Source: an uncultured Bacteroidia bacterium
Lineage (GTDB): Bacteria; Bacteroidota; Bacteroidia; Bacteroidales; F082
Assembly: GCA_902801465.1 (NCBI GenBank)
Contig: CADCIH010000019.1
Span: 1-64,000, forward strand
Length of the DNA: 64,000 bases
Direction: 5' to 3'
The position numbers and the translations under genes were made by a program. Positions 1 through 64,000 of the stretch are shown here, piece after piece. How positions within the stretch are numbered: position 1 is the stretch's first letter; each line of letters opens with the position of its first letter. Below the pieces are notes generated by a model, which worked only from the letters and a program-made list of their open reading frames with translations, made no database searches and was not told the DNA's origin.

Positions 1-1148
1 ACGCCATCAGCAACATCGGGCAACTTAGATGCAAGATGGGCTATCAGCGACTCCTTGCACATATAGCGCACAATCTCCTTGGGGGTGTAGAAGGCACCTT
101 TGGCCTTGTTGTCTTCCAAAAGGCTCTCAAAAATCTTGCCCAACATCTCGGGGTCAACACCAATCTCGGCATCGTCGGGGTCGTTCTCGTCGACGGTGAA
201 GTTGTAGGAAGCCAAGAAAGCGAAGAGATTGCTGAAGATGGATTCGGGCAGAATAATCCTTAGGTTGTCAACGTCATCACGTTCAAATAGACCTCCATTG
301 AGGTAAGGGATGGTCGCCCATTTTTCCACCAGACTTTGTTGCCAACCATTCCTGCTGAAAACCTGCTCGCGTTTGGCGGGTTCGGTGTTGAGAATGCCAA
401 AGAAAAGCGGCTCAAGCACGCTTTCCAAATAATCGCTTCTGCGGTTGCTTTGGCTGAAAGTGTTGAGCATGAAGTTGGTATCGCCACAAAGCCAACCTTT
501 CTTTTGCAGGAAATGCAGAAAGACGATGCGTCCCATCAGTTTCTTCACATAATCGTGATAGACGGCTCCCGTCTTTCCTTGTCGCGCCAATTCCGCCACG
601 ATGTCATCATAATGATCGTGATATTCCTTGAAAAACTCGTCGCTCAACGCATCGACGGAGAAAGCTTCGCGCAAGTCATTTAAGACGAACCTTCTTCTTT
701 TGGCGTATATGGTATCAAGTCGCTCCAAAGGTGTCTTATACTGCCCCTGCTCGTCGCCTAAGATGTAGGAGAACCGTTTTGCGTTGGTGACACCTTCTTT
801 CATGTCGCAGATGTACGACAAACGCCAGTGGCTTTCATCGGCAAAAACGGCAATGGCGGCATCGACATCGTATTTCAGGTATGGGGCTATCATCTTGCGC
901 AGCCCGACGCGCTTGCGGCGCACATCGCTGCCTTGGGCGACACGGGTGTAGAAAAAGCCGAGTTCACGACCATCGGTATCGGTTTGACGACCTATGTAAT
1001 AACTATTGTCGCCATCAGCTGTGGTATCAAGCAATTCGGGATGGGTGGAAATATCGTTGCAACCGAAAACATTGTGGACTATTTCGTTACAGTAGATTGG
1101 GTAATCGAACTTCGCTTGGAAGATTTGTCGTATGATGGAGGTATTCAT
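1..1148 (-). CDS. Eco57I-type/type IIG-like DNA methyltransferase, N-terminal part (cut by window edge)
   Basis: Reading the minus strand from the ATG at 1148 gives 382 codons open to the window edge, so the gene is incomplete at its 3' end. The protein starts MNTSIIRQIFQAKF, has the helical HFLQKKGWL element common in type IIG/Eco57I-like and PglX-like enzymes, and near residues 351-356 the GAFYTP motif that precedes the SAM-binding fold in this N6-adenine methyltransferase group. The SAM motif and NPPY catalytic motif would lie beyond the window and cannot be checked. It starts 11 nt after the stop of the helicase gene, so the two are surely co-transcribed. Inferred role: DNA modification, perhaps with restriction, in a defence module. 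Family call fairly sure; specificity unknown. Confidence 0.8.
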   Translation of the reverse strand, partial: MNTSIIRQIFQAKFDYPIYCNEIVHNVFGCNDISTHPELLDTTADGDNSYYIGRQTDTDGRELGFFYTRVAQGSDVRRKRVGLRKMIAPYLKYDVDAAIAVFADESHWRLSYICDMKEGVTNAKRFSYILGDEQGQYKTPLERLDTIYAKRRRFVLNDLREAFSVDALSDEFFKEYHDHYDDIVAELARQGKTGAVYHDYVKKLMGRIVFLHFLQKKGWLCGDTNFMLNTFSQSNRRSDYLESVLEPLFFGILNTEPAKREQVFSRNGWQQSLVEKWATIPYLNGGLFERDDVDNLRIILPESIFSNLFAFLASYNFTVDENDPDDAEIGVDPEMLGKIFESLLEDNKAKGAFYTPKEIVRYMCKESLIAHLASKLPDVADG

Positions 1149-1159
1149 GTTTTTGAGTG

Positions 1160-4100
1160 TTATATGAAAGTTTCGGAAAGAATGATGTCGGCTGTGGTGA
1201 GTGCCACTTGCTTGGTGGCAGTTGAGGTTTCTGGTTGGCTGTAGCGTTTGTCCAACTCCTCAAGTTGTTCCAGGATTTTTATGGATGGCGAAGGCTCTTT
1301 CTTCTGCTTTTTTGAAATGCGGTTCAAGGCATCGGCCAGTTGGTTGTAGGTTCCGCGTTCCACCAACTGTTTCAACCGGTCAACGGTACGGCGACCCTCG
1401 TCGTCGAACATGGGGCGCACTTCGCGCAGAAATGCGGCAGCTTTCTTAGCATCATTGTCCTTGCTACCAATTTTGAGTTTGTCTTCTTGATATTCCTGCT
1501 GCTGGTCGAGGGTGTATTGCCTTAATGCAGCCCGAACTTGCTCGTAGTGAAGTTGTTCAGCATTGCCAAAAGGCACCGCCTTTTCGGATGGTTCAGCATG
1601 GAAGATATCAGCCGCTTCAAGGAAAGAGAGTTCACGAATGGTGTCGCTGACGAGGTAGTAGGCCTTTTTATAAGGCGATGACAAATAGGAAATCGTATTT
1701 GAAGAAGAAGCAGTTTGCGTAGCGAGACGGGCACAACGACTCTTAGGTGGCATCTGCTTGATTTGACGGTATAGTACGGGATTGCTGTCGTGTAAAGAGC
1801 GCACTTCACGCAACAGTTCCAAGCTACGGTCGGTATCGTCACGGACATCGGCATTGAAGAGCTTGAACTCGTGTACCATCTCTTCGTGAGAATAGATCCT
1901 GGTGTCCTCACCAAGGGCGGAATGGAAACTCTGCAATTTAATGAGGGAGTTTTTCTTCAGGCTGATGATGGCATCACCCGGATCGGAAGGATAGAACATG
2001 TAGTTGTGGATGGCTTCGGCGGTGCTGCCAATACGGTTCACACGGCCGATGCGCTGCATCAATCGGGTGGCGTTCCACGGACTGTCGTAGTTGACAATCA
2101 CATTGGCCCGATGGAGGTTGACGCCCTCGGCCAACACGTCGGAAGTGATGATGATGTTATAATCGTTACGCCATTCTTTCTTAAATTTGGCATCAAAGTT
2201 CGCCTGGATGGTCTCACGCAAACTGTTGCGGTTTTTGGCGCATACAGCGAGAATGTCATTCCTATGGAGCCGCTCTTTCAACGCTTTTTCAAGATAATTG
2301 ACCGTGTCGACGCTTTCGCTGAATACCACCAACTTGCCACCTGGATTCTTTTTCTTGTCGAACAACTCGCCTTGCAACATCGTAAGGAAGAGTTCCAGCT
2401 TGGGATCGGCTTTCACCTTGTCCCATCGCTGGCATAGTTTGTCCAGCACGTCGGCATCATATTCCAGCATGGGCAGGAAATCGGACTTGAAGTCAGTGGC
2501 TCGGAAAAGAATCTCTTTTTGGTCAAAGCCCTTGCCGATGGCTATTTCAATGATCTCATCCAACTCCACGCCTTCAGCCTGCAGCTTCTTCACGTTCAGC
2601 TCTGGAGCGATGATGACCTTGTCTTCCTCGAACATCCGAATCATGCCCTTGGTAGCATCGAGCAAGGTGTGAAGCGATTTCTTGAAAGCATCGAAACTGC
2701 TCTCCAATCGTTTGACCATGTGGGTTTGGTAAATCGACGCCAGCGAATCGGCCATGTGTTTTGCCACTTTGCCCGAGGGCACTTTATAGGCTTGACAATA
2801 CTCCACAGCGCGATAACGGGCATAATTCAGCCCGCTGCCGTCGAACATGTCGGGATTGGTCTCGCTCAGATTGGCCGATGGCGTGTCCACCAATCTGATG
2901 TAGGTATCGACAAAGAGTTTCAGCAACTCGGGCGACATCTGGTAGGTGCGGTCGGTAGGGTCAAGCAATTGAGGAAAGTGTATCTCGTTGGCATAGCGGG
3001 GCTCATGCTGGATGTTGCTTCGGGTACGGCGCACCATCACCTTCTCCAACACCTTATGTCGAAGTTCCTGGTTGATGGCATCGATGCGGCTGGTAAGGAA
3101 TTCAGCGCTCATGGTACGACGCTGCGACATCAGGCTCTTGAATTCCTTGATCCAAGGGGCGAAAGTGTCGGCGATGTTGCTCACACCGTCAATGGTACAA
3201 CGGGCGGTGTCCTGGAACAACAGCAACTGGTTCTTGATATCCTCTGGAGTATTGTTGAGAGGTGTGGCCGAAAGCAGCAGCACGCGCTTGTTGCCTTTGA
3301 CGTTGCCTTTGTTCAACCGTGCCGACTTGCAGATGCGTTGCAGCAGGTCGTAATTGCCCGTGCTGTCGTGACGGAAGTTGTGGGCTTCGTCAACGATAAT
3401 AAGGTCATAGTATTCCTTTTCGTCGTAACCGTCGCCCTCGATGACTTTGTCGAGACTGCCGTTGCTGACGAATCGGCTGTATTTGTTCTTGATGCCGAAA
3501 TCTCTGAATGTGTCCTCCCAGTTGCTTCGTACCGCTGGCGGGAAGATGACAAGGATGCGGGTGTTGTCGCCGTTGGCCGCAATGAACCGTTGGGCAATCA
3601 TGGCGGCAACCACGGTCTTGCCCAGACCCACCACATCGGCAATGAAACAGCCACCGTGCCGCATCATGATGTCGTATCCCTGAACCACGGCATCTCGTTG
3701 ATAAGTGAGGTCGTCGTAATTGTTGGGCAGTCGAGGAATGAAATCGTCTTCGACTTGATTGCCGAAATGGTCGATCAGCATCCGCATGTAAAGTTCGTAG
3801 GGCGTAGGCTGATGCTCGGTTGGCGCAAGGTGGGTCTTCCCGATGATTTGGTTGACGTCGTCCAAGGTTACTGGGATGGCGTCTTTCCATAGTTGCTGAA
3901 ACTCCTCTTCACAATAATGCACATCGTCGTAATCTTTCATGGCCACATTCAGCTCATAACGTGGCGGATCGGTGATCCCCAAGCCTTGTGCACTGATGTT
4001 GCTGCTGCCCATGATGACCCAACCATCGCTATTCTCGGAGTGGTGTTTGGGCAGACAAAGGTAGAATTTGGCATGAAGGTCCTTAGTGGGGTAAATGCGG

Positions 4101-4468
4101 AGTTGCAACCGTCCTTCGGCAATGTCAGCGCAAAACTGACGAATACCTTCATCGACTTCGGCGGAATATTCTGACTGATAGACATCACAAAGGAAGTCCT
4201 CGCAGTATTGTTCGAGACTCACTTCTTTGTCACCGAAGAAAAGCTTGCCGGAGGCTTGTGATTGACGGAAAATATTGTCGATGTTGATGCCGACGAGGAT
4301 GCGGATCTCCCCCACCCTTTCCAATTCTTGACGCAGTTTGAAATATCCGCTGGAACGAAAATAGCCAACCACGGCATGAAAAATGTCGAAGTTGGCCATT
4401 TCAGAAGCGATGCCGTGGAATTTGTCCATCAACGTCGTCCCAATATTGTTGAAGAACTTGGTGCTCAT
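1160..4468 (-). CDS. PLD-like nuclease fused to SNF2/DEAD-type helicase
   Basis: 1102 residues. The N-terminal ~200 residues form a phospholipase D-like nuclease domain with an HxK motif (HAKFYL, His132, Lys134) followed by GSSN (154-157). A superfamily 2 helicase follows: Walker A GLGKT (281-285), DEAH box (IIVDEAHNF), motif III LLLSATPLNN and motif VI QRIGRVNRIGS. This architecture occurs in prokaryotic defence and restriction modules, often next to a DNA methyltransferase, as here. It would translocate on DNA using ATP and cleave through the PLD domain. Only one HxK is visible, so an active nuclease would need a dimer, as is common for single-motif PLD enzymes. A -7 box at 4739-4746 could start a long leader that includes the inverted repeat at 4534-4650. 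Confidence 0.88.
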   Translation of the reverse strand: MSTKFFNNIGTTLMDKFHGIASEMANFDIFHAVVGYFRSSGYFKLRQELERVGEIRILVGINIDNIFRQSQASGKLFFGDKEVSLEQYCEDFLCDVYQSEYSAEVDEGIRQFCADIAEGRLQLRIYPTKDLHAKFYLCLPKHHSENSDGWVIMGSSNISAQGLGITDPPRYELNVAMKDYDDVHYCEEEFQQLWKDAIPVTLDDVNQIIGKTHLAPTEHQPTPYELYMRMLIDHFGNQVEDDFIPRLPNNYDDLTYQRDAVVQGYDIMMRHGGCFIADVVGLGKTVVAAMIAQRFIAANGDNTRILVIFPPAVRSNWEDTFRDFGIKNKYSRFVSNGSLDKVIEGDGYDEKEYYDLIIVDEAHNFRHDSTGNYDLLQRICKSARLNKGNVKGNKRVLLLSATPLNNTPEDIKNQLLLFQDTARCTIDGVSNIADTFAPWIKEFKSLMSQRRTMSAEFLTSRIDAINQELRHKVLEKVMVRRTRSNIQHEPRYANEIHFPQLLDPTDRTYQMSPELLKLFVDTYIRLVDTPSANLSETNPDMFDGSGLNYARYRAVEYCQAYKVPSGKVAKHMADSLASIYQTHMVKRLESSFDAFKKSLHTLLDATKGMIRMFEEDKVIIAPELNVKKLQAEGVELDEIIEIAIGKGFDQKEILFRATDFKSDFLPMLEYDADVLDKLCQRWDKVKADPKLELFLTMLQGELFDKKKNPGGKLVVFSESVDTVNYLEKALKERLHRNDILAVCAKNRNSLRETIQANFDAKFKKEWRNDYNIIITSDVLAEGVNLHRANVIVNYDSPWNATRLMQRIGRVNRIGSTAEAIHNYMFYPSDPGDAIISLKKNSLIKLQSFHSALGEDTRIYSHEEMVHEFKLFNADVRDDTDRSLELLREVRSLHDSNPVLYRQIKQMPPKSRCARLATQTASSSNTISYLSSPYKKAYYLVSDTIRELSFLEAADIFHAEPSEKAVPFGNAEQLHYEQVRAALRQYTLDQQQEYQEDKLKIGSKDNDAKKAAAFLREVRPMFDDEGRRTVDRLKQLVERGTYNQLADALNRISKKQKKEPSPSIKILEQLEELDKRYSQPETSTATKQVALTTADIILSETFI

Positions 4469-4533
4469 GATGTATCTCGGTTGGCGCTTCGCCTTTCCGA
4501 AACATCACAAAAAAGATCCGTGAGACTTTCTAC

Positions 4534-4650
4534 GTACCCGAGGATTTACTGGACTACCTACTACCATACAAGAAAGCTCACGGATAACTCCGTGAGCGCC
4601 TTGCTTTCTTGGCTGGTAGTACAATGAAAAGTGTCCAGTTTTTCGGGTAC
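4534..4650. repeat. 117-bp imperfect inverted repeat with strong central hairpin
   Basis: Outer arms GTACCCGA (4534-4541) and TCGGGTAC (4643-4650) pair. CTGGAC (4549-4554) pairs with GTCCAG (4633-4638). The 17-mers at 4560-4576 and 4604-4620 pair at 15 positions. The core GCTCACGGA (4576-4584), loop TAAC, TCCGTGAGC (4589-4597) is perfect. The nested symmetry suggests the remains of two inverted insertion-sequence ends or a small MITE. It lies in the probable leader of the helicase-methyltransferase transcript and would fold in RNA. No flanking target-site duplication was recognised. Confidence 0.7.
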
Positions 4651-4738
4651 TCCAAGGAAAAGCAAAAACGCTTTATATCAATATGTTATCTAATCAGTTG
4701 TATCTCTGTTTATTTGTTCTTTTTGGGGTTGACGAGGG

Positions 4739-4746
4739 CAAAGATA
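4739..4746 (-). promoter_or_regulatory. Bacteroidetes -7 promoter box for the helicase/methyltransferase unit
   Basis: TATCTTTG on the minus strand matches TAnnTTTG. Transcription would start near 4732, giving a leader of about 265 nt through the inverted repeat before the helicase ATG at 4468. No clear -33 element at ideal spacing, so moderate confidence. Confidence 0.45.
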
Positions 4747-4849
4747 ATGAAACTTTGGATAATAATAAACAAAAAACGCTCAAATCCTTAAAGACAACAG
4801 CCTTTTAGTGTCTTGAGAAGAGTATTCCGTTGAAGAAAAAGAAAAAAAT

Positions 4850-5446
4850 TCAGAACTCCAACCGCATCTGAATCGCCATGTTGAAGCTCTTGCGGTGCAA
4901 TGGGGTGATGCCATAGTCGGCAATGGCCTGCTTGTGCTCGGGCGTAGGATAACCCTTGTTCTTCTTCCAATGATACTGCGGATACTGCGCATCGTATTCC
5001 TCCATCAACAAATCACGGGTGGTTTTCGCCAGGATGGAAGCCGCCGCTATGGATTGATATTTAGCGTCGCCACCAACTACACAGATATGTTTAATATCAT
5101 GATATTTGTTAAACCGGTTGCCATCGATCAATAAAAACTCAGGACGCACCTTCAACTGGTCCAACGCCCGATGCATGGCCAAAAACGAAGCATTCAGGAT
5201 ATTAATCTCATCAATCTCAGCCGCCGTCACAATGCCGATGCCGTAAGACATAGCCTCTCTCATGATGAGCTCACGCAACGCCATCCGCTTCTTCTCCGTC
5301 AACTTCTTCGAGTCGTCAAGTTCAGGGAAATCAGCACCAGGCTTCAAAATGACCGCTCCAGCCACCACAGGCCCCGCCAGACAACCACGACCAGCCTCGT
5401 CGCAGCCGGCTTCGATCACGTCGGAATAATGCGTCAAGAGATTCAT
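4850..5446 (-). CDS. rnhB: Ribonuclease HII
   Basis: 198 residues, normal length. RNase HII cuts the RNA strand of RNA/DNA hybrids and starts removal of ribonucleotides misincorporated into DNA. The catalytic Asp-Glu pair is in [12 protein letters not shown] (Asp16, Glu17), a further acidic residue in LLIDGNRF, and the family motif [12 protein letters not shown] is present. The start lies 2 nt after the stop of the DUF6427 gene, so it closes the ahcY-to-rnhB run. No terminator was recognised directly downstream. Confidence 0.96.
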
Positions 5447-5448
5447 CG

Positions 5449-6432
5449 CTATAAAAACAAAGGGATATAATGTGCCGCCAACACCCCAACAATCAAAATG
5501 ATAAAGGTGATGTTAGGCCACTTCAACCGGTCAAGATAGGACAGATAATAAGAGAACAGGATGCTCAACGCAATGAAAAGAACACCCGACCTCATGGGCT
5601 CGCTTTCAACAAACAGCAAGAAGATTCCCAACAGCAACAGGTTGTAGGTCATGGCTATCTTGGTGCGCACCGCCACCGAACGCTCCAAAGTAAAGAGATG
5701 TGGCGCAAACATAGGCACAAACAATACCAAAACCAAAAAGCCCAACAACACAACCTTGGGCCAGCCCAAGCCTTCGACAGTGAGCCTGAAACCCGTGAAA
5801 TAATCGCCGTAAGCCTGCAACACCGGCATGAGGTCGCCCATCAGGAAACGGACCGCAAAGAAAAAGAAATATGGCAAAAGCAACCCGATAAAGGGAATCA
5901 GATGCAGTCGCAACGAGCCCTTGTGAATGATGGCCAAAGCTACAATGCCCCATACTGCAAGCAACAACGACGGAAGCCAACACATCGAGGCAAAGGAAAT
6001 GTAAAACCCGGCATTGAGGAGGTACAACTCAGGACGAGGCGTCTGGTAAATGGCAAACATCGTGTGGATGAACATCAGCTGGAACACCGAAGAGAGCAAA
6101 AAGGGATAAAAGGTGGTCTGCACAGGCAACAAGTTCAACATCAACAGAAACGCCACTGCACCCAAAGTGTACACTTTGCCAATGATCTGGTTGGAAGCCA
6201 AAATGGAGTTGAAAAACATCGCCTCGAATCCCATCAGCAGCATGGCAAACACCAACATGGCTGGCGGCCAGAAGTCAAGGATATCGGCCATCAGGTTATA
6301 TAGCGGCGTCACCGGACTGCGCCATGCCACATCGACATTGTCCATCGCAAAAGACGGAATCCACAACGCGATGATCAACAAGGCGATAGCCAAGTACTGG
6401 ATGAGGTAACTATTTCTGAAGAACCGGATCAC
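5449..6432 (-). CDS. DUF6427-type multi-pass inner membrane protein
   Basis: 327 residues, very hydrophobic, with roughly nine predicted membrane segments from residue 10 to the C-terminus and short basic loops. It resembles the Bacteroidetes-restricted DUF6427 family often found beside purD; no enzymatic motif is visible and its function is unknown. It starts 21 nt after purD and ends 2 nt before rnhB, so it is translated from the same transcript. The start ([13 protein letters not shown]) places a short basic N-terminus before the first membrane segment, as expected. Confidence 0.75.
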
Positions 6433-6453
6433 AGGAGAGATGAAAGATAAAAG

Positions 6454-7815
6454 TTATAGTAAATCCAAACCGATGTCGGAACGGTGTTTTTCGCCTTCAA
6501 ATTTTATTTTAGCCACGTTTTCGTATGCTTTCTCTCGGGCTTCAGTGATACTGTGACCCAAGGCGGTCACCGCGATGACACGGCCACCAGCAGTGACTAC
6601 CTGACCATCGTTGTCAAGCGAAGTGCCGGCATGGAACGCCACGCAACCATTGAGCTGATTGAAGCCTGTCATCAGCTTGCCTTTCTGGTAAGCTTCGGGA
6701 TAACCGCCGGAGACAAGCATCACCGTGACAGCAGTCTTGTCGCTCTTGGCATAATGCACCTTGTCGAGACAGCCATCGGCACAGGCATAGAGCATGTTGG
6801 CGAAGTCGCCTTCGATACGGGTCATCACGGCCTCAGTCTCGGGATCGCCCATGCGGACATTGTATTCAATCACGTAAGGATCTCCGCCACAGTTCATCAA
6901 ACCGAGGAAGATAAACCCTTTATAATCGACGTCCTCAGCCTTAAGGCCTTTCAAGGTTGGCCTCACGATGCGGCCCTCCACCTTTTGAAGGAAAGCGGGG
7001 GTGCAGAAAGGCACTGGCGAGACGGCTCCCATGCCTCCAGTGTTCAGGCCTGTGTCGCCATCACCGATGCGCTTGTAGTCCTTGGCCTCAGGCAGAAGCA
7101 GATAATGCTCGCCGTCGGTAAGCACAAACACCGAACACTCGATGCCTTTGAGGAACTCCTCAATGACCACGGTGGCCGAAGCACTGCCGAACTTGCCTCC
7201 CAGCATGTTGCCCAGCTCGCTGACGGCCTCATCCAGGCTGTCTAGGATAAGCACGCCCTTGCCTGCCGCAAGACCATCGGCCTTAAGCACATAAGGCGGT
7301 TGGAGCGACTTCAGAAAAGCCACGCCGTCGTTCAGGTTAGCTTGATTCACCGTAAGGCACCTTGCCGTGGGGATGCCGTTGCGTGCCATGAACTCCTTGG
7401 CGTAGGCCTTGCTGCCTTCCAACTGGGCGCCTATACTGTCAGGACCGATGACGCGGACCTTCCGCAACGCCTCGTCACCCCTGAAGAAATCGACGATGCC
7501 GTCTACCAAAGGCTGTTCTGGACCGACCACTAACAAGCTTATCTCGTTATCGAGACAAAACTTCTTGATGCCTTCGAAGTCGCCGACCTTGATATTCACG
7601 TTGGTGGCAATCTCAGAGGTGCCGGCATTGCCAGGTGCGACAAACACCTTGGCGCCTTCACTCTGGGCCAGCTTCCATGACAAGGCATGTTCGCGACCGC
7701 CTGAGCCTAAAACCAGAATATTACGTCTGACAGCGGTCACATGCTGACCCTGTGCGGCCTTCCAATCAACAGCGTCCTTTGAGGTGTCGCCTGGATACAT
7801 GATTATGTTTTCCAT
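6454..7815 (-). CDS. purD: Phosphoribosylamine-glycine ligase (GAR synthetase)
   Basis: ATP-dependent ligation of glycine to phosphoribosylamine, second step of de novo purine synthesis. The N-terminal nucleotide-binding motif ILVLGSGGREHALSWK starts at about residue 33; ATP-grasp features include LKADGLAAGKGV, NTGGMGAVSP and EYNVRMGDPETE. Homologues normally begin close to ILVLGSGGREHA, so the first ~30 residues are extra. The first codons (ATGGAAAACATAATC) match sequence flanking the palindromic repeat just upstream, so the true start may be the ATG at 7800 or the GTG at 7740. Operon position: after the glycosyltransferase, before DUF6427. Confidence 0.93.
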   Translation of the reverse strand: MENIIMYPGDTSKDAVDWKAAQGQHVTAVRRNILVLGSGGREHALSWKLAQSEGAKVFVAPGNAGTSEIATNVNIKVGDFEGIKKFCLDNEISLLVVGPEQPLVDGIVDFFRGDEALRKVRVIGPDSIGAQLEGSKAYAKEFMARNGIPTARCLTVNQANLNDGVAFLKSLQPPYVLKADGLAAGKGVLILDSLDEAVSELGNMLGGKFGSASATVVIEEFLKGIECSVFVLTDGEHYLLLPEAKDYKRIGDGDTGLNTGGMGAVSPVPFCTPAFLQKVEGRIVRPTLKGLKAEDVDYKGFIFLGLMNCGGDPYVIEYNVRMGDPETEAVMTRIEGDFANMLYACADGCLDKVHYAKSDKTAVTVMLVSGGYPEAYQKGKLMTGFNQLNGCVAFHAGTSLDNDGQVVTAGGRVIAVTALGHSITEAREKAYENVAKIKFEGEKHRSDIGLDLL

Positions 7816-7893
7816 TACCGATATGGCACCCCATGGGGTGCATTTTTGTTATTAATTATGTTTTTCTACCGATGTGGCACCCCGATGGGGTGC
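7816..7893. repeat. Two direct copies of a palindromic intergenic repeat
   Basis: Unit 1 (7816-7841) and unit 2 (7867-7893) share TACCGATRTGG followed by the hairpin GCACCCC-loop-GGGGTGC (stems 7826-7841 and 7877-7893). Unit 2 lies inside the 3' end of the glycosyltransferase ORF and supplies its last residues; sequence next to unit 1 supplies the first codons of the purD ORF. It looks like a REP-like dispersed element. The hairpins could also act as mRNA stabilisers between the two genes. Confidence 0.75.
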
Positions 7894-9003
7894 TTTCATC
7901 AGACTATTCCAAATAACGGTCGCAGCATGGTCCCAAGAGAATTCCTGAACCCTTTTGCGGCCTTTTTCGATCAAATCTTTCCGCACCTCCGCATCCAGCA
8001 TCTTCACCATACCTTCGGCAATGGAGTCCTCATCGAAAGGATCCACCAAAAGGGCGGCATCTTGAGCCACCTCGGGCATGGAGGTCACATTGGAGGTGAT
8101 GACGGGAGTATCACACTTGAAAGCTTCTAAGATGGGAATGCCAAAACCCTCGAAATAGGACACATATACCGAAGCCAACGCTGCGGCGGTCACCTTGTGC
8201 AGATCCTCGGCGCTCAGACGGCCGGCAAAGACTACGTCTTCCTGATACCGCATGGCGTCGTAGGCCTCCTGGATGGGCTCGGTCCACCAACGCTTCTCCC
8301 CTACGATAACCAACTTCACGTCGTTTTCATGGGAAGCCTTGAACCGGTCGAATGCCGTGAACAGCCTAGCCAGGTTCTTGCGAGGATGCAGTGAGCCCAC
8401 AAACATGAAGTACGGGTGACCGCCACTATATTTTGCACGGATGGCTTCCCGTTCGACTTCTGGCAATGGCCTGAAAATCTCGTTCACTCCGTTGTAGGCA
8501 ACGTCAATCTTATTGGGATCGACGCCGTAGCACTCTACAGTGTCTTGCTTGGAGAACTCGGATACCGTGACGATACGAGAGGCCTTTCGAGCAAACTTCG
8601 GGAAGAACGTCTTGTAATGCCATAGGTGTATCTTGGGCATGTCGCCTGGGAAATGCTCGAAGTTAAGATCATGAAACTCAACCACCTGCGGCACCTTGGA
8701 CCGCAGGCTCAGGTAGCCGTCGGGTGAGTAGAACAGGTCGGCTTTGATCTTTCTCAGTGCATGGGGTATCGACAGTTCGAAGAACCAGATGAAGAGGAAG
8801 GGATGCCGTGCTTGTGGGAACAGCACCACAGGTTTCACGTTGTCGGCAAAGAGAAACATCGGGTCGGGTTGGCGGTCGAAGATGAAGTAGAACTCCACCT
8901 CGGGATGTGCCTGCACGATACGTCTCAGCGTCTCGTACTCCACCCACCCGATGCCTTCCAGCTTGCCTTTCAGCAACAACCTTGTGTTGACGGCGATACG
9001 CAT
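7852..9003 (-). CDS. Glycosyltransferase family 4 (GT-B fold)
   Basis: 383 residues. The C-terminal half carries the GT4/GT1 nucleotide-sugar binding pattern: FVGSLHPRKNLARL, VIVGEKRWW, and the E-x7-E region in SYFEGFGIPILEAFKCDTPVI. It should transfer a sugar from an activated donor to a cell-surface or polysaccharide acceptor; the acceptor cannot be told. It starts 1 nt after ahcY, a tight fusion-like junction. Its last ~11 residues (HRGATSVEKHN) are encoded by the palindromic repeat, so the native C-terminus was probably slightly different before the repeat arrived. Confidence 0.9.
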   Translation of the reverse strand: MRIAVNTRLLLKGKLEGIGWVEYETLRRIVQAHPEVEFYFIFDRQPDPMFLFADNVKPVVLFPQARHPFLFIWFFELSIPHALRKIKADLFYSPDGYLSLRSKVPQVVEFHDLNFEHFPGDMPKIHLWHYKTFFPKFARKASRIVTVSEFSKQDTVECYGVDPNKIDVAYNGVNEIFRPLPEVEREAIRAKYSGGHPYFMFVGSLHPRKNLARLFTAFDRFKASHENDVKLVIVGEKRWWTEPIQEAYDAMRYQEDVVFAGRLSAEDLHKVTAAALASVYVSYFEGFGIPILEAFKCDTPVITSNVTSMPEVAQDAALLVDPFDEDSIAEGMVKMLDAEVRKDLIEKGRKRVQEFSWDHAATVIWNSLMKAPHRGATSVEKHN

Positions 9004-9004
9004 C

Positions 9005-10435
9005 TTAGTAGCGATAGATGTCGGACTTGTAAGGACCTTCCACCGGCACGCCGATGTAGTCGGCTTGTTTTTGAGTGAGCTTGGTAAGCTTCACGCCGAT
9101 CTTCTCGAGATGCAGGCGTGCCACTTCCTCGTCGAGGTATTTGGGCAGGCAATACACGCCCACCTTGTATTCATCGCGTTTCGCCCAGAGGTCCATCTGC
9201 GCCAGCGTCTGGTTGGTGAACGAGTTGCTCATCACAAAGCTGGCGTGGCCAGTGGCGCAGCCCAGGTTGACCAGACGGCCCGAGGCCAACAGGAAGATGC
9301 AGTGTCCGTCGTCGAACACATATTTGTCGACTTGAGGCTTGATATTGATCTTCTCCTTCAAGTGCTCGGTCTTCTCGAGGCGGTCCACTTGGATCTCGTT
9401 GTCGAAGTGTCCGATGTTGCACACGATGGCTTGGTCTTTCATCTTAAGGATATGTTCGAGGGTGATCACGTCGCAGTTGCCCGTGGTGGTCACAAAGATG
9501 TTGCCTTCCTTGACGGCTTCTTCCATCGTGGTGACCTCGAAGCCTTCCATGGCCGCTTGCAGGGCGCAGATGGGGTCGATTTCGGTGACGAGGACGCGAG
9601 CGCCGTAGCTCTTCATGGAGTGTGAGCATCCCTTGCCCACTTCGCCGTAGCCACAGACCACGACCACCTTGCCGGCAATCATCACGTCAGTGGCGCGTTT
9701 GATGCCGTCGGCCAGCGACTCACGGCAGCCGTAGAGGTTGTCGAACTTCGACTTGGTGACCGAGTCGTTCACGTTGATGGCGGGAACCAGCAGCTCGCCG
9801 CGTTCCTGCATCTGGTAGAGGCGATGCACGCCTGTGGTCGTCTCTTCGGAGACGCCTTTCCAGCCTTTCACCACGGTATGCCAGAAGGTGGGATTCTCTT
9901 TATAGGTGGCCTTGATGACGCTCATCAAAGCGCGTTCTTCCTCGCTGCCGCACGGGGCATCCAGAAGCTTGGGGTCGTTCTCACAGGCATAGCCTTTGTG
10001 GATGAGCAGGGTGGCGTCGCCGCCGTCATCGACGATGAGGTCCGGGCCGGTGCCATCGGGGAAGGTGATGGCGCGTTTGGTGCACCACCAGTAGTCCTCG
10101 AGGGTCTCCCCTTTCCAAGCAAACACCGAGGTACCAGTCTGGGCGATGGCAGCCGCGGCATGGTCTTGGGTTGAATAGATGTTGCAGCTGCACCAACGGA
10201 CAGTAGCACCGAGTTCAACCAACGTCTCAATCAGACAGGCAGTCTGGATGGTCATGTGCAGCGAACCCATGATCTTGGCTCCTTTCAACGGCTTGGTGTC
10301 GCCATATTTCTTACGGAGGGCCATCAGGCCGGGCATTTCGTGTTCAGAGACTTCAATCTCTTTTCTTCCCCAGTCGGCCAAGTTGATATCGGCAACAAGG
10401 TACTGGAGGTCTTTATTCAATAATTTTTCGTTCAT
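9005..10435 (-). CDS. ahcY: Adenosylhomocysteinase (S-adenosylhomocysteine hydrolase)
   Basis: 476 residues, full length for the long bacterial form. It splits S-adenosylhomocysteine to adenosine and homocysteine using bound NAD, clearing the product inhibitor of methyltransferases. Visible: NAD-binding [13 protein letters not shown], substrate-site HMTIQTA and [13 protein letters not shown], and the typical C-terminus ending YRY. First gene of the run continuing through the glycosyltransferase, purD, DUF6427 and rnhB. A TAACTTTG promoter box lies 26 nt upstream. I see no SAH riboswitch fold in the short leader. Confidence 0.97.
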
Positions 10436-10460
10436 GATTTAATCGTTTTAATCAAATCGG

Positions 10461-10468
10461 CAAAGTTA
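10461..10468 (-). promoter_or_regulatory. -7 promoter box for ahcY
   Basis: TAACTTTG (minus) fits TAnnTTTG and sits 26 nt before the ahcY ATG in the 44-bp gap after the GLUG-protein gene. Expected leader about 20 nt. Confidence 0.65.
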
Positions 10469-10479
10469 AGGATTTTTAC

Positions 10480-11883
10480 TTACCTGACTATCAGTTTTGT
10501 CAACTTCATTCCTTTTTCGCCTTCAAGACGGACAAAATACAGACCCTGAGGCAGTTCGACAATGGCTTTCTCGTTGACCTGAAGTGTCATGACGATTTGT
10601 CCCACCACGTTAAAAACGGAGAGCATGCCTGTGCCTTCGACGGTGAACTGGCCGTTGGTGGGATTGGGGTATACTGTCAGGGATTGGAGGGAGGTCTCTC
10701 CCACGGACAGGTTGTTGGCACCAAGGATGGGATAGCCGTCGTTCATGTTAAGGGTGTCGGCGCACCACACGGGGTCCACCTGATTGAGCATTTCAACAAA
10801 CTCAGGGGCACGCATGGCCTCGGCGTCCATGGCCTCTCCTTCACCGCCGCCATTGCAGGTGTTGAGGTAATAGGCATTCTCCACAACGCCATTGGAACCG
10901 AACCAGCCGAGCACGCCGCCCGGTTCACAGATTTCATACGAAACAGTCCCTACATTATAGCAATTAGACATGATATTGGTGCCCAACGTCACAATGCCAA
11001 TAACGCCACCAACAACACTATTGGTGAACCCTTGGGGAACGGAAGAGCCTGTGCTTGAGACACTACCGGTATTGTAACAATTACGGATAGTGCTATTACC
11101 TCTCAAACCACCACCAAGGATGCCGCCAGTAAAGCCATTTCCTGTGACATCGCCGTTGTTGTAGCATTCGAGCACCTCGGTGGACGAGCCACTGACAATA
11201 CCACCTGCTGCTTTTTCTCCATTCACATTGCCCACGTTATAGCAATTATGAATCATATCAGCCTTATCGCCGATAATGCCTCCCGCATTAGTGCCATCGA
11301 CTTCGGCGCCATTCCAGCAATGCGACACCAAAGTCCGATTGCTACCCGAAACATTGCAGGTTCCCGCAATACCGCCGCATATTCTAGCTTTGATGTAGCC
11401 GTTGGTGACAAACACGTTTTCCACCACTGTCTGGCCCTCGGTCGCTGTCAACACACCGAACAAGCCTGCGGCTCCAGTTATCTCATTGATATAAATGTTC
11501 GAGATACTGTGTCCGCAACCGTCGAAATGTCCTTTGAAAGTCAAATCCGAATAGTCGCCGACACAGACTGGAGTCATATTTCTCAAGCAGCCGTCTTCAT
11601 AATAGGAATCATTTACCAATCCAATGGGAATCCACTGCTGGGTCTCACTGCCATTGAGGTCGATATCGGTGGTCAGTTTGAAATACAATCCCTCGGTATT
11701 GAAGGCTTTGCCCACCATATAGGAAAGGTAAGCCAGATTAGCCGCCGACTCGATCAAGAAAGGATCTTCCTCGGTGCCGGTACCACGGGTCCACAACTGT
11801 CTTGAGCCGTCCCAAACGCTGGTCTGGGCTTGGGCAAACACGCCCGTCAAAAGAAACAGGGTGATAATATATATTTTTTTCAT
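10480..11883 (-). CDS. Secreted GLUG-repeat protein with type IX secretion C-terminal domain
   Basis: 467 residues. N-terminal signal peptide (MKKIYIITLFLLTGVFAQAQ). The middle carries repeated glycine-rich GLUG-like units of the form GGI.G...I.NCYN.G.V from about residue 150 to 340, a repeat found in surface and adhesin-like proteins. The last ~70 residues are a type A sorting domain (VYPNPTNGQF, ending GLYFVRLEGEKG..LTKLIVR), which directs export across the outer membrane by the type IX system and surface attachment. It starts 5 nt after the preceding secreted-protein gene. Ligand unknown. Confidence 0.88.
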   Translation of the reverse strand: MKKIYIITLFLLTGVFAQAQTSVWDGSRQLWTRGTGTEEDPFLIESAANLAYLSYMVGKAFNTEGLYFKLTTDIDLNGSETQQWIPIGLVNDSYYEDGCLRNMTPVCVGDYSDLTFKGHFDGCGHSISNIYINEITGAAGLFGVLTATEGQTVVENVFVTNGYIKARICGGIAGTCNVSGSNRTLVSHCWNGAEVDGTNAGGIIGDKADMIHNCYNVGNVNGEKAAGGIVSGSSTEVLECYNNGDVTGNGFTGGILGGGLRGNSTIRNCYNTGSVSSTGSSVPQGFTNSVVGGVIGIVTLGTNIMSNCYNVGTVSYEICEPGGVLGWFGSNGVVENAYYLNTCNGGGEGEAMDAEAMRAPEFVEMLNQVDPVWCADTLNMNDGYPILGANNLSVGETSLQSLTVYPNPTNGQFTVEGTGMLSVFNVVGQIVMTLQVNEKAIVELPQGLYFVRLEGEKGMKLTKLIVR

Positions 11884-11888
11884 GGCGA

Positions 11889-13307
11889 TTACTTTTTAAG
11901 GTTGTTGAAGAATGAGATGATCTGGTCAATGAACTCTCCACGGCGTTCCATGGCGGAGGCACTACTGTTTTTCCATACGGTAATCTCAGCGAGGTCTAGT
12001 TCCTTGACGCTACCAGCAGGAAACACGAAGGGACCCACCATGCCCAGTCCACGACGGTCGAAAGGTTCATTGCCAGCCTCTTCGTCCGTCCAATATTTGC
12101 CATTGGTGTTGTATCCCTCGTTGGGAGCGATGCCATTGGTGCCAATGTTATCGGGGTCGGAGTCACCGGGGTACATATAGTTGCATTCGGGACCCACACA
12201 GCCCGGGGTGCCCGGATAGGCGTTACCTCCGTACTGCATGTGTACGCCGTCTTTCCAACAACCGCGAAGTAATAAGTAATACTCCTCAGCCTCCCTTGGG
12301 TCGCCCGTGACAGAGGCGTCGTTGTTGTGATACATGAACCCCGTCATCCCCAGGTTTTCGGGAGTTGAAAGGATGGTAGTCACCTGTGCTGGACAGTTGT
12401 CGCCATAGGAGGAAGGCTCACCGTTGCCGTCAATCTCATAGCCATTATAAGCATAGAATGAGTTGCGACGCACATCGCATCCAACATAGTCATCCTGGGC
12501 ATAACCGATGTCCCAGTCGTACCACAAGCCCAGATAGACATCATGATAGTCACGTGACGAACGGTTGATCATTTTATAATGGGTGAAAACCGTGTTGTCG
12601 AGCGCTTCGTCGTTAGGAGCCTCGAAGGCATAAACCATGGCATGGACCTCAACCCCCAGCGGAAGACCGTTCGATTCGGTATGAGCCTTATAATTGTCGT
12701 TGAAGATGAAAAACAGGCAATGGTCGCCCTTGATGTCGGGATAGTCACCATCGGCGGGGGTGTAACGGCCGTCGCCGTTCACATCCACAAAAGGAGCCAG
12801 GTCTTGGGCATAGTCACCTTCGCCGTGAGCAGGCCACGTGAGTATGTCCTCAGGAATCTGGTAAGCAGCGTTGTTGTAATTGGCCTTGAACTGCTCGATC
12901 TCAGCGCGAGTCAAGCTCCAGATACGATGAAATTTCAAAGCCGTCATCAAGTCAAGCGTCGCATCGGCAGTAGACAGCGGGCCACTCCAGTAGTCCTGTC
13001 CCCCACCTTGGACAGATGCGGTTTGTCCGTACCGCATGGCAGCCAAATAGAGCTGGTCGGTAGCATCCAGACCTCCGATCCAAAGGGATTTTTGGAACAC
13101 GGTGGATTTACCACTTCCCATGGGCACTTCCCAAGATGGACAGGGATTGATGTCATCGTCAGATTGATAGTTCAAAAAAACAGTGCCATCACCAAGAACG
13201 GTTCCACGCACATTGTTCGCATCGATGTGCGAGATAGGCGGCACTTGCGCCATTGAGGCCATCGCCAGAGCGCAAATACCTAAACATAGCAAAATCTTCT
13301 TTTTCAT
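11889..13307 (-). CDS. Secreted protein of unknown function
   Basis: 472 residues with a clear signal peptide (MKKKILLCLGICALAMASMAQ). The body resembles the large N-terminal region seen in many Bacteroidetes type IX-secreted proteins (FQKSLWIGGLDATDQLYLAAMRY, DVNGDGRYTPADGDYPDIKGD, the latter calcium-loop-like). The usual C-terminal sorting domain is absent: the protein ends at FIDQIISFFNNLKK. Either it stays in the periplasm or it has lost its sorting domain. It lies 11 nt after the TonB receptor and 5 nt before the GLUG gene, so the three probably act together at the outer membrane. Confidence 0.7.
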   Translation of the reverse strand: MKKKILLCLGICALAMASMAQVPPISHIDANNVRGTVLGDGTVFLNYQSDDDINPCPSWEVPMGSGKSTVFQKSLWIGGLDATDQLYLAAMRYGQTASVQGGGQDYWSGPLSTADATLDLMTALKFHRIWSLTRAEIEQFKANYNNAAYQIPEDILTWPAHGEGDYAQDLAPFVDVNGDGRYTPADGDYPDIKGDHCLFFIFNDNYKAHTESNGLPLGVEVHAMVYAFEAPNDEALDNTVFTHYKMINRSSRDYHDVYLGLWYDWDIGYAQDDYVGCDVRRNSFYAYNGYEIDGNGEPSSYGDNCPAQVTTILSTPENLGMTGFMYHNNDASVTGDPREAEEYYLLLRGCWKDGVHMQYGGNAYPGTPGCVGPECNYMYPGDSDPDNIGTNGIAPNEGYNTNGKYWTDEEAGNEPFDRRGLGMVGPFVFPAGSVKELDLAEITVWKNSSASAMERRGEFIDQIISFFNNLKK

Positions 13308-13318
13308 AATATTACATA

Positions 13319-15244
13319 TTAATATTTATAATTAATCATCAATTCAAAACTTCTTCCCGGCATCGGTCGCCAGAGCACGTTCTGATAGTCCTTATCAGTA
13401 ATGTTGTTGCACCGCAGCTCACAACGGAACTTGCCCCATTGTTTGCCGAAGGCGACATGATGAAGCGCGTATGAAGGAAGGTCCCTGAGCACATCGTTTT
13501 CGGCATAGGTAGTGTTCCTGACGCCAGTGACTTCAAGTGTATAGCTCAAATCCCAGGTATTCCACCGCACGTTGGCAAACAGGTTGCCGTGATGACGAGG
13601 TATGTATATCAGCTGTTTTCCAAGGATGCCATACATCTGTGCGTTTTCGCTTTCGTCGGTAGTGAAGGTGAACACGTAGTTTCCGGAGAGGCTGTATTTC
13701 CAATCGCCGTGGGTATAATTCAAGTCAATATGGTTCTCAATGCCCCGGGCAAACACTTTGGCCACGTTTTGCGGCACCCAAAAACGGTAACTCGTGGGCA
13801 CCCATTGAATCCAGTTTTTCACATTCGAAGCATAGACGCCAGTACGCCATTCGAGTTTCACGCCTCCCTTGTTGAGTTGGTAGCTGGCTGCAAGATCGAC
13901 GGTGCGTCCATTCTCGGGCAACAGGTCCGGATTGCCGCCAGGGTACCAATAGAGGTCGTTCAGCGAAGGGTTGCGGTAGTTGTGGCTGTAACCCAAGGTC
14001 AACCCCAAACCCATCGGGAAATGATAGGAGAAAGTGGCTGTGGGGAACACGCCCATCGATTTGCCGTCAACAACGTCGTATCGGGCCGTCACACTAAGAT
14101 CTGCGTTGTTGAAAGGGTTGCCCTCCACGGCGAGATAGGCGCTCACCATGTTGCGCCGCTTGGTGTCGGCATAGTTGTTCGAGTTGACCTCCTCACGGTC
14201 CCATTGCAGTTTTCCTTTCAACTTCCACGAGGCAAAGAGCTGCTGTTCCACATTGGCGATCTGATGGAGAATCATGGCGTCATTGAGCGAATTTATCATG
14301 GTGACCGTCACCGTCGAGTCATTCTGTGGATGGGTCTCCAGATAGTAGTGCTGTTTCTCAAAAAACGCCGCCGACCTTAGCTGAAGGCTACCCGAAGGCC
14401 AATACAGTTTATAGGAAAGGGTATTGCGTGAGAAACTGTCGCGGTTCCATTCCTTGGTGGTCTTATTCACCACATTGGGCATGATGGGTGGCAGGTTGCG
14501 GTTGTTCCACTGGTTCCACGATGTCAATGAAAGGATGCCGTGTTTTAGCATCACACTCACTTCTGGCATCACGCCGTAATCCACGAAGTCGGCATTCTGT
14601 TGCCTCATGGTCTTGTGGGGAAACACCCCTGTGTTGTAGTATTTGAAGTCGTTATCCGACGAGTTGCGATAGGCCTTCACCCGGAACGAGACCCGCTTCC
14701 CGCAATAGCCTGCCGTGACAAAACTCCCCCATGTGTTGAAGCTGCCATAAGTCTGCTTGAGATCGAGAATCAAGCCTTTGCCGAAAGTGCTCTTGCTGTC
14801 GATGTTGACCGAGCCCCCCAACCCTCCGCTATTGTTGGAAGTGCCACTCCCCCACTTCAGGTCGATGTCATCTGCCAAAAACACGGGGATAGTACTGAAA
14901 TCAACCTGTCCCAACGTAGGCGCATTCAACTGGAACCCGTTCCAAAGCACAAGGGTATGACTTGCCGTGGTACCTCGAAACGAAGCCGTGGATACTCCTC
15001 CCGGACCGTATGTCTTGATGAAGACCGGGCTATGTTGAATTAATAACTCCGAAAGCGTAGATGTGCTTTTGGTTTCAAGCACGAGAGAATCCACTTTCTT
15101 CATTATCAAAGGATTAAGAGCCTCAGTCTTAATCTGGCTGGCAGTCACATCGACCGTTTTAAGAATAACGGTATCCTGAGCTTGGATCGGGAGCCATGCC
15201 AAACTCAGCATCATGAACGATATAAAACGCCATAAGGATTTCAC
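13319..15244 (-). CDS. TonB-dependent outer membrane receptor
   Basis: About 641 residues from the GTG at 15244. Signal peptide (VKSLWRFISFMMLSLAWLPIQAQ), plug domain (VDVTASQIKT, LSELLIQHSPVFIKTYG, STASFRGTTASHTLVLWNG, GGLGGSVNID) and a long barrel ending in alternating aromatic residues. No N-terminal carboxypeptidase-regulatory extension, so it is a BtuB-size receptor rather than SusC-like. The open frame extends to 15322, but the promoter box at 15271-15278 lies downstream of that codon, so I favour 15244; the ATG at 15214 is also possible. Substrate unknown: no cobalamin riboswitch was seen. Confidence 0.87.
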   Translation of the reverse strand: MKSLWRFISFMMLSLAWLPIQAQDTVILKTVDVTASQIKTEALNPLIMKKVDSLVLETKSTSTLSELLIQHSPVFIKTYGPGGVSTASFRGTTASHTLVLWNGFQLNAPTLGQVDFSTIPVFLADDIDLKWGSGTSNNSGGLGGSVNIDSKSTFGKGLILDLKQTYGSFNTWGSFVTAGYCGKRVSFRVKAYRNSSDNDFKYYNTGVFPHKTMRQQNADFVDYGVMPEVSVMLKHGILSLTSWNQWNNRNLPPIMPNVVNKTTKEWNRDSFSRNTLSYKLYWPSGSLQLRSAAFFEKQHYYLETHPQNDSTVTVTMINSLNDAMILHQIANVEQQLFASWKLKGKLQWDREEVNSNNYADTKRRNMVSAYLAVEGNPFNNADLSVTARYDVVDGKSMGVFPTATFSYHFPMGLGLTLGYSHNYRNPSLNDLYWYPGGNPDLLPENGRTVDLAASYQLNKGGVKLEWRTGVYASNVKNWIQWVPTSYRFWVPQNVAKVFARGIENHIDLNYTHGDWKYSLSGNYVFTFTTDESENAQMYGILGKQLIYIPRHHGNLFANVRWNTWDLSYTLEVTGVRNTTYAENDVLRDLPSYALHHVAFGKQWGKFRCELRCNNITDKDYQNVLWRPMPGRSFELMINYKY

Positions 15245-15259
15245 ATCAGGATATTTTTC

Positions 15260-15278
15260 TAATTTTGCATCAAAATTA
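15260..15278. promoter_or_regulatory. Palindromic face-to-face promoter pair for the TonB receptor and the 101-residue protein
   Basis: TAATTTTG on plus (15260-15267) and TAATTTTG on minus (15271-15278) are separated by CAT, giving a perfect 8+3+8 inverted repeat. The plus box serves the ATG at 15294, the minus box the receptor start at 15244. The two transcripts would overlap by a few bases, and the two sites cannot be bound at the same time. Confidence 0.65.
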
Positions 15279-15293
15279 CAAAAAACTAACGAT

Positions 15294-15599
15294 ATGAAGC
15301 CCGTAGAAGTTAAGAATTTCAAGCTTTACACCACGGCGGTGATCAGCATCGAGTGGAAACAAGAGTTGCTCAATGTGAACCTCGACTTGGCTATGATGCT
15401 CAAAATGATGGAAATCGAGGGTCTCACCAGGGAAGACATCCAGAAATACAGTGAGCAAGGCAAGCCCATCCCTTTTAAAAAGGTGGTGTTAAACCTCTTC
15501 ACCGACGATGGCAAGGCGGGACAATACTACACCGACGAGTCGTTCTGTGAAGACGACGACCCGACGGTGTTTTACGTAGAACTGAAAACGGAAAACTGA
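15294..15599 (+). CDS. Small conserved-looking protein of unknown function
   Basis: 101 residues starting MKPVEVKNFKLYTTAVISIEW. No signal peptide, membrane segment or known motif; about 30 residues of strand-like sequence, then an acidic C-terminal third (DDGKAGQYYTDESFCEDDD). The ATG is 27 nt after a plus-strand TAATTTTG box, which fixes the start over an upstream in-frame ATG at 15213. The last codons run into a low-complexity hairpin shared with the convergent NfnAB-type gene. Function not recognised. Confidence 0.65.
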   Translation: MKPVEVKNFKLYTTAVISIEWKQELLNVNLDLAMMLKMMEIEGLTREDIQKYSEQGKPIPFKKVVLNLFTDDGKAGQYYTDESFCEDDDPTVFYVELKTEN

Positions 15600-15637
15600 A
15601 AACGGAAAGTTTTCCGTTCTCCGTTTTCCGTTCTCCG
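15584..15637. repeat. Low-complexity hairpin between convergent genes
   Basis: GAAAACGG-type units on the left (15584-15609) pair with TTTTCCGTTCTCC-type units on the right (15610-15637). The stem is imperfect but long, and spans the stop of the 101-residue gene. It probably works as a bidirectional terminator and belongs to the family of short-unit intergenic repeats in this genome. Confidence 0.55.
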
Positions 15638-15640
15638 GTT

Positions 15641-17908
15641 CTACAGTGATTTAATGTACTCGTCGATGGCTTTCGCGGCTTTCTTGCCGGCGCCCATGGC
15701 GAGGATGACTGTGGCTGCGCCGCTGACTGCGTCGCCACCGGCGAAGATGCCGGGACGTGAGGTGGCACCCACCTCGTCAGCCACGATGCAACCCTTACGG
15801 TTGAGTTCGAGGTTACGGGTGGTGCTGCCGATGAGCGGGTTCGGCGAGGTACCCAGGGCCATGATGATCATATCCACGTCGAGGACAAACTCCGAGCCTT
15901 CGACCGGGACGGGGCTGCGACGGCCAGAGGCATCGGGCTCGCCCAACTCACAGCGGACGCACTTGAAGCCCTTCACCCAGCCGTTCTCGTCGCCCAGCAC
16001 CTCCACGGGAGCGGTGAGCAGGTCGAACTGCACGCCCTCTTCCTTGGCATGATGCACCTCCTCCACACGAGCGGGGAGCTCAGCCTCGGAACGACGATAG
16101 ACGATATGCACCTCCGAGCCAAGACGCAAGGCGGTACGAGCGGCATCCATGGCCACGTTGCCACCACCGACCACGGCGACTCTCTTACCCACAAAGTTCG
16201 GGGTCTGGAAGCCCTCCTTATAGGCGAACAGCAGGTTGTTACGAGTCAGGAACTCATTGGCTGAGACCACACCGCAGAGGTTCTCGCCCGGCACGTTGAG
16301 CATCATCGGGAAGCCAGCGCCCGAGCCTACGAACACAGCCTCGAAGCCCTCACGGTGCATCAACTCGTCGATGGTGATGGTGCGGCCGATGACTACGTCC
16401 TTTTCGAACTTGGCGCCCAGACGGCGTACGCTCTCCACCTCTTTCTTCACCACGGTTTCCTTCGGCAGACGGAACGACGGGATGCCATACATCAGCACGC
16501 CGCCGAGTTCATGCAAGGCCTCGAAGATGGTCACGTCGTAGCCCATCGAGAGCAGGTCCTTGGCGCAGGTCAAACCTGAGGGACCGCTACCGATGATCGC
16601 CACCTTGTGGCCATTCGGGATGCACTGGCTGCTGAAGTGAAGGTCATGCTCGATGGCATAGTCGCCCACGAAACGCTCCAGCTTGCCGATGGCGATGGGC
16701 TCGAACTTCTTGCCCATGATGCAGCTCCCCTCGCATTGGGTCTCCTGCGGACACACACGGCCGCATACTGCAGGCAAGGCAGAGTCGCAACTGATGACAC
16801 CGGCTGCGCCTTCGAAGTCGCCTTTGGCCACACGGGCGATGAAGCCAGGGATGTTGACGTTGACAGGGCAATGCTTCACACACTGCGGGTCCTTGCAGTT
16901 GAGGCAGCGCTGGGCCTCCATGATGGCCATGTCGGCAGAATAGCCCAGACACACCTCGTCGAAGTTATGCGCACGGACCTCGGGCTTCTGTTCCGGAACG
17001 GGAACTCTATGTTTTTTATCGAAAGTCTCTTCAGAGATGCCACCGATATGGCACTCGTGGCCTTCGGCTTTCTCCTCTGCGACCAATTGTTTGCGGGTCA
17101 CCACGTTGTTGTACATGGCCTGACGCTTCATGGCTTCGTCGAAATCGACATCCTTGCCCAGGAACTCGGGGCCGTCGATGCAGGTGAACTTGGTCTTGCC
17201 TGCGATGCTCACACGACAGGCGCCGCACATGCCAGTGCCGTCAACCATGATTGAGTTGAGCGAGATGGTACAACGGATGCCCAGCTCTTCACAGGTCTTG
17301 GTGACGAACTTCATCATGATCATGGGTCCGATAGCCACCGCCTCGTCATAGATCTTGCCGCTGGCCACCAGCTGACGCAACACGTCGGTCACCAGGCCTT
17401 TGCGACCAGTGGATCCGTCGTCGGAGGTGACATAAAGATGGCAGTATTCCGAGAGCTCCTTTTCATATATAAGGAGGTCCTTGGTACGAGCACCGATGAT
17501 GCAGTCGGCCACCGCGCCATGTTCGTACAACCACTTCACCTGCGGGAAGATGGGAGCGATGCCCACGCCACCGCCGATGAACACGAACGAACGCTTACGG
17601 AGCTCTTCAGCGGTCATGGTAGCAAACTCAGAAGGCTTGCCCAACGGACCCACGATGTCGTGGAAACTGTCGCCCACCTGGTATTCAGCCATCTTCTTGG
17701 TAGACTCACCAATGGCCTTGAAGACGATGGTCACAGTACCTTTAACTCGCTGGTAATCACTGATAGTCAGAGGAATACGTTCTGAATTCTCTTCCATTTT
17801 GATAATCAGGAACTGTCCCGGCAGTGCCGAATGGGCAATTCTAGGGGCGTAAACGTCCATCAGGTAAGTTTCCGCCGCAAAAGTTTTCTTTTGTACAATT
17901 TCGAACAT
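15641..17908 (-). CDS. NfnAB-type fusion: ferredoxin-NADP reductase subunit plus GltA-like NADPH oxidoreductase
   Basis: 755 residues. Residues 1-~280 are a ferredoxin-NADP reductase/sulfide dehydrogenase beta-type flavoprotein with a [2Fe-2S] site (GTGMCGACRV, KFTCIDGPEF). The rest is a glutamate synthase small-subunit-like domain: N-terminal 4Fe-4S cysteines (CLNCKDPQCVKHCPVN, CGRVCPQETQCEGSC), FAD motif IIGSGPSGLTC and NADPH motif VVGGGNVAMDAA. In anaerobes this pair moves electrons between NAD(P)H and ferredoxin. The frame opens at 17959, but the TAAATTTG box at 17930-17937 puts the start at the ATG at 17908 (MFEIVQKKTF). No glutamate synthase large subunit is nearby, favouring the Nfn/Sud role. 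Confidence 0.9.
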   Translation of the reverse strand: MFEIVQKKTFAAETYLMDVYAPRIAHSALPGQFLIIKMEENSERIPLTISDYQRVKGTVTIVFKAIGESTKKMAEYQVGDSFHDIVGPLGKPSEFATMTAEELRKRSFVFIGGGVGIAPIFPQVKWLYEHGAVADCIIGARTKDLLIYEKELSEYCHLYVTSDDGSTGRKGLVTDVLRQLVASGKIYDEAVAIGPMIMMKFVTKTCEELGIRCTISLNSIMVDGTGMCGACRVSIAGKTKFTCIDGPEFLGKDVDFDEAMKRQAMYNNVVTRKQLVAEEKAEGHECHIGGISEETFDKKHRVPVPEQKPEVRAHNFDEVCLGYSADMAIMEAQRCLNCKDPQCVKHCPVNVNIPGFIARVAKGDFEGAAGVISCDSALPAVCGRVCPQETQCEGSCIMGKKFEPIAIGKLERFVGDYAIEHDLHFSSQCIPNGHKVAIIGSGPSGLTCAKDLLSMGYDVTIFEALHELGGVLMYGIPSFRLPKETVVKKEVESVRRLGAKFEKDVVIGRTITIDELMHREGFEAVFVGSGAGFPMMLNVPGENLCGVVSANEFLTRNNLLFAYKEGFQTPNFVGKRVAVVGGGNVAMDAARTALRLGSEVHIVYRRSEAELPARVEEVHHAKEEGVQFDLLTAPVEVLGDENGWVKGFKCVRCELGEPDASGRRSPVPVEGSEFVLDVDMIIMALGTSPNPLIGSTTRNLELNRKGCIVADEVGATSRPGIFAGGDAVSGAATVILAMGAGKKAAKAIDEYIKSL

Positions 17909-17929
17909 GACAATAAGGTTAAGTTGGGG

Positions 17930-17937
17930 CAAATTTA
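17930..17937 (-). promoter_or_regulatory. -7 promoter box for the NfnAB-type fusion
   Basis: TAAATTTG (minus), 22 nt upstream of the ATG at 17908. It excludes the upstream ATG at 17959 as start. Confidence 0.6.
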
Positions 17938-17970
17938 GGAAGTATTTTTTTGATTTCAAATTAAAAATTG

Positions 17971-18033
17971 AGAATTTAGAATTTAGAGACTCTCTAAATT
18001 CCTAATTCTTAATTCCTAATTCCTAATTCAAAA
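17971..18033. repeat. AATTC-rich short-unit repeat with hairpin
   Basis: GAATTTAGAG (17979-17988), loop ACT, CTCTAAATTC (17992-18001) is a perfect 10-bp stem, followed by tandem TAATTCCTAATTCT-like units to about 18030. It lies after the exonuclease stop and may terminate that transcript. The same unit occurs inside the subtilase gene at 45904-45944. Confidence 0.6.
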
Positions 18034-18612
18034 AATGTTCATGGCAATGACCGCGCACGCCTCGGCGTCGTCAAGGGCGTTATGGTGGTTCTTCATCTCA
18101 TAGCCGAAATATTTGGCCACCGTATGAAGTTTGTGGTTCTCAAGGTCAGGGAGGTATTTCTGGGAGCCCTCGTTGGTGCAATAGAACTTATAATCAGGAT
18201 AGGGCATCTTGTAAAGCTCATGCAAGGCCCGGAGCACATGTTGGTCGAACAGCATGCCGTGGGCAACAAAAGGAAGTCCCTCGACCTTGTCAACGACCTG
18301 ATTCCACAAGGCCGGGAACCGCGGGGCGTTCTCTGTATCGGCCTTCTTGATGCCGTGTACCTTGGAGTTGTACCAGTCGTAATGGTTCGGAACAGGTTTC
18401 ATCAAACCGTAGTATCGCTCCACGATCTCATTGTTGCGTACAATCACCAGGCCCATGCTGCACGCACTGGTGAAGGCCGCATTGGCAGCCTCGAAGTCGA
18501 TGGCCACAAAGTCGTCGAGATGCCCCTCGGGAAGATATACCGGCTTCTCCTTGGGCTTCGCTTCCCTCTTTCGCCAACGGCGTTTCGGCTTGTCCTGCTT
18601 CAGTTCCGTCAT
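18028..18612 (-). CDS. DnaQ-like 3'-5' exonuclease (DEDDh)
   Basis: 194 residues. Exonuclease motif I DFVAIDFEAAN (Asp/Glu pair), motif II region HGMLFDQHVL and motif III HNALDDAEACAV give the DEDDh set of metal-binding and catalytic residues. The N-terminal ~30 residues are very basic (KQDKPKRRWRKREAKPKEK), a likely nucleic-acid contact. It may be a proofreading-type or RNase T/exonuclease X-like enzyme; the natural substrate cannot be told. Single gene with its own TATTTTTG box upstream, divergent from the nucleoside hydrolase pair. Confidence 0.87.
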   Translation of the reverse strand: MTELKQDKPKRRWRKREAKPKEKPVYLPEGHLDDFVAIDFEAANAAFTSACSMGLVIVRNNEIVERYYGLMKPVPNHYDWYNSKVHGIKKADTENAPRFPALWNQVVDKVEGLPFVAHGMLFDQHVLRALHELYKMPYPDYKFYCTNEGSQKYLPDLENHKLHTVAKYFGYEMKNHHNALDDAEACAVIAMNIF

Positions 18613-18633
18613 CTCAAATTATTTTTCAGTGCG

Positions 18634-18641
18634 CAAAAATA
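18634..18641 (-). promoter_or_regulatory. -7 promoter box for the DnaQ-like exonuclease
   Basis: TATTTTTG (minus), 22 nt upstream of the ATG at 18612, back-to-back with the plus box at 18674. Confidence 0.6.
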
Positions 18642-18673
18642 CGGTTTTTCCTTGCCGTTTCTAAAAAAAATCA

Positions 18674-18681
18674 TATCTTTG
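18674..18681 (+). promoter_or_regulatory. -7 promoter box for the first nucleoside hydrolase
   Basis: TATCTTTG (plus), 26 nt before the ATG at 18707; a standard Bacteroidetes arrangement. Confidence 0.65.
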
Positions 18682-18706
18682 TCAGTTCACTAAATCATTT
18701 TTCATT

Positions 18707-20068
18707 ATGAAAAAAACAGGAATTTTACTCTCATTGCTTTTTTTAGTTTCTTTTGGCTTTTCACAAGAGAGACTCACCGACAAGGAATTGGTTAACGTCA
18801 TCTATGCCATGGGGCAGATGTATCCCGACGGTTTCACTCTCGACCTGAACACCATGCGTCAGCCTACTGAAGGCCTATATGTGTCGTATAAAGCCACTCA
18901 GAACAGTTTCGACCGCAAGAGCCTCCCCGCCGTCATCAAGCATGCTCACGAGCACCAAAACCTCGTCGGCGGCTGGTACAATCCTGAAGAAGACAGGTAT
19001 TATTTCGACAGCAACCGCTACTTCCCTGAAGACAGCCTGGCAGCCGCCGTGGAGTTTGCACGCGCCAACGACCAACACACGGTGTATGTGGCATCCAAGG
19101 ACATCAACATCTGGTCGAACTATGAACAAAGAGACATCCGCATCATCCTCGACTGCGACATGGGCAGTTCCACCGACGACCTCTTCGCTCTGATGATGCT
19201 CTATCGTTATATGGACATGAAGCGCTGCAACCTGTTGGGCGTGATCGTCGACCGCATGGGCAAAGCCAACGCCGACGTGGTCGATGTGATGAACAACTTC
19301 TACGGCTATCCCGACATCCCCATCGGACTGGAGACCCAAGGCGTGAAGACCCCGCACGTGTTCATTACCTATCATAACGCCCCCTACGCCCGCACCACCG
19401 AGGCTGAACCGATGTTCAAACGCAGCGTCGGCGACGACGGCACCTATATGGAGGCCTACAAACTCTACCGCAAGCTCCTCAGCGAACAACCCGACCACTC
19501 CGTGACTATCGCCTCCATCGGCTTCGTGACCTCTTTGGCCCGCCTGCTGGAGTCAGGACCCGATGAATACTCACCCCTCAACGGCGTGGAGCTGGTCCGT
19601 GCCAAAGTCAAGGAGATCTACGCCATGGGCGGCGTGTTCGGCGAAGCCGTGGAGCCCGACTACAACTTCAAGGCGGCCATCGACTTCTCCCTGAAGTTCT
19701 TCGAGCTGCTTCCCAAAGAAGTCGACATCCTCTTCTCCCCCGGCGAAGTGGGCGACCCGCTCGACTACCGTCCCGAGACCGTCATCGCCGACATGAACTG
19801 GACCGACGTCCACCCCATCAAGTGGATCTATCAGTTCCTCAACTGCGACACCGGCCAAAAGATGTGGGACCCCCAAGCAGTGCTCCATGCCGTTGAAGGT
19901 GACGACTTCTACAAACTCTCCGAACGCGGTTGGGTGACCCTCACACCTCGTGGCGAGACCATCTTCACCCCCGACCCCAAAGGCAACGCCCGCTACCAAT
20001 ATCCCGGAGATGCCGTATGGTGCGACATGGTTCTCAAATACATTAGATTGATGGCAATTCAGCATTAA
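18707..20068 (+). CDS. Secreted nucleoside hydrolase-like protein with extra N-terminal domain (copy 1)
   Basis: 453 residues with signal peptide (MKKTGILLSLLFLVSFGFSQ). Residues ~22-135 form a domain (GFTLDLNTMRQPTEGLYVSY, NLVGGWYN, FARANDQHTVY) whose pattern recalls domains I know from large phage and toxin polyvalent proteins rather than from nucleosidases. From residue ~145 the nucleoside hydrolase fold begins with the calcium-binding DxDMG..(x)DD motif (Asp149, Asp151, Asp157, Asp158) and continues with GGVFGE and the C-terminal region. Expected role: periplasmic or secreted cleavage of nucleosides to base and ribose. A close paralogue follows 22 nt later. The aspartate often found two residues before the DD pair is Ser155 here. 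Confidence 0.8.
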   Translation: MKKTGILLSLLFLVSFGFSQERLTDKELVNVIYAMGQMYPDGFTLDLNTMRQPTEGLYVSYKATQNSFDRKSLPAVIKHAHEHQNLVGGWYNPEEDRYYFDSNRYFPEDSLAAAVEFARANDQHTVYVASKDINIWSNYEQRDIRIILDCDMGSSTDDLFALMMLYRYMDMKRCNLLGVIVDRMGKANADVVDVMNNFYGYPDIPIGLETQGVKTPHVFITYHNAPYARTTEAEPMFKRSVGDDGTYMEAYKLYRKLLSEQPDHSVTIASIGFVTSLARLLESGPDEYSPLNGVELVRAKVKEIYAMGGVFGEAVEPDYNFKAAIDFSLKFFELLPKEVDILFSPGEVGDPLDYRPETVIADMNWTDVHPIKWIYQFLNCDTGQKMWDPQAVLHAVEGDDFYKLSERGWVTLTPRGETIFTPDPKGNARYQYPGDAVWCDMVLKYIRLMAIQH

Positions 20069-20090
20069 AGAAGATAGAAGTTAGAAAATT

Positions 20091-21476
20091 ATGAAACGCT
20101 TTATCCTATTTATCCTTCTTGCTGGGTTGGCAGTCCAATCGGGTTTTGCGCAAAAACCCGAGGGAAAGAAGCTCCAAATCTCCGATAAGAAGTTGGCCGA
20201 TGTCATCTATGTCATGGGCGAAATTCATCCCGAAGGCTTCACCTTGGACCTAAACACGATGCAACTGCCCCTTGAGGGACTGATAGTCTCTTACAAGGAA
20301 ACCCAAAACAGCTTCAGCCGCAAGAGCATCCGTAAGGTGATCAAGCACGCCCGTGAACATGATAACCTGGTGGGTGGGTGGTATAATCCCGAGGAGGGCG
20401 ACTATTACTTCGACAGCAACCGCTCATTCCCCGAGGACAGCCTCGCCGCGGCCCTCGCCTTCGCCCGCAAGAACGGCCAACACACCGTTTATTCCTGCGC
20501 CAAAGGCATCAACGTGAAGTCGAACTACGAACAACATGACATCCGCATCATCTACGACTGCGACATGGGCAGCTCCACCGACGACCTCTTCGCACTGATG
20601 ATGCTGTACCGCTACATGGACATGAAACGCTGCACCCTGCTCGGCGTGGTTGTCGACCGCATGAACCGCGCTAACGCCGACGCCGTGGACGTGATGAACA
20701 ACTACTACGGCTATCCCAACATCCCCATCGGCCTTGAACAGACTGGTGTGAAGGCCCCCCGTGTCTTCATCCCCTACCACAACATGGCCTACGCGCGCGA
20801 CATCGATGCTAACCTCCTGTTCAAACGCACCGTGGGCGACAACGGAACCTACTTGGATGGTTACAAGCTCTACCGCAAACTGCTCGCCGAACAACCCGAC
20901 AAGTCGGTGACGGTGGTCTCCGTGGGTTTCGTCACCTGCCTGTCACGCCTCCTGCAATCGGGACCCGACGAGTTCTCACCCCTGAACGGCGTCGACCTGG
21001 TAGAACAAAAAGTCAAGAACATCTACATGATGGGCGGCGTGTTCGGCGACTCGTTCGAACACGACTACAACTTCACTGCGGCCATCGACTTCTCTCTCAA
21101 GTTCTTCGAACTGCTACCTAAAGACATCGAACTCGTTTTCTCCCCAGGCGAAGTGGGAGACCCGCTCTACTACTCAGCCGAACAGATCATCAACGACCTC
21201 AGCTGGACCGACGTCCACCCCATCAAGTGGATTTACCAGTATCTTGTGGAGGACAAGTTCCAAAAGATGTGGGACCCCCTGGCAGTGATCAACGCCGTGG
21301 AAGGCGACGAGGCTATCTACCAAATCTCGGAACGCGGATGGGTCACCCTCACCCCCACCGGCGAGACCATCTTCACCCCCGACCCGAAAGGCAACGCGCG
21401 TTACCAACTCCCAGGAGACTCGAGTTGGTGCGAGACATTGCTTAAATACATCAGATTGATGGCAATTCAGCATTAG
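20091..21476 (+). CDS. Secreted nucleoside hydrolase-like protein with extra N-terminal domain (copy 2)
   Basis: 461 residues, signal peptide MKRFILFILLAGLAVQSGFAQ. It is collinear with copy 1 over its whole length, with long identical stretches around DCDMGSSTDDLFALMMLYRY and an identical C-terminus (YIRLMAIQH), so the pair arose by tandem duplication. It carries the same N-terminal domain and metal-binding aspartates. The main differences are in residues 195-260, near the expected substrate pocket, which hints at divergent specificity. Co-transcribed with copy 1. A short-unit AGATAA array follows its stop. Confidence 0.8.
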   Translation: MKRFILFILLAGLAVQSGFAQKPEGKKLQISDKKLADVIYVMGEIHPEGFTLDLNTMQLPLEGLIVSYKETQNSFSRKSIRKVIKHAREHDNLVGGWYNPEEGDYYFDSNRSFPEDSLAAALAFARKNGQHTVYSCAKGINVKSNYEQHDIRIIYDCDMGSSTDDLFALMMLYRYMDMKRCTLLGVVVDRMNRANADAVDVMNNYYGYPNIPIGLEQTGVKAPRVFIPYHNMAYARDIDANLLFKRTVGDNGTYLDGYKLYRKLLAEQPDKSVTVVSVGFVTCLSRLLQSGPDEFSPLNGVDLVEQKVKNIYMMGGVFGDSFEHDYNFTAAIDFSLKFFELLPKDIELVFSPGEVGDPLYYSAEQIINDLSWTDVHPIKWIYQYLVEDKFQKMWDPLAVINAVEGDEAIYQISERGWVTLTPTGETIFTPDPKGNARYQLPGDSSWCETLLKYIRLMAIQH

Positions 21477-21510
21477 ATAAAAGATAAGAGATAAAAGATA
21501 AAAGTTAGAA
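21475..21510 (+). repeat. AGATAA short-unit array
   Basis: Tandem AGATAAAAG/AGATAAGAG units immediately after the stop of nucleoside hydrolase copy 2, ending near a GTTAGAA tail. Similar arrays lie at 39103-39142 and 52339-52361. Confidence 0.6.
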
Positions 21511-21559
21511 AAATACAAAAAACAGCAACAAATAATTTAATTAATCATTCATTAAAACT

Positions 21560-22099
21560 ATGGAATTAAAAGGTTCAAAAACTGAAGCCAATTTGATGGC
21601 TGCTTTCGCAGGCGAGTCACAAGCCCGCAACAAGTACACCTATTACGCCTCCAAGGCCCGCAAGGAAGGTTACAACCAAATTGCCGACCTCTTCGAGGAG
21701 ACCGCACGCAACGAGATGGAACACGCCAAGATCTGGTTCAAGCTGCTCCACGACGGTGAGGTGCCGGATACCGCCACCAACCTGAAAGACGCTGCCGCAG
21801 GCGAGAACTACGAATGGACCGACATGTACGCCGGCATGGCCAAGACCGCCCGTGAGGAAGGTTTCACCAAGATCGCTGTGCTGTTTGAACTCGTCGGCAA
21901 AATCGAGAAGGAACACGAGGCACGCTACCTCAAACTCCTCAAGAACATCGAAGACGGCATCGTGTTCTCACGCGACGGCGACATGGTATGGCAGTGCTCC
22001 AACTGCGGCCACATCGTCATCGGCAAGAAAGCCCCCCAGATGTGCCCCGTGTGCAATCACCCACAGTCCTATTTCCAAATCAAGGCTGAGAACTTTTAA
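21560..22099 (+). CDS. rbr: Rubrerythrin
   Basis: 179 residues, normal length. The ferritin-like diiron domain has the ligand-bearing helices ([46 protein letters not shown]), and a C-terminal rubredoxin domain has CSNCGHIV and CPVCNHP. It reduces hydrogen peroxide to water in anaerobes, taking electrons from rubredoxin. First of three oxygen-stress genes (rubrerythrin, rubredoxin, flavin reductase-rubredoxin-flavodiiron fusion). No TAnnTTTG box was recognised in the 83-bp gap upstream, so it may share the nucleoside hydrolase transcript or use another promoter type. Confidence 0.96.
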
Positions 22100-22128
22100 T
22101 TTAAATTAATAATTTAGAATTTAGAGAT

Positions 22129-22290
22129 ATGAAAAAGTACGTTTGCGACGCTTGCGGGTATGTCTACGACCCGGAAGTCGGCGATCCCGATGGTGGCATC
22201 GCCCCTGGAACTCCTTTTGAAGCAATCCCTGACAGCTGGCACTGCCCGCTTTGCGGCATCGGCAAGGACAGCTTCTCCGTGATGGAATAA
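22129..22290 (+). CDS. Rubredoxin
   Basis: 53 residues. The two knuckles CDACGYVYD and CPLCGIG hold the single Fe(SCys)4 site, and [18 protein letters not shown] is the standard rubredoxin linker. It carries electrons at low potential to rubrerythrin and the flavodiiron protein. It starts 29 nt after rubrerythrin; its TAA overlaps the ATG of the next gene by one base (TAATG), so the two are translationally coupled. A complete, ordinary rubredoxin despite its small size. Confidence 0.95.
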
Positions 22291-24131
22291 TGGACACCAG
22301 TGCATTATTCAACATTGGTTATGGACTTTATGTCCTGACCACCCGTCACAACGACATCGACAACGGCTGCATCGTGAACACGGTGACGCAGGTCACCAGC
22401 AACCCCTTGCAGATCGCTGTCACCGTCAACAAAGGCAACTACACGCACGAGCTCATCATGAACTCGTGCGTGTTCAACGTCTCGATACTGACCACCGAGA
22501 CTCCGATGTTCGTCTTCGAACATTTCGGCTTCCAGTCGGGACGCAAGGTGAACAAATTCGCCAACTGCGAAGCCGAGCACCGCGCCGTCAACGGAGTCCT
22601 CTATATCCCGAAATACACCAATGCATTTTTGGCATGTAAAGTCAACAATAGTATAGACTTTGAAACACATACCATGTTCATCGCCGATGTGCTCGACGCC
22701 CAAGTGCTCTCCGACAAGCCTTCGGTGACTTACGATTATTACCAAAACCACATCAAGCCCAAGCCCCAGACCCCAAAGCCCAGCAACGGAAAGCGCCGCT
22801 GGGAATGCAAGGTGTGCGGCTACATTTATGAAGGCGATTTTCTACCCGACGACATCGAATGTCCCTTGTGCAAACACGGCAAGGAGGAGTTTGTGGAGAT
22901 ATTCGACGCTGAGACTCCGAAACAAAGTCCAATAACAATTAACATGAATCAAATCAAACTTACCGACAATATTTTCTATGTCGGCGTCAACGACCGCCGC
23001 ACCGAGCTTTTTGAAAACCACATGGAACTGCCTAATGGCGTTTCCTACAACTCCTACCTCATCGTCGATGAGAAGGTGGCCTTGATCGACCCTATCGAGG
23101 CTGGCTTTATCGAGGAGTATCTCTTCAAGGTGAAGTCGGTGCTGCAAGGCCGCAAGGTCGATTACCTTATTATTAATCACGACGAGCCCGACCACAGCAG
23201 TAGTATTGCGGCCGTGCTTCGTGAATGGCCTGAAGCTCAGGTGGTGGGCAATGCCAAGACCTTCGCCCCTCTTGAGGCCTTCTATGGTCCCATCGAGAAC
23301 AAGAAAGTAGTGGCTGAAGGCGAGACCCTTGGTCTCGGCACCCATACCCTACAATTCTTCATGGTGCCCATGGTTCACTGGCCAGAGTCGATGGTGACTT
23401 ACGAGCAAGCCAACGGCATCGTGTTCAGCAATGATGCCTTCGGCGGCTTCAGCGCCCTGAACGGCGGCATCTTCGACGACCAAGTAAACCTCGCTTTCTA
23501 TGAAGACGACATGCGCCGCTATTATGCCAACATCGTCGGCAAGATGGCGATGCAGGCCCTTAAAGCCATTGAGAAGCTCGGCGGACTGACAATCAAAATG
23601 ATCGCCCCCTCACACGGCCTGGTGTGGCGTTCCAACCCTGCCTGGGTCATCGGCAAATACACCCAATGGAGCAAGCACGAAGGCGAAGAAGGCGTCGTCA
23701 TCGTCTACGGCTCGATGCACGGCAACACCGGCGTGATGGCCGACATCGTGGCCCGTGGCGCCGCCGAGGCTGGTATCAAGGAGGTGAAGGTGTATGACGT
23801 GGCCAAGACCGAGATCTCGTTCATCATGAGCGACATCTGGAAGTACAAAGGCGTCATCATCGGAGCCTGCGCCCACTATGCCAACATGTTCCCCAACATG
23901 AACCTCTTGACCCACGAGATCAACGAGTTCAAGCCGAAAAGCAAGTGCTTTGGCATCTTCGGCGGCATGAGTTGGAGCGGTGGCGGCGTCAAGACCCTCG
24001 CCAAATATGCCGAGGAAGGCCAATGGAACCTCGTCGCCGAAAACGTCGAGGTGAAAGGCGCTCCCATCCGCGAGGAAGACTGGGATAAGCTTTACAACTT
24101 AGGAAAAACTGTTGCCGAGGCTATTCTCTAA
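22290..24131 (+). CDS. Flavin reductase-rubredoxin-flavodiiron protein triple fusion
   Basis: 613 residues from the ATG overlapping the rubredoxin stop. Residues 1-150 are a flavin reductase-like split-barrel domain, ~170-205 a rubredoxin (CKVCG, CPLCK: Cys173, 176, 191, 194), and ~220-613 an A-type flavoprotein. The last has diiron ligands in HDEPDH (297-302), His363 (MVHWPES), Asp382 (SNDAFGG) and the later PSHGLVW, then a flavodoxin FMN domain (VIVYGSMHGNTG). Such enzymes reduce O2 or NO to water or N2O; the fused flavin reductase and rubredoxin would pass NAD(P)H electrons internally. All diiron ligands are present, so it is probably active. Confidence 0.93.
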   Translation: MDTSALFNIGYGLYVLTTRHNDIDNGCIVNTVTQVTSNPLQIAVTVNKGNYTHELIMNSCVFNVSILTTETPMFVFEHFGFQSGRKVNKFANCEAEHRAVNGVLYIPKYTNAFLACKVNNSIDFETHTMFIADVLDAQVLSDKPSVTYDYYQNHIKPKPQTPKPSNGKRRWECKVCGYIYEGDFLPDDIECPLCKHGKEEFVEIFDAETPKQSPITINMNQIKLTDNIFYVGVNDRRTELFENHMELPNGVSYNSYLIVDEKVALIDPIEAGFIEEYLFKVKSVLQGRKVDYLIINHDEPDHSSSIAAVLREWPEAQVVGNAKTFAPLEAFYGPIENKKVVAEGETLGLGTHTLQFFMVPMVHWPESMVTYEQANGIVFSNDAFGGFSALNGGIFDDQVNLAFYEDDMRRYYANIVGKMAMQALKAIEKLGGLTIKMIAPSHGLVWRSNPAWVIGKYTQWSKHEGEEGVVIVYGSMHGNTGVMADIVARGAAEAGIKEVKVYDVAKTEISFIMSDIWKYKGVIIGACAHYANMFPNMNLLTHEINEFKPKSKCFGIFGGMSWSGGGVKTLAKYAEEGQWNLVAENVEVKGAPIREEDWDKLYNLGKTVAEAIL

Positions 24132-25184
24132 CTCTAAGGAGTCAACGGCAGGCAACTCAAGAGCTTCGATCCACTCTTGATGCAATTGTGGCGCTGGCAT
24201 CCCCATGTTGATAAAAACACTGTCAGTAGAGCACTGGAAGGCATTCTGCAAGAACCTCTTGACAGTGTTTTTTCCTTTGTATTCCTCCATGAAATTGAAG
24301 AACGACTCTCCCGCCCAGTAGGAGGCCTCCATGGTGAATTCTCCATTGAGGTCACAGTTGGTACTGATGAAATTGATGGAGTCGGAGGCTCTGACCTGAT
24401 GCCCGTTGTGCCTGCGGCAGAAGTACTCGGCGATGCCCTCACTGATCCAAAGATAGTGGTGAACGTCATTATTATAGTTCAAGGCAGTGAAGAACACGTA
24501 GTGGTTCATTTCATGCTGGAGCACCTTGACAAATCCATTGATATGGTCGCTTGGGACCTCAAAAACATCAGGGCTAAGTACGATGCCACGTGTCAAGCAG
24601 CCCAAGGGGCCGACTTGGATGATGGTGACGCCTGCCACGTTGGTGATATCGTAGTTGGGCTGTTCCAGCAGTTGGCAAGTGGTTTCCTTGTATTTGCCCG
24701 AGGTACTGGGAAGATAGAGGGCAAGACGACGTCCATTCACGGTGGAAGGATAGAAATACACCCCAAAGAGTTCCTTCAGCGGTTCGATGGTTTCCTGGGC
24801 CACACGCAACACATCTAAGGCATGACCTTGCCACAGAGCGTCTTCATCGAACTCATAATACACGATAAAATTCGCGTTTTCAACTTGTTGCCAGCCACTC
24901 CGAACCTGGCCCTGATCTTTGTCCAAAGGGTTCAGTGTATGCTTATCTTGACCCAAGTCGGTGTTATTGTCCCAGTCGAAAGGTCCGACATCAGAAACAG
25001 TGATTCCTTGGTCTCGGTTGTTACGGTCGAGGCTTCGAAGGTATTCCTTGGTGACATCAGGGATGTTGGCATACTTCAGCGGTGGACGGTGCAATCCAAT
25101 GTCGTAGACCTTTCCCACCACCAATGCGATGACAAGGAACAAGAGGGCTATTGTTAGTAATGTCGTTCCGTATTTGCTTCTCAT
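24099..25184 (-). CDS. Membrane-anchored HExxH metallopeptidase (MA clan)
   Basis: 361 residues. An N-terminal membrane anchor (residues ~8-25) is followed by an extracytoplasmic body with the zinc motif HEMNH (His224, Glu225, His228) and WISEGIAEYF, which supplies the third ligand (Glu249 or Glu253), as in gluzincins. No close named family recognised. Last gene of the tubulin-like operon: its ATG overlaps the stop of the 982-residue gene by 4 nt. Its 3' end overlaps the convergent flavodiiron gene by 33 nt. Likely role: proteolysis in the periplasm as part of the operon's machine. Confidence 0.72.
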   Translation of the reverse strand: MRSKYGTTLLTIALLFLVIALVVGKVYDIGLHRPPLKYANIPDVTKEYLRSLDRNNRDQGITVSDVGPFDWDNNTDLGQDKHTLNPLDKDQGQVRSGWQQVENANFIVYYEFDEDALWQGHALDVLRVAQETIEPLKELFGVYFYPSTVNGRRLALYLPSTSGKYKETTCQLLEQPNYDITNVAGVTIIQVGPLGCLTRGIVLSPDVFEVPSDHINGFVKVLQHEMNHYVFFTALNYNNDVHHYLWISEGIAEYFCRRHNGHQVRASDSINFISTNCDLNGEFTMEASYWAGESFFNFMEEYKGKNTVKRFLQNAFQCSTDSVFINMGMPAPQLHQEWIEALELPAVDSLELENSLGNSFS

Positions 25185-28129
25185 ATCATTATTTCAACGA
25201 TTCTATCATAATTCTGTTTTATATCTCCTTCGATCATATGTCCAATGCGGAATCCGTCGCCTGTGGTCTCGCAATAGAGGTAACGGCGGCCATTGTGGAC
25301 AAACAGCACCGAATCGACATCTTTCACCTGAATCAAGTCACGCCATTCCTCACGGAATTCCAACCCGATGGCGGCGTGTCCACGCTGTTCGGATAGCATG
25401 ATCAAGACGTTGTGACCCAAGGCATGGAACAAGGCGGCCATGAGTGACGACTTACAGTCGCAGTCGCCTTCCTTGTCGTAAAGCACCTCATCGGGGAAGC
25501 GCATATACTCTCGCATGCGATCAATGCTGACGCTTTCCGCATCGAGACGGTATTCGATGTTGGGAGCCTGCACAAAGTCGAGCGCAAACTGCAAGGTATC
25601 CACTTCATTGCAACCGGCTTTCTCGGTAACTGCCCTAATATAGTCGGCCAGCATATTCACTTTCTCCATACGGCTGCTTTCCTCAAAGAGATACTGGAAC
25701 ATACTGCGGATGTTCATCTCATAGGTATTGCCGTTGTGCCCGTAATCTTGGAACGGGTTGACAGACCTCAGGTCTTCAATTCTCGTATTCGAGAAGTCAA
25801 GGGAGAACTTACCTTCGAGCCTGATCCCTCGTTCCGAATCGAGTGTCCAGTTGTAGAAACAAGTTTTGTCATCGTTGAGGAGGATGGCGTCGTCTTCCAT
25901 GCCGTCTTCATCCAATGGAAGAAGCACTTTGTCCTCAAAGTCGTCGAGGCTCATGCCTTCCATGGTGGCGCCGATGGTGAAACGGTCGCCCGTAGTCTCG
26001 CAATAGATGTAACGCTTGCCATTTTCAAGAATGGTGAGTTTCTCTATCTTGTCCATGCTGAAATACTCCCCTTCAATCAGGTTGACCAGTGAGACCTCGA
26101 TGCCTATGGCGGCATGTTGGAACTTCCTGGATGACATATACAGCACATTGTAACCCATCACATGAAACAGCATCGAAGCCAGTAGCGACTTGCTGTTGCA
26201 GTCACCTTCCTTGTCATACAATGTCTCATCGGGGAAACGGATGTAGTTCTCATAATAGTTGATTGCCTGGCAGTCGCGGTTGTTCTTGAACTGGATATTG
26301 GGTTCCTGGACAAAGTCGAGGGTAAACTGTATCTTCTCCAATGTTGTCAGCCCCTGTTTTTGCGCTATGCGATTGATATACGCAGCTATATATCTCACAC
26401 GGGCAAGCATGGGTTTGTGCTCGATGAGGAAGCTGTACATCTCAGTGATATAAGTCTTGTCGGACTTATCCTTGCGTTGGGCAAAGAAAGGATTGCATTG
26501 CCGCATGGCCTTAATGTCCCTCTCGGAAAAATAGAGGTTCAAGTCGCCATGGAGTTTTTGTCGGGCATAGAGCGGGTCAAGATCCCATTCGTAGGACCGG
26601 GCAATATCGCCATCGGGGTTCTTCACCTCTGACAAATCGCCGTCCTCATGTTCCTCGTCTTCGAGATACGAGGAAGAAACATACCAAGGTTTGTTGGCCC
26701 CATAAAGGGTCATGTTAATCGCCACACCGAAGGCAATGGCGAAGATCATTGGAAGCAAGTCGTAGTCGTAATAGTGGATTGTAGCATAACCGGCCAAGAG
26801 TGCCAGTATGATGATAGCGATGTTAAAGAGACCCAGATTGAGGTTCTTGTTGAAAAGATCCAACTTGCTTTGGAACGAGTTGGAGTTTTCAATCCTGTCA
26901 ATCTTGATGAGTCGCACCAAGGCCCAAAGCACAAAATAACAGGCCGTAAGAATACCGACAGCTCGGAAATCGTCACCTATCAAGGGCATTTGAAGCACAC
27001 CTGTGTTGACTGTATAAAGTACGAGGAACAAGATGGAATAAATGAATGAGGTCAGCAAGGCGGTGTCTTTCCAGCCGTAGGGATGTTCCCGATAGTATTC
27101 AGAGTATCTCCGGGGTTGGCGGTCTTCACCCAGCAAAGCATAGGCACAAGCTCGAGCCTCTGACGACAGACCTCCGTCAATGGTGCTGTGGAATCCAGTA
27201 TAGTAGCATATAGCTGCAGGTTCCTTTACTAGCTTCTTCTCTCTTTTCTTCTTTTCCTTTTTCTTTTTACCCTCGTCCTCCGTTTTCGCTGGTGCGGTTT
27301 CAGTATCCTCTGTCTCAACAGGGACCTCAGGATCCACTGGCGTTTCAGGCTCGGAGACAGGCTCCGGTTCAGAGACAGGCTCGGGGGCAGAGACAGGCTC
27401 GGGTTCTATGACTGGTTCATGTTCTGCCGGAGTATTGGATTCGGCAGGGAGGTCTTGGTCGTTGGTGTTATCGACTTCCCAGAAAGCCGGGGAATCATGC
27501 TTGTTGTCAGTAAATTCAAATGTTTCGGAAGGTTCTTCAGGTGCTCCAGCATCGTTTCCGATAAACACTGCGGTGTTCTGTTGTAAAAGACGTTCCTTCT
27601 TTACTTTGTCGGGTTCTCCGTAATAGGCATTCAATGTCTTGACGAGCCAAAGGGTCTTCCAGCTGCGTTCACCTTCGATGGATGGTGTCTCAGGGTCGGA
27701 TGGGCGGGCGCAATAGCCGATGAGTTCTTTTTTCCGTCTGCCTTTTTGTTGGCGGTAGATATAACCAAGTTCATCAACTACGGCATCCCGTTCAAAGCTG
27801 ATGTAACCGCATTGCACATAGCGGGGTTTCTCGGTCTCGTCTTCGATATCGGAAGTCAGCACTTCCACCGATCCGATATTCTTTTTCGACTGGCCATCAA
27901 CGATGACTCTACCAATGGGGATTTTTGATCCGCTTCCAGAGAGGTGCACCTCCCCTGCCGTGTGGTCGCCGTTCATGTCGAGGTATCCTATCTCAGTCAA
28001 AGGCTGTCTGGATTTGGGATGCATCTTGATCCATACGCGCACTTTCGAGCAGCGCCTGACCACAACGATAATGACGATGAAAGTCAGTACAAACAGCGAA
28101 TACAGCCATGTGAGTGTTTCTATCAGCAT
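25181..28129 (-). CDS. Large membrane protein with two transglutaminase-like domains and a Glu-Pro linker
   Basis: 982 residues. Anchor at ~5-25, then a soluble region, a Pro/Glu repeat linker (~238-275, units of EPVS), a Lys-rich stretch (288-302) and about four membrane segments (355-475). The C-terminal half holds two copies of a transglutaminase/cysteine-protease-like domain, each with DKEGDC, HAAIG and CETTGD, giving Cys644-His672-Asp715 and Cys890-His918-Asp958 triads. This suggests a thiol peptidase or crosslinking activity, doubled by internal duplication. It starts 7 nt after the 961-residue gene and overlaps the metallopeptidase start by 4 nt. Precise function unknown. Confidence 0.72.
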   Translation of the reverse strand: MLIETLTWLYSLFVLTFIVIIVVVRRCSKVRVWIKMHPKSRQPLTEIGYLDMNGDHTAGEVHLSGSGSKIPIGRVIVDGQSKKNIGSVEVLTSDIEDETEKPRYVQCGYISFERDAVVDELGYIYRQQKGRRKKELIGYCARPSDPETPSIEGERSWKTLWLVKTLNAYYGEPDKVKKERLLQQNTAVFIGNDAGAPEEPSETFEFTDNKHDSPAFWEVDNTNDQDLPAESNTPAEHEPVIEPEPVSAPEPVSEPEPVSEPETPVDPEVPVETEDTETAPAKTEDEGKKKKEKKKREKKLVKEPAAICYYTGFHSTIDGGLSSEARACAYALLGEDRQPRRYSEYYREHPYGWKDTALLTSFIYSILFLVLYTVNTGVLQMPLIGDDFRAVGILTACYFVLWALVRLIKIDRIENSNSFQSKLDLFNKNLNLGLFNIAIIILALLAGYATIHYYDYDLLPMIFAIAFGVAINMTLYGANKPWYVSSSYLEDEEHEDGDLSEVKNPDGDIARSYEWDLDPLYARQKLHGDLNLYFSERDIKAMRQCNPFFAQRKDKSDKTYITEMYSFLIEHKPMLARVRYIAAYINRIAQKQGLTTLEKIQFTLDFVQEPNIQFKNNRDCQAINYYENYIRFPDETLYDKEGDCNSKSLLASMLFHVMGYNVLYMSSRKFQHAAIGIEVSLVNLIEGEYFSMDKIEKLTILENGKRYIYCETTGDRFTIGATMEGMSLDDFEDKVLLPLDEDGMEDDAILLNDDKTCFYNWTLDSERGIRLEGKFSLDFSNTRIEDLRSVNPFQDYGHNGNTYEMNIRSMFQYLFEESSRMEKVNMLADYIRAVTEKAGCNEVDTLQFALDFVQAPNIEYRLDAESVSIDRMREYMRFPDEVLYDKEGDCDCKSSLMAALFHALGHNVLIMLSEQRGHAAIGLEFREEWRDLIQVKDVDSVLFVHNGRRYLYCETTGDGFRIGHMIEGDIKQNYDRIVEIMI

Positions 28130-28136
28130 AATGCAA

Positions 28137-31022
28137 TCAGTCCTTGGGGTTCATGATTTTCCTAACTATTTTACGGTACTCGTACGACTCGCTGAAACGA
28201 CTTGCGTCGAACAGTTTCAGCCACTCGCTCGAGTTGTTGTCCGGGCATATTGCCCAGAGGATAAGCGAGGAGGTGGCGATGGCGCCGTCATCCGGCTCCA
28301 ACTCTTCCTGATAGACGCGGATTCTCCTCATCTCCTGATCGAAATCCTCCTTAGGCAGAATTCTGTTGAAGGAGAAGTGTCCAAAGCAGCGCCAACGGGT
28401 GACGAAGATGAGTTTCTGGTAAAGTTCGTCATACTTTGCTGTCTGGAGACGAGTGGTGTAGAGCGGCAGGTATCTTGACAACATATCGTCGATATCGATG
28501 TTGACCTTGACATCGGCGAATTCGGTATCGGATTGGGAGGTGATCTCACCATTGGTGGCAGCATAGGCTATCATAGGCTCGAGCAAGTCAAACTTGTCGA
28601 TCTTCTTCCTATACTGGACCAGCTTCTCACCCACGGTAGGTTGTTCTCTGGGAATCATCTCGCCCTTAATACCTTTAATCAGTTGGCGTACGCTATCCTG
28701 TTTTAGGCTTTCCCATTTTTCCTCCCTCTCTCTTTGCAGTTCTTCGGGACTGACAAAGACGTAATCTCCTATCTTATCGTCGAACCGACGTGCGTGTTTC
28801 TCGGGAAGGGCAACATCTTGGAACAGCACGGCGATCTCATCGTTGAAGAAATTGATAAGCATGAAATAATGCTCCTTTTCCAGTTCGTTGACGAATCTAG
28901 GTGTATAGTTCACACGGATACGGCATCCTTCCACTTCTTTAGTCGGAATGAGATAGTCGTCACCGAAATGCCCTCCGTTGAGGGGTTGGTTGAACATGCT
29001 GATGGGGAACACCGTCCTTGCTTCGGGGCTGGGCATTGCGATGCTCACCTCACGGCGTATCCTCTTGCATCGATTGAGGTATTCATCACAAAGCGCAATC
29101 ATCTTGTCGTAGAAGCCAACAGCCTCGAATTCGATACGGTTGGCTATACGCGAATAAGCGTCATGCTTGTAATAGGCTTTCAGCACCCGTACGCAACTGG
29201 CCTTTTTCCGAAGGTATAGGAAAAATAGGACAAACTGGATGCCCAAAGGGACCATAAACAGTCCAACAGCCCACCAGAAGGCATTGTCATACACGTTGCC
29301 AAGATTGATGAACCTGGGCGAAAGGAAATCCAAGACGGGCAAGATACCCAACACCAACATGATACCAAGGAAGAAACAACGCGAAAGCGTCGAAAGCATG
29401 GTCTTCTCTTTGCTGAGGAGGTTCTTCAGCCTCGACATGACGGTTTTTTTCATGTTGTCGCATCCAGCACCGTCATTCTTGTTCTTCACATCATTAACGT
29501 AGGCATCGTGATATTCCTCGAAATGGTCGCATTCGTCGCTAGGAATGATGGGAATCTCATAAATGATCTTGTGCCAGTATTCCCTCTCGATAGCCTGTTG
29601 GACATCGGCCTTCTCTTTCGACATCTGCTCCTGCAAATTCTTGAAAAGATACTCGATGGTAGGCAATCCACCAGCGCTCATGTTCACCTTTGAAATGACC
29701 TGGGTGAGCGAAGGCAGAATGGAGGCTTCGGACTCCTTGAATGATCTTTGGCAATACGCCGAAATCTCGTCAAGTTGTTTGCCTGTGGCTTCCTCGGTAC
29801 GTTGGAGAATTCCCCTCAACAGTTCCGCTGGATAGTAACGCAGATAGTTCAGGTAATAAAGTTTCTTCAGGTTCCTGTGAAGGAAGTTCCGGATGGGATG
29901 CGGCTTGGGCGACAACTCCTCGGTATCGTCGATATCGAAACGATCCACATTGACCTGTTTGACAAACTTGTCAACGCGGTACAATTCTTTATCGACAAGC
30001 CTAAACGTCTGGTCTGGCTTGGAGTGGTCACCTTCTTCCTTAAAGCTGTTCAGAATCTCATAAGCCACCCGGTTGGTGTCGTTTTTGTCCTCATAACTCA
30101 TGTCAAAGAACACCGAGGCGGCTCCCATCGACATGTAGAAAGCCTCGTCAGAGCCAGTGCCGTGAATCAAAGGATGGTTGGCATCACAAGCAAGAAAGAG
30201 ATGCACTAGGCACTGGAGGAGGTATTCGGCTTGGCCCTTCTCGTCCAAACGAGGATAAGAACACTCAGTACGGTTTTGAACATCCTGATACAGAAGCATG
30301 TAGTCGTATCCTCGAATGGCTGAGATGTTATGCTGAACCTCTATCTCGTTAAAGAGCTTCAGCATCTTGGCTCGTTCTTCCACCTTACGCGTGTTGATGT
30401 CGCACGGCACATAAAGCATCCCGAAGACACACATGCCTTGATGGATATGACCTGGGAGGAAACGCCCCTTCTCCTTTTGGAGCAGTGCGGCAATCGAGGC
30501 GAAGACCAGATGCGTAAGCCTCTCGGTGACATCTCCTAGCACGACAATATTAATGGTCTGATAGGGTCGGATGTTGGAAGCCCGCAACTCATCAATGAAA
30601 TCCTTGGCCTTCCGGACGACGGTTTCCTGAAAGAAATATAGCCGTTTTGCAATCCGTTCAATCTGGCCAGTATCCTCAACATCCACATCGCCAAAAAAAT
30701 CATCGTACGACAAATCGGTGTAATACCAATAATTGCCATTGATGACAGCTTCCCTGGCAGCTTTCTTCTTGTCCTCTTCCTCAAGTTCTTCCTCCCTGGT
30801 CCTTTTGAGTTTCACATTGGCATTCTGTTCGGCATAGTCTTGATCTTCTTCGACCGAGGCATTGTACTCAACCTTGCTTTCGGAATCATCCATAAGCGGT
30901 GGAGTCATCTTGTCTGCTTTCGATCGCTCTATGAATACATGGTCGATTTGACTGATGAGTTCCAAGAACTCGTCGCGCCGTTTTGATTTTTTGGTGATAT
31001 CTAGGATCCAAAGAGGAAGCAT
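28137..31022 (-). CDS. Large membrane-associated partner of the tubulin-like protein, unknown family
   Basis: 961 residues. The first ~545 are soluble, with an acidic/charged coiled stretch at 45-90 (EEELEEEDKKKAAREA) and an alpha/beta region at 155-310 (INIVVLGDVTERLTH, GMCVFGMLYVP, LIHGTGSDEAFYMSMGAAS) that looks like a nucleotide-binding or FtsZ/tubulin-partner fold. Two membrane segments (546-567, 582-604) follow, then a ~350-residue soluble C-terminus. I do not recognise a named family. It begins 24 nt after the tubulin-like gene and ends 7 nt before the 982-residue gene. Inferred to link the tubulin-like filament to the inner membrane. Confidence 0.65.
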   Translation of the reverse strand: MLPLWILDITKKSKRRDEFLELISQIDHVFIERSKADKMTPPLMDDSESKVEYNASVEEDQDYAEQNANVKLKRTREEELEEEDKKKAAREAVINGNYWYYTDLSYDDFFGDVDVEDTGQIERIAKRLYFFQETVVRKAKDFIDELRASNIRPYQTINIVVLGDVTERLTHLVFASIAALLQKEKGRFLPGHIHQGMCVFGMLYVPCDINTRKVEERAKMLKLFNEIEVQHNISAIRGYDYMLLYQDVQNRTECSYPRLDEKGQAEYLLQCLVHLFLACDANHPLIHGTGSDEAFYMSMGAASVFFDMSYEDKNDTNRVAYEILNSFKEEGDHSKPDQTFRLVDKELYRVDKFVKQVNVDRFDIDDTEELSPKPHPIRNFLHRNLKKLYYLNYLRYYPAELLRGILQRTEEATGKQLDEISAYCQRSFKESEASILPSLTQVISKVNMSAGGLPTIEYLFKNLQEQMSKEKADVQQAIEREYWHKIIYEIPIIPSDECDHFEEYHDAYVNDVKNKNDGAGCDNMKKTVMSRLKNLLSKEKTMLSTLSRCFFLGIMLVLGILPVLDFLSPRFINLGNVYDNAFWWAVGLFMVPLGIQFVLFFLYLRKKASCVRVLKAYYKHDAYSRIANRIEFEAVGFYDKMIALCDEYLNRCKRIRREVSIAMPSPEARTVFPISMFNQPLNGGHFGDDYLIPTKEVEGCRIRVNYTPRFVNELEKEHYFMLINFFNDEIAVLFQDVALPEKHARRFDDKIGDYVFVSPEELQREREEKWESLKQDSVRQLIKGIKGEMIPREQPTVGEKLVQYRKKIDKFDLLEPMIAYAATNGEITSQSDTEFADVKVNIDIDDMLSRYLPLYTTRLQTAKYDELYQKLIFVTRWRCFGHFSFNRILPKEDFDQEMRRIRVYQEELEPDDGAIATSSLILWAICPDNNSSEWLKLFDASRFSESYEYRKIVRKIMNPKD

Positions 31023-31046
31023 GAGGGAAAAAGAGATTAATTGGGT

Positions 31047-34000
31047 TTACCTAATAAAATTGTGCACGGTGTCGAACTCCTCGCGGACAATGGAGAAGAG
31101 CACATTGTAAAGCCTTTTCTCGGAAGGCTTCATGGCGTTCTTCTTCCATTCGATAAGTTTGTTCAATAAAGCCTTATGCTTCTCTTCATAATTCTGTTTG
31201 AAAATGGTCTCGCCCGTGACATCTTGGCCATTCACCATGTGGTGTTGACGCAAGATGGCTTGAAGGATGGCCTCGGTGGTCTCGCCAAAACGATAGTTGA
31301 AATACAACGAAATGTATTGGGCGAATTGTTCCGTGAATCCAGTGCCTTCAATTTCCTTGAAGAGAGGACGTCCGTTATCCTCTAATTTCAGGACAATCTG
31401 ACCTGTCTGGGGATGCATCGAGAGTGCTTCAGGCTGTGCAATCTTGAAATAGGTCTTGCACTTCGGATCGGTGAGATACATGGAATCCGTGTATGACTGC
31501 ATGTCGTATTCGTCGAAATAGAAGAACGGATGTGTCTCTGCACGGAACTCGTCAAGAACGAGCATTTTGGCGAACGAACGGTGCTGTTGCAACACTTCCT
31601 CCGGAAGGTCGTCCATGGTGATCTTGCCAAGGAACTGAGCAAAGTCGTGATGGAAGTGGTATTTCTCACGGAAGGAGGCTTTGTCATAGACCATCTTGAT
31701 CGAGTCGTAGATACGGTAATCACCCAAAGAGAGACCGTATTTAGATTTCAACACAAGTGCAGTATTCTCATCGTCTGCTTTTTCAAACCTATGTTTGGGA
31801 TTGCCTTTTTGGTAGCCCAGCATCTCAGCGGCCAGATCTTCACTGCCAGCAACAAAGACGATATGTTCCTCTTTCTTCATGACATCGATACGGTTGGCGT
31901 TGTAGCTGAAGAACAAGGCGGGATTGAGACTGCGGCGCACATTGTCTTTTTCCTCATTGGTGAGGTCGGCAAAGAAGGATGATATCTTCTTGTTGTCCCA
32001 TTTTTCCTGAATCTCCTTGCTTTCATGCATCTGCTTATCCAAGATGGTGATGGCCATCGAAAGGAAGTCTTCCACCACCTTCTCGTTGGAACGCTCCAGA
32101 TTGGGGTTACAGAAGAAGCGGGTTTCGGCGGTCTTCTCTTCCTCTTTGCTCTTGGGATCAACCTTGGTGAAGAACACCTGATACTGTCCGCTCTTTATGG
32201 CCTGCACAGTATCGTCGTTTACCGCGTTGTAGATATTGTCGTTAAGGAACTTCTCAAGGTCCTTACGTTCAGGGGTCTCGGCCTCGTCGTGTTGGGCCCT
32301 GATGATGGTCGTGTAGAGTTTGCTGAAAATATTGTCGGCAATCCATCCGTTGCCATCGGCGATGGTAGTAAGCTGCGGCAGATACACTGTGGTCACATCC
32401 AAGGCAGCGGCACCCATGTCAGCAGAGAGCTTGTTGTAGAGGCGCACTGCCTCGCGGTTCATTTCAGAGGCTTTGTCCTTGAAGCTGGCGATATGTTTCT
32501 TCAACTTCGACAACTCATCGTTTTTCTCATCGGTGCAGAAGTCCTTCTTGAGGTCGTGTGCCCACTTGATCATGGCCAGTTCAATGCTTTGGTCAACATA
32601 CGACTGAAGGGCACTGATATAGTTTTGGATGTCGTCCTTGTTGGAACCAAAGGTCTTTTCCTTGAAATCGACCTTTTGGGCACTTTCACACAACTTTTGC
32701 AGTTTTTCTTCCTGTTCCTGGAGGCTGCTTTCCAGTCGCTTGAAGCTGTCCTCTTCCGCTTTGAACTGGGTGGCCATGTACTTTCGGACGGCATCGACGG
32801 CATCATGGGCAAAGGTCAGGCCCTTGGAACGGATCCAACGCTCTGCTTGCGACCAAATGCCTTCGACAATCTTCTTTTTGTAATCGTCGCGTTTATCGGG
32901 GTTGTTGGTCTCGTTTCCTATGGCTTTTTGGGCATCCTTCACCATGCCTTGGATCATGCTCAAGTCCAGTTCCGAGTTCAGCTTTTCAGAAGCGGAATCT
33001 TGTATCTCGAGGGTGTCTTTCAGCGACCTGATGGCATTGCCGTTGGCGATAACGTTTGCAATGGTTCCCGGGACTTTCCCATCGAGTTCCCTGAACAGCT
33101 CCATTACCAAGGCCGGGATCTTGCTCTCTTCCACCTTGGCGTCCTTACCCGACTCGGCCAACAGCCAGCTGCGCAGGATATCTCTTCTCATGCGGAATCG
33201 CATGTATTTGTTGAAGTGTTCGTTGGGTTTTTGCAGGGAGACGTAACCCATGGGAACGAGGAAGTTCTCATGATTACGATCCATGATGTCGTTCATATAA
33301 TTGTCGATATCGCTGCGGAAAGTCGCTCCTGCCTTGCCATGATGCAGGTGGTACAGCATCTCGGCAGTATTGCGGTACATGGTGCGAGTGTTGCCCAGAC
33401 TGGTACCCTTGTCGGTTTGGATATCCACCGGAATCATGTAATAGAATGGGCAGTAACGCTTGTCGGGATCGATGAGGGAGTAGTCGTTTTGGAAGGCGAG
33501 ACGGTGCATCACGATGTTCTGCTTCTTGTCGAAGCTCATGGCTTTGAACGCTTCCAATTCAGTGAATACGCCATAGGCATTGAGGGTGTATTTATCCTCG
33601 GTGGCGTTGCTGTCGATATACACTTTAGGCATATAGAGTGTCAAAACCAGTTGAGGATCGCCGTTACCCACCACTTGATGGTGGATTTGGTTAAGGTGAT
33701 ATAACACATCGTTCAGAATGCCTGAACCTGTACCGCCCAAGGTACTTCCCACTACCCAATAGTAGATGATGCAGTCCTCGCCACCGACGGTCTTCACATC
33801 GTTGAGTGCGGAGACAGCAGCTTGCACCTTGCTCTGAAAATCAGACAGGGAGTGTGCAAAAGCGATACGGCTCTTCATACGGAAAGCTCCCGCACCGAAT
33901 GCCAGCGGCTGGTCCGGAATCTTAGTAGCTAACTCGGGTGAACAAGCTTCAAGGATGCGCTTGTTGATGAGCGTATTCTGGTCTTGCTTGGCCTCGTAAT

Positions 34001-34289
34001 AGATGGCGCTAGGATTGGCTCGACCCAGATTGATAAGGTCGGTTTGGGGGCTGATGAACGGCACTTTGCCCTGTTCAAAAGTAGCACGGTTACGTTTGTT
34101 AGCTTCGTCGATGTCGCGCTGGTCGGTATCGATGAACAGGAACCGGTAGCTGTCGTTCATCGCCTGAAGGCGGCTTTTGGTTGCCGTTGCCTCGGAAAAG
34201 CGTTTCTCGTACACTTTTTCCTTGATTTGGGAAACGGTCTGGCACCCAGAGCCTCCCAATCCGATAAAGATGTGTTTTTCGTTTGCCAT
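31047..34289 (-). CDS. Tubulin/FtsZ-like GTPase (Tubulin_2 type), large form
   Basis: 1080 residues. The N-terminal GTPase half has the glycine-rich IFIGLGGSG (residues 8-15) and the tubulin/FtsZ signature GSTLGGTGSG (181-190), with FGAGAFRMKSR between them. It is therefore a divergent tubulin superfamily member, far longer than FtsZ (~400). A coiled-coil-rich middle (about 510-640, e.g. RLESSLQEQEEKLQKL) and an unrecognised C-terminal half follow. Expected: GTP-dependent filament or ring formation. Encoded 27 nt after the VWA gene and 24 nt before its likely membrane partner. No DNA-segregation genes or FtsA are adjacent, so plasmid-type or cell-division roles are less likely than envelope remodelling. 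Confidence 0.82.
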   Translation of the reverse strand: MANEKHIFIGLGGSGCQTVSQIKEKVYEKRFSEATATKSRLQAMNDSYRFLFIDTDQRDIDEANKRNRATFEQGKVPFISPQTDLINLGRANPSAIYYEAKQDQNTLINKRILEACSPELATKIPDQPLAFGAGAFRMKSRIAFAHSLSDFQSKVQAAVSALNDVKTVGGEDCIIYYWVVGSTLGGTGSGILNDVLYHLNQIHHQVVGNGDPQLVLTLYMPKVYIDSNATEDKYTLNAYGVFTELEAFKAMSFDKKQNIVMHRLAFQNDYSLIDPDKRYCPFYYMIPVDIQTDKGTSLGNTRTMYRNTAEMLYHLHHGKAGATFRSDIDNYMNDIMDRNHENFLVPMGYVSLQKPNEHFNKYMRFRMRRDILRSWLLAESGKDAKVEESKIPALVMELFRELDGKVPGTIANVIANGNAIRSLKDTLEIQDSASEKLNSELDLSMIQGMVKDAQKAIGNETNNPDKRDDYKKKIVEGIWSQAERWIRSKGLTFAHDAVDAVRKYMATQFKAEEDSFKRLESSLQEQEEKLQKLCESAQKVDFKEKTFGSNKDDIQNYISALQSYVDQSIELAMIKWAHDLKKDFCTDEKNDELSKLKKHIASFKDKASEMNREAVRLYNKLSADMGAAALDVTTVYLPQLTTIADGNGWIADNIFSKLYTTIIRAQHDEAETPERKDLEKFLNDNIYNAVNDDTVQAIKSGQYQVFFTKVDPKSKEEEKTAETRFFCNPNLERSNEKVVEDFLSMAITILDKQMHESKEIQEKWDNKKISSFFADLTNEEKDNVRRSLNPALFFSYNANRIDVMKKEEHIVFVAGSEDLAAEMLGYQKGNPKHRFEKADDENTALVLKSKYGLSLGDYRIYDSIKMVYDKASFREKYHFHHDFAQFLGKITMDDLPEEVLQQHRSFAKMLVLDEFRAETHPFFYFDEYDMQSYTDSMYLTDPKCKTYFKIAQPEALSMHPQTGQIVLKLEDNGRPLFKEIEGTGFTEQFAQYISLYFNYRFGETTEAILQAILRQHHMVNGQDVTGETIFKQNYEEKHKALLNKLIEWKKNAMKPSEKRLYNVLFSIVREEFDTVHNFIR

Positions 34290-34316
34290 AGATAAATTTA
34301 TTAATATTGTTATTAC

Positions 34317-35930
34317 TTATCTTACCATTACCACCTTGACCGAGTGGGTAATCTCACTCCTCGCCCGCCCGCACTGCACTCGTATGGTGGAAGGACCGTC
34401 GTAGCTGATCTTGCCCGATAGGGCCTTGCCTTGGGCAACGTATCTCTTGGTGCCTCTCCATGCGAAACAAGGCTTGGTAAACACCAGAAATGGATTTGCT
34501 TTTTTCTTCTCAATGAGAAACTGCCATTCGGCATCATCGACTCTGCAACGACCTGTGCCTCCATTGCCCACATGAATCACGGCGGACGGACTCTGTTTGG
34601 GCAGACGGACTACCTCATCAATTTGATTGCCCTCACTGTCATAGAACGTGAAGTTGCCTTTAAAGCAAAGCTTGCGGTTACGGATCATGGAGTGGATCAC
34701 TCCTATGATGTACAGAAGAATGAGCAAGAGAATGATGACCGTAGCCACGAAAGAAAGGAAGAAAGTGAACAGCCAACGGCTTTCGCTTTTCTTGGTGTTG
34801 GGAAGGGGCTTCTTGACCCCCAGGTTGGTGAGCTCGTCGTCGTAAGGCGTAGGCAGGAGAATGCCCAAATTAAGTGTATCATTCAACTGATGGAATCCGA
34901 TATCACCATGTTTGATCTGACCCAAATCGAGATGCATGACCGAGTCACAAGTAACCGTGTAGTTCTCGGAATTGTTCTCAAACATAAAATCATCGCCCGA
35001 CAAGTAGGTAGAGTCGATTCGCATCCTAGGATAGAGTTTGCTAGGCTTCCAATGGATGTCGGCGGTCACATTCCCGTCGATATCGGTCTTGGTCTCCAGC
35101 CGGATGGGACTCATGCGGTTTTCGTTGTCGATGATAGCCTTCAGTTTGGTCACCATGATGTCGCGCTTGAGTTGTTCGAACCATTGTCCGATCATCACGC
35201 CGGGATTGGTGAGGGGAACAATCTCCAGTCCGCCGCCTTCTTCAGGAAACACTTGGTTTTTCAGCTGAGGCAGGCAATAACCAGGTTTTGATTCATCAAC
35301 GGGAAGACGCAAGGCAACACAACGTGTATAGATTCCGTTGGTGGCAGCAGCGATCTCATCGTGGAGCCGCTCTATCTCATCGGATCTAAGTTTACGTTCG
35401 GCGGGGTTCTCGCCCTTGACATCGTTTCTGAAGTCAGTCAGCAGGATCACCACATTCACTTTATAATCCCTGTTGTTTTGCAACACCTTGGCAATGGTGC
35501 TGATCACCTTGGGGATATCAGTGTGATTCTTGAATTCCTGTGAGTAGGACGGATCGGTGTATAGGGTTTGAATGTTTTTGTGCAAGGCTTCCCTGACCTC
35601 CGAGTTAATGACGCCACAAAAGCTCAGCATGTTCGGCAAAGCTTCGGTACCGAAAGGGATGACATCCACGCGGTCGCCATCGGGTAAAGCCTGGATGAAG
35701 GGCCTTAAGGCCTTTACGACATCTTCGCTGTATTGTTTCATCGTGCCTGACACATCCACGGCGAACACATAGTGGGCAGGATATCTCATCAGTTCCTCAC
35801 GATAAAGTTCTGTCAACTGGGGATAAACTTGTTCTAGATAGGCCAAGGAGGACTGTTGTTGGGCCATCAAAGATGATGTGCCCCATACCATCATGGCCAC
35901 TAAGAGAAAACACTTAGAAAACGATTTCAT
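34317..35930 (-). CDS. Signal-peptide VWA-domain protein with C-terminal membrane anchor and cytosolic tail
   Basis: 537 residues. Signal peptide (cleavage near residue 23, LMAQ), then a von Willebrand factor A domain with a MIDAS-like DVSGT (Asp59, Ser61, Thr63; DxSxT instead of the usual DxSxS) and VNVVILLTDFRND. A membrane segment at ~387-413 is followed by ~120 cytosolic residues of beta-rich sequence (KGNFTFYDSEGNQ, VGNGGTGRCRV) that could bind the tubulin-like protein. It could sense or bind a periplasmic ligand through Mg2+ and signal inward. It lies 12 nt after the lipoprotein gene and 27 nt before the tubulin-like gene. Confidence 0.78.
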   Translation of the reverse strand: MKSFSKCFLLVAMMVWGTSSLMAQQQSSLAYLEQVYPQLTELYREELMRYPAHYVFAVDVSGTMKQYSEDVVKALRPFIQALPDGDRVDVIPFGTEALPNMLSFCGVINSEVREALHKNIQTLYTDPSYSQEFKNHTDIPKVISTIAKVLQNNRDYKVNVVILLTDFRNDVKGENPAERKLRSDEIERLHDEIAAATNGIYTRCVALRLPVDESKPGYCLPQLKNQVFPEEGGGLEIVPLTNPGVMIGQWFEQLKRDIMVTKLKAIIDNENRMSPIRLETKTDIDGNVTADIHWKPSKLYPRMRIDSTYLSGDDFMFENNSENYTVTCDSVMHLDLGQIKHGDIGFHQLNDTLNLGILLPTPYDDELTNLGVKKPLPNTKKSESRWLFTFFLSFVATVIILLLILLYIIGVIHSMIRNRKLCFKGNFTFYDSEGNQIDEVVRLPKQSPSAVIHVGNGGTGRCRVDDAEWQFLIEKKKANPFLVFTKPCFAWRGTKRYVAQGKALSGKISYDGPSTIRVQCGRARSEITHSVKVVMVR

Positions 35931-35942
35931 AATTGCATTTGT

Positions 35943-37160
35943 TTAAACGATAGTTGTCTTAAGCACATCGAAAACAATGATCAAAGTGCCTTCTTGGTTG
36001 AGGGTGATCTCGTACCCCGGGTGATAATAGGACTCACCGAAACTTACACCGGGTTCCTCGGGATCATATTGCCCTTTAAAATGCAGGGTGGATTGGGAAT
36101 CGTAGGTGTCTTCGTAGATCTCGTTGCAGATTGACTTGGCCTCTTCCTTATAGGCATAGGCATCGGCGTAAGGCACGTTCTCAATCTTTATGGTGATGCC
36201 GCAAACATGGTCGAAAGCCCTCCAGGTATAACGGCGGCCTATCTCCATGTCATGGATGGCACCTTGGCCATGATACACCTTCAGCCAACCATCGAGCGAG
36301 CGCGGATACTCGTCGGTGAGCCATTCGTCGGCCTGCTTATGATAACCCCTAATGCAGGTGTTCAATTCCGGCTTAGGCAGTGAAGGACCGTAAAGCTCAT
36401 AGATTTTGGCGTAGGTCTCTTCAAAAGTACCGGCAGGATAGTAATGCATCAACTGATGCTCCACATGGTTGGTCACGGAGTTGAGCATGCCCAAGTTGAC
36501 ATAGTAAAGGCACTGCCAGTGTTCATCCACATAAAAATGGTGGCCTTCATTGTTATAGTGAGTGACAGGGATGCCACAGATGGTAGTATCATAGACCTGT
36601 CCCCAATTGTCAAGGAAAGTATCATAGTTATAGGCCCGACGACTCATCGCCATCACCGTGTTGAGGATGCCTTCGGAAGCCTTAAGGCCAAAGTTGTAAG
36701 GCGGGTCGCCACCTTCGCCAGCCGCCAGTGTGATACCCTTGTACATGGCTGTACGGTCGAGGAACTCATGCTGGTCGTAGTATTGGATCTTCCCTTCGTT
36801 GGTAATCTCGCCAAAGAAGCTGAAGGCCGAGGTCTTGTTGTCGGTAGCATAAAAGCCGTAATAAATGGCGGATCCGATAATGTTGGTATGGTCAGGATCG
36901 ATATAATCGATGTCCTTCAACCAGAACACACCGCCATCGGTACTCTTGGCCAGCACAGCGCTATGTCCAAAAGTCTCGGAGAGCTTGAATTCGTAGATAC
37001 CTGGAGCCATCGCATCGACAAGGTCGCCGGCATAGGCATGCTTGGTGAAGTTGGGACAGCCTTCCGGGAAGCCGTCGGGATGACCGCTTTTCCCACAGGA
37101 GGCGAAACAACTCAACAGCACCGCCATGGCGCCGATGAGGAAAAATCGTGTGGTTTTCAT
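35943..37160 (-). CDS. Lipoprotein of unknown function, first gene of the tubulin-like operon
   Basis: 405 residues from the ATG at 37160. Lipoprotein signal (MKTTRFFLIGAMAVLLSC, Cys18 or Cys22). The mature part is rich in Tyr, Trp and His (EGHHFYVDEHWQCLYYVN, HQLMHYYPAGTFEETYAK) with paired cysteines, but matches nothing I recognise. No acidic surface-export signal follows the cysteine, so it probably faces the periplasm. The open frame extends to 37205, but the promoter box lies at 37184-37191, so the internal ATG is the start. It leads the six-gene unit and may be its outer-membrane or periplasmic contact. Confidence 0.7.
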   Translation of the reverse strand: MKTTRFFLIGAMAVLLSCFASCGKSGHPDGFPEGCPNFTKHAYAGDLVDAMAPGIYEFKLSETFGHSAVLAKSTDGGVFWLKDIDYIDPDHTNIIGSAIYYGFYATDNKTSAFSFFGEITNEGKIQYYDQHEFLDRTAMYKGITLAAGEGGDPPYNFGLKASEGILNTVMAMSRRAYNYDTFLDNWGQVYDTTICGIPVTHYNNEGHHFYVDEHWQCLYYVNLGMLNSVTNHVEHQLMHYYPAGTFEETYAKIYELYGPSLPKPELNTCIRGYHKQADEWLTDEYPRSLDGWLKVYHGQGAIHDMEIGRRYTWRAFDHVCGITIKIENVPYADAYAYKEEAKSICNEIYEDTYDSQSTLHFKGQYDPEEPGVSFGESYYHPGYEITLNQEGTLIIVFDVLKTTIV

Positions 37161-37183
37161 GATTTTACGAAGTTTAGTCTTTG

Positions 37184-37191
37184 CAAAGATA
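37184..37191 (-). promoter_or_regulatory. -7 promoter box for the six-gene tubulin-like operon
   Basis: TATCTTTG (minus), 23 nt before the ATG at 37160, with a TTTG (-33-like) about 18 nt further upstream at 37214-37217. All six genes down to 24099 follow with gaps of 27 nt or less and no internal promoter box was seen. Confidence 0.7.
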
Positions 37192-37229
37192 ATGGTTTTT
37201 TCCAATTATCAAACCGTTTGTGCAAATCT

Positions 37230-37403
37230 TCACTTCTTCTTTCTTCCCGACTTTCTTAAAGCTTCAGCAATAATCCACTGGAGTTGCCCGTTGACAGAAC
37301 GAAATTCGTCGGCAGCCCACTTCTCCACCGCCTCCATGGTTTCAGCATCCACGCGAAGCAGAAAAGTCTTGGTGTTGGCGCTATTTTCCTTCTCCTTTGC
37401 CAT
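37230..37403 (-). CDS. Arc/ribbon-helix-helix-type small DNA-binding protein
   Basis: 57 residues. The strand KTFLLRVDAETMEAVEKWA followed by FRSVNGQLQWIIAEALRK matches the ribbon-helix-helix pattern of Arc-like repressors: a beta strand, then two helices with the conserved N-G-Q-L-x-x-I-I core. Basic C-terminus (SGRKKK). It starts 2 nt after the CPBP protease stop, so it ends the SPFH-PH-CPBP unit, and lies directly upstream of the tubulin-like operon promoter (46 nt from its stop to the -33-like element region). It could autoregulate its own unit or control the neighbouring promoter. Confidence 0.8.
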   Translation of the reverse strand: MAKEKENSANTKTFLLRVDAETMEAVEKWAADEFRSVNGQLQWIIAEALRKSGRKKK

Positions 37404-37405
37404 AG

Positions 37406-38314
37406 TTATCGGTCTAACGACTCACCCAGGGTCATCGAAAAGATGTAATCCTTGGCAATGTAATTATCATAGATCCAGAGGCACAGAATAGTCACACCCA
37501 TGGTGATGAAACCAGCCAAACCCGTCATGCCATTCAAGAAATCGTTGCCGCCCAAAGTGAAATAAATGACTGTTCCGGCCAAGGCATTGATAGTCCCATG
37601 GAGAATCGCAGCCACAATCATCGATTTAGTCTTAAGGACGAAATACAATTCAATGACTCCCAACAGGATACACATTACCACCATCATCAAGACACCCCAT
37701 TGCGGTTCGTTCGGATAGTTATGGCCCATCAGGATAAGTGGGAAATGCCAAATGCCCCACACGATGCCGATGAACAAGGCGGCTGGCCAGAATTTCTTTT
37801 CCTTTAAGGCATGTACAAGATAGTTGCGCCAACCATATTCCTCACCGAAGGCAGCAATAGCATTGATAGTGATGCCCGCCAACAAACCGCTGAAAACGAC
37901 GGAAACCGCCATGAGCCATGCAGGGAGTTGTCCCATTTGTTCACGCACCATATCCCGCTGGTCTTCTGGGATATTGTATTGGTTGATCAGTTGTTCGGCA
38001 TTGTACGTCAACTCCACGCCAGGCATCAGACCGTTGACGAGTATACACAGGAAAACCATCGCCACAGGAAGCAGCCAAGCTACCAGCCAAGGTCCTCTAA
38101 TCTTGAAGTTGACCAAACCCGTATGGTTGAATTTTTCCTTGTCGATAGCCTGCAAAACAAGAGCGGTAATCATCGGGAAAAACATATAAATGGACGAAAA
38201 CACCATCAGTCCCATGGGTGTATCCGCTCCCATGCCGAAGCCCCAGTGGGCCACGGCAAACATCGCCCAGCTGAACAGGCAGACGATGATTGAAAATCTT
38301 ATGGCTTTTTTCAT
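37406..38314 (-). CDS. CPBP-family intramembrane metalloprotease (CAAX protease-like)
   Basis: 302 residues with about eight membrane segments. The three family motifs are present: EEYGWR (EExxxR), WGIWHFPLILMGH (FxxxH) and HGTIN, which form the active site inside the membrane. Bacterial members cleave membrane or secreted peptides, and some mature bacteriocin-like peptides; no such peptide is evident here. Overlaps the upstream PH-like gene by 4 nt and is followed 2 nt later by the ribbon-helix-helix gene. Confidence 0.88.
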   Translation of the reverse strand: MKKAIRFSIIVCLFSWAMFAVAHWGFGMGADTPMGLMVFSSIYMFFPMITALVLQAIDKEKFNHTGLVNFKIRGPWLVAWLLPVAMVFLCILVNGLMPGVELTYNAEQLINQYNIPEDQRDMVREQMGQLPAWLMAVSVVFSGLLAGITINAIAAFGEEYGWRNYLVHALKEKKFWPAALFIGIVWGIWHFPLILMGHNYPNEPQWGVLMMVVMCILLGVIELYFVLKTKSMIVAAILHGTINALAGTVIYFTLGGNDFLNGMTGLAGFITMGVTILCLWIYDNYIAKDYIFSMTLGESLDR

Positions 38315-39102
38315 GGTTTCAATTCTTTTAATGTTTCAAACAATTCAACAGTCTTTTCTTTGTCCGAATAGTTCAAATAATACAGGTCCTCAGTTGTGCG
38401 CAATTGGATGTAAGGCGCCTTCTTATGGATGAAGAGCATACATTTGTCGCCATTACTGAATCGGAAATGCCCTTTAGCTTGGCTTCCCGTATCGGATCCA
38501 TTGGTGCGCATGGCAATGGGCGGCATCTCATCAAGCAAATCTACAGAAACAATGTCAGAAATTGGAATCTCGCGCCCGTATAGGCCTGAAATCTTAACCG
38601 TCTCCTCTCCCACCGTAATTCGGGTCGGACGGAAACTCAAGGCCAGCGTGAGAGCCGCAAGCACCACGATGACCCAAGCGAAGCCCCAAGCTATTCTGGC
38701 TGCCTTAGCGGATTTCACCAATTTACCGGATTTGTCACTGCCCAATGGCATTTCATCCCGCACAAACCTGATGTTGGATTTAGATTGGTCACGCCCAAAG
38801 GCATTGTACCGCTTCATGGCGATGGACAAAGGCACCATCATGGCGAGCACCAGCACCATCAACGTCACGCCACAGACATCTTCGTCGATGAGCTTGAGCA
38901 GATTTAGCGTGGCTGTGACCACCAACAGGAAACCCGTAATCCCCAAGATGATGGCGCAAGCCTTCTTCAGTCCTTCGATATCGACCAAGGCCTTGCGTTC
39001 TGGCGGCAGGTTCCCATAAGGATTGATTATATTCGGGTATTGGTAACATGCCCATGCCACCACTATCAGCACCAATCCCGTTGCCAAAACAGTATACCCC
39101 AT
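38311..39102 (-). CDS. DUF3784 membrane protein with C-terminal PH-like domain
   Basis: 263 residues. Two to three N-terminal membrane helices (DUF3784-like, 5-105) and another near 140-160, then a beta-rich PH-like domain (ITVGEETVKISGLYGREIPISDIVSVDLLDE). No catalytic motif. Probably part of a membrane microdomain unit with the SPFH protein. Lies 38 nt after the SPFH stop, across an AGATAA array, and overlaps the CPBP gene by 4 nt. Confidence 0.72.
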   Translation of the reverse strand: MGYTVLATGLVLIVVAWACYQYPNIINPYGNLPPERKALVDIEGLKKACAIILGITGFLLVVTATLNLLKLIDEDVCGVTLMVLVLAMMVPLSIAMKRYNAFGRDQSKSNIRFVRDEMPLGSDKSGKLVKSAKAARIAWGFAWVIVVLAALTLALSFRPTRITVGEETVKISGLYGREIPISDIVSVDLLDEMPPIAMRTNGSDTGSQAKGHFRFSNGDKCMLFIHKKAPYIQLRTTEDLYYLNYSDKEKTVELFETLKELKP

Positions 39103-39142
39103 AACTCTTAACTCTTATCTCTTATCTTTTATCTCTTATCTC
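39103..39142 (-). repeat. AGATAA short-unit array
   Basis: On the minus strand, tandem AGATAAGAG/AGATAAAAG units fill the whole gap between the SPFH stop and the DUF3784 start codon. Same unit type as 21475-21510 and 52339-52361. Confidence 0.6.
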
Positions 39143-40082
39143 AATAAAGGCTTCCCGTATTGACTACCGGTTGGGCCGACTCGTCTGCGCAGAGCACCAC
39201 CATCAGGTTGCTCACCATGGCCGCCTTGCGTTCCTCGTCGAGTTCGACGACGCCTTCGTCTTTCAGCTTGTCCAGGGCCATCTTGACCATCGACACGGCG
39301 CCTTCCACGATCTTCTCACGGGCTGAAATGATGGCGGCAGCTTGCTGGCGGCGCAACATCACCGCGGCAATCTCCGGCGAGTAGGCCAGATAATTGATGC
39401 GGGCTTCAAGCACTTCCAGGCCCGACATAGCCAGACGCTCGTTCAGTTTGGACAACAAAACGTCATTAATCTCCTTGCCGCCGGAACGAAGAGTCAACTC
39501 ATCGGCTTCAGCCTCGTTCTCATCGTAGGCATACATACCTGCCACCTCACGCAAGGCGGCGTCGCTCTGTACCTGGATAAAGCTCTCAAAAGCCCTCATG
39601 CGGTTGGAGACCGAAACCGTAGCGGTATTGCCTGCCGAGCCACCCGCCATGGTCTGTGAGTCAATCTCGAACATGGCCTTGTAGGTGTCCTTCAATCTCC
39701 AGACCAAGATTTGGCCAATCATGATGGGGTTACCCGTCTTGTCGTTCACCTTAATATTATCAGGGTTGAGGTTACGGGCACGCAACGAGACCTTCTTGGA
39801 AGTCATGAAAGGGTTGACCCAGTGGAAACCCGTCTTGGTGAACGTGCCTTTGTATTTGCCGAAGAACAGCATCACCATGGCCTCGTTGGGTTCCAGCTTA
39901 CGGAAGCCGATAGGAAAGATGACCGATATCAAAAAGCAGATCACCGAAAAAAGAGGAAAGATGGGATATTCCTCTGTGAAGGCCAAACCCACGACAGCCA
40001 CGGCCAGAATAGCAAATTCAATAAACAAAGCGACGAATCCATTCATCGCAAATCCTTTAAATTCAAATTCTTTTGTTTCCAT
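39141..40082 (-). CDS. SPFH/band 7 domain membrane protein
   Basis: 313 residues from the ATG at 40082 ([16 protein letters not shown]). Two N-terminal membrane segments (~15-65), then an SPFH/band 7 domain ([41 protein letters not shown]) and a helical Ala/Glu-rich tail ([19 protein letters not shown]) for oligomerisation. Such proteins scaffold membrane microdomains, often with proteases. The open frame reaches 40172, but the promoter box at 40116-40123 excludes that start. First gene of the SPFH-PH-CPBP-RHH unit. Confidence 0.9.
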
Positions 40083-40115
40083 ATCTGATATTATTTTGAT
40101 ATTATTTTGATGTGG

Positions 40116-40123
40116 CAAAAATA
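40116..40123 (-). promoter_or_regulatory. -7 promoter box for the SPFH unit
   Basis: TATTTTTG (minus), 33 nt before the ATG at 40082, directly after the hydrogenase-operon terminator. Confidence 0.6.
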
Positions 40124-40172
40124 CAAAGATTTTTGAAAATGCAAGGATTTTTTTGTTTTTTTTCGAAAACAA

Positions 40173-40204
40173 AAAACCTCCGCCTCAAAGGAGGCGGAGG
40201 TTTT
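40173..40204 (-). terminator. Rho-independent terminator of the hydrogenase operon
   Basis: A perfect 14-bp stem (AAAACCTCCGCCTC / GAGGCGGAGGTTTT) with a 4-nt loop, followed on the minus strand by a T-rich run. It lies 27 nt after the stop of the NuoE-like gene. Confidence 0.9.
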
Positions 40205-40230
40205 GATCAGTATTCCTAATTAATATAGGA

Positions 40231-40707
40231 TCATTTGTATTCAGCGAGCACGTCCTTGACGCGATCGGGGGTCATACGGCCGTAGACCTTCTCACCGACT
40301 TCGATGACGGGGGCCAGACCGCAGGCGCCGACGCAGCGGAGGCAGTTCAAAGAGAACTTGCCGTCGGGAGTCACCTCGCCGACACCGATGCCCAGCTGAC
40401 GCTTCAGCTCGTCCAACACCTTCTCGGCACCACGCACGTAGCAGGCGGTACCCAAGCAAACGCTGATCGGGTGCTCACCTTTAGGAGTCATGGTGAAGAA
40501 CGAATAGAACGACACGATGCCATACACTCTTGAAACCGGAATGTTCAATTCCTTAGCCACGAGTTCCTGGACTTCTGCCGGCAGATAGCCGAACTCGCCC
40601 TGGACTTTGTGCAGCACGTTGATGACCTCACCCGGCTTGTTGCCGAACGACTTGCAGACGTCCTTGATGAAGTTGATCTTCGATTCTGATAATTTAATAA
40701 CTGCCAT
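40231..40707 (-). CDS. NuoE/HndA-like [2Fe-2S] subunit of the NADH-linked [FeFe] hydrogenase
   Basis: 158 residues, typical for this 24-kDa-type thioredoxin-fold subunit. Helical N-terminus (VINVLHKVQGEFGYLPAEVQ), then the [2Fe-2S] ligands in CLGTACYVRG and NCLRCVGACGLAP. It relays electrons between the NADH/FMN subunit and the catalytic subunit. Last gene of the operon, 31 nt after hydA, with AAAGGA upstream of the ATG. Confidence 0.93.
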   Translation of the reverse strand: MAVIKLSESKINFIKDVCKSFGNKPGEVINVLHKVQGEFGYLPAEVQELVAKELNIPVSRVYGIVSFYSFFTMTPKGEHPISVCLGTACYVRGAEKVLDELKRQLGIGVGEVTPDGKFSLNCLRCVGACGLAPVIEVGEKVYGRMTPDRVKDVLAEYK

Positions 40708-40738
40708 TGTATTTTTCCTTTCTATTGTTTACTGGTTA

Positions 40739-42449
40739 TTAATCCTCGCTGATCTCAACATGTTCCGACTTGTCGAAATAGTGGGTGTGCAGCAGTTCGT
40801 GTGACAGATGGCCGCAAGGCTCACCAAGATATTCCTTGTACAACTTGATGATTGAAGGATTCTCGTGTGACTTACGGATGGGTTTGCCAGCATCCTCGCG
40901 GTAGATGGCTTCCGTACGTTTCTTGATGATCTCGCTATTGCCATGGTGGTAGGGCTGACCAGCGCCGCCGACGCAGCCGCCGGGGCAGGCCATCACCTCG
41001 ATGGCGTGGAACTGTTCCTTGCCTTCGCGCACTCTCTCGAGGAGCTTGCGGGCGTTGCTCAGACCGTGGGCGATACCGATGTGGATCGGAGTGCCGTTGA
41101 AGTCAACCCAAGCGTCGCGGATACCTTCGATACCACGGAGTTCGGTGAAGTCGATCTTCGGGCAAGGTTTGCCGGTGAACACCTCGTAGGCGGTACGGGT
41201 AGCAGCCTCGATCACGCCGCCGGTGGCGCCGAAGATGACGGCAGCACCAGTGGATTCGCCGAGCGGGTCGTCGTAATCCTCTGAAGGCATATCCTTCAGG
41301 TCGAGGTTGAACTGCTTGATCAAGCGGGCCAGCTCGCGGGTGGTCAGCACGTAGTCGATATCGGGGTTACCGTCCTTGTAGAATTCCTTACGCTTGCTTT
41401 CGTACTTCTTGGCCAGGCAAGGCATGATGGAGACGACGACGAGGTCTTCTCTCTTGATGCCCATCTTCTCAGCCCAGTAATTCTTGGCGATGGCGCCGAA
41501 CATCTGCATGGGTGATTTGGCGGATGAAGGAACGTCGAGCATGTCGGGGAAGTTATGTTCGAAGAAGTTGACCCAGCCAGGGCAGCAGGAAGTCAGGATA
41601 GGCAGACGGACTGACTTGTCGCCTTCCATGAATCTCTTGATACGGCCGAGGAGCTCAGTGCCTTCCTCCATGATGGTAAGGTCGGCAGCGAAGTCGGTGT
41701 CGAACACATAGTCGAAGCCGAGGCGGCGCAGGGCAGCGGCCATCTGGCCGGTGACGATGGTGCCGGCGGGCATGCCGAACTCTTCACCGAGAGCCACACG
41801 GGTAGCAGGAGCTGTGTTGACGATGACGGTCTTCTTGGGATTGTTGATGGCAGCCATGACGTTGCGGGTGTCGTCCACCTCAGTCAAAGCACCAACGGGG
41901 CACACCTGGACGCACTGACCGCACATGACGCAAGGTGAGTCGACGAGGTCTTGCTCGAAGGCAGGAGCCACGACGGCGCTGAAGCCACGGTTGATGGCGC
42001 TCAGGGCGCCGACGGTCTGGACGTTGTTACACATGTTCTCGCAGCGGCGGCACATGACGCACTTGTCCATATCGCGAACGATGCTGGGTGACATGTCTTG
42101 GCGGTAGTGGCTCTGCTCGCCCTTGAAGGGGATGTCGCGGATGCCGAGGTACTGGGCCAGGCTCTGCAGTTCGCAGTTGCCGCTCTTGGCGCAGGTGAGG
42201 CAGTCGGTCGGGTGGTCGCTGAGGATCAGCTCGACGACGGTGCGACGGGCGTTGATGACGCGGGCGCTGTGGGTCAGCACTTCCATGCCTTCCACGCAGT
42301 CGGTGGCGCAAGCCGGGGCCAGGTTACGACGCGGACAGTTCAAAATAGCAAAGGGTAGGAATATGGATACCGGCCATGCGGGCGGCTTTAAGGATAGTAG
42401 TGCCTTCCGGGACCTGAATCTGTTTGTTATCAATTGTTACGTTAATCAT
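40739..42449 (-). CDS. [FeFe] hydrogenase catalytic subunit, disrupted near the N-terminus (deletion/frameshift)
   Basis: All H-cluster motifs are intact: [19 protein letters not shown] and [14 protein letters not shown], together with the His-ligated and ferredoxin-type clusters ([36 protein letters not shown]). From the ATG at 42449, behind a strong ribosome site, the frame reads [10 protein letters not shown]...IPTLCYF and hits TAA at 42324-42326 after 41 codons. The rest of the protein ([10 protein letters not shown] onward) is in another frame. The stretch that should join them, with two of the four [2Fe-2S] cysteines, is missing. So ~20 residues plus the frame are lost here, either a real mutation or an assembly collapse. 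Confidence 0.88.
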
Positions 42450-42469
42450 ACTTTTTCTCCTCCTCTATT

Positions 42470-44284
42470 TTATTTGACAGAAATAGCACCAAACTTACAA
42501 CCAGCGATACAGGCACCGCACTTGATGCACTTGGTGGTATCGATCACCATCGACGGCAGCTTGTGGCCGGGGGCGATGTAATCGGTCTTCGAGATGGCGT
42601 CACCAGGGCAGTTCTTGGCGCACTTGCCGCAGCCGATGCACTTCTCCTTGTCGATCTCATAGCTCATGAGTTTCTTGCAGACGCCAGCGCGGCACTTCTT
42701 GTCGACGACGTGCTCGACGTATTCGTCCCAGAAGTTGTCAAGGGTGGAGAGGACAGGGTTCGGTGAGGTCTGACCCAGACCGCAGAGGGCGGTGTCCTTG
42801 ATCACGGCGGCGAGATTGCGGAGCTCTTGGAGGTCGTCCATGGTGCCATTGCCTTCGGTGATCTTGGTGAGGATTTCAAGCATACGCTTGTTACCGATAC
42901 GGCAGGGGGAGCATTTACCGCAGCTCTCTTCGCAAGTGAACTCGAGGTAGAACTTAGCGATAGCGGGCATGCAGGAGGTCTCGTCCATGACAACCATACC
43001 GCCAGAGCCCATCATGGAGCCGGCAGCGGCGAGGCTTTCATAGTCGATAGCGGTGTCGAGGTGCTTCTCAGTCAAGCAGCCACCCGAAGGACCACCGGTC
43101 TGGACAGCCTTGAACTTACGGCCGCCCTTGATGCCACCACCGATTTCGTAGATGATGTCGCGGAGGGTGGTACCCATCGGGACCTCGATCAGACCGACGT
43201 TGTTGATCTGGCCGGCCAGAGCGAACACCTTGGTGCCCTTTGACTTCTCGGAGCCGATGCTGGCGAACCAGTCAGCGCCCTTGGTGATGATGATCGGCAC
43301 GTTGGCGAAAGTCTCAACGTTGTTCACGTTGGACGGTTTGGCCATGTAGCCGCTGACAGCCGGGAACGGAGGTTTCAGGGTAGGTTCACCACGTTTGCCT
43401 TCCATGGAGTGGATCAGAGCAGTCTCTTCACCGCACACGAAAGCGCCGGCACCGTAGCGGAGCTCGATGTCGAAGTTGAATCCTGAGCCGAGGATGTCGT
43501 CGCCGAGGAGGCCGTATTCGCGGGCCTGGCTGATGGCGACTTGCAGGCGGTGGATAGCGAGAGGATACTCAGCACGGATGTAGACGAGACCGTGAGAGGC
43601 GCCGATGGCGTAGCCGCAGATGGCCATAGCCTCGACGATGCTGTGCGGGTCGCCTTCCATGATGGAACGGTCCATGAACGCACCCGGGTCGCCTTCGTCA
43701 GCGTTGCAGATGACGTACATCTCATCGCATTTGTTCTTTGCGCAGAGGCCCCATTTCACACCGGTGGGGAAGCCGGCGCCACCACGGCCGCGGAGGCCAG
43801 ACTTGGTGACTTCGTCGATGACCTGTTGGGGGGTCATCTCGCTGAGGCACTTGCCGAGGGCTTCGTAACCGCCGCGTGAAATGCACTCGTCGATGTTTTC
43901 AGGGTTGATGAAACCGCAGTTGCGGAGAGCGATACGGAGTTGCTTGCGATAGAAGCCCATGTGCTTCGAGTCGGCAACGTGTTCCTTGTTCTCCGGATCC
44001 ATGTAGAGGAGATCGGTGACCTTACGGCCCTTGATGATGTGTTCGTTGATGATCTTCTCGACATCTTCAGGCTTCACCTGGGTGTAGAAAGTGTTGTCAG
44101 GCATGATCTTCACGATGGGTCCCTTCTCGCAGAAGCCGAAGCAACCGGTTCTGACCACCTGAACTTCATCCTGCAAGCCCTTCTCAGCAAGGATGCGCTG
44201 GAAGTTCTCGATGATTTGAGCACTTGCCGATGCCTGGCAGCCGGTACCGCCGCAGACGAGCACGTGCATCTTAATTTTTGTCAT
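42470..44284 (-). CDS. NuoF/HndC-like NADH-binding subunit of the [FeFe] hydrogenase
   Basis: 604 residues. N-terminal [2Fe-2S] thioredoxin-like domain (VCGGTGCQ, RTGCFGFCEKGP), NADH/FMN domain (GLRGRGGAGFPTG, NADEGDPGAFMDRS), SLBB region, the 4Fe-4S motif ESCGKCSPCRIG and two C-terminal ferredoxin clusters (CIGCGKCAKNCP, CIKCGACIAGC). This is the beta subunit of trimeric or tetrameric electron-bifurcating hydrogenases, which couple NADH and reduced ferredoxin to H2. Strong GGAGGA site at 44291-44296. Between the HndB-like gene and hydA. Confidence 0.95.
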   Translation of the reverse strand: MTKIKMHVLVCGGTGCQASASAQIIENFQRILAEKGLQDEVQVVRTGCFGFCEKGPIVKIMPDNTFYTQVKPEDVEKIINEHIIKGRKVTDLLYMDPENKEHVADSKHMGFYRKQLRIALRNCGFINPENIDECISRGGYEALGKCLSEMTPQQVIDEVTKSGLRGRGGAGFPTGVKWGLCAKNKCDEMYVICNADEGDPGAFMDRSIMEGDPHSIVEAMAICGYAIGASHGLVYIRAEYPLAIHRLQVAISQAREYGLLGDDILGSGFNFDIELRYGAGAFVCGEETALIHSMEGKRGEPTLKPPFPAVSGYMAKPSNVNNVETFANVPIIITKGADWFASIGSEKSKGTKVFALAGQINNVGLIEVPMGTTLRDIIYEIGGGIKGGRKFKAVQTGGPSGGCLTEKHLDTAIDYESLAAAGSMMGSGGMVVMDETSCMPAIAKFYLEFTCEESCGKCSPCRIGNKRMLEILTKITEGNGTMDDLQELRNLAAVIKDTALCGLGQTSPNPVLSTLDNFWDEYVEHVVDKKCRAGVCKKLMSYEIDKEKCIGCGKCAKNCPGDAISKTDYIAPGHKLPSMVIDTTKCIKCGACIAGCKFGAISVK

Positions 44285-44307
44285 ATAAATTCCTCCGAAT
44301 TAAGTTA

Positions 44308-44697
44308 TTAGATAGTTTCGTAGTTGACAGGAATGACGCCCTCGACCATTTCGTTGTTCATCACATACTTGGTAAGGATTTCGTCAGCTCTTGCAGCATC
44401 CACATGACCGAAGACGATCGGGTCGCGGCCAGGGCACTTCACCTCGATGGTCGGTTCTGCGTGGCAGTAGCCCATGCAACCGGTCTGGGTGAAAACGATG
44501 CTGAGCTTCAGCTCATCAGCCTTTTCCATCATGTGTTCCATCACTTGCTTGGCGCCAGCGGCGATACCGCAGGTGGCCATGGCGACCTTGATCTGCACGA
44601 GTGAGTCGGGATCGTTGCTCTTCTCGCGGAGGTCCAGGTTGTTAGAAAGCTTTTCTCTCATAGCTTTCAGTTCTGCTAAAGACTTAACTTTTGCCAT
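44308..44697 (-). CDS. HndB-like [2Fe-2S] ferredoxin subunit
   Basis: 129 residues with a thioredoxin-like [2Fe-2S] fold: cysteines in MATCGIAAGA and TQTGCMGYCHAEP. Found as the small subunit in Hnd-type NADH- or NADPH-linked [FeFe] hydrogenases. First gene of the operon, after a ~75-nt leader with AAAGGAG (44706-44712) at ideal spacing from the ATG. Downstream genes follow after 23, 20 and 31 nt. Confidence 0.9.
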   Translation of the reverse strand: MAKVKSLAELKAMREKLSNNLDLREKSNDPDSLVQIKVAMATCGIAAGAKQVMEHMMEKADELKLSIVFTQTGCMGYCHAEPTIEVKCPGRDPIVFGHVDAARADEILTKYVMNNEMVEGVIPVNYETI

Positions 44698-44778
44698 TTT
44701 AAAATCTCCTTTCTTAGGGGTTGTACTTAAGTTTGTTTCTTTGAATATCTTATTTAGAATGATGATCCTAAAAACGGT

Positions 44779-44786
44779 GCAAAGGT
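44779..44786 (-). promoter_or_regulatory. -7 promoter box for the hydrogenase operon
   Basis: TACCTTTG (minus). The start point would be near 44772, leaving a ~75-nt leader, longer than at most other genes here. It overlaps the T-rich tail of the queH terminator. Confidence 0.6.
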
Positions 44787-44796
44787 AAAAAATAAA

Positions 44797-44821
44797 AGCT
44801 TCTATTTCAACGAAACAGAAG
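44797..44821 (-). terminator. Rho-independent terminator of queH
   Basis: GCTTCTATTTC / GAAACAGAAGC stem (one mismatch) with a 3-nt loop, followed on the minus strand by TTTTATTTTTT. It sits 39 nt after the queH stop and directly abuts the hydrogenase promoter. Confidence 0.8.
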
Positions 44822-44860
44822 CTATTTTGAGGGCAAAACGTAAATTAGAATGATTCCAAA

Positions 44861-45433
44861 TTAGTGCATCGAAAACTCGCATCCGCAGTACTGCTGATTG
44901 TAGAATCCGTATTCCTTGATAATCTGAATCCTACGCTCGCTCAGACCGCCTTTTCGCCAGTTTTGGGCCCAAAAGACCACACCTGGCACTTGTGACTCAG
45001 CAAAACGCCCAGCCTCTTCAATCTGCTCCAAACTCTTCCAACGACTCGAAGCTAAGGTAGTTGTTATCACATTAAAATCGTGTTCTATTGCATATTTTGC
45101 AGTATTTAATAACCTATATTTAAAGCATTTTAAACAACGGTTTCCACGTTCAGGCTCCTGTTCCAGACCTTTCATCTCCCGAAGCCAATCTTCATGGTCA
45201 TAATCTGCATCGATAATCTCCAGCCCCAGCGACCTTGCATAACGAGAACACTCGTTTTTCCTTATTTCATACTCCTCCAGAGGATAGATGTTCGGATTAC
45301 AATAATAAATAGTAGGAGTAATGCCATGCTTCATCAAGCACTCGATGATTGCCGAAGAGCACGGAGCACAACAAGTATGGAGCAACACTGTGGTTGCGCC
45401 TCCGGGTGCCTGTATTTCGAAAGGTTTTTTCAC
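44861..45433 (-). CDS. queH: Epoxyqueuosine reductase QueH
   Basis: 190 residues from the GTG at 45433. It reduces epoxyqueuosine in tRNA to queuosine, the last step of the pathway, using a 4Fe-4S cluster. Family cysteines: LLHTCCAPCSS, CNPNIYPLEEY, CSRYA, RCLKCFKYRL. The open frame begins at an ATG at 45463, but the minus promoter box (45438-45445) lies inside that extension, and the region from GTG (VKKPFEIQAPGG) matches where homologues begin. This leaves almost no leader, so the mRNA may be leaderless. Single gene with its own terminator. Confidence 0.9.
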   Translation of the reverse strand: MKKPFEIQAPGGATTVLLHTCCAPCSSAIIECLMKHGITPTIYYCNPNIYPLEEYEIRKNECSRYARSLGLEIIDADYDHEDWLREMKGLEQEPERGNRCLKCFKYRLLNTAKYAIEHDFNVITTTLASSRWKSLEQIEEAGRFAESQVPGVVFWAQNWRKGGLSERRIQIIKEYGFYNQQYCGCEFSMH

Positions 45434-45437
45434 GAGG

Positions 45438-45460
45438 CAAAGATAAAAAAAGTATCTTTG
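45438..45460. promoter_or_regulatory. Back-to-back -7 boxes for queH (minus) and the subtilase (plus)
   Basis: TATCTTTG on minus (45438-45445) and TATCTTTG on plus (45453-45460), separated by 7 A/G-rich bases, so the pair forms a perfect 8-bp inverted repeat. The plus box is 21 nt before the subtilase ATG; the minus box is 4 nt before the queH GTG. Confidence 0.65.
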
Positions 45461-45481
45461 CATGATAATATTATTTTCAGC

Positions 45482-47782
45482 ATGAAAAAACTACTCTCCC
45501 TCGCCATCTTTACCTTGCTCGCAGTAGCAGGAATGGCCCAAGACCGTTGCTATTGGGTGTTCTTCACCGACAAAATCGACACCCAATTCGATCCCTACAC
45601 CTATTTCGATGCCAAAGCCATCCAACGCTACCAACAATGCGGCGCCGACCTCTACGACATCAGCAACTACCCGCTCAATACCAGCTACGTGAATACCGTT
45701 GACGGATACGCCACCGAGACCTTCGGCGAGTCGCGCTGGCTCAACGCCGTGGGCATCACTGCCACCTACGAGAATGCCATGCTGATCGAGCAATTGCCGT
45801 TTGTGGCGAAGGTGCAGGAGATAGTTTCCAATGGCACACTAGCAACAATGGATTGCCACGTCGCTCCGCAAAGCCCCGCTCCTCGCGATGCCAACTCCCA
45901 TCCACTCTTAATTCCTAATTCCGCATTCTTAATTCCTAATTCCACCCCAACCGACATCCTTACCAATCAGTTGATCCGCTTCGGAGGACAATATTTCATC
46001 GATAAGGGAATCGACGGCAAGGGACTTCGCATCTGCGTGATGGACGGCGGCTTCCCGAGCGTGAACACCCACCCCGCTTTCCAACACCTCCGCGATAACC
46101 ACCAGATTCTCAAAACCTATAACTTCCCCAATAAGAAAGAAGACGTCTACGGCTGGAGCACCCACGGCACCATGGTGCTGAGCTGCATCGCAGGCATCAA
46201 CGAAAAAGGACAAAAGATGGGTCTCGCCACAGGAGCCGAGTTCCTCCTCGCCCGCACCGAAATCGACCCGGAGCCCTTTAAAGAAGAGGTATGGTGGGCA
46301 CAAGGCGCCGAATGGGCCGACAAGAACGGTGCCGACATTATTAATAGTTCACTCGGTTACGGTAAAGACCGTCACTGGACCAAAGACATGGACGGCACCT
46401 CCTACGTGGCCAAAGCCGCACAAAAAGCCGCAGAGAAAGGCATCCTCATCTGCAACTCCGCAGGTAACGAAGGCGACGACAGCCGCTGGATGACTATCAT
46501 CACCCCGGCCGACGCCGACAACGTGCTCACCGTAGGTGGCATCGACGACGACCTGGAGCATTACAACCACATCTCGTTCAGCTCCTACGGTCCCACCGCC
46601 GACAAACGCCTCAAACCCAACGTGGTGGCCTTCGGTCACGCCCAAGTGGCCAACCCCAGTAACGGCAAGTTCACCGACGCCTACGGCACCTCGTTCTCCA
46701 GCCCCCTGACCGCAGGATTCTGCGCCTGCGCCTGGCAGACCAAACGCGACCTCACCGCCCTTCAGATGAAGGCCGAGATCGAGAAGTCCGCCGACCTCTA
46801 CCCCTACTTCGACTATGCCTTCGGCTACGGTGTGCCTCAAGCCGCCTATTTCACAGGCGACCTGAAACCCGCCGAACGCTCCTTCTCCTTCATCCAAGAA
46901 AAAGACGGCGTCAAAATCAGCTTCCCAGAAGTCATCAAGAATCAAGATGTGTTCATCAACATCGAAGGCGCCGACGGGGTTCTGCTAGGCTACTATAAAG
47001 CAACTCCCGACAGCACAGGCATCAAACTGAGAAACAAGGACCTCGGACAAGGCCGAAAACTTAACGTCTGCTACAACGGCTTCACCGACTCCTGCCCCAT
47101 CAACGGCAACGGTGAAAAAGCTACCGTCAACGCCAGCAACTTCAGGATGCGCGGCAACGACGGCACCTTCCAAGAGATTAATAATGAAGGCTGGCAGCAG
47201 TCCTTCTACTTCCAATATGACTACAACCTGTTCACCGACACCTGGAATGGCTTCAACCGACACCTTGCTTTCGGTAAACGTCACTATTTCGGCAAGACCT
47301 ATAGGATCGGATTCGGATGGGGCCTTGACTGGAACCACTTCGTCGCCAAGAACAGCCTTGGAGTCAACGACCGCAAGACCATCATGCGCCAAATGCAGTT
47401 CCGAGTCGAGTTACTCCAACGCATCGTCATGCACCGCATCGGTGTCAATTGGGATCTGGGTGCCTACGGCGGCGTCAACATCACCCGTCGGGTGGAACTC
47501 CGTGACAAAGTCACCTTCCTCGATGAAAACCAACAAGCAGTGACCCCTGCCCCTTACGACGAGAACGTCTCAACTTACTTAACGGGCTGCAAAGCCATGA
47601 ACCGCTTTGAATACGGCGCTACCACCAAACTCAGCTACACCTTCGCAGGCGCCATTAACCTGGGGGTCTATGCCCGTTACCGTCTCTCCAACCTCATCAC
47701 CAAACAAGACGGTCTCATCGGTGACCCCACCCATCAGCCCTCACCTTGGAGCTTCGGTATCGAGTTTGAAATCATGCCTTAA
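45482..47782 (+). CDS. Secreted subtilisin-like serine protease (S8) with barrel-like C-terminal region
   Basis: 766 residues. Signal peptide (MKKLLSLAIFTLLAVAGMAQ), an inhibitor-like pro-region, then the S8 catalytic domain: Asp in LRICVMDGG, His in STHGTMVLSC, Ser in GTSFSSPLTAGF, with the oxyanion Asn region NSAGNEGDD. There is no type IX sorting domain. Instead the last ~200 residues (YFQYDYNLFTDTWNGF, GKTYRIGFGWGLDWNHF, LGVYARYRLSNL) alternate aromatic and polar residues like an outer-membrane barrel. A 41-bp short-unit intergenic repeat is inserted in frame between pro-region and catalytic domain. Followed 15 nt later by the serine dehydratase. Confidence 0.88.
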   Translation: MKKLLSLAIFTLLAVAGMAQDRCYWVFFTDKIDTQFDPYTYFDAKAIQRYQQCGADLYDISNYPLNTSYVNTVDGYATETFGESRWLNAVGITATYENAMLIEQLPFVAKVQEIVSNGTLATMDCHVAPQSPAPRDANSHPLLIPNSAFLIPNSTPTDILTNQLIRFGGQYFIDKGIDGKGLRICVMDGGFPSVNTHPAFQHLRDNHQILKTYNFPNKKEDVYGWSTHGTMVLSCIAGINEKGQKMGLATGAEFLLARTEIDPEPFKEEVWWAQGAEWADKNGADIINSSLGYGKDRHWTKDMDGTSYVAKAAQKAAEKGILICNSAGNEGDDSRWMTIITPADADNVLTVGGIDDDLEHYNHISFSSYGPTADKRLKPNVVAFGHAQVANPSNGKFTDAYGTSFSSPLTAGFCACAWQTKRDLTALQMKAEIEKSADLYPYFDYAFGYGVPQAAYFTGDLKPAERSFSFIQEKDGVKISFPEVIKNQDVFINIEGADGVLLGYYKATPDSTGIKLRNKDLGQGRKLNVCYNGFTDSCPINGNGEKATVNASNFRMRGNDGTFQEINNEGWQQSFYFQYDYNLFTDTWNGFNRHLAFGKRHYFGKTYRIGFGWGLDWNHFVAKNSLGVNDRKTIMRQMQFRVELLQRIVMHRIGVNWDLGAYGGVNITRRVELRDKVTFLDENQQAVTPAPYDENVSTYLTGCKAMNRFEYGATTKLSYTFAGAINLGVYARYRLSNLITKQDGLIGDPTHQPSPWSFGIEFEIMP
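45904..45944 (+). repeat. AATTCC short-unit repeat inside the subtilase coding sequence
   Basis: Two copies of a CTTAATTCCTAATTCC unit, separated by GCATT, encode PLLIPNSAFLIPNSTP in frame. The same unit type is otherwise intergenic here (17971-18033, 57450-57522). Confidence 0.75.
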
Positions 47783-47797
47783 AAAGCACCTTGCCTC

Positions 47798-49792
47798 ATG
47801 AGATTCACCGGAAAACTAAGCGACTGGGAGAAGATTTGCAACTCGCTGCTCTCCGTGAAACTGCCCAAAGAGCAGCAACAGTGCTATTATTCCATCTACC
47901 CCGACTTGTACGACGACACGCTCATCGTCACCATGGCAGACAACAACCACAATGGTTATGAGTACGACTTCGACCTGGCCAAGGCAAAACTCCTCGACGA
48001 GGACGGCAAGCTGAAGCAGAACGTCTTCATCGAGCGCTCGCCCTTCAACCACAAGCAGCTCCATCTGCTCTGTGCCAACGTGTCGCACTACAACATGCTG
48101 CCCAATCTTCTGGAGAACATCTATACCCATAAGCTGCCCATCACCGAAGTGGAGATTGCTCAAGCGCTCACCACTGGACACCCCATCATCCAGTCGCTCT
48201 TCGACGTGAGCCTGTTCTTCAGCAAGGACATTAATGACGAGGCTTGGCAGTCGATGAGTGAAGACTTCCAACGTTACCTCAAACGTCGTTTGAAGGCCTT
48301 GAGCATCTTCGACCTGGTGGGACCCGCCATGGTGGGACCATCCAGCTCACACACCGCAGGAGCCAGCCGCATCGGCCTCTATGCCCGTCATTTCATCGAG
48401 GCAGTCATCGCCTCAGGCGAGAAAGTCCAAAGCATTGAAGTGAAGCTCTACGGATCGTTCCGCGATACAGGTGTGGCGCACAAAACCCCTCATGCTCTCG
48501 GCGGAGGCCTCTCGGGCTTCGCCACTGACGACCCCGAGCTGCTCATCCACGGCGACCCCCAGTACCTGCACCAGAACGGTTTCGAGATCGGGGGACAACA
48601 CATCGTGTTCACTGGCTACAAAAAAGGCACCCCTGAAGAAGAGCAGCGATACGCCAAACAGATTGGCAACAACATCGCCGAAATCAACTTCACCACCGAC
48701 AAGGGCCTCCATTATGTCACCGGTTTCAGCATCGGTGGCGGCAACATCGAGATCCGTTACTTCGACGGATTGCTCGACGATCCTATCGACGGAAAGCGCG
48801 ACATGCGCCTGGTCGATGGCAAGGTGACCCATTGCGACGAGAGCAACGCCCACTACCCCACCATCGAGAAGATCTTCAACGATGAGTCGTATCCCAACCC
48901 TCCCAGCCTGCCTTTCAACAGCTTCGAGGAGATGCTCCGCTTCATCCGAGGCAGGAACATCATCGACGTCATCATCGAGACCGAAACCTCGTTGCAGCGC
49001 ACCACACGTGAGGCCATCTACGCCAAGATGGAAGCCTACTGGAATATCATGGCCCAGTCGGTGACCCAAGGCTTGAAGAGCCGCAGTCTCTCCCTCTTCA
49101 AACTCAGCGGACAGAACGCCTGGCTGCTACATAGTTATGTGGGCGACAACTCGCTCTTCGACAACATCTTCGGTCGCGCCATCGCCTATTCGGTGGCGGT
49201 GAATGAAATCAACGCCAAATCGGGGCTCATCGTAGCCTGTCCCACAGCAGGTTCCTGCGGCATCTTGCCTGGCGTGCTGAAGGCCTACGAAGAGATGCGG
49301 CAGCCCGACACCAAACAGCTGTGCGAAGCCATGATGGTTGCAGGCTTCTTCGGGATGATCCTGTTCGACGACGTATCGACTGCCGGCGCCGACTACGGCT
49401 GCCAGGCCGAAGTCGGTGCGGCCTCTGCCATGGCTGCTGCAGCCCTCACCTACCTCGAAGGCGGCACGCCAGAACAAATGGTGGAGGCTTTCACCATCGC
49501 CATCAAGAACGTGCTGGGACTGATATGCGACCCCGTGGCGGGACTGGTGGAGGTGCCTTGCGTGAAGCGCAACGGCATGTATGCCACCCAAGCCATCAGC
49601 GCCGCCATGATGGCCCTCAGCGGCGTGCGGTCGTTCATCTCGGCCGACGAGGTCATGCTCACCATGAAAGAGGTCGGACAACGCCTCCATATCGACTACA
49701 AGGAAACAGGACGTGCCGGCCTGGCCAAGACACGCGACGGCAAGGCCGTGGAACAGGACTTCGCCAACGAGGTCAAGAAGTTTTTCGAATAG
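47798..49792 (+). CDS. L-serine ammonia-lyase (iron-sulfur type), fused alpha/beta with extra N-terminal domain
   Basis: 664 residues. From about 168 it is a standard single-chain L-serine dehydratase: beta domain (LSIFDLVGPAMVGPSSSHTAGASR) and alpha domain with 4Fe-4S cysteines in CPTAGSCGILPG and CDPVAGLVEVPC. It deaminates serine to pyruvate and ammonia, feeding fermentation; the cluster is oxygen-labile. The first ~165 residues are an added domain (FTGKLSDWEKICNSLLSVK, MADNNHNGYEYDFDLAK) with no motif I recognise, perhaps regulatory. Fifteen nt after the subtilase, likely the same transcript. Confidence 0.93.
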   Translation: MRFTGKLSDWEKICNSLLSVKLPKEQQQCYYSIYPDLYDDTLIVTMADNNHNGYEYDFDLAKAKLLDEDGKLKQNVFIERSPFNHKQLHLLCANVSHYNMLPNLLENIYTHKLPITEVEIAQALTTGHPIIQSLFDVSLFFSKDINDEAWQSMSEDFQRYLKRRLKALSIFDLVGPAMVGPSSSHTAGASRIGLYARHFIEAVIASGEKVQSIEVKLYGSFRDTGVAHKTPHALGGGLSGFATDDPELLIHGDPQYLHQNGFEIGGQHIVFTGYKKGTPEEEQRYAKQIGNNIAEINFTTDKGLHYVTGFSIGGGNIEIRYFDGLLDDPIDGKRDMRLVDGKVTHCDESNAHYPTIEKIFNDESYPNPPSLPFNSFEEMLRFIRGRNIIDVIIETETSLQRTTREAIYAKMEAYWNIMAQSVTQGLKSRSLSLFKLSGQNAWLLHSYVGDNSLFDNIFGRAIAYSVAVNEINAKSGLIVACPTAGSCGILPGVLKAYEEMRQPDTKQLCEAMMVAGFFGMILFDDVSTAGADYGCQAEVGAASAMAAAALTYLEGGTPEQMVEAFTIAIKNVLGLICDPVAGLVEVPCVKRNGMYATQAISAAMMALSGVRSFISADEVMLTMKEVGQRLHIDYKETGRAGLAKTRDGKAVEQDFANEVKKFFE

Positions 49793-49821
49793 AAGTTCTT
49801 CATTTTATCAAACATATTTCT

Positions 49822-49829
49822 TAACTTTG
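49822..49829 (+). promoter_or_regulatory. -7 promoter box for the DRTGG/HydS regulatory operon
   Basis: TAACTTTG (plus), 28 nt before the first DRTGG gene. The five following genes have gaps of 0-31 nt and no further box, so this drives the whole unit to 53648. Confidence 0.65.
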
Positions 49830-49857
49830 CGCTTACTTATTAAAAACGACAATAAAA

Positions 49858-50193
49858 ATGAAAGTACAAGAGTTAGTTGACAAACTCGGACTGAAAGTCC
49901 TCTCCGGCGCCAATGGCCTGGACCGCGAAATTGACGGATGCTATATATCTGACCTGCTCAGCGATGTAATGGGCAACGCAATGGAAGGCAACATCTGGAT
50001 CACCCTCCAGACACATAAGAACGTGATGGCCGTGGCCTCCCTGAAAGAGATGGCCTGCATCATCCTGGTGAAGAACCTCGTGCCTAACGACGAGACCATC
50101 GAACAAAGCAACGAGGAAGACCTGCCTATCCTTCAAACCAACCTTCCCACCTACGAAATTGCTGGCCAAGTGTACAACTTGTTACACGAATAA
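49858..50193 (+). CDS. DRTGG-domain protein 1
   Basis: 111 residues forming one DRTGG-type alpha/beta domain (VQELVDKLGLKVLSG, CYISDLLSDVMGNAMEGNIWIT, LPTYEIAGQVYNLL). These domains are also found attached to CBS/phosphotransacetylase and Fe-hydrogenase-linked regulators, where they probably bind nucleotides or partner proteins. Its TAA directly abuts the ATG of the PHP gene. First of six genes; a second DRTGG gene lies downstream. Function inferred from context only. Confidence 0.82.
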   Translation: MKVQELVDKLGLKVLSGANGLDREIDGCYISDLLSDVMGNAMEGNIWITLQTHKNVMAVASLKEMACIILVKNLVPNDETIEQSNEEDLPILQTNLPTYEIAGQVYNLLHE

Positions 50194-50970
50194 ATGGACC
50201 TAAAAACATATAGAGCCGATTTACACATGCACACGGTGCTCTCACCGTGTGGCGACCTCTATATGAGTCCCTCTGCCATCGTGGAGCAAGCCAAGAAGCT
50301 TCATCTCGATGTCATCGCCATATGCGACCACAACACGACAAGGCAGGTGAAGGTGACCCAGAAGATCGGCCGTGAGAACGGCATTCTCGTCATCGGCGGC
50401 GTGGAGATCACCACCCAGGAAGAAGCCCATGCCCTCGCCTATTTCGAGACCGATGAGCAGCTCGACAAGTTCCAGGAATTCCTCGATGAACACCTCCCCC
50501 ACATTCCACTCGACGAAGAAAAATTTGGCTACCAGCTCATCGTGGATGAAAACGAAGAAGTGGTGGGCGAAGAGGAATGGCTGCTATGGTCGGCACTTGA
50601 CGCGGATTTGGATCAGCTCTATGATGTGGTGCATGAAATCGGCGGACTCTTCGTCCCCGCCCACGTGAACAAACCCGCCAGCAGCTTGGTGAGTCAACTG
50701 GGTTTCGTGCCACCCGACATCAAGGCCGACGCCCTTGAGATTTCCAAACACGTGAAGAAAGAGGACTTCCTGAAGAAATACGCCTACCTTAAGAAGTTCA
50801 ACTTCACAAAAAGCAGCGACGCCCACTTCCTCCATATCATAGGTGAAGTTCATTGTGTACTACACATGTATGATAAGACATTCGACGAATTTCGAAAGAC
50901 CCTTCATGGGGAAGACGGTCGCTACATCGACACTGAACCCAATGAAAAACTGCAACTCCTTTATGGATAA
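50194..50970 (+). CDS. PHP-domain metal-dependent phosphoesterase
   Basis: 258 residues. Metal ligands of the PHP fold are visible: RADLHMHTVLSPCGD, ICDHNT, GGVEITT, FVPAHVNKP and KSSDAHFL. Such proteins hydrolyse phosphoesters, including nucleotides, with two or three metals. The gene has no spacer on either side (TAA/ATG junctions). In other anaerobes PHP, DRTGG and HATPase genes accompany [FeFe] hydrogenases, so the phosphoesterase may remove a signalling nucleotide or phospho-group in that circuit. Substrate unknown. Confidence 0.88.
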   Translation: MDLKTYRADLHMHTVLSPCGDLYMSPSAIVEQAKKLHLDVIAICDHNTTRQVKVTQKIGRENGILVIGGVEITTQEEAHALAYFETDEQLDKFQEFLDEHLPHIPLDEEKFGYQLIVDENEEVVGEEEWLLWSALDADLDQLYDVVHEIGGLFVPAHVNKPASSLVSQLGFVPPDIKADALEISKHVKKEDFLKKYAYLKKFNFTKSSDAHFLHIIGEVHCVLHMYDKTFDEFRKTLHGEDGRYIDTEPNEKLQLLYG

Positions 50971-51525
50971 ATGCTTATGAAAGAATTAGCAATGCATGTA
51001 TATGACCTGATGGAAAACTCGACCGCGGCCAACTCGACCCTGGTAGAGCTGACCATCAAGGACAGCCTCAAAGAGAACATCTACGCCTTCACCATCAAGG
51101 ACAACGGCAAAGGCATGACGCCCGAGTTTTTGGCCAAGGTGACCGATCCGTGGACCACCTCACGCACCACCCGCAAGGTTGGCCTCGGTTTACCTTTAAT
51201 TAAAATGAACACCGAGAACGCCGGAGGGGGCATGAAAATCGAAAGCGAGGTGGGCAAAGGCACCATCCTCAACTTCTGGTTCCAGCACGACCATATCGAC
51301 CGTCCCCCCATGGGCGACTTGGCAGGATCACTGGTGATGCTCTTCTCCGCCCATCAGGACATCCACTTCATCTACACCCACATCACCGATGACGGCGAGT
51401 TTGTGTTCGACACCGACGAGGTCAAGGAAGCCCTCGATGGAATGCCGATGAACGACGTCCACATCATGAAATATCTCAAGGAGATGATTCAGGAGAATTT
51501 GGAGGAGATAAAATATAATGATTAA
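50971..51525 (+). CDS. Histidine kinase-like ATPase (HATPase) protein
   Basis: 184 residues. GHKL/HATPase motifs: N box DLMENSTAANST, G1 IKDNGKGMTPE, G2 TRKVGLGLPL and GKGTILNFW. There is no histidine phosphoacceptor or sensor domain, so it is a free-standing HATPase, perhaps acting on a protein serine, as anti-sigma kinases do. A ~70-residue C-terminal extension (SLVMLFSAHQDIHFIYTH) is unrecognised. The start could be the ATG at 50971 or 50977. Confidence 0.85.
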   Translation: MLMKELAMHVYDLMENSTAANSTLVELTIKDSLKENIYAFTIKDNGKGMTPEFLAKVTDPWTTSRTTRKVGLGLPLIKMNTENAGGGMKIESEVGKGTILNFWFQHDHIDRPPMGDLAGSLVMLFSAHQDIHFIYTHITDDGEFVFDTDEVKEALDGMPMNDVHIMKYLKEMIQENLEEIKYND

Positions 51526-51556
51526 GAAGTAAGAACAACAATTAAAAAAACATAAA

Positions 51557-51901
51557 ATGACACTCAAAGAAATTGCCGATCTGCTGGAGGCCAAGGTCCT
51601 CTGCGGCCACGACCGCCTGAACGAAGAACATGAAACGGCCTTCGCCTCCGACCTGATGAGCGACGTGCTCACCTTGGGTGACTACAACCCGGTGATCCTC
51701 ACTGGATTGTGCAACATGCAAACCATCCGCACCTGCGAAATGGGCAACTTGGACATCATCGTCCTGGTGCGCCGCAAGAAAGCCACCGAAGAGATGATTG
51801 AAGAAGCCGAGGACGAAGGCATGGTGGTCATGGAGTGCGACTTCTCCATGTTCAAGGCCTGTGGACTGCTCTTCAAAGCGGGCATGCTGCCCATTTTCTA
51901 A
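51557..51901 (+). CDS. DRTGG-domain protein 2
   Basis: 114 residues, same fold as the first gene of the unit (LKEIADLLEAKVLCG, ASDLMSDVLTLGDYNPVILTGL, LFKAGMLPIF) but clearly diverged, so the pair is not a recent duplication. It lies between the two HATPase genes, with 31 nt before and 23 nt after. Probable nucleotide- or protein-binding partner in the hydrogenase regulatory circuit. Confidence 0.8.
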   Translation: MTLKEIADLLEAKVLCGHDRLNEEHETAFASDLMSDVLTLGDYNPVILTGLCNMQTIRTCEMGNLDIIVLVRRKKATEEMIEEAEDEGMVVMECDFSMFKACGLLFKAGMLPIF

Positions 51902-51924
51902 ATGTCAAACCAAAACAAAACGCC

Positions 51925-52338
51925 ATGCATCTCGAATTTCAAGTTTTTGAAGCGGACTTTGTGAATGCCGGAGCCGCATCGAGCGCCATCAAGAAGACCT
52001 TGAAACAACTCAACGTCAACCCGCAAATCGTGAAACGGGTCGTCGTAGCCCTTTACGAGGCCGAAGTGAACGCCATCGCCCACGCTTACGGCGGCATGAT
52101 CTATGCCGACATCGAGGCCGACCGCATCATCGTGAAGGTGGTCGACAAAGGACCGGGCATCCCCGACATCGAATGGGCCATGCAAGAAGGCAACTCCACC
52201 GCCTCGCCCGAAGTACGCAACATGGGATTCGGAGCTGGCATGGGTCTGCCCAATATCCGGAAAAACGTCGACCGCCTCGACGTCCAATCCACCGTCGGCG
52301 TCGGCACCACCGTCGAGATGGAAGTAAAATTCAGTTAA
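51925..52338 (+). CDS. RsbW-like anti-sigma factor kinase (HATPase)
   Basis: 137 residues. N box VVALYEAEVNAIAHAYGG, G1 VVDKGPGIPD, G2 GFGAGMGLPNIRKN and a final VGVGTTVEMEV give a complete GHKL ATPase of RsbW/SpoIIAB size. These phosphorylate a serine on an anti-anti-sigma factor; no partner anti-anti-sigma factor is in the window. The start at 51925 is the first in-frame ATG after the previous stop that keeps family length. Confidence 0.85.
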   Translation: MHLEFQVFEADFVNAGAASSAIKKTLKQLNVNPQIVKRVVVALYEAEVNAIAHAYGGMIYADIEADRIIVKVVDKGPGIPDIEWAMQEGNSTASPEVRNMGFGAGMGLPNIRKNVDRLDVQSTVGVGTTVEMEVKFS

Positions 52339-52361
52339 TAGATAAAAGATAATAGATAAAA
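52339..52361 (+). repeat. AGATAA short-unit array
   Basis: Three AGATAA-type units fill the gap between the RsbW-like stop and the HydS-like start; same class as 21475-21510 and 39103-39142. Confidence 0.55.
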
Positions 52362-52364
52362 GTT

Positions 52365-53648
52365 ATGGAGAAGGTCCCATTTTTTCACGCGCTGACAATT
52401 GACGAGGACACCTGCATCGGATGCTCCCATTGCATGAAAGCGTGCCCCACGGAAGCACTTAGGGTGCGAAATGGCAAAGCCATACTGCAACCCGACCGCT
52501 GTATCGACTGCGGCAACTGCTTCAAGGTATGTCCCACCAAGTCCATCTACATCAAGCAGGACGACTTCGACAACATCTTCAACTACGCCTGCCGCGTGGC
52601 ATTGGTGCCTTCCGTCTTCATGGGGCAGTTCCCCAACGACATCACCGTGTCGAGGATCTACCAGATTTTGAAAGAGATCGGGTTTACCTATATCATCGAA
52701 ACCGAAGCCACGGTGCCCATCTACACCGAAGCCAAAAACAAATATGCAGCCGAGCATCCCGACATCCGTCCTTTGATCTCCACCTACTGCCCAGCCATCG
52801 TGCGCCTCATCCAGGTGAAGTTCCCCGGACTGACCGAGAACCTCATCCCCATCAAGGCCCCCATCGACCTGACGGCCATGTACATCCGCCGTAAGCTGGA
52901 GAAGGAAGACTGGAACTCTGAGGACATTGGCATCTTCTACATCACCCCCTGCGCCGCCAAGATCGCTGCCGTGAAAAGCCCCGTCGGCGAAGAGAAGTCG
53001 CTGGTGGACGGAGTCATCAACATGGACGCTCTGTACAACCGCGTATTCAAGAAAATCAAGGAACAAGGCAAGGGCTTCAAGGAGCAAAAGCTTCCCGTAT
53101 CACAGATCTCCTCCGACGGCGTGCTCACCGCCCTCACCAACGGCGAACGCCGCCTCTCCAACGCCAAACACTCCTACTCCATCGACGAGATCCATAACGT
53201 GATCGAATTCCTCGAGAAGGTGGAAAACGACGAGGTGGAGAACGTTGATTTCCTCGAGCTCCGCGCCTGCGACCAAAGCTGTCCAGGCGGCATCCTCACC
53301 TGCGACAACCGTTTCATGATGTGCGAACGCATCTTCGCCCGCGCCCGAAAGATTGCCGAACGCGAGCGTAACGGCGAGCAGACCAGGGATCACGAAATCG
53401 AAGCCGAACGCAACTTCCTTGCCCGCAACGTAAAGGTAGGAGACATCAACCCCCGATCCATGCTGGTCCTCGACGAGAACATCACCCTTGCCTTGGAGAA
53501 GATGCAACGCATCAACGACATACGCGCCAAACTGCCACAACGCGACTGCGGCGTGTGTGGAGCACCCACTTGCGACGCACTAGCTCGCGACATCGTCATG
53601 GGCGAAGCCCAAATCTCAGACTGCATCTTTATGAAAAACAAAGACTAA
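52365..53648 (+). CDS. Sensory-type [FeFe]-hydrogenase-like protein (HydS-like)
   Basis: 427 residues. Two ferredoxin clusters (Cys17, 20, 23, 27 and 46, 49, 52, 56), an H-cluster domain and a C-terminal FeS domain (CGVCGAPTCDALARDIVMG). The four H-cluster cysteines are kept: Cys142 in STYCPAI, Cys196 in TPCAAK, Cys302 and Cys306 in ACDQSCPGG. The proton-transfer cysteine of catalytic enzymes (TSCCP) is Tyr141 here, as expected for a sensor rather than an efficient catalyst. Last gene of the operon with DRTGG, PHP and HATPase proteins, about 4.5 kb from the catalytic hydrogenase it probably regulates. No PAS domain. Confidence 0.88.
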   Translation: MEKVPFFHALTIDEDTCIGCSHCMKACPTEALRVRNGKAILQPDRCIDCGNCFKVCPTKSIYIKQDDFDNIFNYACRVALVPSVFMGQFPNDITVSRIYQILKEIGFTYIIETEATVPIYTEAKNKYAAEHPDIRPLISTYCPAIVRLIQVKFPGLTENLIPIKAPIDLTAMYIRRKLEKEDWNSEDIGIFYITPCAAKIAAVKSPVGEEKSLVDGVINMDALYNRVFKKIKEQGKGFKEQKLPVSQISSDGVLTALTNGERRLSNAKHSYSIDEIHNVIEFLEKVENDEVENVDFLELRACDQSCPGGILTCDNRFMMCERIFARARKIAERERNGEQTRDHEIEAERNFLARNVKVGDINPRSMLVLDENITLALEKMQRINDIRAKLPQRDCGVCGAPTCDALARDIVMGEAQISDCIFMKNKD

Positions 53649-54613
53649 TCGTCGTCTTTTTTCCTTCTTTCTTCACGCTTCTGCCTTCTGGCAGCAGCCT
53701 TTTGTATTCTCACCTCTTCACGCCGCGCATACACATTCAACATGTAAATCGCCACAGCACCGATGACAGCCATGAGCACGGCGACAAAGAACTCCCCATT
53801 GATTTGGGGAAGATGGAACACGTACTCCAACATATCCGCCGCCGGCTCCTTCCAAGGATACACCACCGGTAAGCTGCCCAGCATGAAACCCGACAAGGCC
53901 GACAAAGTCTCGTTGCGGAATTCCTTCATCAACCAGGAAAGCAGATACGAGAAAAGGACGATACTGACAATGGACCCAAGGAAAAACGGAAGCAAGATCC
54001 GAAAACCGAACATGAATGTCGATGCCTTGGTCATGGCAGGGATAGCCTGAGTAACAATCAGTTCGTAATTGCCCATCAGCAGCATCAGATGGGAGCCCGA
54101 AATACCAGGAACCACCATGCCGGTAGCTCCTACAATACCACAAATGAACAAGTACCAAAAACTATCGTTCGATTCCGGATTCAGATGGATGGACAGCAGG
54201 AAGGAAATGACAAAACCAATCAACAAAATAACGACATTCTTGACACTAACCTTCTCGATGCTCTTCATCACATTGATGACTGAAGCAATGATCAAGCCGA
54301 TGAAAAAGGCCCAAACATAGACCTCGTATGACTTCAGGGCACTTTTTAGGAATATCGAGGTAAACACCATGCCCACCACAATGCCTGCTAGGATGGTGAT
54401 GAAGAAACGGAAGTCAGTCCTACGACCGAATTCCGTGACCTCGCCTTTGAAAAGATATTTGAAGTTTCTATGGTTCAGCGCCTTGACGGCATTGATGAAG
54501 CGCTCGAACACACCCAACACCAACGCAATGGTCCCGCTGGAAACCGGAACCACGTTGACGATACCCATCAAAATACCTTTAACAAAGTTTTTAAACCTGG
54601 ACCAAAAATACAT
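53645..54613 (-). CDS. DUF368 membrane protein, probable polyprenyl-phosphate transporter
   Basis: 322 residues, about eight membrane segments. The family motifs GIVNVVPVSSGTIALVLG and VVPGISGSHLMLLMG are present. DUF368 members have been shown to recycle undecaprenyl phosphate across the inner membrane; that role is assigned here by family only. Basic C-terminus (RRQKREERRKKDDD). The 3' end overlaps the convergent HydS-like gene by 4 nt. Its promoter box abuts the rimO stop. Confidence 0.87.
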   Translation of the reverse strand: MYFWSRFKNFVKGILMGIVNVVPVSSGTIALVLGVFERFINAVKALNHRNFKYLFKGEVTEFGRRTDFRFFITILAGIVVGMVFTSIFLKSALKSYEVYVWAFFIGLIIASVINVMKSIEKVSVKNVVILLIGFVISFLLSIHLNPESNDSFWYLFICGIVGATGMVVPGISGSHLMLLMGNYELIVTQAIPAMTKASTFMFGFRILLPFFLGSIVSIVLFSYLLSWLMKEFRNETLSALSGFMLGSLPVVYPWKEPAADMLEYVFHLPQINGEFFVAVLMAVIGAVAIYMLNVYARREEVRIQKAAARRQKREERRKKDDD

Positions 54614-54644
54614 TATTAATCAAACTCAACCTTGGTATTAACTG

Positions 54645-54652
54645 CAAAAGTA
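54645..54652 (-). promoter_or_regulatory. -7 promoter box for the DUF368 gene
   Basis: TACTTTTG (minus), 31 nt before the ATG at 54613, in the 44-bp gap after rimO. Confidence 0.6.
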
Positions 54653-54657
54653 GCATT

Positions 54658-55953
54658 TTATTTTAATACTTCGCCATAACAATCGAAGTAATCTGCTTGG
54701 GTAATCCGAACCGGATAGAATGCTCCGATTTGCAAGGTCTCTTCGGCGGAAATCAGAATCTCGTCATCCACCTCAGGTGAGTCGAACTGGGTGCGACCCA
54801 CATAATAATCGCCTTCCAACCTGTCAATCAACACCTTCTCGGTCTTCCCGACCCTCTGACTGTTGATCTCCAATGAGATGTTCTGTTGAATCTCCATCAG
54901 CTTGTCCACACGCTCTTGCTTGACTTCATCCGGCACATCATCGGGAAGTTCGTATGCCGGAGTCCCTTCTTCAGGCGAGAAGGCGAACACCCCTGCCCTT
55001 TCGAAGCGCATGTCTTTTATGAATTGACACAACTCATCGAAATCCTCCTCGGTCTCACCTGGGAACCCCACAATGAAGGTGGTGCGGAAAGCAATATCCG
55101 GCACATGTTGACGCACGTTTTTCACAAAGCCGATGGTCTGCTCACGGTCCACACCGCGGCGCATGTCTTTCAAGATATGAGTGCTCACATGTTGCAAAGG
55201 CAGGTCGATGTAGTGACATATCTTTGGATTATCATGCATCAGGTCGAGCAACTCGTCAGGGAAACCCAATGGATAGCCGTAATGCAACCGTATCCACTCG
55301 AGCCCTTCGATGTCGCAAAGCGCTTTTACCAGCTCCACGATATGCGACTTGCCATCCAGGTCATGGCCATAATAGGTCAGGTCTTGAGCGATTAATATCA
55401 ACTCTTTAACACCTTCCTTGGCTAGTTGGCGAGCCTCGTCGAGCAGATGCTCCATTGGCACGGAGACATGCGGTCCGCGGATCAAGGGGATGGCGCAAAA
55501 AGCACAGCGACGGTTGCAACCCTCAGAGATTTTCAGGTAGGCATAGTGTCCAGGCGTTGACAGAACCCGCTGACTACAATAGTCTTGCGCAGGTTCCTCC
55601 TTGAGGATGTCGGCCGCGATCAAGTTGACGCTCTCAACACCGTAAAAGCCGTCCACCTCATGGATCTCCTCCTGCAATTCTTTCCTGAAACGCTGTGATA
55701 GACATCCGGTTACATATAACTTTTTGATTTTCTTCTTCTTACGAAGCTCGGCGTATTCCAAGATGGTGTCGACCGATTCTTCTTGGGCGTCGCCGATAAA
55801 TCCACAAGTATTAATGATGACCACATCCGAATTCTTATCCGAATCGTGACGGATAAGGTATCGGTGTTGCAGCAAAGCCGCCAGATGCTCCGAGTCCACT
55901 TTGTTTTTGGAGCAGCCGAGGGTGACGATATTTAAGGATGGTTTTTTAGTCAA
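54658..55953 (-). CDS. rimO: Ribosomal protein S12 methylthiotransferase
   Basis: 431 residues. A radical SAM methylthiotransferase that modifies an aspartate of ribosomal protein S12. N-terminal UPF0004 domain (VTLGCSKNKVDSEHL, VIINTCGFIGDAQEES, VTGCLSQR) binds one 4Fe-4S cluster; the radical SAM motif is GCNRRCAFCAIP; a C-terminal TRAM domain recognises the substrate. Full length. Located 32 nt after ftsY, a gene order common in Bacteroidetes. Confidence 0.96.
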   Translation of the reverse strand: MTKKPSLNIVTLGCSKNKVDSEHLAALLQHRYLIRHDSDKNSDVVIINTCGFIGDAQEESVDTILEYAELRKKKKIKKLYVTGCLSQRFRKELQEEIHEVDGFYGVESVNLIAADILKEEPAQDYCSQRVLSTPGHYAYLKISEGCNRRCAFCAIPLIRGPHVSVPMEHLLDEARQLAKEGVKELILIAQDLTYYGHDLDGKSHIVELVKALCDIEGLEWIRLHYGYPLGFPDELLDLMHDNPKICHYIDLPLQHVSTHILKDMRRGVDREQTIGFVKNVRQHVPDIAFRTTFIVGFPGETEEDFDELCQFIKDMRFERAGVFAFSPEEGTPAYELPDDVPDEVKQERVDKLMEIQQNISLEINSQRVGKTEKVLIDRLEGDYYVGRTQFDSPEVDDEILISAEETLQIGAFYPVRITQADYFDCYGEVLK

Positions 55954-55985
55954 GAATTAGAGAATTGGAGATTCTTGATAAAATG

Positions 55986-56939
55986 TTACTCGAACAAGGA
56001 ATCCACAAACGCCTTCCTGTCGAAGACTTGCAGATGGTCGATGCCTTCGCCTACGCCGATGTATTTGACCGGAATCTTGAATTGGTCGGAGATGCCGATG
56101 ACCACGCCGCCTTTGGCCGTGCCGTCGAGTTTGGTCAGAGCCAACGCGTTGACCTCGGTAGCGGCGGTGAATTGGCGAGCTTGTTCGATGGCGTTTTGAC
56201 CCGTGGAGGCATCCAGCACCAGCAGCACTTCATGCGGTGCGTCGGGAACGACTTTTTGCATCACCTGTTTGATCTTGGTGAGTTCGCGCATCAGGTTGAC
56301 TTTATTGTGCAGACGTCCGGCGGTGTCGATGAGGACCACATCAGCGTCTTGGGCAACTGCCGACTTCACCGTGTCGAAGGCCACTGATGCCGGGTCGGCG
56401 CCCATGCCTTGTTGGACGATGGGGACATCCACCCTCTCAGCCCAAATCTTGAGCTGCTCCACGGCGGCGGCACGGAAGGTGTCGGAGGCACCCAGCACCA
56501 CCTTCTTCCCTGCTTTCTTGAAGTTATAGGCCAGCTTGCCGATGGTCGTGGTCTTGCCCACGCCATTGACGCCCACCACCATGATGACGTATGGTTTCTT
56601 TCCCTCAATGTCAAAAGTGGTGCCGTCGCCCGACTGGTTCTCTTGCAGCAAGGCCATGATCTCCTCTTTGAGGATATGGTTCAGCTCATCGGTGCCGACA
56701 TATTTGTCGCGCGCCACACGATTCTCTATGCGCTCGATGATTTTCAAAGTGGTATCGACACCCACGTCGGAGGTGATCAAGATCTCTTCCAGCTGGTCGA
56801 GCACCTCGTCATCGACTTTCGATTTTCCCGCGATGGCATGCGAGAGGCGGCTGAACACGCTCGTCTTGGTCTTTTCCAGACCTTTGTCGAGATCTTCTTT
56901 TTGCTCCTTTTTCCTGGTTAAAAACGAAAACAGGCCCAT
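55986..56939 (-). CDS. ftsY: Signal recognition particle receptor FtsY
   Basis: 317 residues, the short form without the long acidic N-terminal domain; it starts MGLFSFLTRKKEQ. N domain helices, then the SRP GTPase: GVNGVGKTTTIGKLA (P loop), DTFRAAAVEQL, DTAGRLHNKVNLM and TKLDGTAKGG. It docks SRP-ribosome complexes at the membrane. Follows the rpmG-DUF4295 pair; a terminator-like hairpin in between (56964-56995) may reduce read-through. Confidence 0.96.
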   Translation of the reverse strand: MGLFSFLTRKKEQKEDLDKGLEKTKTSVFSRLSHAIAGKSKVDDEVLDQLEEILITSDVGVDTTLKIIERIENRVARDKYVGTDELNHILKEEIMALLQENQSGDGTTFDIEGKKPYVIMVVGVNGVGKTTTIGKLAYNFKKAGKKVVLGASDTFRAAAVEQLKIWAERVDVPIVQQGMGADPASVAFDTVKSAVAQDADVVLIDTAGRLHNKVNLMRELTKIKQVMQKVVPDAPHEVLLVLDASTGQNAIEQARQFTAATEVNALALTKLDGTAKGGVVIGISDQFKIPVKYIGVGEGIDHLQVFDRKAFVDSLFE

Positions 56940-56963
56940 AACTTCCCTTGATTACACGAAAAA

Positions 56964-56995
56964 ATAGCTCTCCCATTTCGAGATGGAAAAGCTAT
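56964..56995 (-). terminator. Terminator or attenuator between the DUF4295 gene and ftsY
   Basis: A 13-bp stem with G-U pairs (ATAGCTCTCCCAT with ATGGAAAAGCTAT), 6-nt loop, followed on the minus strand by a T run. No promoter box was found between it and ftsY, so partial read-through is likely. Confidence 0.7.
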
Positions 56996-57021
56996 CTGTT
57001 GTTAAACTTCAAAAACGTTAC

Positions 57022-57174
57022 TTATCTTTTAGCGAGAAACTCCTGAACCTTATCAACAGGAACGATGGTTTCCTCGAAATAATAAGCGCCGGTCTTCTCC
57101 GAACGTTTCATACGGATGACCTTGCTGTATTCTTTACCCAGGGTACGAAGGGTAGCAACAACTTTCTTTGCCAT
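57022..57174 (-). CDS. DUF4295 small basic protein, ribosome-linked
   Basis: 50 residues (MAKKVVATLRTLGKEYSKVIR, ending VQEFLAKR). This short lysine-rich family is found in Bacteroidetes directly after rpmG, as here (9-nt gap). Its size, charge and position suggest a ribosome-associated protein; function unproven. No signal peptide or membrane segment. Confidence 0.85.
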   Translation of the reverse strand: MAKKVVATLRTLGKEYSKVIRMKRSEKTGAYYFEETIVPVDKVQEFLAKR

Positions 57175-57183
57175 AACTCTTAA

Positions 57184-57372
57184 TTATTTGATCTCCTTGT
57201 GGAGGGTCATACGTTTTAAAATTGGGTTATACTTCATCAATTCCAGACGATCGGGGGTGTTCTTCTTGTTCTTGTAAGTGAAGTAACGAGAGGTACCCGG
57301 CATGCCGCTGGCCTTATGCTCTGTGCATTCAAGGATGACCTTGATACGTGCGTCTTTCTGTTTCTTTGACAT
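57184..57372 (-). CDS. rpmG: 50S ribosomal protein L33
   Basis: 62 residues; [40 protein letters not shown] is interrupted only by lineage differences from standard L33 (core shown here as ILECTEHK and [14 protein letters not shown]). Zinc-type cysteine pairs are absent, so this is the zinc-independent form. A TAATTTTG box lies 32 nt upstream. The usual upstream neighbour rpmB is absent; instead a terminator and the formiminotransferase gene precede it. Confidence 0.95.
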
Positions 57373-57403
57373 GGCTATTCTTCCTTTTCAAAATTTCGGA
57401 CTG

Positions 57404-57411
57404 CAAAATTA
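57404..57411 (-). promoter_or_regulatory. -7 promoter box for rpmG
   Basis: TAATTTTG (minus), 31 nt before the ATG at 57372. Confidence 0.65.
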
Positions 57412-57449
57412 GAACATTTTTTTTAATTGACAAGGGGTTTTAATAAAAA

Positions 57450-57522
57450 AATTTGGAATGCGGAATGCGGAATGCGGAATTAGGCTATTTGACTAACAAT
57501 TCCGCATTCCGCATTCCAAATT
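57450..57522 (-). terminator. Terminator built from GGAATGC-type tandem units
   Basis: Perfect 24-bp arms at 57450-57473 and 57499-57522, each made of tandem GGAATGC/GCATTCC units, with a 25-nt loop; a T-rich run follows on the minus strand. It lies 5 nt after the formiminotransferase stop. Confidence 0.8.
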
Positions 57523-57527
57523 CCGAA

Positions 57528-59225
57528 TTACCCCTCGATCACTTTGTTGACGATCTCCAGGATTTCTGCCTCTTGCTTGAGTGCCGCGGCTTCGATTTCG
57601 GAGGCTTCCTTAAGGATTTGGGCCTTGAACTCTTCGTCCTTCAGTGATGCGGCGTTGATCTTCACGTTGAGGTGGGCGCCCATCACAGCCGAACGAGCGC
57701 ACAAAGCACCTACGCCGGCATCGGTGACGGAGTTCGGATTGCCGGTCTCAGCCATGGCGCGGACGACCTCAAAAGCCTTGAAGGCGACCTTCATCGTGCG
57801 GAAAGGCACCTGGGTGGCATACTTGGTAGCCTCTTGGATAGCGGCAGTACGGGCAGCCTTTTCCTCGTCGGTCTTCTTCGGCAGGCCGAAGGCATCCATG
57901 ATCTTATTGAAGGCATTGGTATCCTCATCAACGAGTTCAAGCAGCTCGTCCTTAATGGCCTGACCCTTGACGGCCCAGTTGGAGAACTCTTCCCAGCGCT
58001 CGTCCCAGCCCGGCTTGTGCGACGACAGGTTGGCAACCATCGTGGCCAATGAGGCACCGAGGGCACCCATATAGGCCGAGATGGAACCGCCACCAGGAGC
58101 AGGACTCTCGCTAGCGGTCTCGTTGGCGAAGCCCGTGCAAGTCATGTCGACGAGTTTCTTCTGGCTGTGGTCTTCGATGAGGTATTCGATGACCTTCTCC
58201 TTCGGGTCGAAAGGCTTCAGGTCGTCGAGACCCATCGACTTGATGGCGATCTTCATGATTTCCTCTTCGCTCACGCCGAGGCTGCGTTGCTGCTTGGCGA
58301 GATAGAATCTGCCAGCATCCATCAGCACCTTCTTGGGCACGAGGCCGACGATTTCGCAGCCGGTGACACGCACGCCACGGGCAGCGGCCTTGGCGCAGAC
58401 CTCCTCGAAGCAGACGTGGACGGGCGACACGCTGATGTTGGTGATGTTCATCGACACCTGGGCGATGCCGTAGTCCTCGATGAACCAACCGATGGCCTTG
58501 GTGGCCTTCAGCGTTCCGGGAATCATGATTGGTTTGCCGTTTTCGTCCTTCATCGGCTTGCCAGTCACCTTGCCGCCTTCGCGCATCGGGCGACCCTTTT
58601 CGCGCACGTCGAAAGCGATGGCGTTGGCACGGCGCGTCGAGGTGGTGTTGAGGTTATAGTTGATGGCCACAAGGAAGTCGCGGGCACCCACTTGGGTGGC
58701 ACCGGTGTGGGCCACGTGTTCGTTCCATTCGTTGGGGCCGAAGTCGGGCTTCCACTGCTCGGTTCCGAGGCGCGAAGCCAAGGATTCGTATTCACCCGTG
58801 CGGCAGTAAGCGAGGTTGCGGCGCTCCTTGATGTAGGCAGCCTCTTCGTAGCAGTAAATCGGGATGTTGAGCTCTTCGCCGAGGCGTTTGCCCAGCTTGT
58901 GGGCATACTCGACCACTTCTTCCATGGTGATGTTGCTCACGGGGATGAGGGGGCACACGTCGGTGGCACCTTGACGCGGGTGGGCGCCGTGGTGCTGGCT
59001 CATGTCGATGAGTTCGGCGGCTTTCTTCACCACGCGGTAGGCGGCTTCACACACAGGCTCAGGCTCGCCCACGAAGGTGATGACGGTGCGGTTGGTGGTC
59101 ATGCCAGGATCCACGTCCAGCAGCTTGACGCCTTCCACTTTCTCAATTTCAGCGGTCACTTGGTCAATGATATTCTTGTCGCGGCCTTCGCTGATATTCG
59201 GCACGCATTCGATGAGTTGTTTCAT
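57528..59225 (-). CDS. Glutamate formimidoyltransferase-formimidoyl-THF cyclodeaminase fusion
   Basis: 565 residues. N-terminal formiminotransferase (IECVPNISEGRD, HHGAHPRQGATDVCPLIP) and C-terminal cyclodeaminase (SESPAPGGGSISAYMGALGASLATMV). Together they move the formimino group from formiminoglutamate to tetrahydrofolate and release ammonia, the last step of one histidine-degradation route. The two activities are fused as in the animal enzyme and many Bacteroidetes. No other hut gene is nearby. Own promoter (59316-59323), an ~85-nt leader with a GC hairpin, and own terminator. Confidence 0.95.
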   Translation of the reverse strand: MKQLIECVPNISEGRDKNIIDQVTAEIEKVEGVKLLDVDPGMTTNRTVITFVGEPEPVCEAAYRVVKKAAELIDMSQHHGAHPRQGATDVCPLIPVSNITMEEVVEYAHKLGKRLGEELNIPIYCYEEAAYIKERRNLAYCRTGEYESLASRLGTEQWKPDFGPNEWNEHVAHTGATQVGARDFLVAINYNLNTTSTRRANAIAFDVREKGRPMREGGKVTGKPMKDENGKPIMIPGTLKATKAIGWFIEDYGIAQVSMNITNISVSPVHVCFEEVCAKAAARGVRVTGCEIVGLVPKKVLMDAGRFYLAKQQRSLGVSEEEIMKIAIKSMGLDDLKPFDPKEKVIEYLIEDHSQKKLVDMTCTGFANETASESPAPGGGSISAYMGALGASLATMVANLSSHKPGWDERWEEFSNWAVKGQAIKDELLELVDEDTNAFNKIMDAFGLPKKTDEEKAARTAAIQEATKYATQVPFRTMKVAFKAFEVVRAMAETGNPNSVTDAGVGALCARSAVMGAHLNVKINAASLKDEEFKAQILKEASEIEAAALKQEAEILEIVNKVIEG

Positions 59226-59278
59226 ATTGTGTTAGATTTAGATTTCTTGTTACGCAAGGGTTGACACCGCCTGCTTAT

Positions 59279-59306
59279 AAGCTGTCGCCCCTACGGGGCT
59301 TAGCTT
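59279..59306 (-). other. GC-rich leader hairpin of the formiminotransferase gene
   Basis: GCCCC-TAC-GGGGC (59287-59299) is enclosed by AAGC/GCTT (59279-59282, 59303-59306). It sits just after the predicted transcription start, in a leader of about 85 nt. Similar in style to the palindrome at 7816-7893 but not the same sequence. Confidence 0.5.
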
Positions 59307-59315
59307 TTGCCGCTG

Positions 59316-59323
59316 CAAAGGTA
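59316..59323 (-). promoter_or_regulatory. -7 promoter box for the formiminotransferase-cyclodeaminase gene
   Basis: TACCTTTG (minus), 90 nt before the ATG at 59225, upstream of the leader hairpin. Confidence 0.6.
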
Positions 59324-59354
59324 CAGCTTTTTTCGATACGAAACGAAAGTGAAA

Positions 59355-60107
59355 TCAATCCTGTTTGTCTTCCAACCTAAAAATGACAGGAACAGTATAA
59401 GAGACCCTTACAGCTTCACCATTTTGCATTCCAGGCTTAAACTTAGGCATGGATTCCACCACACGAACCGCTTCCTCATCGCAACCACCGCCAATTCCCC
59501 GCAATACTTTAATATCGGAAACACTTCCGTCTGGTTCAACGATGAAATTGACATACACTATACCTCTTATTCCCTTTTCTTTAGCTTCGGCAGGATATTT
59601 TACATTGTCGGCAATGAATTGATGAAACCCTTTATCACCTCCTGGAAACTCTGGCATTTGTTCGACAACAATATAAACGCCAGGACGATCTTCATCTTCT
59701 TTTGGCTCAAAAACATATTCCATCAATGTATCCGGCACCGGCGCCATTATCTCGCCCTCAAGCAAGATAGGTTCTTCGGCACTATCATTCCTAATCGTAT
59801 CCGTGGCAACAATATTGTCCCTTGGATGCTCCATCATTCCATTTGGCGGTGAAATCAATGGGCCACAGGATGCCGCAGTGATGGCGGTTCCAATGGTCAT
59901 TCCGGCAAAGATGGCCGCTTTGCCCAAACGCTGGCGTTTCTCCAACTCACGCTCCAAATAGCGCACTTCAGCCTCACATTTCGGGCAGGTGCCGAGGCAG
60001 TCGCCTTGGTAGGTACATTCCTCGATGACCAGCTTAATATCATTCTCCTCCGCAATCTGCTTGCGGATTTCCTTCAGAATCTTGCAGGTTTGTTTGCCTT
60101 TTTTCAT
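59355..60107 (-). CDS. TonB C-terminal domain protein with cysteine-rich cytosolic head (copy 2 of pair)
   Basis: 250 residues. Residues 1-60 are a soluble head with Cys8 and a four-cysteine cluster (CTYQGDCLGTCPKC: 31, 37, 41, 44), then a coiled ERELEKRQR. A hydrophobic segment (62-80) ends in AASC (Cys81), which resembles a lipobox or a plain anchor. A Pro/Glu spacer and a TonB C-terminal domain follow (KYPAEAKEKGIRGIVYVNFIVEPDGSV, MPKFKPGMQNGEAV). It could transduce energy to an outer-membrane transporter or bind envelope partners. It starts 25 nt after its paralogue. Confidence 0.8.
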   Translation of the reverse strand: MKKGKQTCKILKEIRKQIAEENDIKLVIEECTYQGDCLGTCPKCEAEVRYLERELEKRQRLGKAAIFAGMTIGTAITAASCGPLISPPNGMMEHPRDNIVATDTIRNDSAEEPILLEGEIMAPVPDTLMEYVFEPKEDEDRPGVYIVVEQMPEFPGGDKGFHQFIADNVKYPAEAKEKGIRGIVYVNFIVEPDGSVSDIKVLRGIGGGCDEEAVRVVESMPKFKPGMQNGEAVRVSYTVPVIFRLEDKQD

Positions 60108-60132
60108 AGTTCTATTGTTTTTTTATTAATAT

Positions 60133-60981
60133 TTAATCCAAAGGGAACAATATCTTTTGCACACAACGGCATTCGAACAGGGAAGCATCACCATCTTTCA
60201 GCTCATAACGGGCGGGCTCCCATCTCTTTTCCTGGAAGAAGGCTATCACAGCGGCATCAAGGTTTAGGTCAAGGCTTTTCTCTATCATCACATCCACCGC
60301 ATCACCCTCTGGAGTCACCGTAAACGCAACCTCCATAACACCATTATAATGGCCGTAAAACGGCTTCCCTTTCAACTCGTCGGCGATGTCTTCAAGCATC
60401 TTCTGCTCTCCGCCAGGATAGCTGGGTGCGCTGAATTCCCTTGCCTGTTCCACCAGTTTTTCCAAGGTGTTGCACTCTTTCCCGTTCCCAATATGTCCGT
60501 AACGTATCTTTCCGCCGACAACCGTCATTTTCTCCATGCCGTGAAAGATAAAATGGTCCTTCAGCAGTTTATTGTAGGTATCGGAATCGAAAACGTATTC
60601 TGTATTGAACCACGGAACGATGCCCATTAATGGTTCTTTGATTGTATCCTCAATCCTTTCCGGAATTGGCGGATCCACCAATTCAGTGGTTGTTATCTCA
60701 CCCGGGAGAGGCCCATGGGCGATGGGTTCAACGGTATCGCAGGATGCGGCCGTGAGCATCGTCCCAAGCGATACACCGGCAATCATCGCCGCCTTGCCCA
60801 TGCGTTGGCGTTTCTCCAATTCACGCTCCAGATAGCGTACCTCGGCTTCGCATTTCGGGCAGGTGCCAAGGCAGTCACCTTTGTAGGTGCATTCCTCGAT
60901 GACCAAATTAATATCGTTATCCGCAGCAATCTGCTTACGGATTTCCTTCAAGATCTTGCAGGTTTGTTTGCCTTTTGCCAT
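60133..60981 (-). CDS. TonB-like protein with cysteine-rich cytosolic head (copy 1 of pair)
   Basis: 282 residues. The first ~80 are nearly identical to the downstream copy, with the same cysteines (8, 31, 37, 41, 44, 81) and the same hydrophobic segment ending AASC. The periplasmic part has diverged strongly: only a degenerate TonB-like C-terminus remains (MEVAFTVTPEGDAVDVMIEK, ending RCVQKILFPLD), preceded by a ~100-residue region not seen in the other copy. It starts 4 nt after the radical SAM gene. The conserved head with a variable periplasmic part suggests the head is the functional constant of the pair. Confidence 0.72.
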   Translation of the reverse strand: MAKGKQTCKILKEIRKQIAADNDINLVIEECTYKGDCLGTCPKCEAEVRYLERELEKRQRMGKAAMIAGVSLGTMLTAASCDTVEPIAHGPLPGEITTTELVDPPIPERIEDTIKEPLMGIVPWFNTEYVFDSDTYNKLLKDHFIFHGMEKMTVVGGKIRYGHIGNGKECNTLEKLVEQAREFSAPSYPGGEQKMLEDIADELKGKPFYGHYNGVMEVAFTVTPEGDAVDVMIEKSLDLNLDAAVIAFFQEKRWEPARYELKDGDASLFECRCVQKILFPLD

Positions 60982-60985
60982 GATA

Positions 60986-61594
60986 TCACCTTATTATATA
61001 GTTAAACTCGTCAATATTTGCCACCCCCATCGCCTTCAGCCGCTCCTTACTCTTAGCCACGTCTTGATCCGTATTGAAGTTGGGAATATGCGGCACACGG
61101 ACAGTGACACGACAAGAGTCTCCATATTGCAAAATCCATTCCAAATTGCTTAATACCAAGGCGTTGTCGATCCCTGTGTAAGACTTGTAGATGGCAGGAT
61201 CAAGATCCTTGATATCGACGATATAGCCATCCAGTACAGGATCAACGGTTTTGACATTGTCCAAGGGCACGTTGAGGCTGGTCTCAGCCACCAGTCGCCA
61301 CTGGGGACCGCACAACGTCCTAAACTCCTTGATGAATTCGGCTTGCATCAGGGGTTCTCCGCCGCCGAAGGTAATGCCGCCGCGAGTAGCCAGAAAGTAC
61401 AGCTGATCTATCTTGACTTCCTCGAACAATGATTCGGGGGTGTACTGACGGCCCTTCAGCGGATCCCAGGACACCTTGTTCAGGCAGTATTTACAGCGAA
61501 GGGGACAGCCGTTGAAGGTCACTAAAGTAGTACAGCCGTCACCGTCTGTTAACAGACGGTGACGGCTGACTGCAAAGATATAGGCGGAAGTCAT
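60986..61594 (-). CDS. Radical SAM activase-like enzyme (4Fe-4S, PFL-activase/NrdG-like)
   Basis: 202 residues from the ATG at 61594 (MTSAYIFAVSRHRLLTD). The cluster motif CPLRCKYC (Cys30, 34, 37) and GGITFGGGEPLMQ (the GGE SAM-binding motif) place it with small glycyl-radical activases. No SPASM or extra cluster domain and no glycyl-radical enzyme in the window. It lies 11 nt after the DUF5723 stop and 4 nt before the cysteine-rich TonB pair, so those proteins are candidate substrates or partners. A TTG at 61609 is an alternative start. Codons 10-20 contain a perfect 36-bp palindrome. Confidence 0.85.
   Translation of the reverse strand: MTSAYIFAVSRHRLLTDGDGCTTLVTFNGCPLRCKYCLNKVSWDPLKGRQYTPESLFEEVKIDQLYFLATRGGITFGGGEPLMQAEFIKEFRTLCGPQWRLVAETSLNVPLDNVKTVDPVLDGYIVDIKDLDPAIYKSYTGIDNALVLSNLEWILQYGDSCRVTVRVPHIPNFNTDQDVAKSKERLKAMGVANIDEFNYIIR
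61533..61568. repeat. Perfect 36-bp palindrome within the radical SAM coding sequence
   Basis: Half-site CAGCCGTCACCGTCTGTT is followed immediately by its exact reverse complement, centred on GTTAAC. It encodes the conserved SRHRLLTDGDG region near the protein start. In mRNA it would form a stem of about 16 bp with a 4-nt loop, some 25 nt after the start codon. As DNA it is a perfect two-fold site. Confidence 0.95.
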
Positions 61595-61605
61595 CTCAAT
61601 GGGAA

Positions 61606-63048
61606 TCAATCTTCCGACTCGGCTTCCATCTCTTGGTCTCTGATGACGATGGTTTCAGCGCGGCTGACTTTCTCACCGCTGGTGAACGAGATGCCGAACT
61701 GCGCATGGAGATGCGAGCGGTTGGCAGGATTGAAGAAACCGAAAATGTTGTTGGTAGCCACATACATGAGCAGGCCACCGAAGTTGGCGCTCAGGCCGAT
61801 GCCAAGATTGTCGAAGCTGCCAGGCATCATGGTGTAGGTAGCCACCACGTCGTATTGCTCTTTGAACGAACCGGTATAAGCCAGGGTCATGGCAGGCTTC
61901 ATGCCCATTCCCACGTTATATCCCATGAACTGGGCTGAGAAACGATGCTCGGGAGTGAGGTCGTAATAACCACGGACCATCATATTGGTATAAAGGCCGG
62001 TGGTGTAACCTGCAAGGGCTTGAGGCGTCAGGCTGAAGTAGGAGGTCAAGGAATCCATCAGATTCTGGGCAAAATGCTCGTCTTCCATCATCGCATGCAC
62101 CTGTTCATTGGTCAAGCCAGTGAAAACGAAGGCACCGTTATCATAGTAAGAGCCGCCATCATTAATCTCACCAACGAAATTCACGGAATGGTTGTTCCAT
62201 TTGATGAAGCCGAGGTCGTTGAGGGCAGCGGCTACACCCCATTGGTCGTTGATCTTGTACTCAGCACCCAAGTCCACGCCGAAACCGTAGTTCTTGAACA
62301 GTGTGGCAGGGTTGAAACGGCGGTCGACGATTTGCATCTTGCCGTCTTCCATGACAAACTCGTATGGCAAAGTAGCTCTGACATCGGCAGCTGACATGAG
62401 TTTCAACGCATAAGTCTCAGGATCGGTGTAAAGCTGTGCGTTCAAGGCGTTGGTCTTGACATCCATGAAGCCCATCAAGAACTTCAGGCGGAGACCGATG
62501 TTCCACTGATCGGTCAAGGACATCTGGTATCCGAAGTTGAATTCCTGGATCATACGGGCTGAGACGTTGACACGGATGTCGGCCGGATTGGCTTCGCCGA
62601 GGAATGCGGAGTTACCATTGGCAAGCAACTTCACGAGGTCCTTGTTAAAGGTCATCGACTCCACCTCGCGGAAGCGGTGCGAATAGCTGAAGTAACCGTG
62701 TTTGGTACGCCGGCCGCAATTGAAGACGTCGACGTTGACAAAGGTATTAATGTAGTTCTTGTCGCGCAGGCTAGCCACACCGTTATCAAGGTCGAGCACG
62801 GTGGGTTGTCCGGCGTTGTTGAAACGGAAGAACTTGTCGTATTTCAGTCCGATGTTCTGAACACCGACGGTATAACCGCCCAACATGAGGTCGAAGTAGC
62901 CAAAGTCGCTGGTATAGAAGGCCGGATTAGCGTTAACGGACCTGGGGTTGTAACGCATGAAATCGACGGGCGACACGATTTGGGCAACCGAGGCTGAGCT
63001 CAGCACTGCCATGAAAACTAAGGTTGCAAATATTCTGATATGTTTCAT
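61606..63048 (-). CDS. DUF5723-type outer membrane beta-barrel protein
   Basis: 480 residues with signal peptide (MKHIRIFATLVFMAVLSSASVAQ). The mature part opens PVDFMRYNPRSVNANPAFYTSDFGYFD, the typical DUF5723 beginning, and continues as amphipathic strands with aromatic girdles; late strands include YYDLTPEHRFSAQFMGYNVG. The C-terminus is acidic (EMEAESED) rather than aromatic. Probably an outer-membrane barrel of the PorV/FadL-like type. A TAGGAGG site precedes the ATG, which is uncommon for this genome. Between a partial secreted-protein gene (18 nt upstream) and the radical SAM gene. Confidence 0.85.
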   Translation of the reverse strand: MKHIRIFATLVFMAVLSSASVAQIVSPVDFMRYNPRSVNANPAFYTSDFGYFDLMLGGYTVGVQNIGLKYDKFFRFNNAGQPTVLDLDNGVASLRDKNYINTFVNVDVFNCGRRTKHGYFSYSHRFREVESMTFNKDLVKLLANGNSAFLGEANPADIRVNVSARMIQEFNFGYQMSLTDQWNIGLRLKFLMGFMDVKTNALNAQLYTDPETYALKLMSAADVRATLPYEFVMEDGKMQIVDRRFNPATLFKNYGFGVDLGAEYKINDQWGVAAALNDLGFIKWNNHSVNFVGEINDGGSYYDNGAFVFTGLTNEQVHAMMEDEHFAQNLMDSLTSYFSLTPQALAGYTTGLYTNMMVRGYYDLTPEHRFSAQFMGYNVGMGMKPAMTLAYTGSFKEQYDVVATYTMMPGSFDNLGIGLSANFGGLLMYVATNNIFGFFNPANRSHLHAQFGISFTSGEKVSRAETIVIRDQEMEAESED

Positions 63049-63066
63049 TGTTGTGTCCTCCTATTA

Positions 63067-64000
63067 TTAATTGTTAACATCCATTGAACCGCCATAGAGC
63101 ACATCGGCCTTAAGGGTCACACCAAGACCATTGTCGAGGTTGAGCAAAACATCGTTGCCACCAGTATTCACGCCGACACGCATGATCAGCATATCGGATT
63201 CAAGAAGCTTTTTCAGCAGGTCTTGGGTAATCGAGATGGATTCGTTGGTGAGCACCGGATTACCGTCGAACGATCCGTTGACAAGCATCTCATGATCGAC
63301 AAGTCCACCGAGGATTTCACCAGTCGTTGACTTGTACATATCCAGTTGCACGCTAAGGTTGAAGGGAAGTTCCGACTCGAACATCATACCCAGGATAATC
63401 TCCTTGACAAGCGACGGAGCGCTGATTTCACCCAAATTCAGGGATATGGTATCGATATAGGTCACACCTGGCACATTGAACTGCATGGGGATGATGGCGT
63501 CGATGGCCACACTGAGCGTGGATGTATCGTAAATGGTAACGAGGTTATCGACAGCATTGGGATTGAAGTCGACCAATCCTGCAAATCGGACAGCGTCATA
63601 TTTGGGGTTGAGGGAAAGATTGACGGTCTCGTTATCCAGGATGCTCACATAATCGTAGGAAGGAACGACATTGAGGACAAAGGGATAATGGTCGAAGATC
63701 GTCGATGGAGCGAGGCTACCGCCGTAGAACTCCGCGGTATTGATGCTCAGCTGTGCGTAGAGGTTTTCGAAGCTGTTTCTCTCTTTCACATTGACTTTGG
63801 CGCCCACCAGATTCAAGTTGCCGTCGATGTTGCCGAGGGGCAGTGAGAAGGTGGTGTCGATATCGAATTCATACACAAACTGGTTGACATGGCCGCTGAG
63901 TTGCTGCAGCTTCAGGTTGTTCATACCGAGGATGGTTTCAAAATGGTATTCGTCATCGTCGATACCTTCGAGCTGGTAGTAAATGGCGTAGTTGAACACC
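63067..64000 (-). CDS. Secreted or surface protein of unknown function, C-terminal part (cut by window edge)
   Basis: About 311 codons open to the window edge, so the start is missing. The sequence is beta-rich, with repeated short strands such as FVLNVVPSYDYVSI, TLSVAIDAIIPMQFNVPG and TISLNLGEISAPS, and no catalytic motif; the layout suggests an extracellular or outer-membrane-bound beta-sandwich protein. It lies 18 nt upstream of the DUF5723 barrel gene, so the two are probably co-transcribed and may interact at the outer membrane. No type IX sorting domain at the visible C-terminus (GVTLKADVLYGGSMDVNN). Confidence 0.65.
   Translation of the reverse strand, partial: VFNYAIYYQLEGIDDDEYHFETILGMNNLKLQQLSGHVNQFVYEFDIDTTFSLPLGNIDGNLNLVGAKVNVKERNSFENLYAQLSINTAEFYGGSLAPSTIFDHYPFVLNVVPSYDYVSILDNETVNLSLNPKYDAVRFAGLVDFNPNAVDNLVTIYDTSTLSVAIDAIIPMQFNVPGVTYIDTISLNLGEISAPSLVKEIILGMMFESELPFNLSVQLDMYKSTTGEILGGLVDHEMLVNGSFDGNPVLTNESISITQDLLKKLLESDMLIMRVGVNTGGNDVLLNLDNGLGVTLKADVLYGGSMDVNN

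Follow-up and report, generated by a model that had tools for sequence, protein, structure and literature searches.

Two tubulin-fold subunits that work together are familiar from alpha/beta-tubulin and BtubA/BtubB. Within the Tubulin_2 family (PF13809), operons that combine the FtsZ-like protein FtsZl1 with a VWA gene were described by Makarova and Koonin (2010; PMC2875224), who had Bacteroides caccae among their FtsZl1 sequences and, in the parts of the paper compared, proposed a role in membrane remodelling; a reviewer of that paper remarked on a cytosolic FtsZ-like protein without a visible link to its periplasmic or membrane neighbours. Tubulin and vWA neighbourhoods of Firmicutes and Actinobacteria were classed as predicted conflict systems in the portions consulted of Kaur et al. 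(2020; PMC7159879). Experimental work on a Tubulin_2 protein turned up once in the literature searched, for Synechocystis: according to the text compared, an sll0445 insertion mutant was impaired in phototaxis and Sll0445 associates with pilus assembly proteins (PMC9880817).

The window analysed here, a stretch of 64,000 nucleotides, carries a six-gene operon (g1 to g6; Table 1) that a sequence-only reading had presented as a candidate undescribed envelope machine. That description had to be given up, since Tubulin_2 plus VWA operons are the FtsZl1 system as set out in the 2010 text compared (PMC2875224). The likeness covers a large FtsZ-like protein with GGTGSG and a coiled-coil middle (here a helical insert), a VWA gene with a MIDAS in the operon, and membrane partners. 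In contrast to FtsZl1 operons, where a P-loop GTPase, kinases and OmpA are frequent, not universal, none of these was detected by Pfam in the six proteins here; the C-terminal tubulin half, not identifiable to Makarova and Koonin, is predicted here; and the text compared describes no second tubulin and no protease, its families A1-A2 and B1-B9, which may or may not include g4, lying outside the comparison (PMC2875224).

The GAP1-N2 systems of Kaur et al. likewise possess tubulin-domain proteins (two per system in Firmicutes) and an extracellular vWA protein with TM helices and a predicted multimeric assembly, but they belong to Firmicutes and Actinobacteria and have a TRAFAC GTPase and GAP1 at their centre, and the text compared describes neither a membrane-anchored pseudo-tubulin nor a fused papain (PMC7159879). 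No P-loop/TRAFAC GTPase family was found among our six proteins by Pfam, unlike in those systems. Sll0445 is alike in being a Tubulin_2 protein associated with membrane complexes, whereas the partners in the sll0445-0447 cluster are annotated as FtsA- and DivIC-like, and the terms "vWA" and "von Willebrand" are absent from the text compared (PMC9880817). Unlike BtubA/BtubB and alpha/beta-tubulin, the presumed pair described here would have one membrane-anchored subunit without the glycine loop, and g3 and g4 both have long helical inserts. The sensor-plus-tubulin system has been known since 2010, while neither the anchored partner nor the protease links were found described in the papers compared. 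No title or start of an abstract in the literature searched, mostly without subscription papers and preprints, concerned a membrane-anchored pseudo-tubulin partner.

Organization of the operon

The ORF listing of the window placed six minus-strand ORFs at 24099..37191, as the sequence-only reading had described, with intergenic gaps of 12, 27, 24 and 7 nt and one overlap of 4 nt. The octamer TATCTTTG is a presumed -7-like promoter box, at the place given for the promoter in the sequence-only reading. The listing begins g1 at a TTG codon (37205); its length in Table 1 is counted from the ATG. None of the six proteins matched NCBIfam over the cut-offs, and the source genome yielded one Tubulin_2 match. 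The G+C content of the operon is 0.488 against 0.525 and 0.529 in the flanks, which is suggestive of, not decisive for, a mobile element.

Table 1. Features of the operon and its borders (window coordinates).
Feature	Position	Strand	Basis or remark
Flavin reductase-rubredoxin-flavoprotein fusion (putative)	22251..24131	+	reading of the sequence
g6, anchored HExxH protein, gluzincin-like	24099..25184	-	HEMNH ... EGIAEY motif
g5, transglutaminase-like protein, 982 aa	25181..28129	-	Pfam DUF553, Transglut_core; ~5 predicted TMs
g4, membrane-anchored pseudo-tubulin (predicted), 961 aa	28137..31022	-	structure model, profiles, TM hairpin
g3, Tubulin_2/FtsZl1 protein, 1080 aa	31047..34289	-	Pfam Tubulin_2; GLGGSG, GGTGSG
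g2, VWA protein, 537 aa	34317..35930	-	Pfam VWA_2
g1, predicted lipoprotein, 405 aa from ATG	35943..37160	-	lipobox-like LLSCFASC by eye; no family
TATCTTTG, presumed -7-like box	37184..37191	-	TTTG 18 nt upstream
57-aa protein between g1 and the next gene	37230..37403	-	possibly ribbon-helix-helix-like
Accessory cassette segment	24122..37233		132 bp stand here in G800, a genome of the same genus

The Tubulin_2 protein g3 and its GTP-binding motifs

The claim that g3 belongs to the tubulin/FtsZ family was borne out. Its match to Pfam Tubulin_2 (E 7.7e-35; 121.2 bits against a cut-off of 27) makes it, by profile, a member of that family, and its predicted fold did not prove to be unlike tubulin/FtsZ. 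It carries GLGGSG (T1) and GGTGSG (T4), the latter kept in 33/33 window-type g3 proteins, window included. In the structure model, residues 356 to 629 are mostly helical and form a long insert after the GTPase domain, which is partly of low confidence; the C-terminal half is tubulin-like by prediction. A Foldseek search with this model returned dynamins and helical toxins in its first rows, and a PDB sequence search with the g3 profile found no tubulin. GTP hydrolysis in FtsZ and tubulin requires an acidic T7 residue. By eye, this acid was not conserved among the Tubulin_2 proteins compared, and the idea that g3 retains a T7 catalytic acid was dropped, as most rows shared an Asn and not the acid.

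A putative membrane-anchored pseudo-tubulin, g4

As a putative pseudo-tubulin, g4 is the most informative part of the operon and was absent from the sequence-only reading; the two TMs noted there for a two-pass membrane protein stood, while its predicted tubulin-like nature had been missed. Pfam gave nothing meaningful for g4, but its structure model adopts a tubulin fold, and 2btq (BtubA/BtubB) appears in the evidence for that fold. The glycine-rich T4 GTP-binding loop, GG.G.G, was found in 0/33 g4-type rows. A TM hairpin (549-604) lies inside a helical insert between the two tubulin halves, both of which are predicted by the charge rule to be cytosolic. Foldseek with the g4 model gave a helical toxin in its first row and no match at E <= 0.001, and the g4 profile found no tubulin among PDB sequences.

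Comparisons of g4 with a narrow g3 profile were not significant (E 0.35 and E 0.11 in two comparisons), and neither was a comparison of the two proteins' C-terminal halves (E 0.14). Against a widened Tubulin_2 profile, residues 95-345 of g4 scored E 1.3e-4 (prob 54), above 60 shuffles, a result that depends on trimming, as residues 1-345 reached only E 0.0053 (prob 6.8). The direct g3-g4 sequence comparison was thus negative, and our reading of g4 changed because of the structure model together with the bridging partners of genomes G862 and G895. On this evidence, g4 is predicted to be a diverged relative of g3, without the glycine loop and anchored in the inner membrane.

Two-TM partners in other Tubulin_2 systems

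The window's family includes 13 genomes with a Tubulin_2 gene, and all but G767 were surveyed for partners. A partner directly follows the tubulin gene in 9/12 systems, window included; two TMs were seen in seven of these nine, G738 and G807 being assigned by alignment to the L066 partner and by position only. The G715 partner sits on another short contig, and G748 and G764 (2/12) had no two-TM partner. In the phylum sample, the next gene at L049 encoded no TM, and L045, L046 and L048 had no downstream neighbour of partner size.

A papain domain was detected in the partner of two scanned same-genus systems (E 8.7e-19 and 1.4e-19), and the partners of G715, G738, G772, G792 and G807 align along the same region of the papain-type partner. 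G522 repeats the order of the window, with VWA in front of Tubulin_2 and, after it, a gene for a 722-aa protein and then a g5-like TG gene (E 5e-15). This 722-aa protein (the L050 partner) matched the tubulin profile at E 4e-6, with TMs below the hydropathy cut-off; the L097/L098 partners matched at E 5.6e-13 and the papain type at E 1e-3, and those of L069/L070 (E 0.06) and L047 (E 0.5) did not score as tubulin. For the proposition that every two-TM partner is tubulin-like, the outcome was mixed.

Other kinds of loci were also encountered. L046, L067 and L068 represent a second kind of Tubulin_2 locus without a large two-TM partner, in which the next protein starts with a YGICTN- or GICTN-like sequence and several signal-peptide proteins are present. 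Tubulin-like proteins of ~490-550 aa that did not reach the Tubulin_2 cut-off occur at L042, L043, L044 and L063; they may form a short family of their own. In other subtypes, HExxH multi-TM proteins follow the two-TM partner (L047:1068-4904 and L069:15341-19006), the one at L047 with a weak metallopeptidase match below the cut-off.

The VWA protein and the predicted lipoprotein

The g2 product matched Pfam VWA_2 (E 2.8e-8) and consists of a signal peptide (by eye), a VWA domain at ~55-187, a TM at ~394-412 and a C-terminal tail of ~120 aa. The MIDAS residues D59, V60 and S61 were kept in 30/30 rows. The charge rule predicts a VWA domain outside, in the periplasm, and a cytosolic tail. A PDB sequence search with the VWA profile gave no match. 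For g1 there was no Pfam match, and blastp (E 1e-3), which a diverged g1 could escape, found a relative in none of the 30 related loci with upstream sequence (L003, L008 and L033, which have none, were left out).

Protease-like proteins g5 and g6

Pfam matches of g5 were to DUF553 (5.4e-7) and Transglut_core (7.8e-5). Its ~5 predicted TMs, fewer than five by hydropathy in many relatives, are followed by two transglutaminase/papain-like domains with triads Cys644-His672-Asp715 and Cys890-His918-Asp958, both complete in the window protein. A PDB sequence search with the TG profile returned nothing useful. Over 33 rows the mean K+R was 0 before TM1, 5.0 after TM1 and 0.1 between TM4 and TM5; TM5 is followed by an acidic stretch, with a K+R of 2.7 but a D+E of 7.3. 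Because of this charge distribution around the TMs, both TG domains are probably cytosolic, a soft prediction that runs counter to the periplasmic placement proposed earlier. The charge-based topology otherwise agreed with the envelope location suggested for several parts.

For g6, Pfam gave weak matches only (0.001, below cut-off) and the PDB sequences only a weak microbial collagenase match (E 0.002). The protein has an N-terminal anchor and a putative gluzincin-like metalloprotease domain predicted to be periplasmic by the charge rule.

Site integrity was counted in 33 rows (the window plus 32; L007, identical to L009, was dropped), which are related by descent, so that no significance is claimed. 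The TG1 Cys was lost in 27/33 g5 rows, while the TG2 Cys and His were kept in 18/18 full copies. A TG Cys was intact in 21 rows; the other 12/33 had none, and transglutaminase chemistry, as the sequence-only reading had it, is therefore not supported as a general feature. The HExxH...E site of g6 was intact in 16/25 rows and lost in 9/25. Both a TG Cys and the g6 site were intact in 6 of the 33 rows and at least one in 31; the near-identical L032 and L033 lack a g6 gene and have no intact TG Cys.

Conservation and distribution

A scan of 84,980 species genomes with exact peptide patterns retrieved at least 33 loci whose g3 proteins are 52-72% identical. Not all of them count as independent, since L007 and L009 share an assembly and the pairs L032/L033 and L014/L030 are near-identical. 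By title, they are nearly all metagenome-assembled Bacteroidales, many from rumen or faeces; names include Paludibacteraceae, Muribaculaceae, Bacteroidaceae and others, with one labelled Fibrobacter. The order tubulin, 961-aa type and TG was kept in 33/33 loci, so the gene order called for in Bacteroidales was indeed conserved. The VWA gene precedes it in 32/33 (the L003 sequence begins too near the gene, and L008 and L033 have only part of the VWA gene), and 25/33 continue with a g6 relative. As judged from these loci, the conserved core is four genes (g2-g5), to which g6 is added in 25 loci, and not the six-gene unit supposed earlier, g1 being found in none of the 30 loci with upstream sequence. 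Flanking genes vary between most loci.

A strict single-sequence search of gene order found the window subtype in 1/295 genomes, its own. In the window's family, 13/173 genomes had a Tubulin_2 gene over the cut-off, and among these 13 the g3 profile matched the window alone (subtype 1/173); Tubulin_2 was present in 7/392 genomes of the phylum sample. The system is therefore accessory and rare.

Cassette borders and flanking genes

The same-genus genome G800, 82% complete and the one genome on which the empty site rests, aligns up to window position 24121 (77%) and from 37234 (73%), with 132 bp instead of 13,112 bp between. The missing segment holds all six genes, save the last 23 bases of g6; g1 lies inside this 13.1-kb segment although it was not found in related loci. 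The operon's flanks, a flavoprotein gene and the gene of a membrane protein that is CAAX-protease-like by reading of the sequence, face each other in G800. In G749, G756, G765, G776 and G794 the two flank genes share a contig; these genomes are uninformative on insertion because the genes are tens of kb apart. No tRNA was found in the window, no direct repeat of >=16 nt paired both cassette ends, and no match was obtained on plasmids, phages or viral contigs.

At its 3' end, g6 shares 33 bp with the convergent flavoprotein gene; this flavin reductase-rubredoxin-flavoprotein gene is in two pieces or has an internal stop in many same-genus relatives. The gene of the 57-aa protein on the other side is within sequence that can be aligned to the empty-site genome. 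Other loci showed, downstream of the operon, a 141-154-aa lipoprotein-like family (L003, L004, L005, L012, L027, L034), TIR-like gene starts by eye in two loci without g6 (L021:19416-23220 and L034:16011-19847) and a two-TM family at L021 and L034, also near L026.

The flank survey listed 104 proteins (L009, L030 and L033 left out), of which 74 were scanned, the rest being dropped by hand as near-duplicates, as short or for economy. The 74 matched 18 PADLOC families, none in more than two members and several of them generic; the TIR models matched one member each, the L021 TIR-like gene being outside that scan. The Pfam families listed for the flanking proteins (25/88) were mostly ordinary. 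As raw counts, these flank matches fail to support a role in defence.

Discussion

We favour, at about even odds (probability roughly 0.5), an accessory machine in the inner membrane that belongs to the FtsZl1 (Tubulin_2) kind and is built on a tubulin-fold pair. Computational prediction supplies the tubulin fold of both members, the lack of the glycine loop in one, and the topology set out above. With its GTP-binding motifs, g3 would be the GTP-cycling subunit and g4 the anchored, non-cycling one, on which GTP-loaded g3 would assemble much as alpha-tubulin serves beta-tubulin. The periplasmic VWA domain of g2 would bind an envelope ligand, and the signal would reach the g3/g4 array via the membrane helix of g2 and its tail in the cytosol. 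By assembling or disassembling, the array would control local proteolysis by the cytosolic g5 cysteine protease and the periplasmic g6 metalloprotease or, in relatives, by the papain domain built into the two-TM partner. The gene order is conserved, the whole cassette is absent from one relative, and the linkage to proteases recurs. The pair and its loop-less subunit are well-supported predictions; pair assembly, VWA control and proteolysis as the output are inferences. Against this reading weigh the non-significant narrow-profile and C-terminal comparisons of g3 with g4, the dependence of the widened profile on trimming, the Foldseek first rows of both proteins, the partly low confidence of the g3 GTPase domain, the T7 acid that is not conserved, L032 and L033 with no protease site, the Tubulin_2 systems in which a two-TM partner is missing or did not score as tubulin, and, for g5, the lower TM numbers of many relatives and the acidic stretch after TM5.

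The same tubulin pair might instead organise an inner-membrane complex (secretion, gliding, pilus-like or membrane shape) as a structural envelope or motility scaffold, the protease-like domains mainly binding peptides or maturing one component. The phototaxis defect of the sll0445 mutant and the association with pilus assembly proteins (PMC9880817, in the text compared) fit such a scaffold, as do the remodelling proposal of Makarova and Koonin (PMC2875224, parts compared), the mostly ordinary flank Pfam families among the matches listed (25/88), and the losses of the TG1 Cys (27/33) and the g6 site (9/25), which are expected of binding domains. However, a core structural machine would not usually be so patchily present (subtype in 1/173 family genomes), one protease site or more is intact in 31/33 rows and papain occurs in other subtypes, and we regard such a scaffold as somewhat unlikely.

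We consider it improbable that the operon is a conflict or immune device, in which the VWA domain would sense envelope damage by phage or toxin and the tubulin pair would multimerise and release the proteases, stopping infection or killing the cell. At E <= 1e-3, none of the six proteins and neither of two relatives matched a PADLOC 2023 model, PADLOC matches in the flanks were sparse (no family in more than two members, several families generic; 74/104 proteins scanned), no match lay on phages, plasmids or viral contigs, and the P-loop GTPase family that the Kaur systems have was not among the six proteins. This is to be set against the classing of tubulin and vWA neighbourhoods as predicted conflict systems in the text compared of Kaur et al. 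(PMC7159879), a relative that lacks the whole cassette, proteases that differ between systems, and the TIR-like gene starts, seen by eye, near L021 and L034. That g4 is an unrelated membrane protein beside an FtsZl1 gene, its tubulin look an artefact of prediction and the pair non-existent, would accord with the failed narrow-profile comparisons, the dependence of the widened one on trimming and the lack of a Foldseek match at E <= 0.001 for g4; we give this very little credence.

Returning to the anchored tubulin pair, we tentatively extend it, with a confidence short of that in the reading for this operon, to many FtsZl1 systems: these may each comprise a GTP-cycling subunit and an inner-membrane pseudo-tubulin, alpha/beta-like and with an origin separate from eukaryotic tubulin and BtubAB, acting as a VWA-gated switch that positions or releases proteases. 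FtsZl1 has been without an established mechanism since 2010, partly because no link was visible from the cytosolic FtsZ-like protein to its periplasmic and membrane neighbours. A membrane-anchored pseudo-tubulin partner would supply that link in a testable form. If g3 does assemble on g4 and control a protease, prokaryotes would have yet another use for paired tubulins, and this would be, to our knowledge, the first such pair with an integral membrane protein as one of its subunits.
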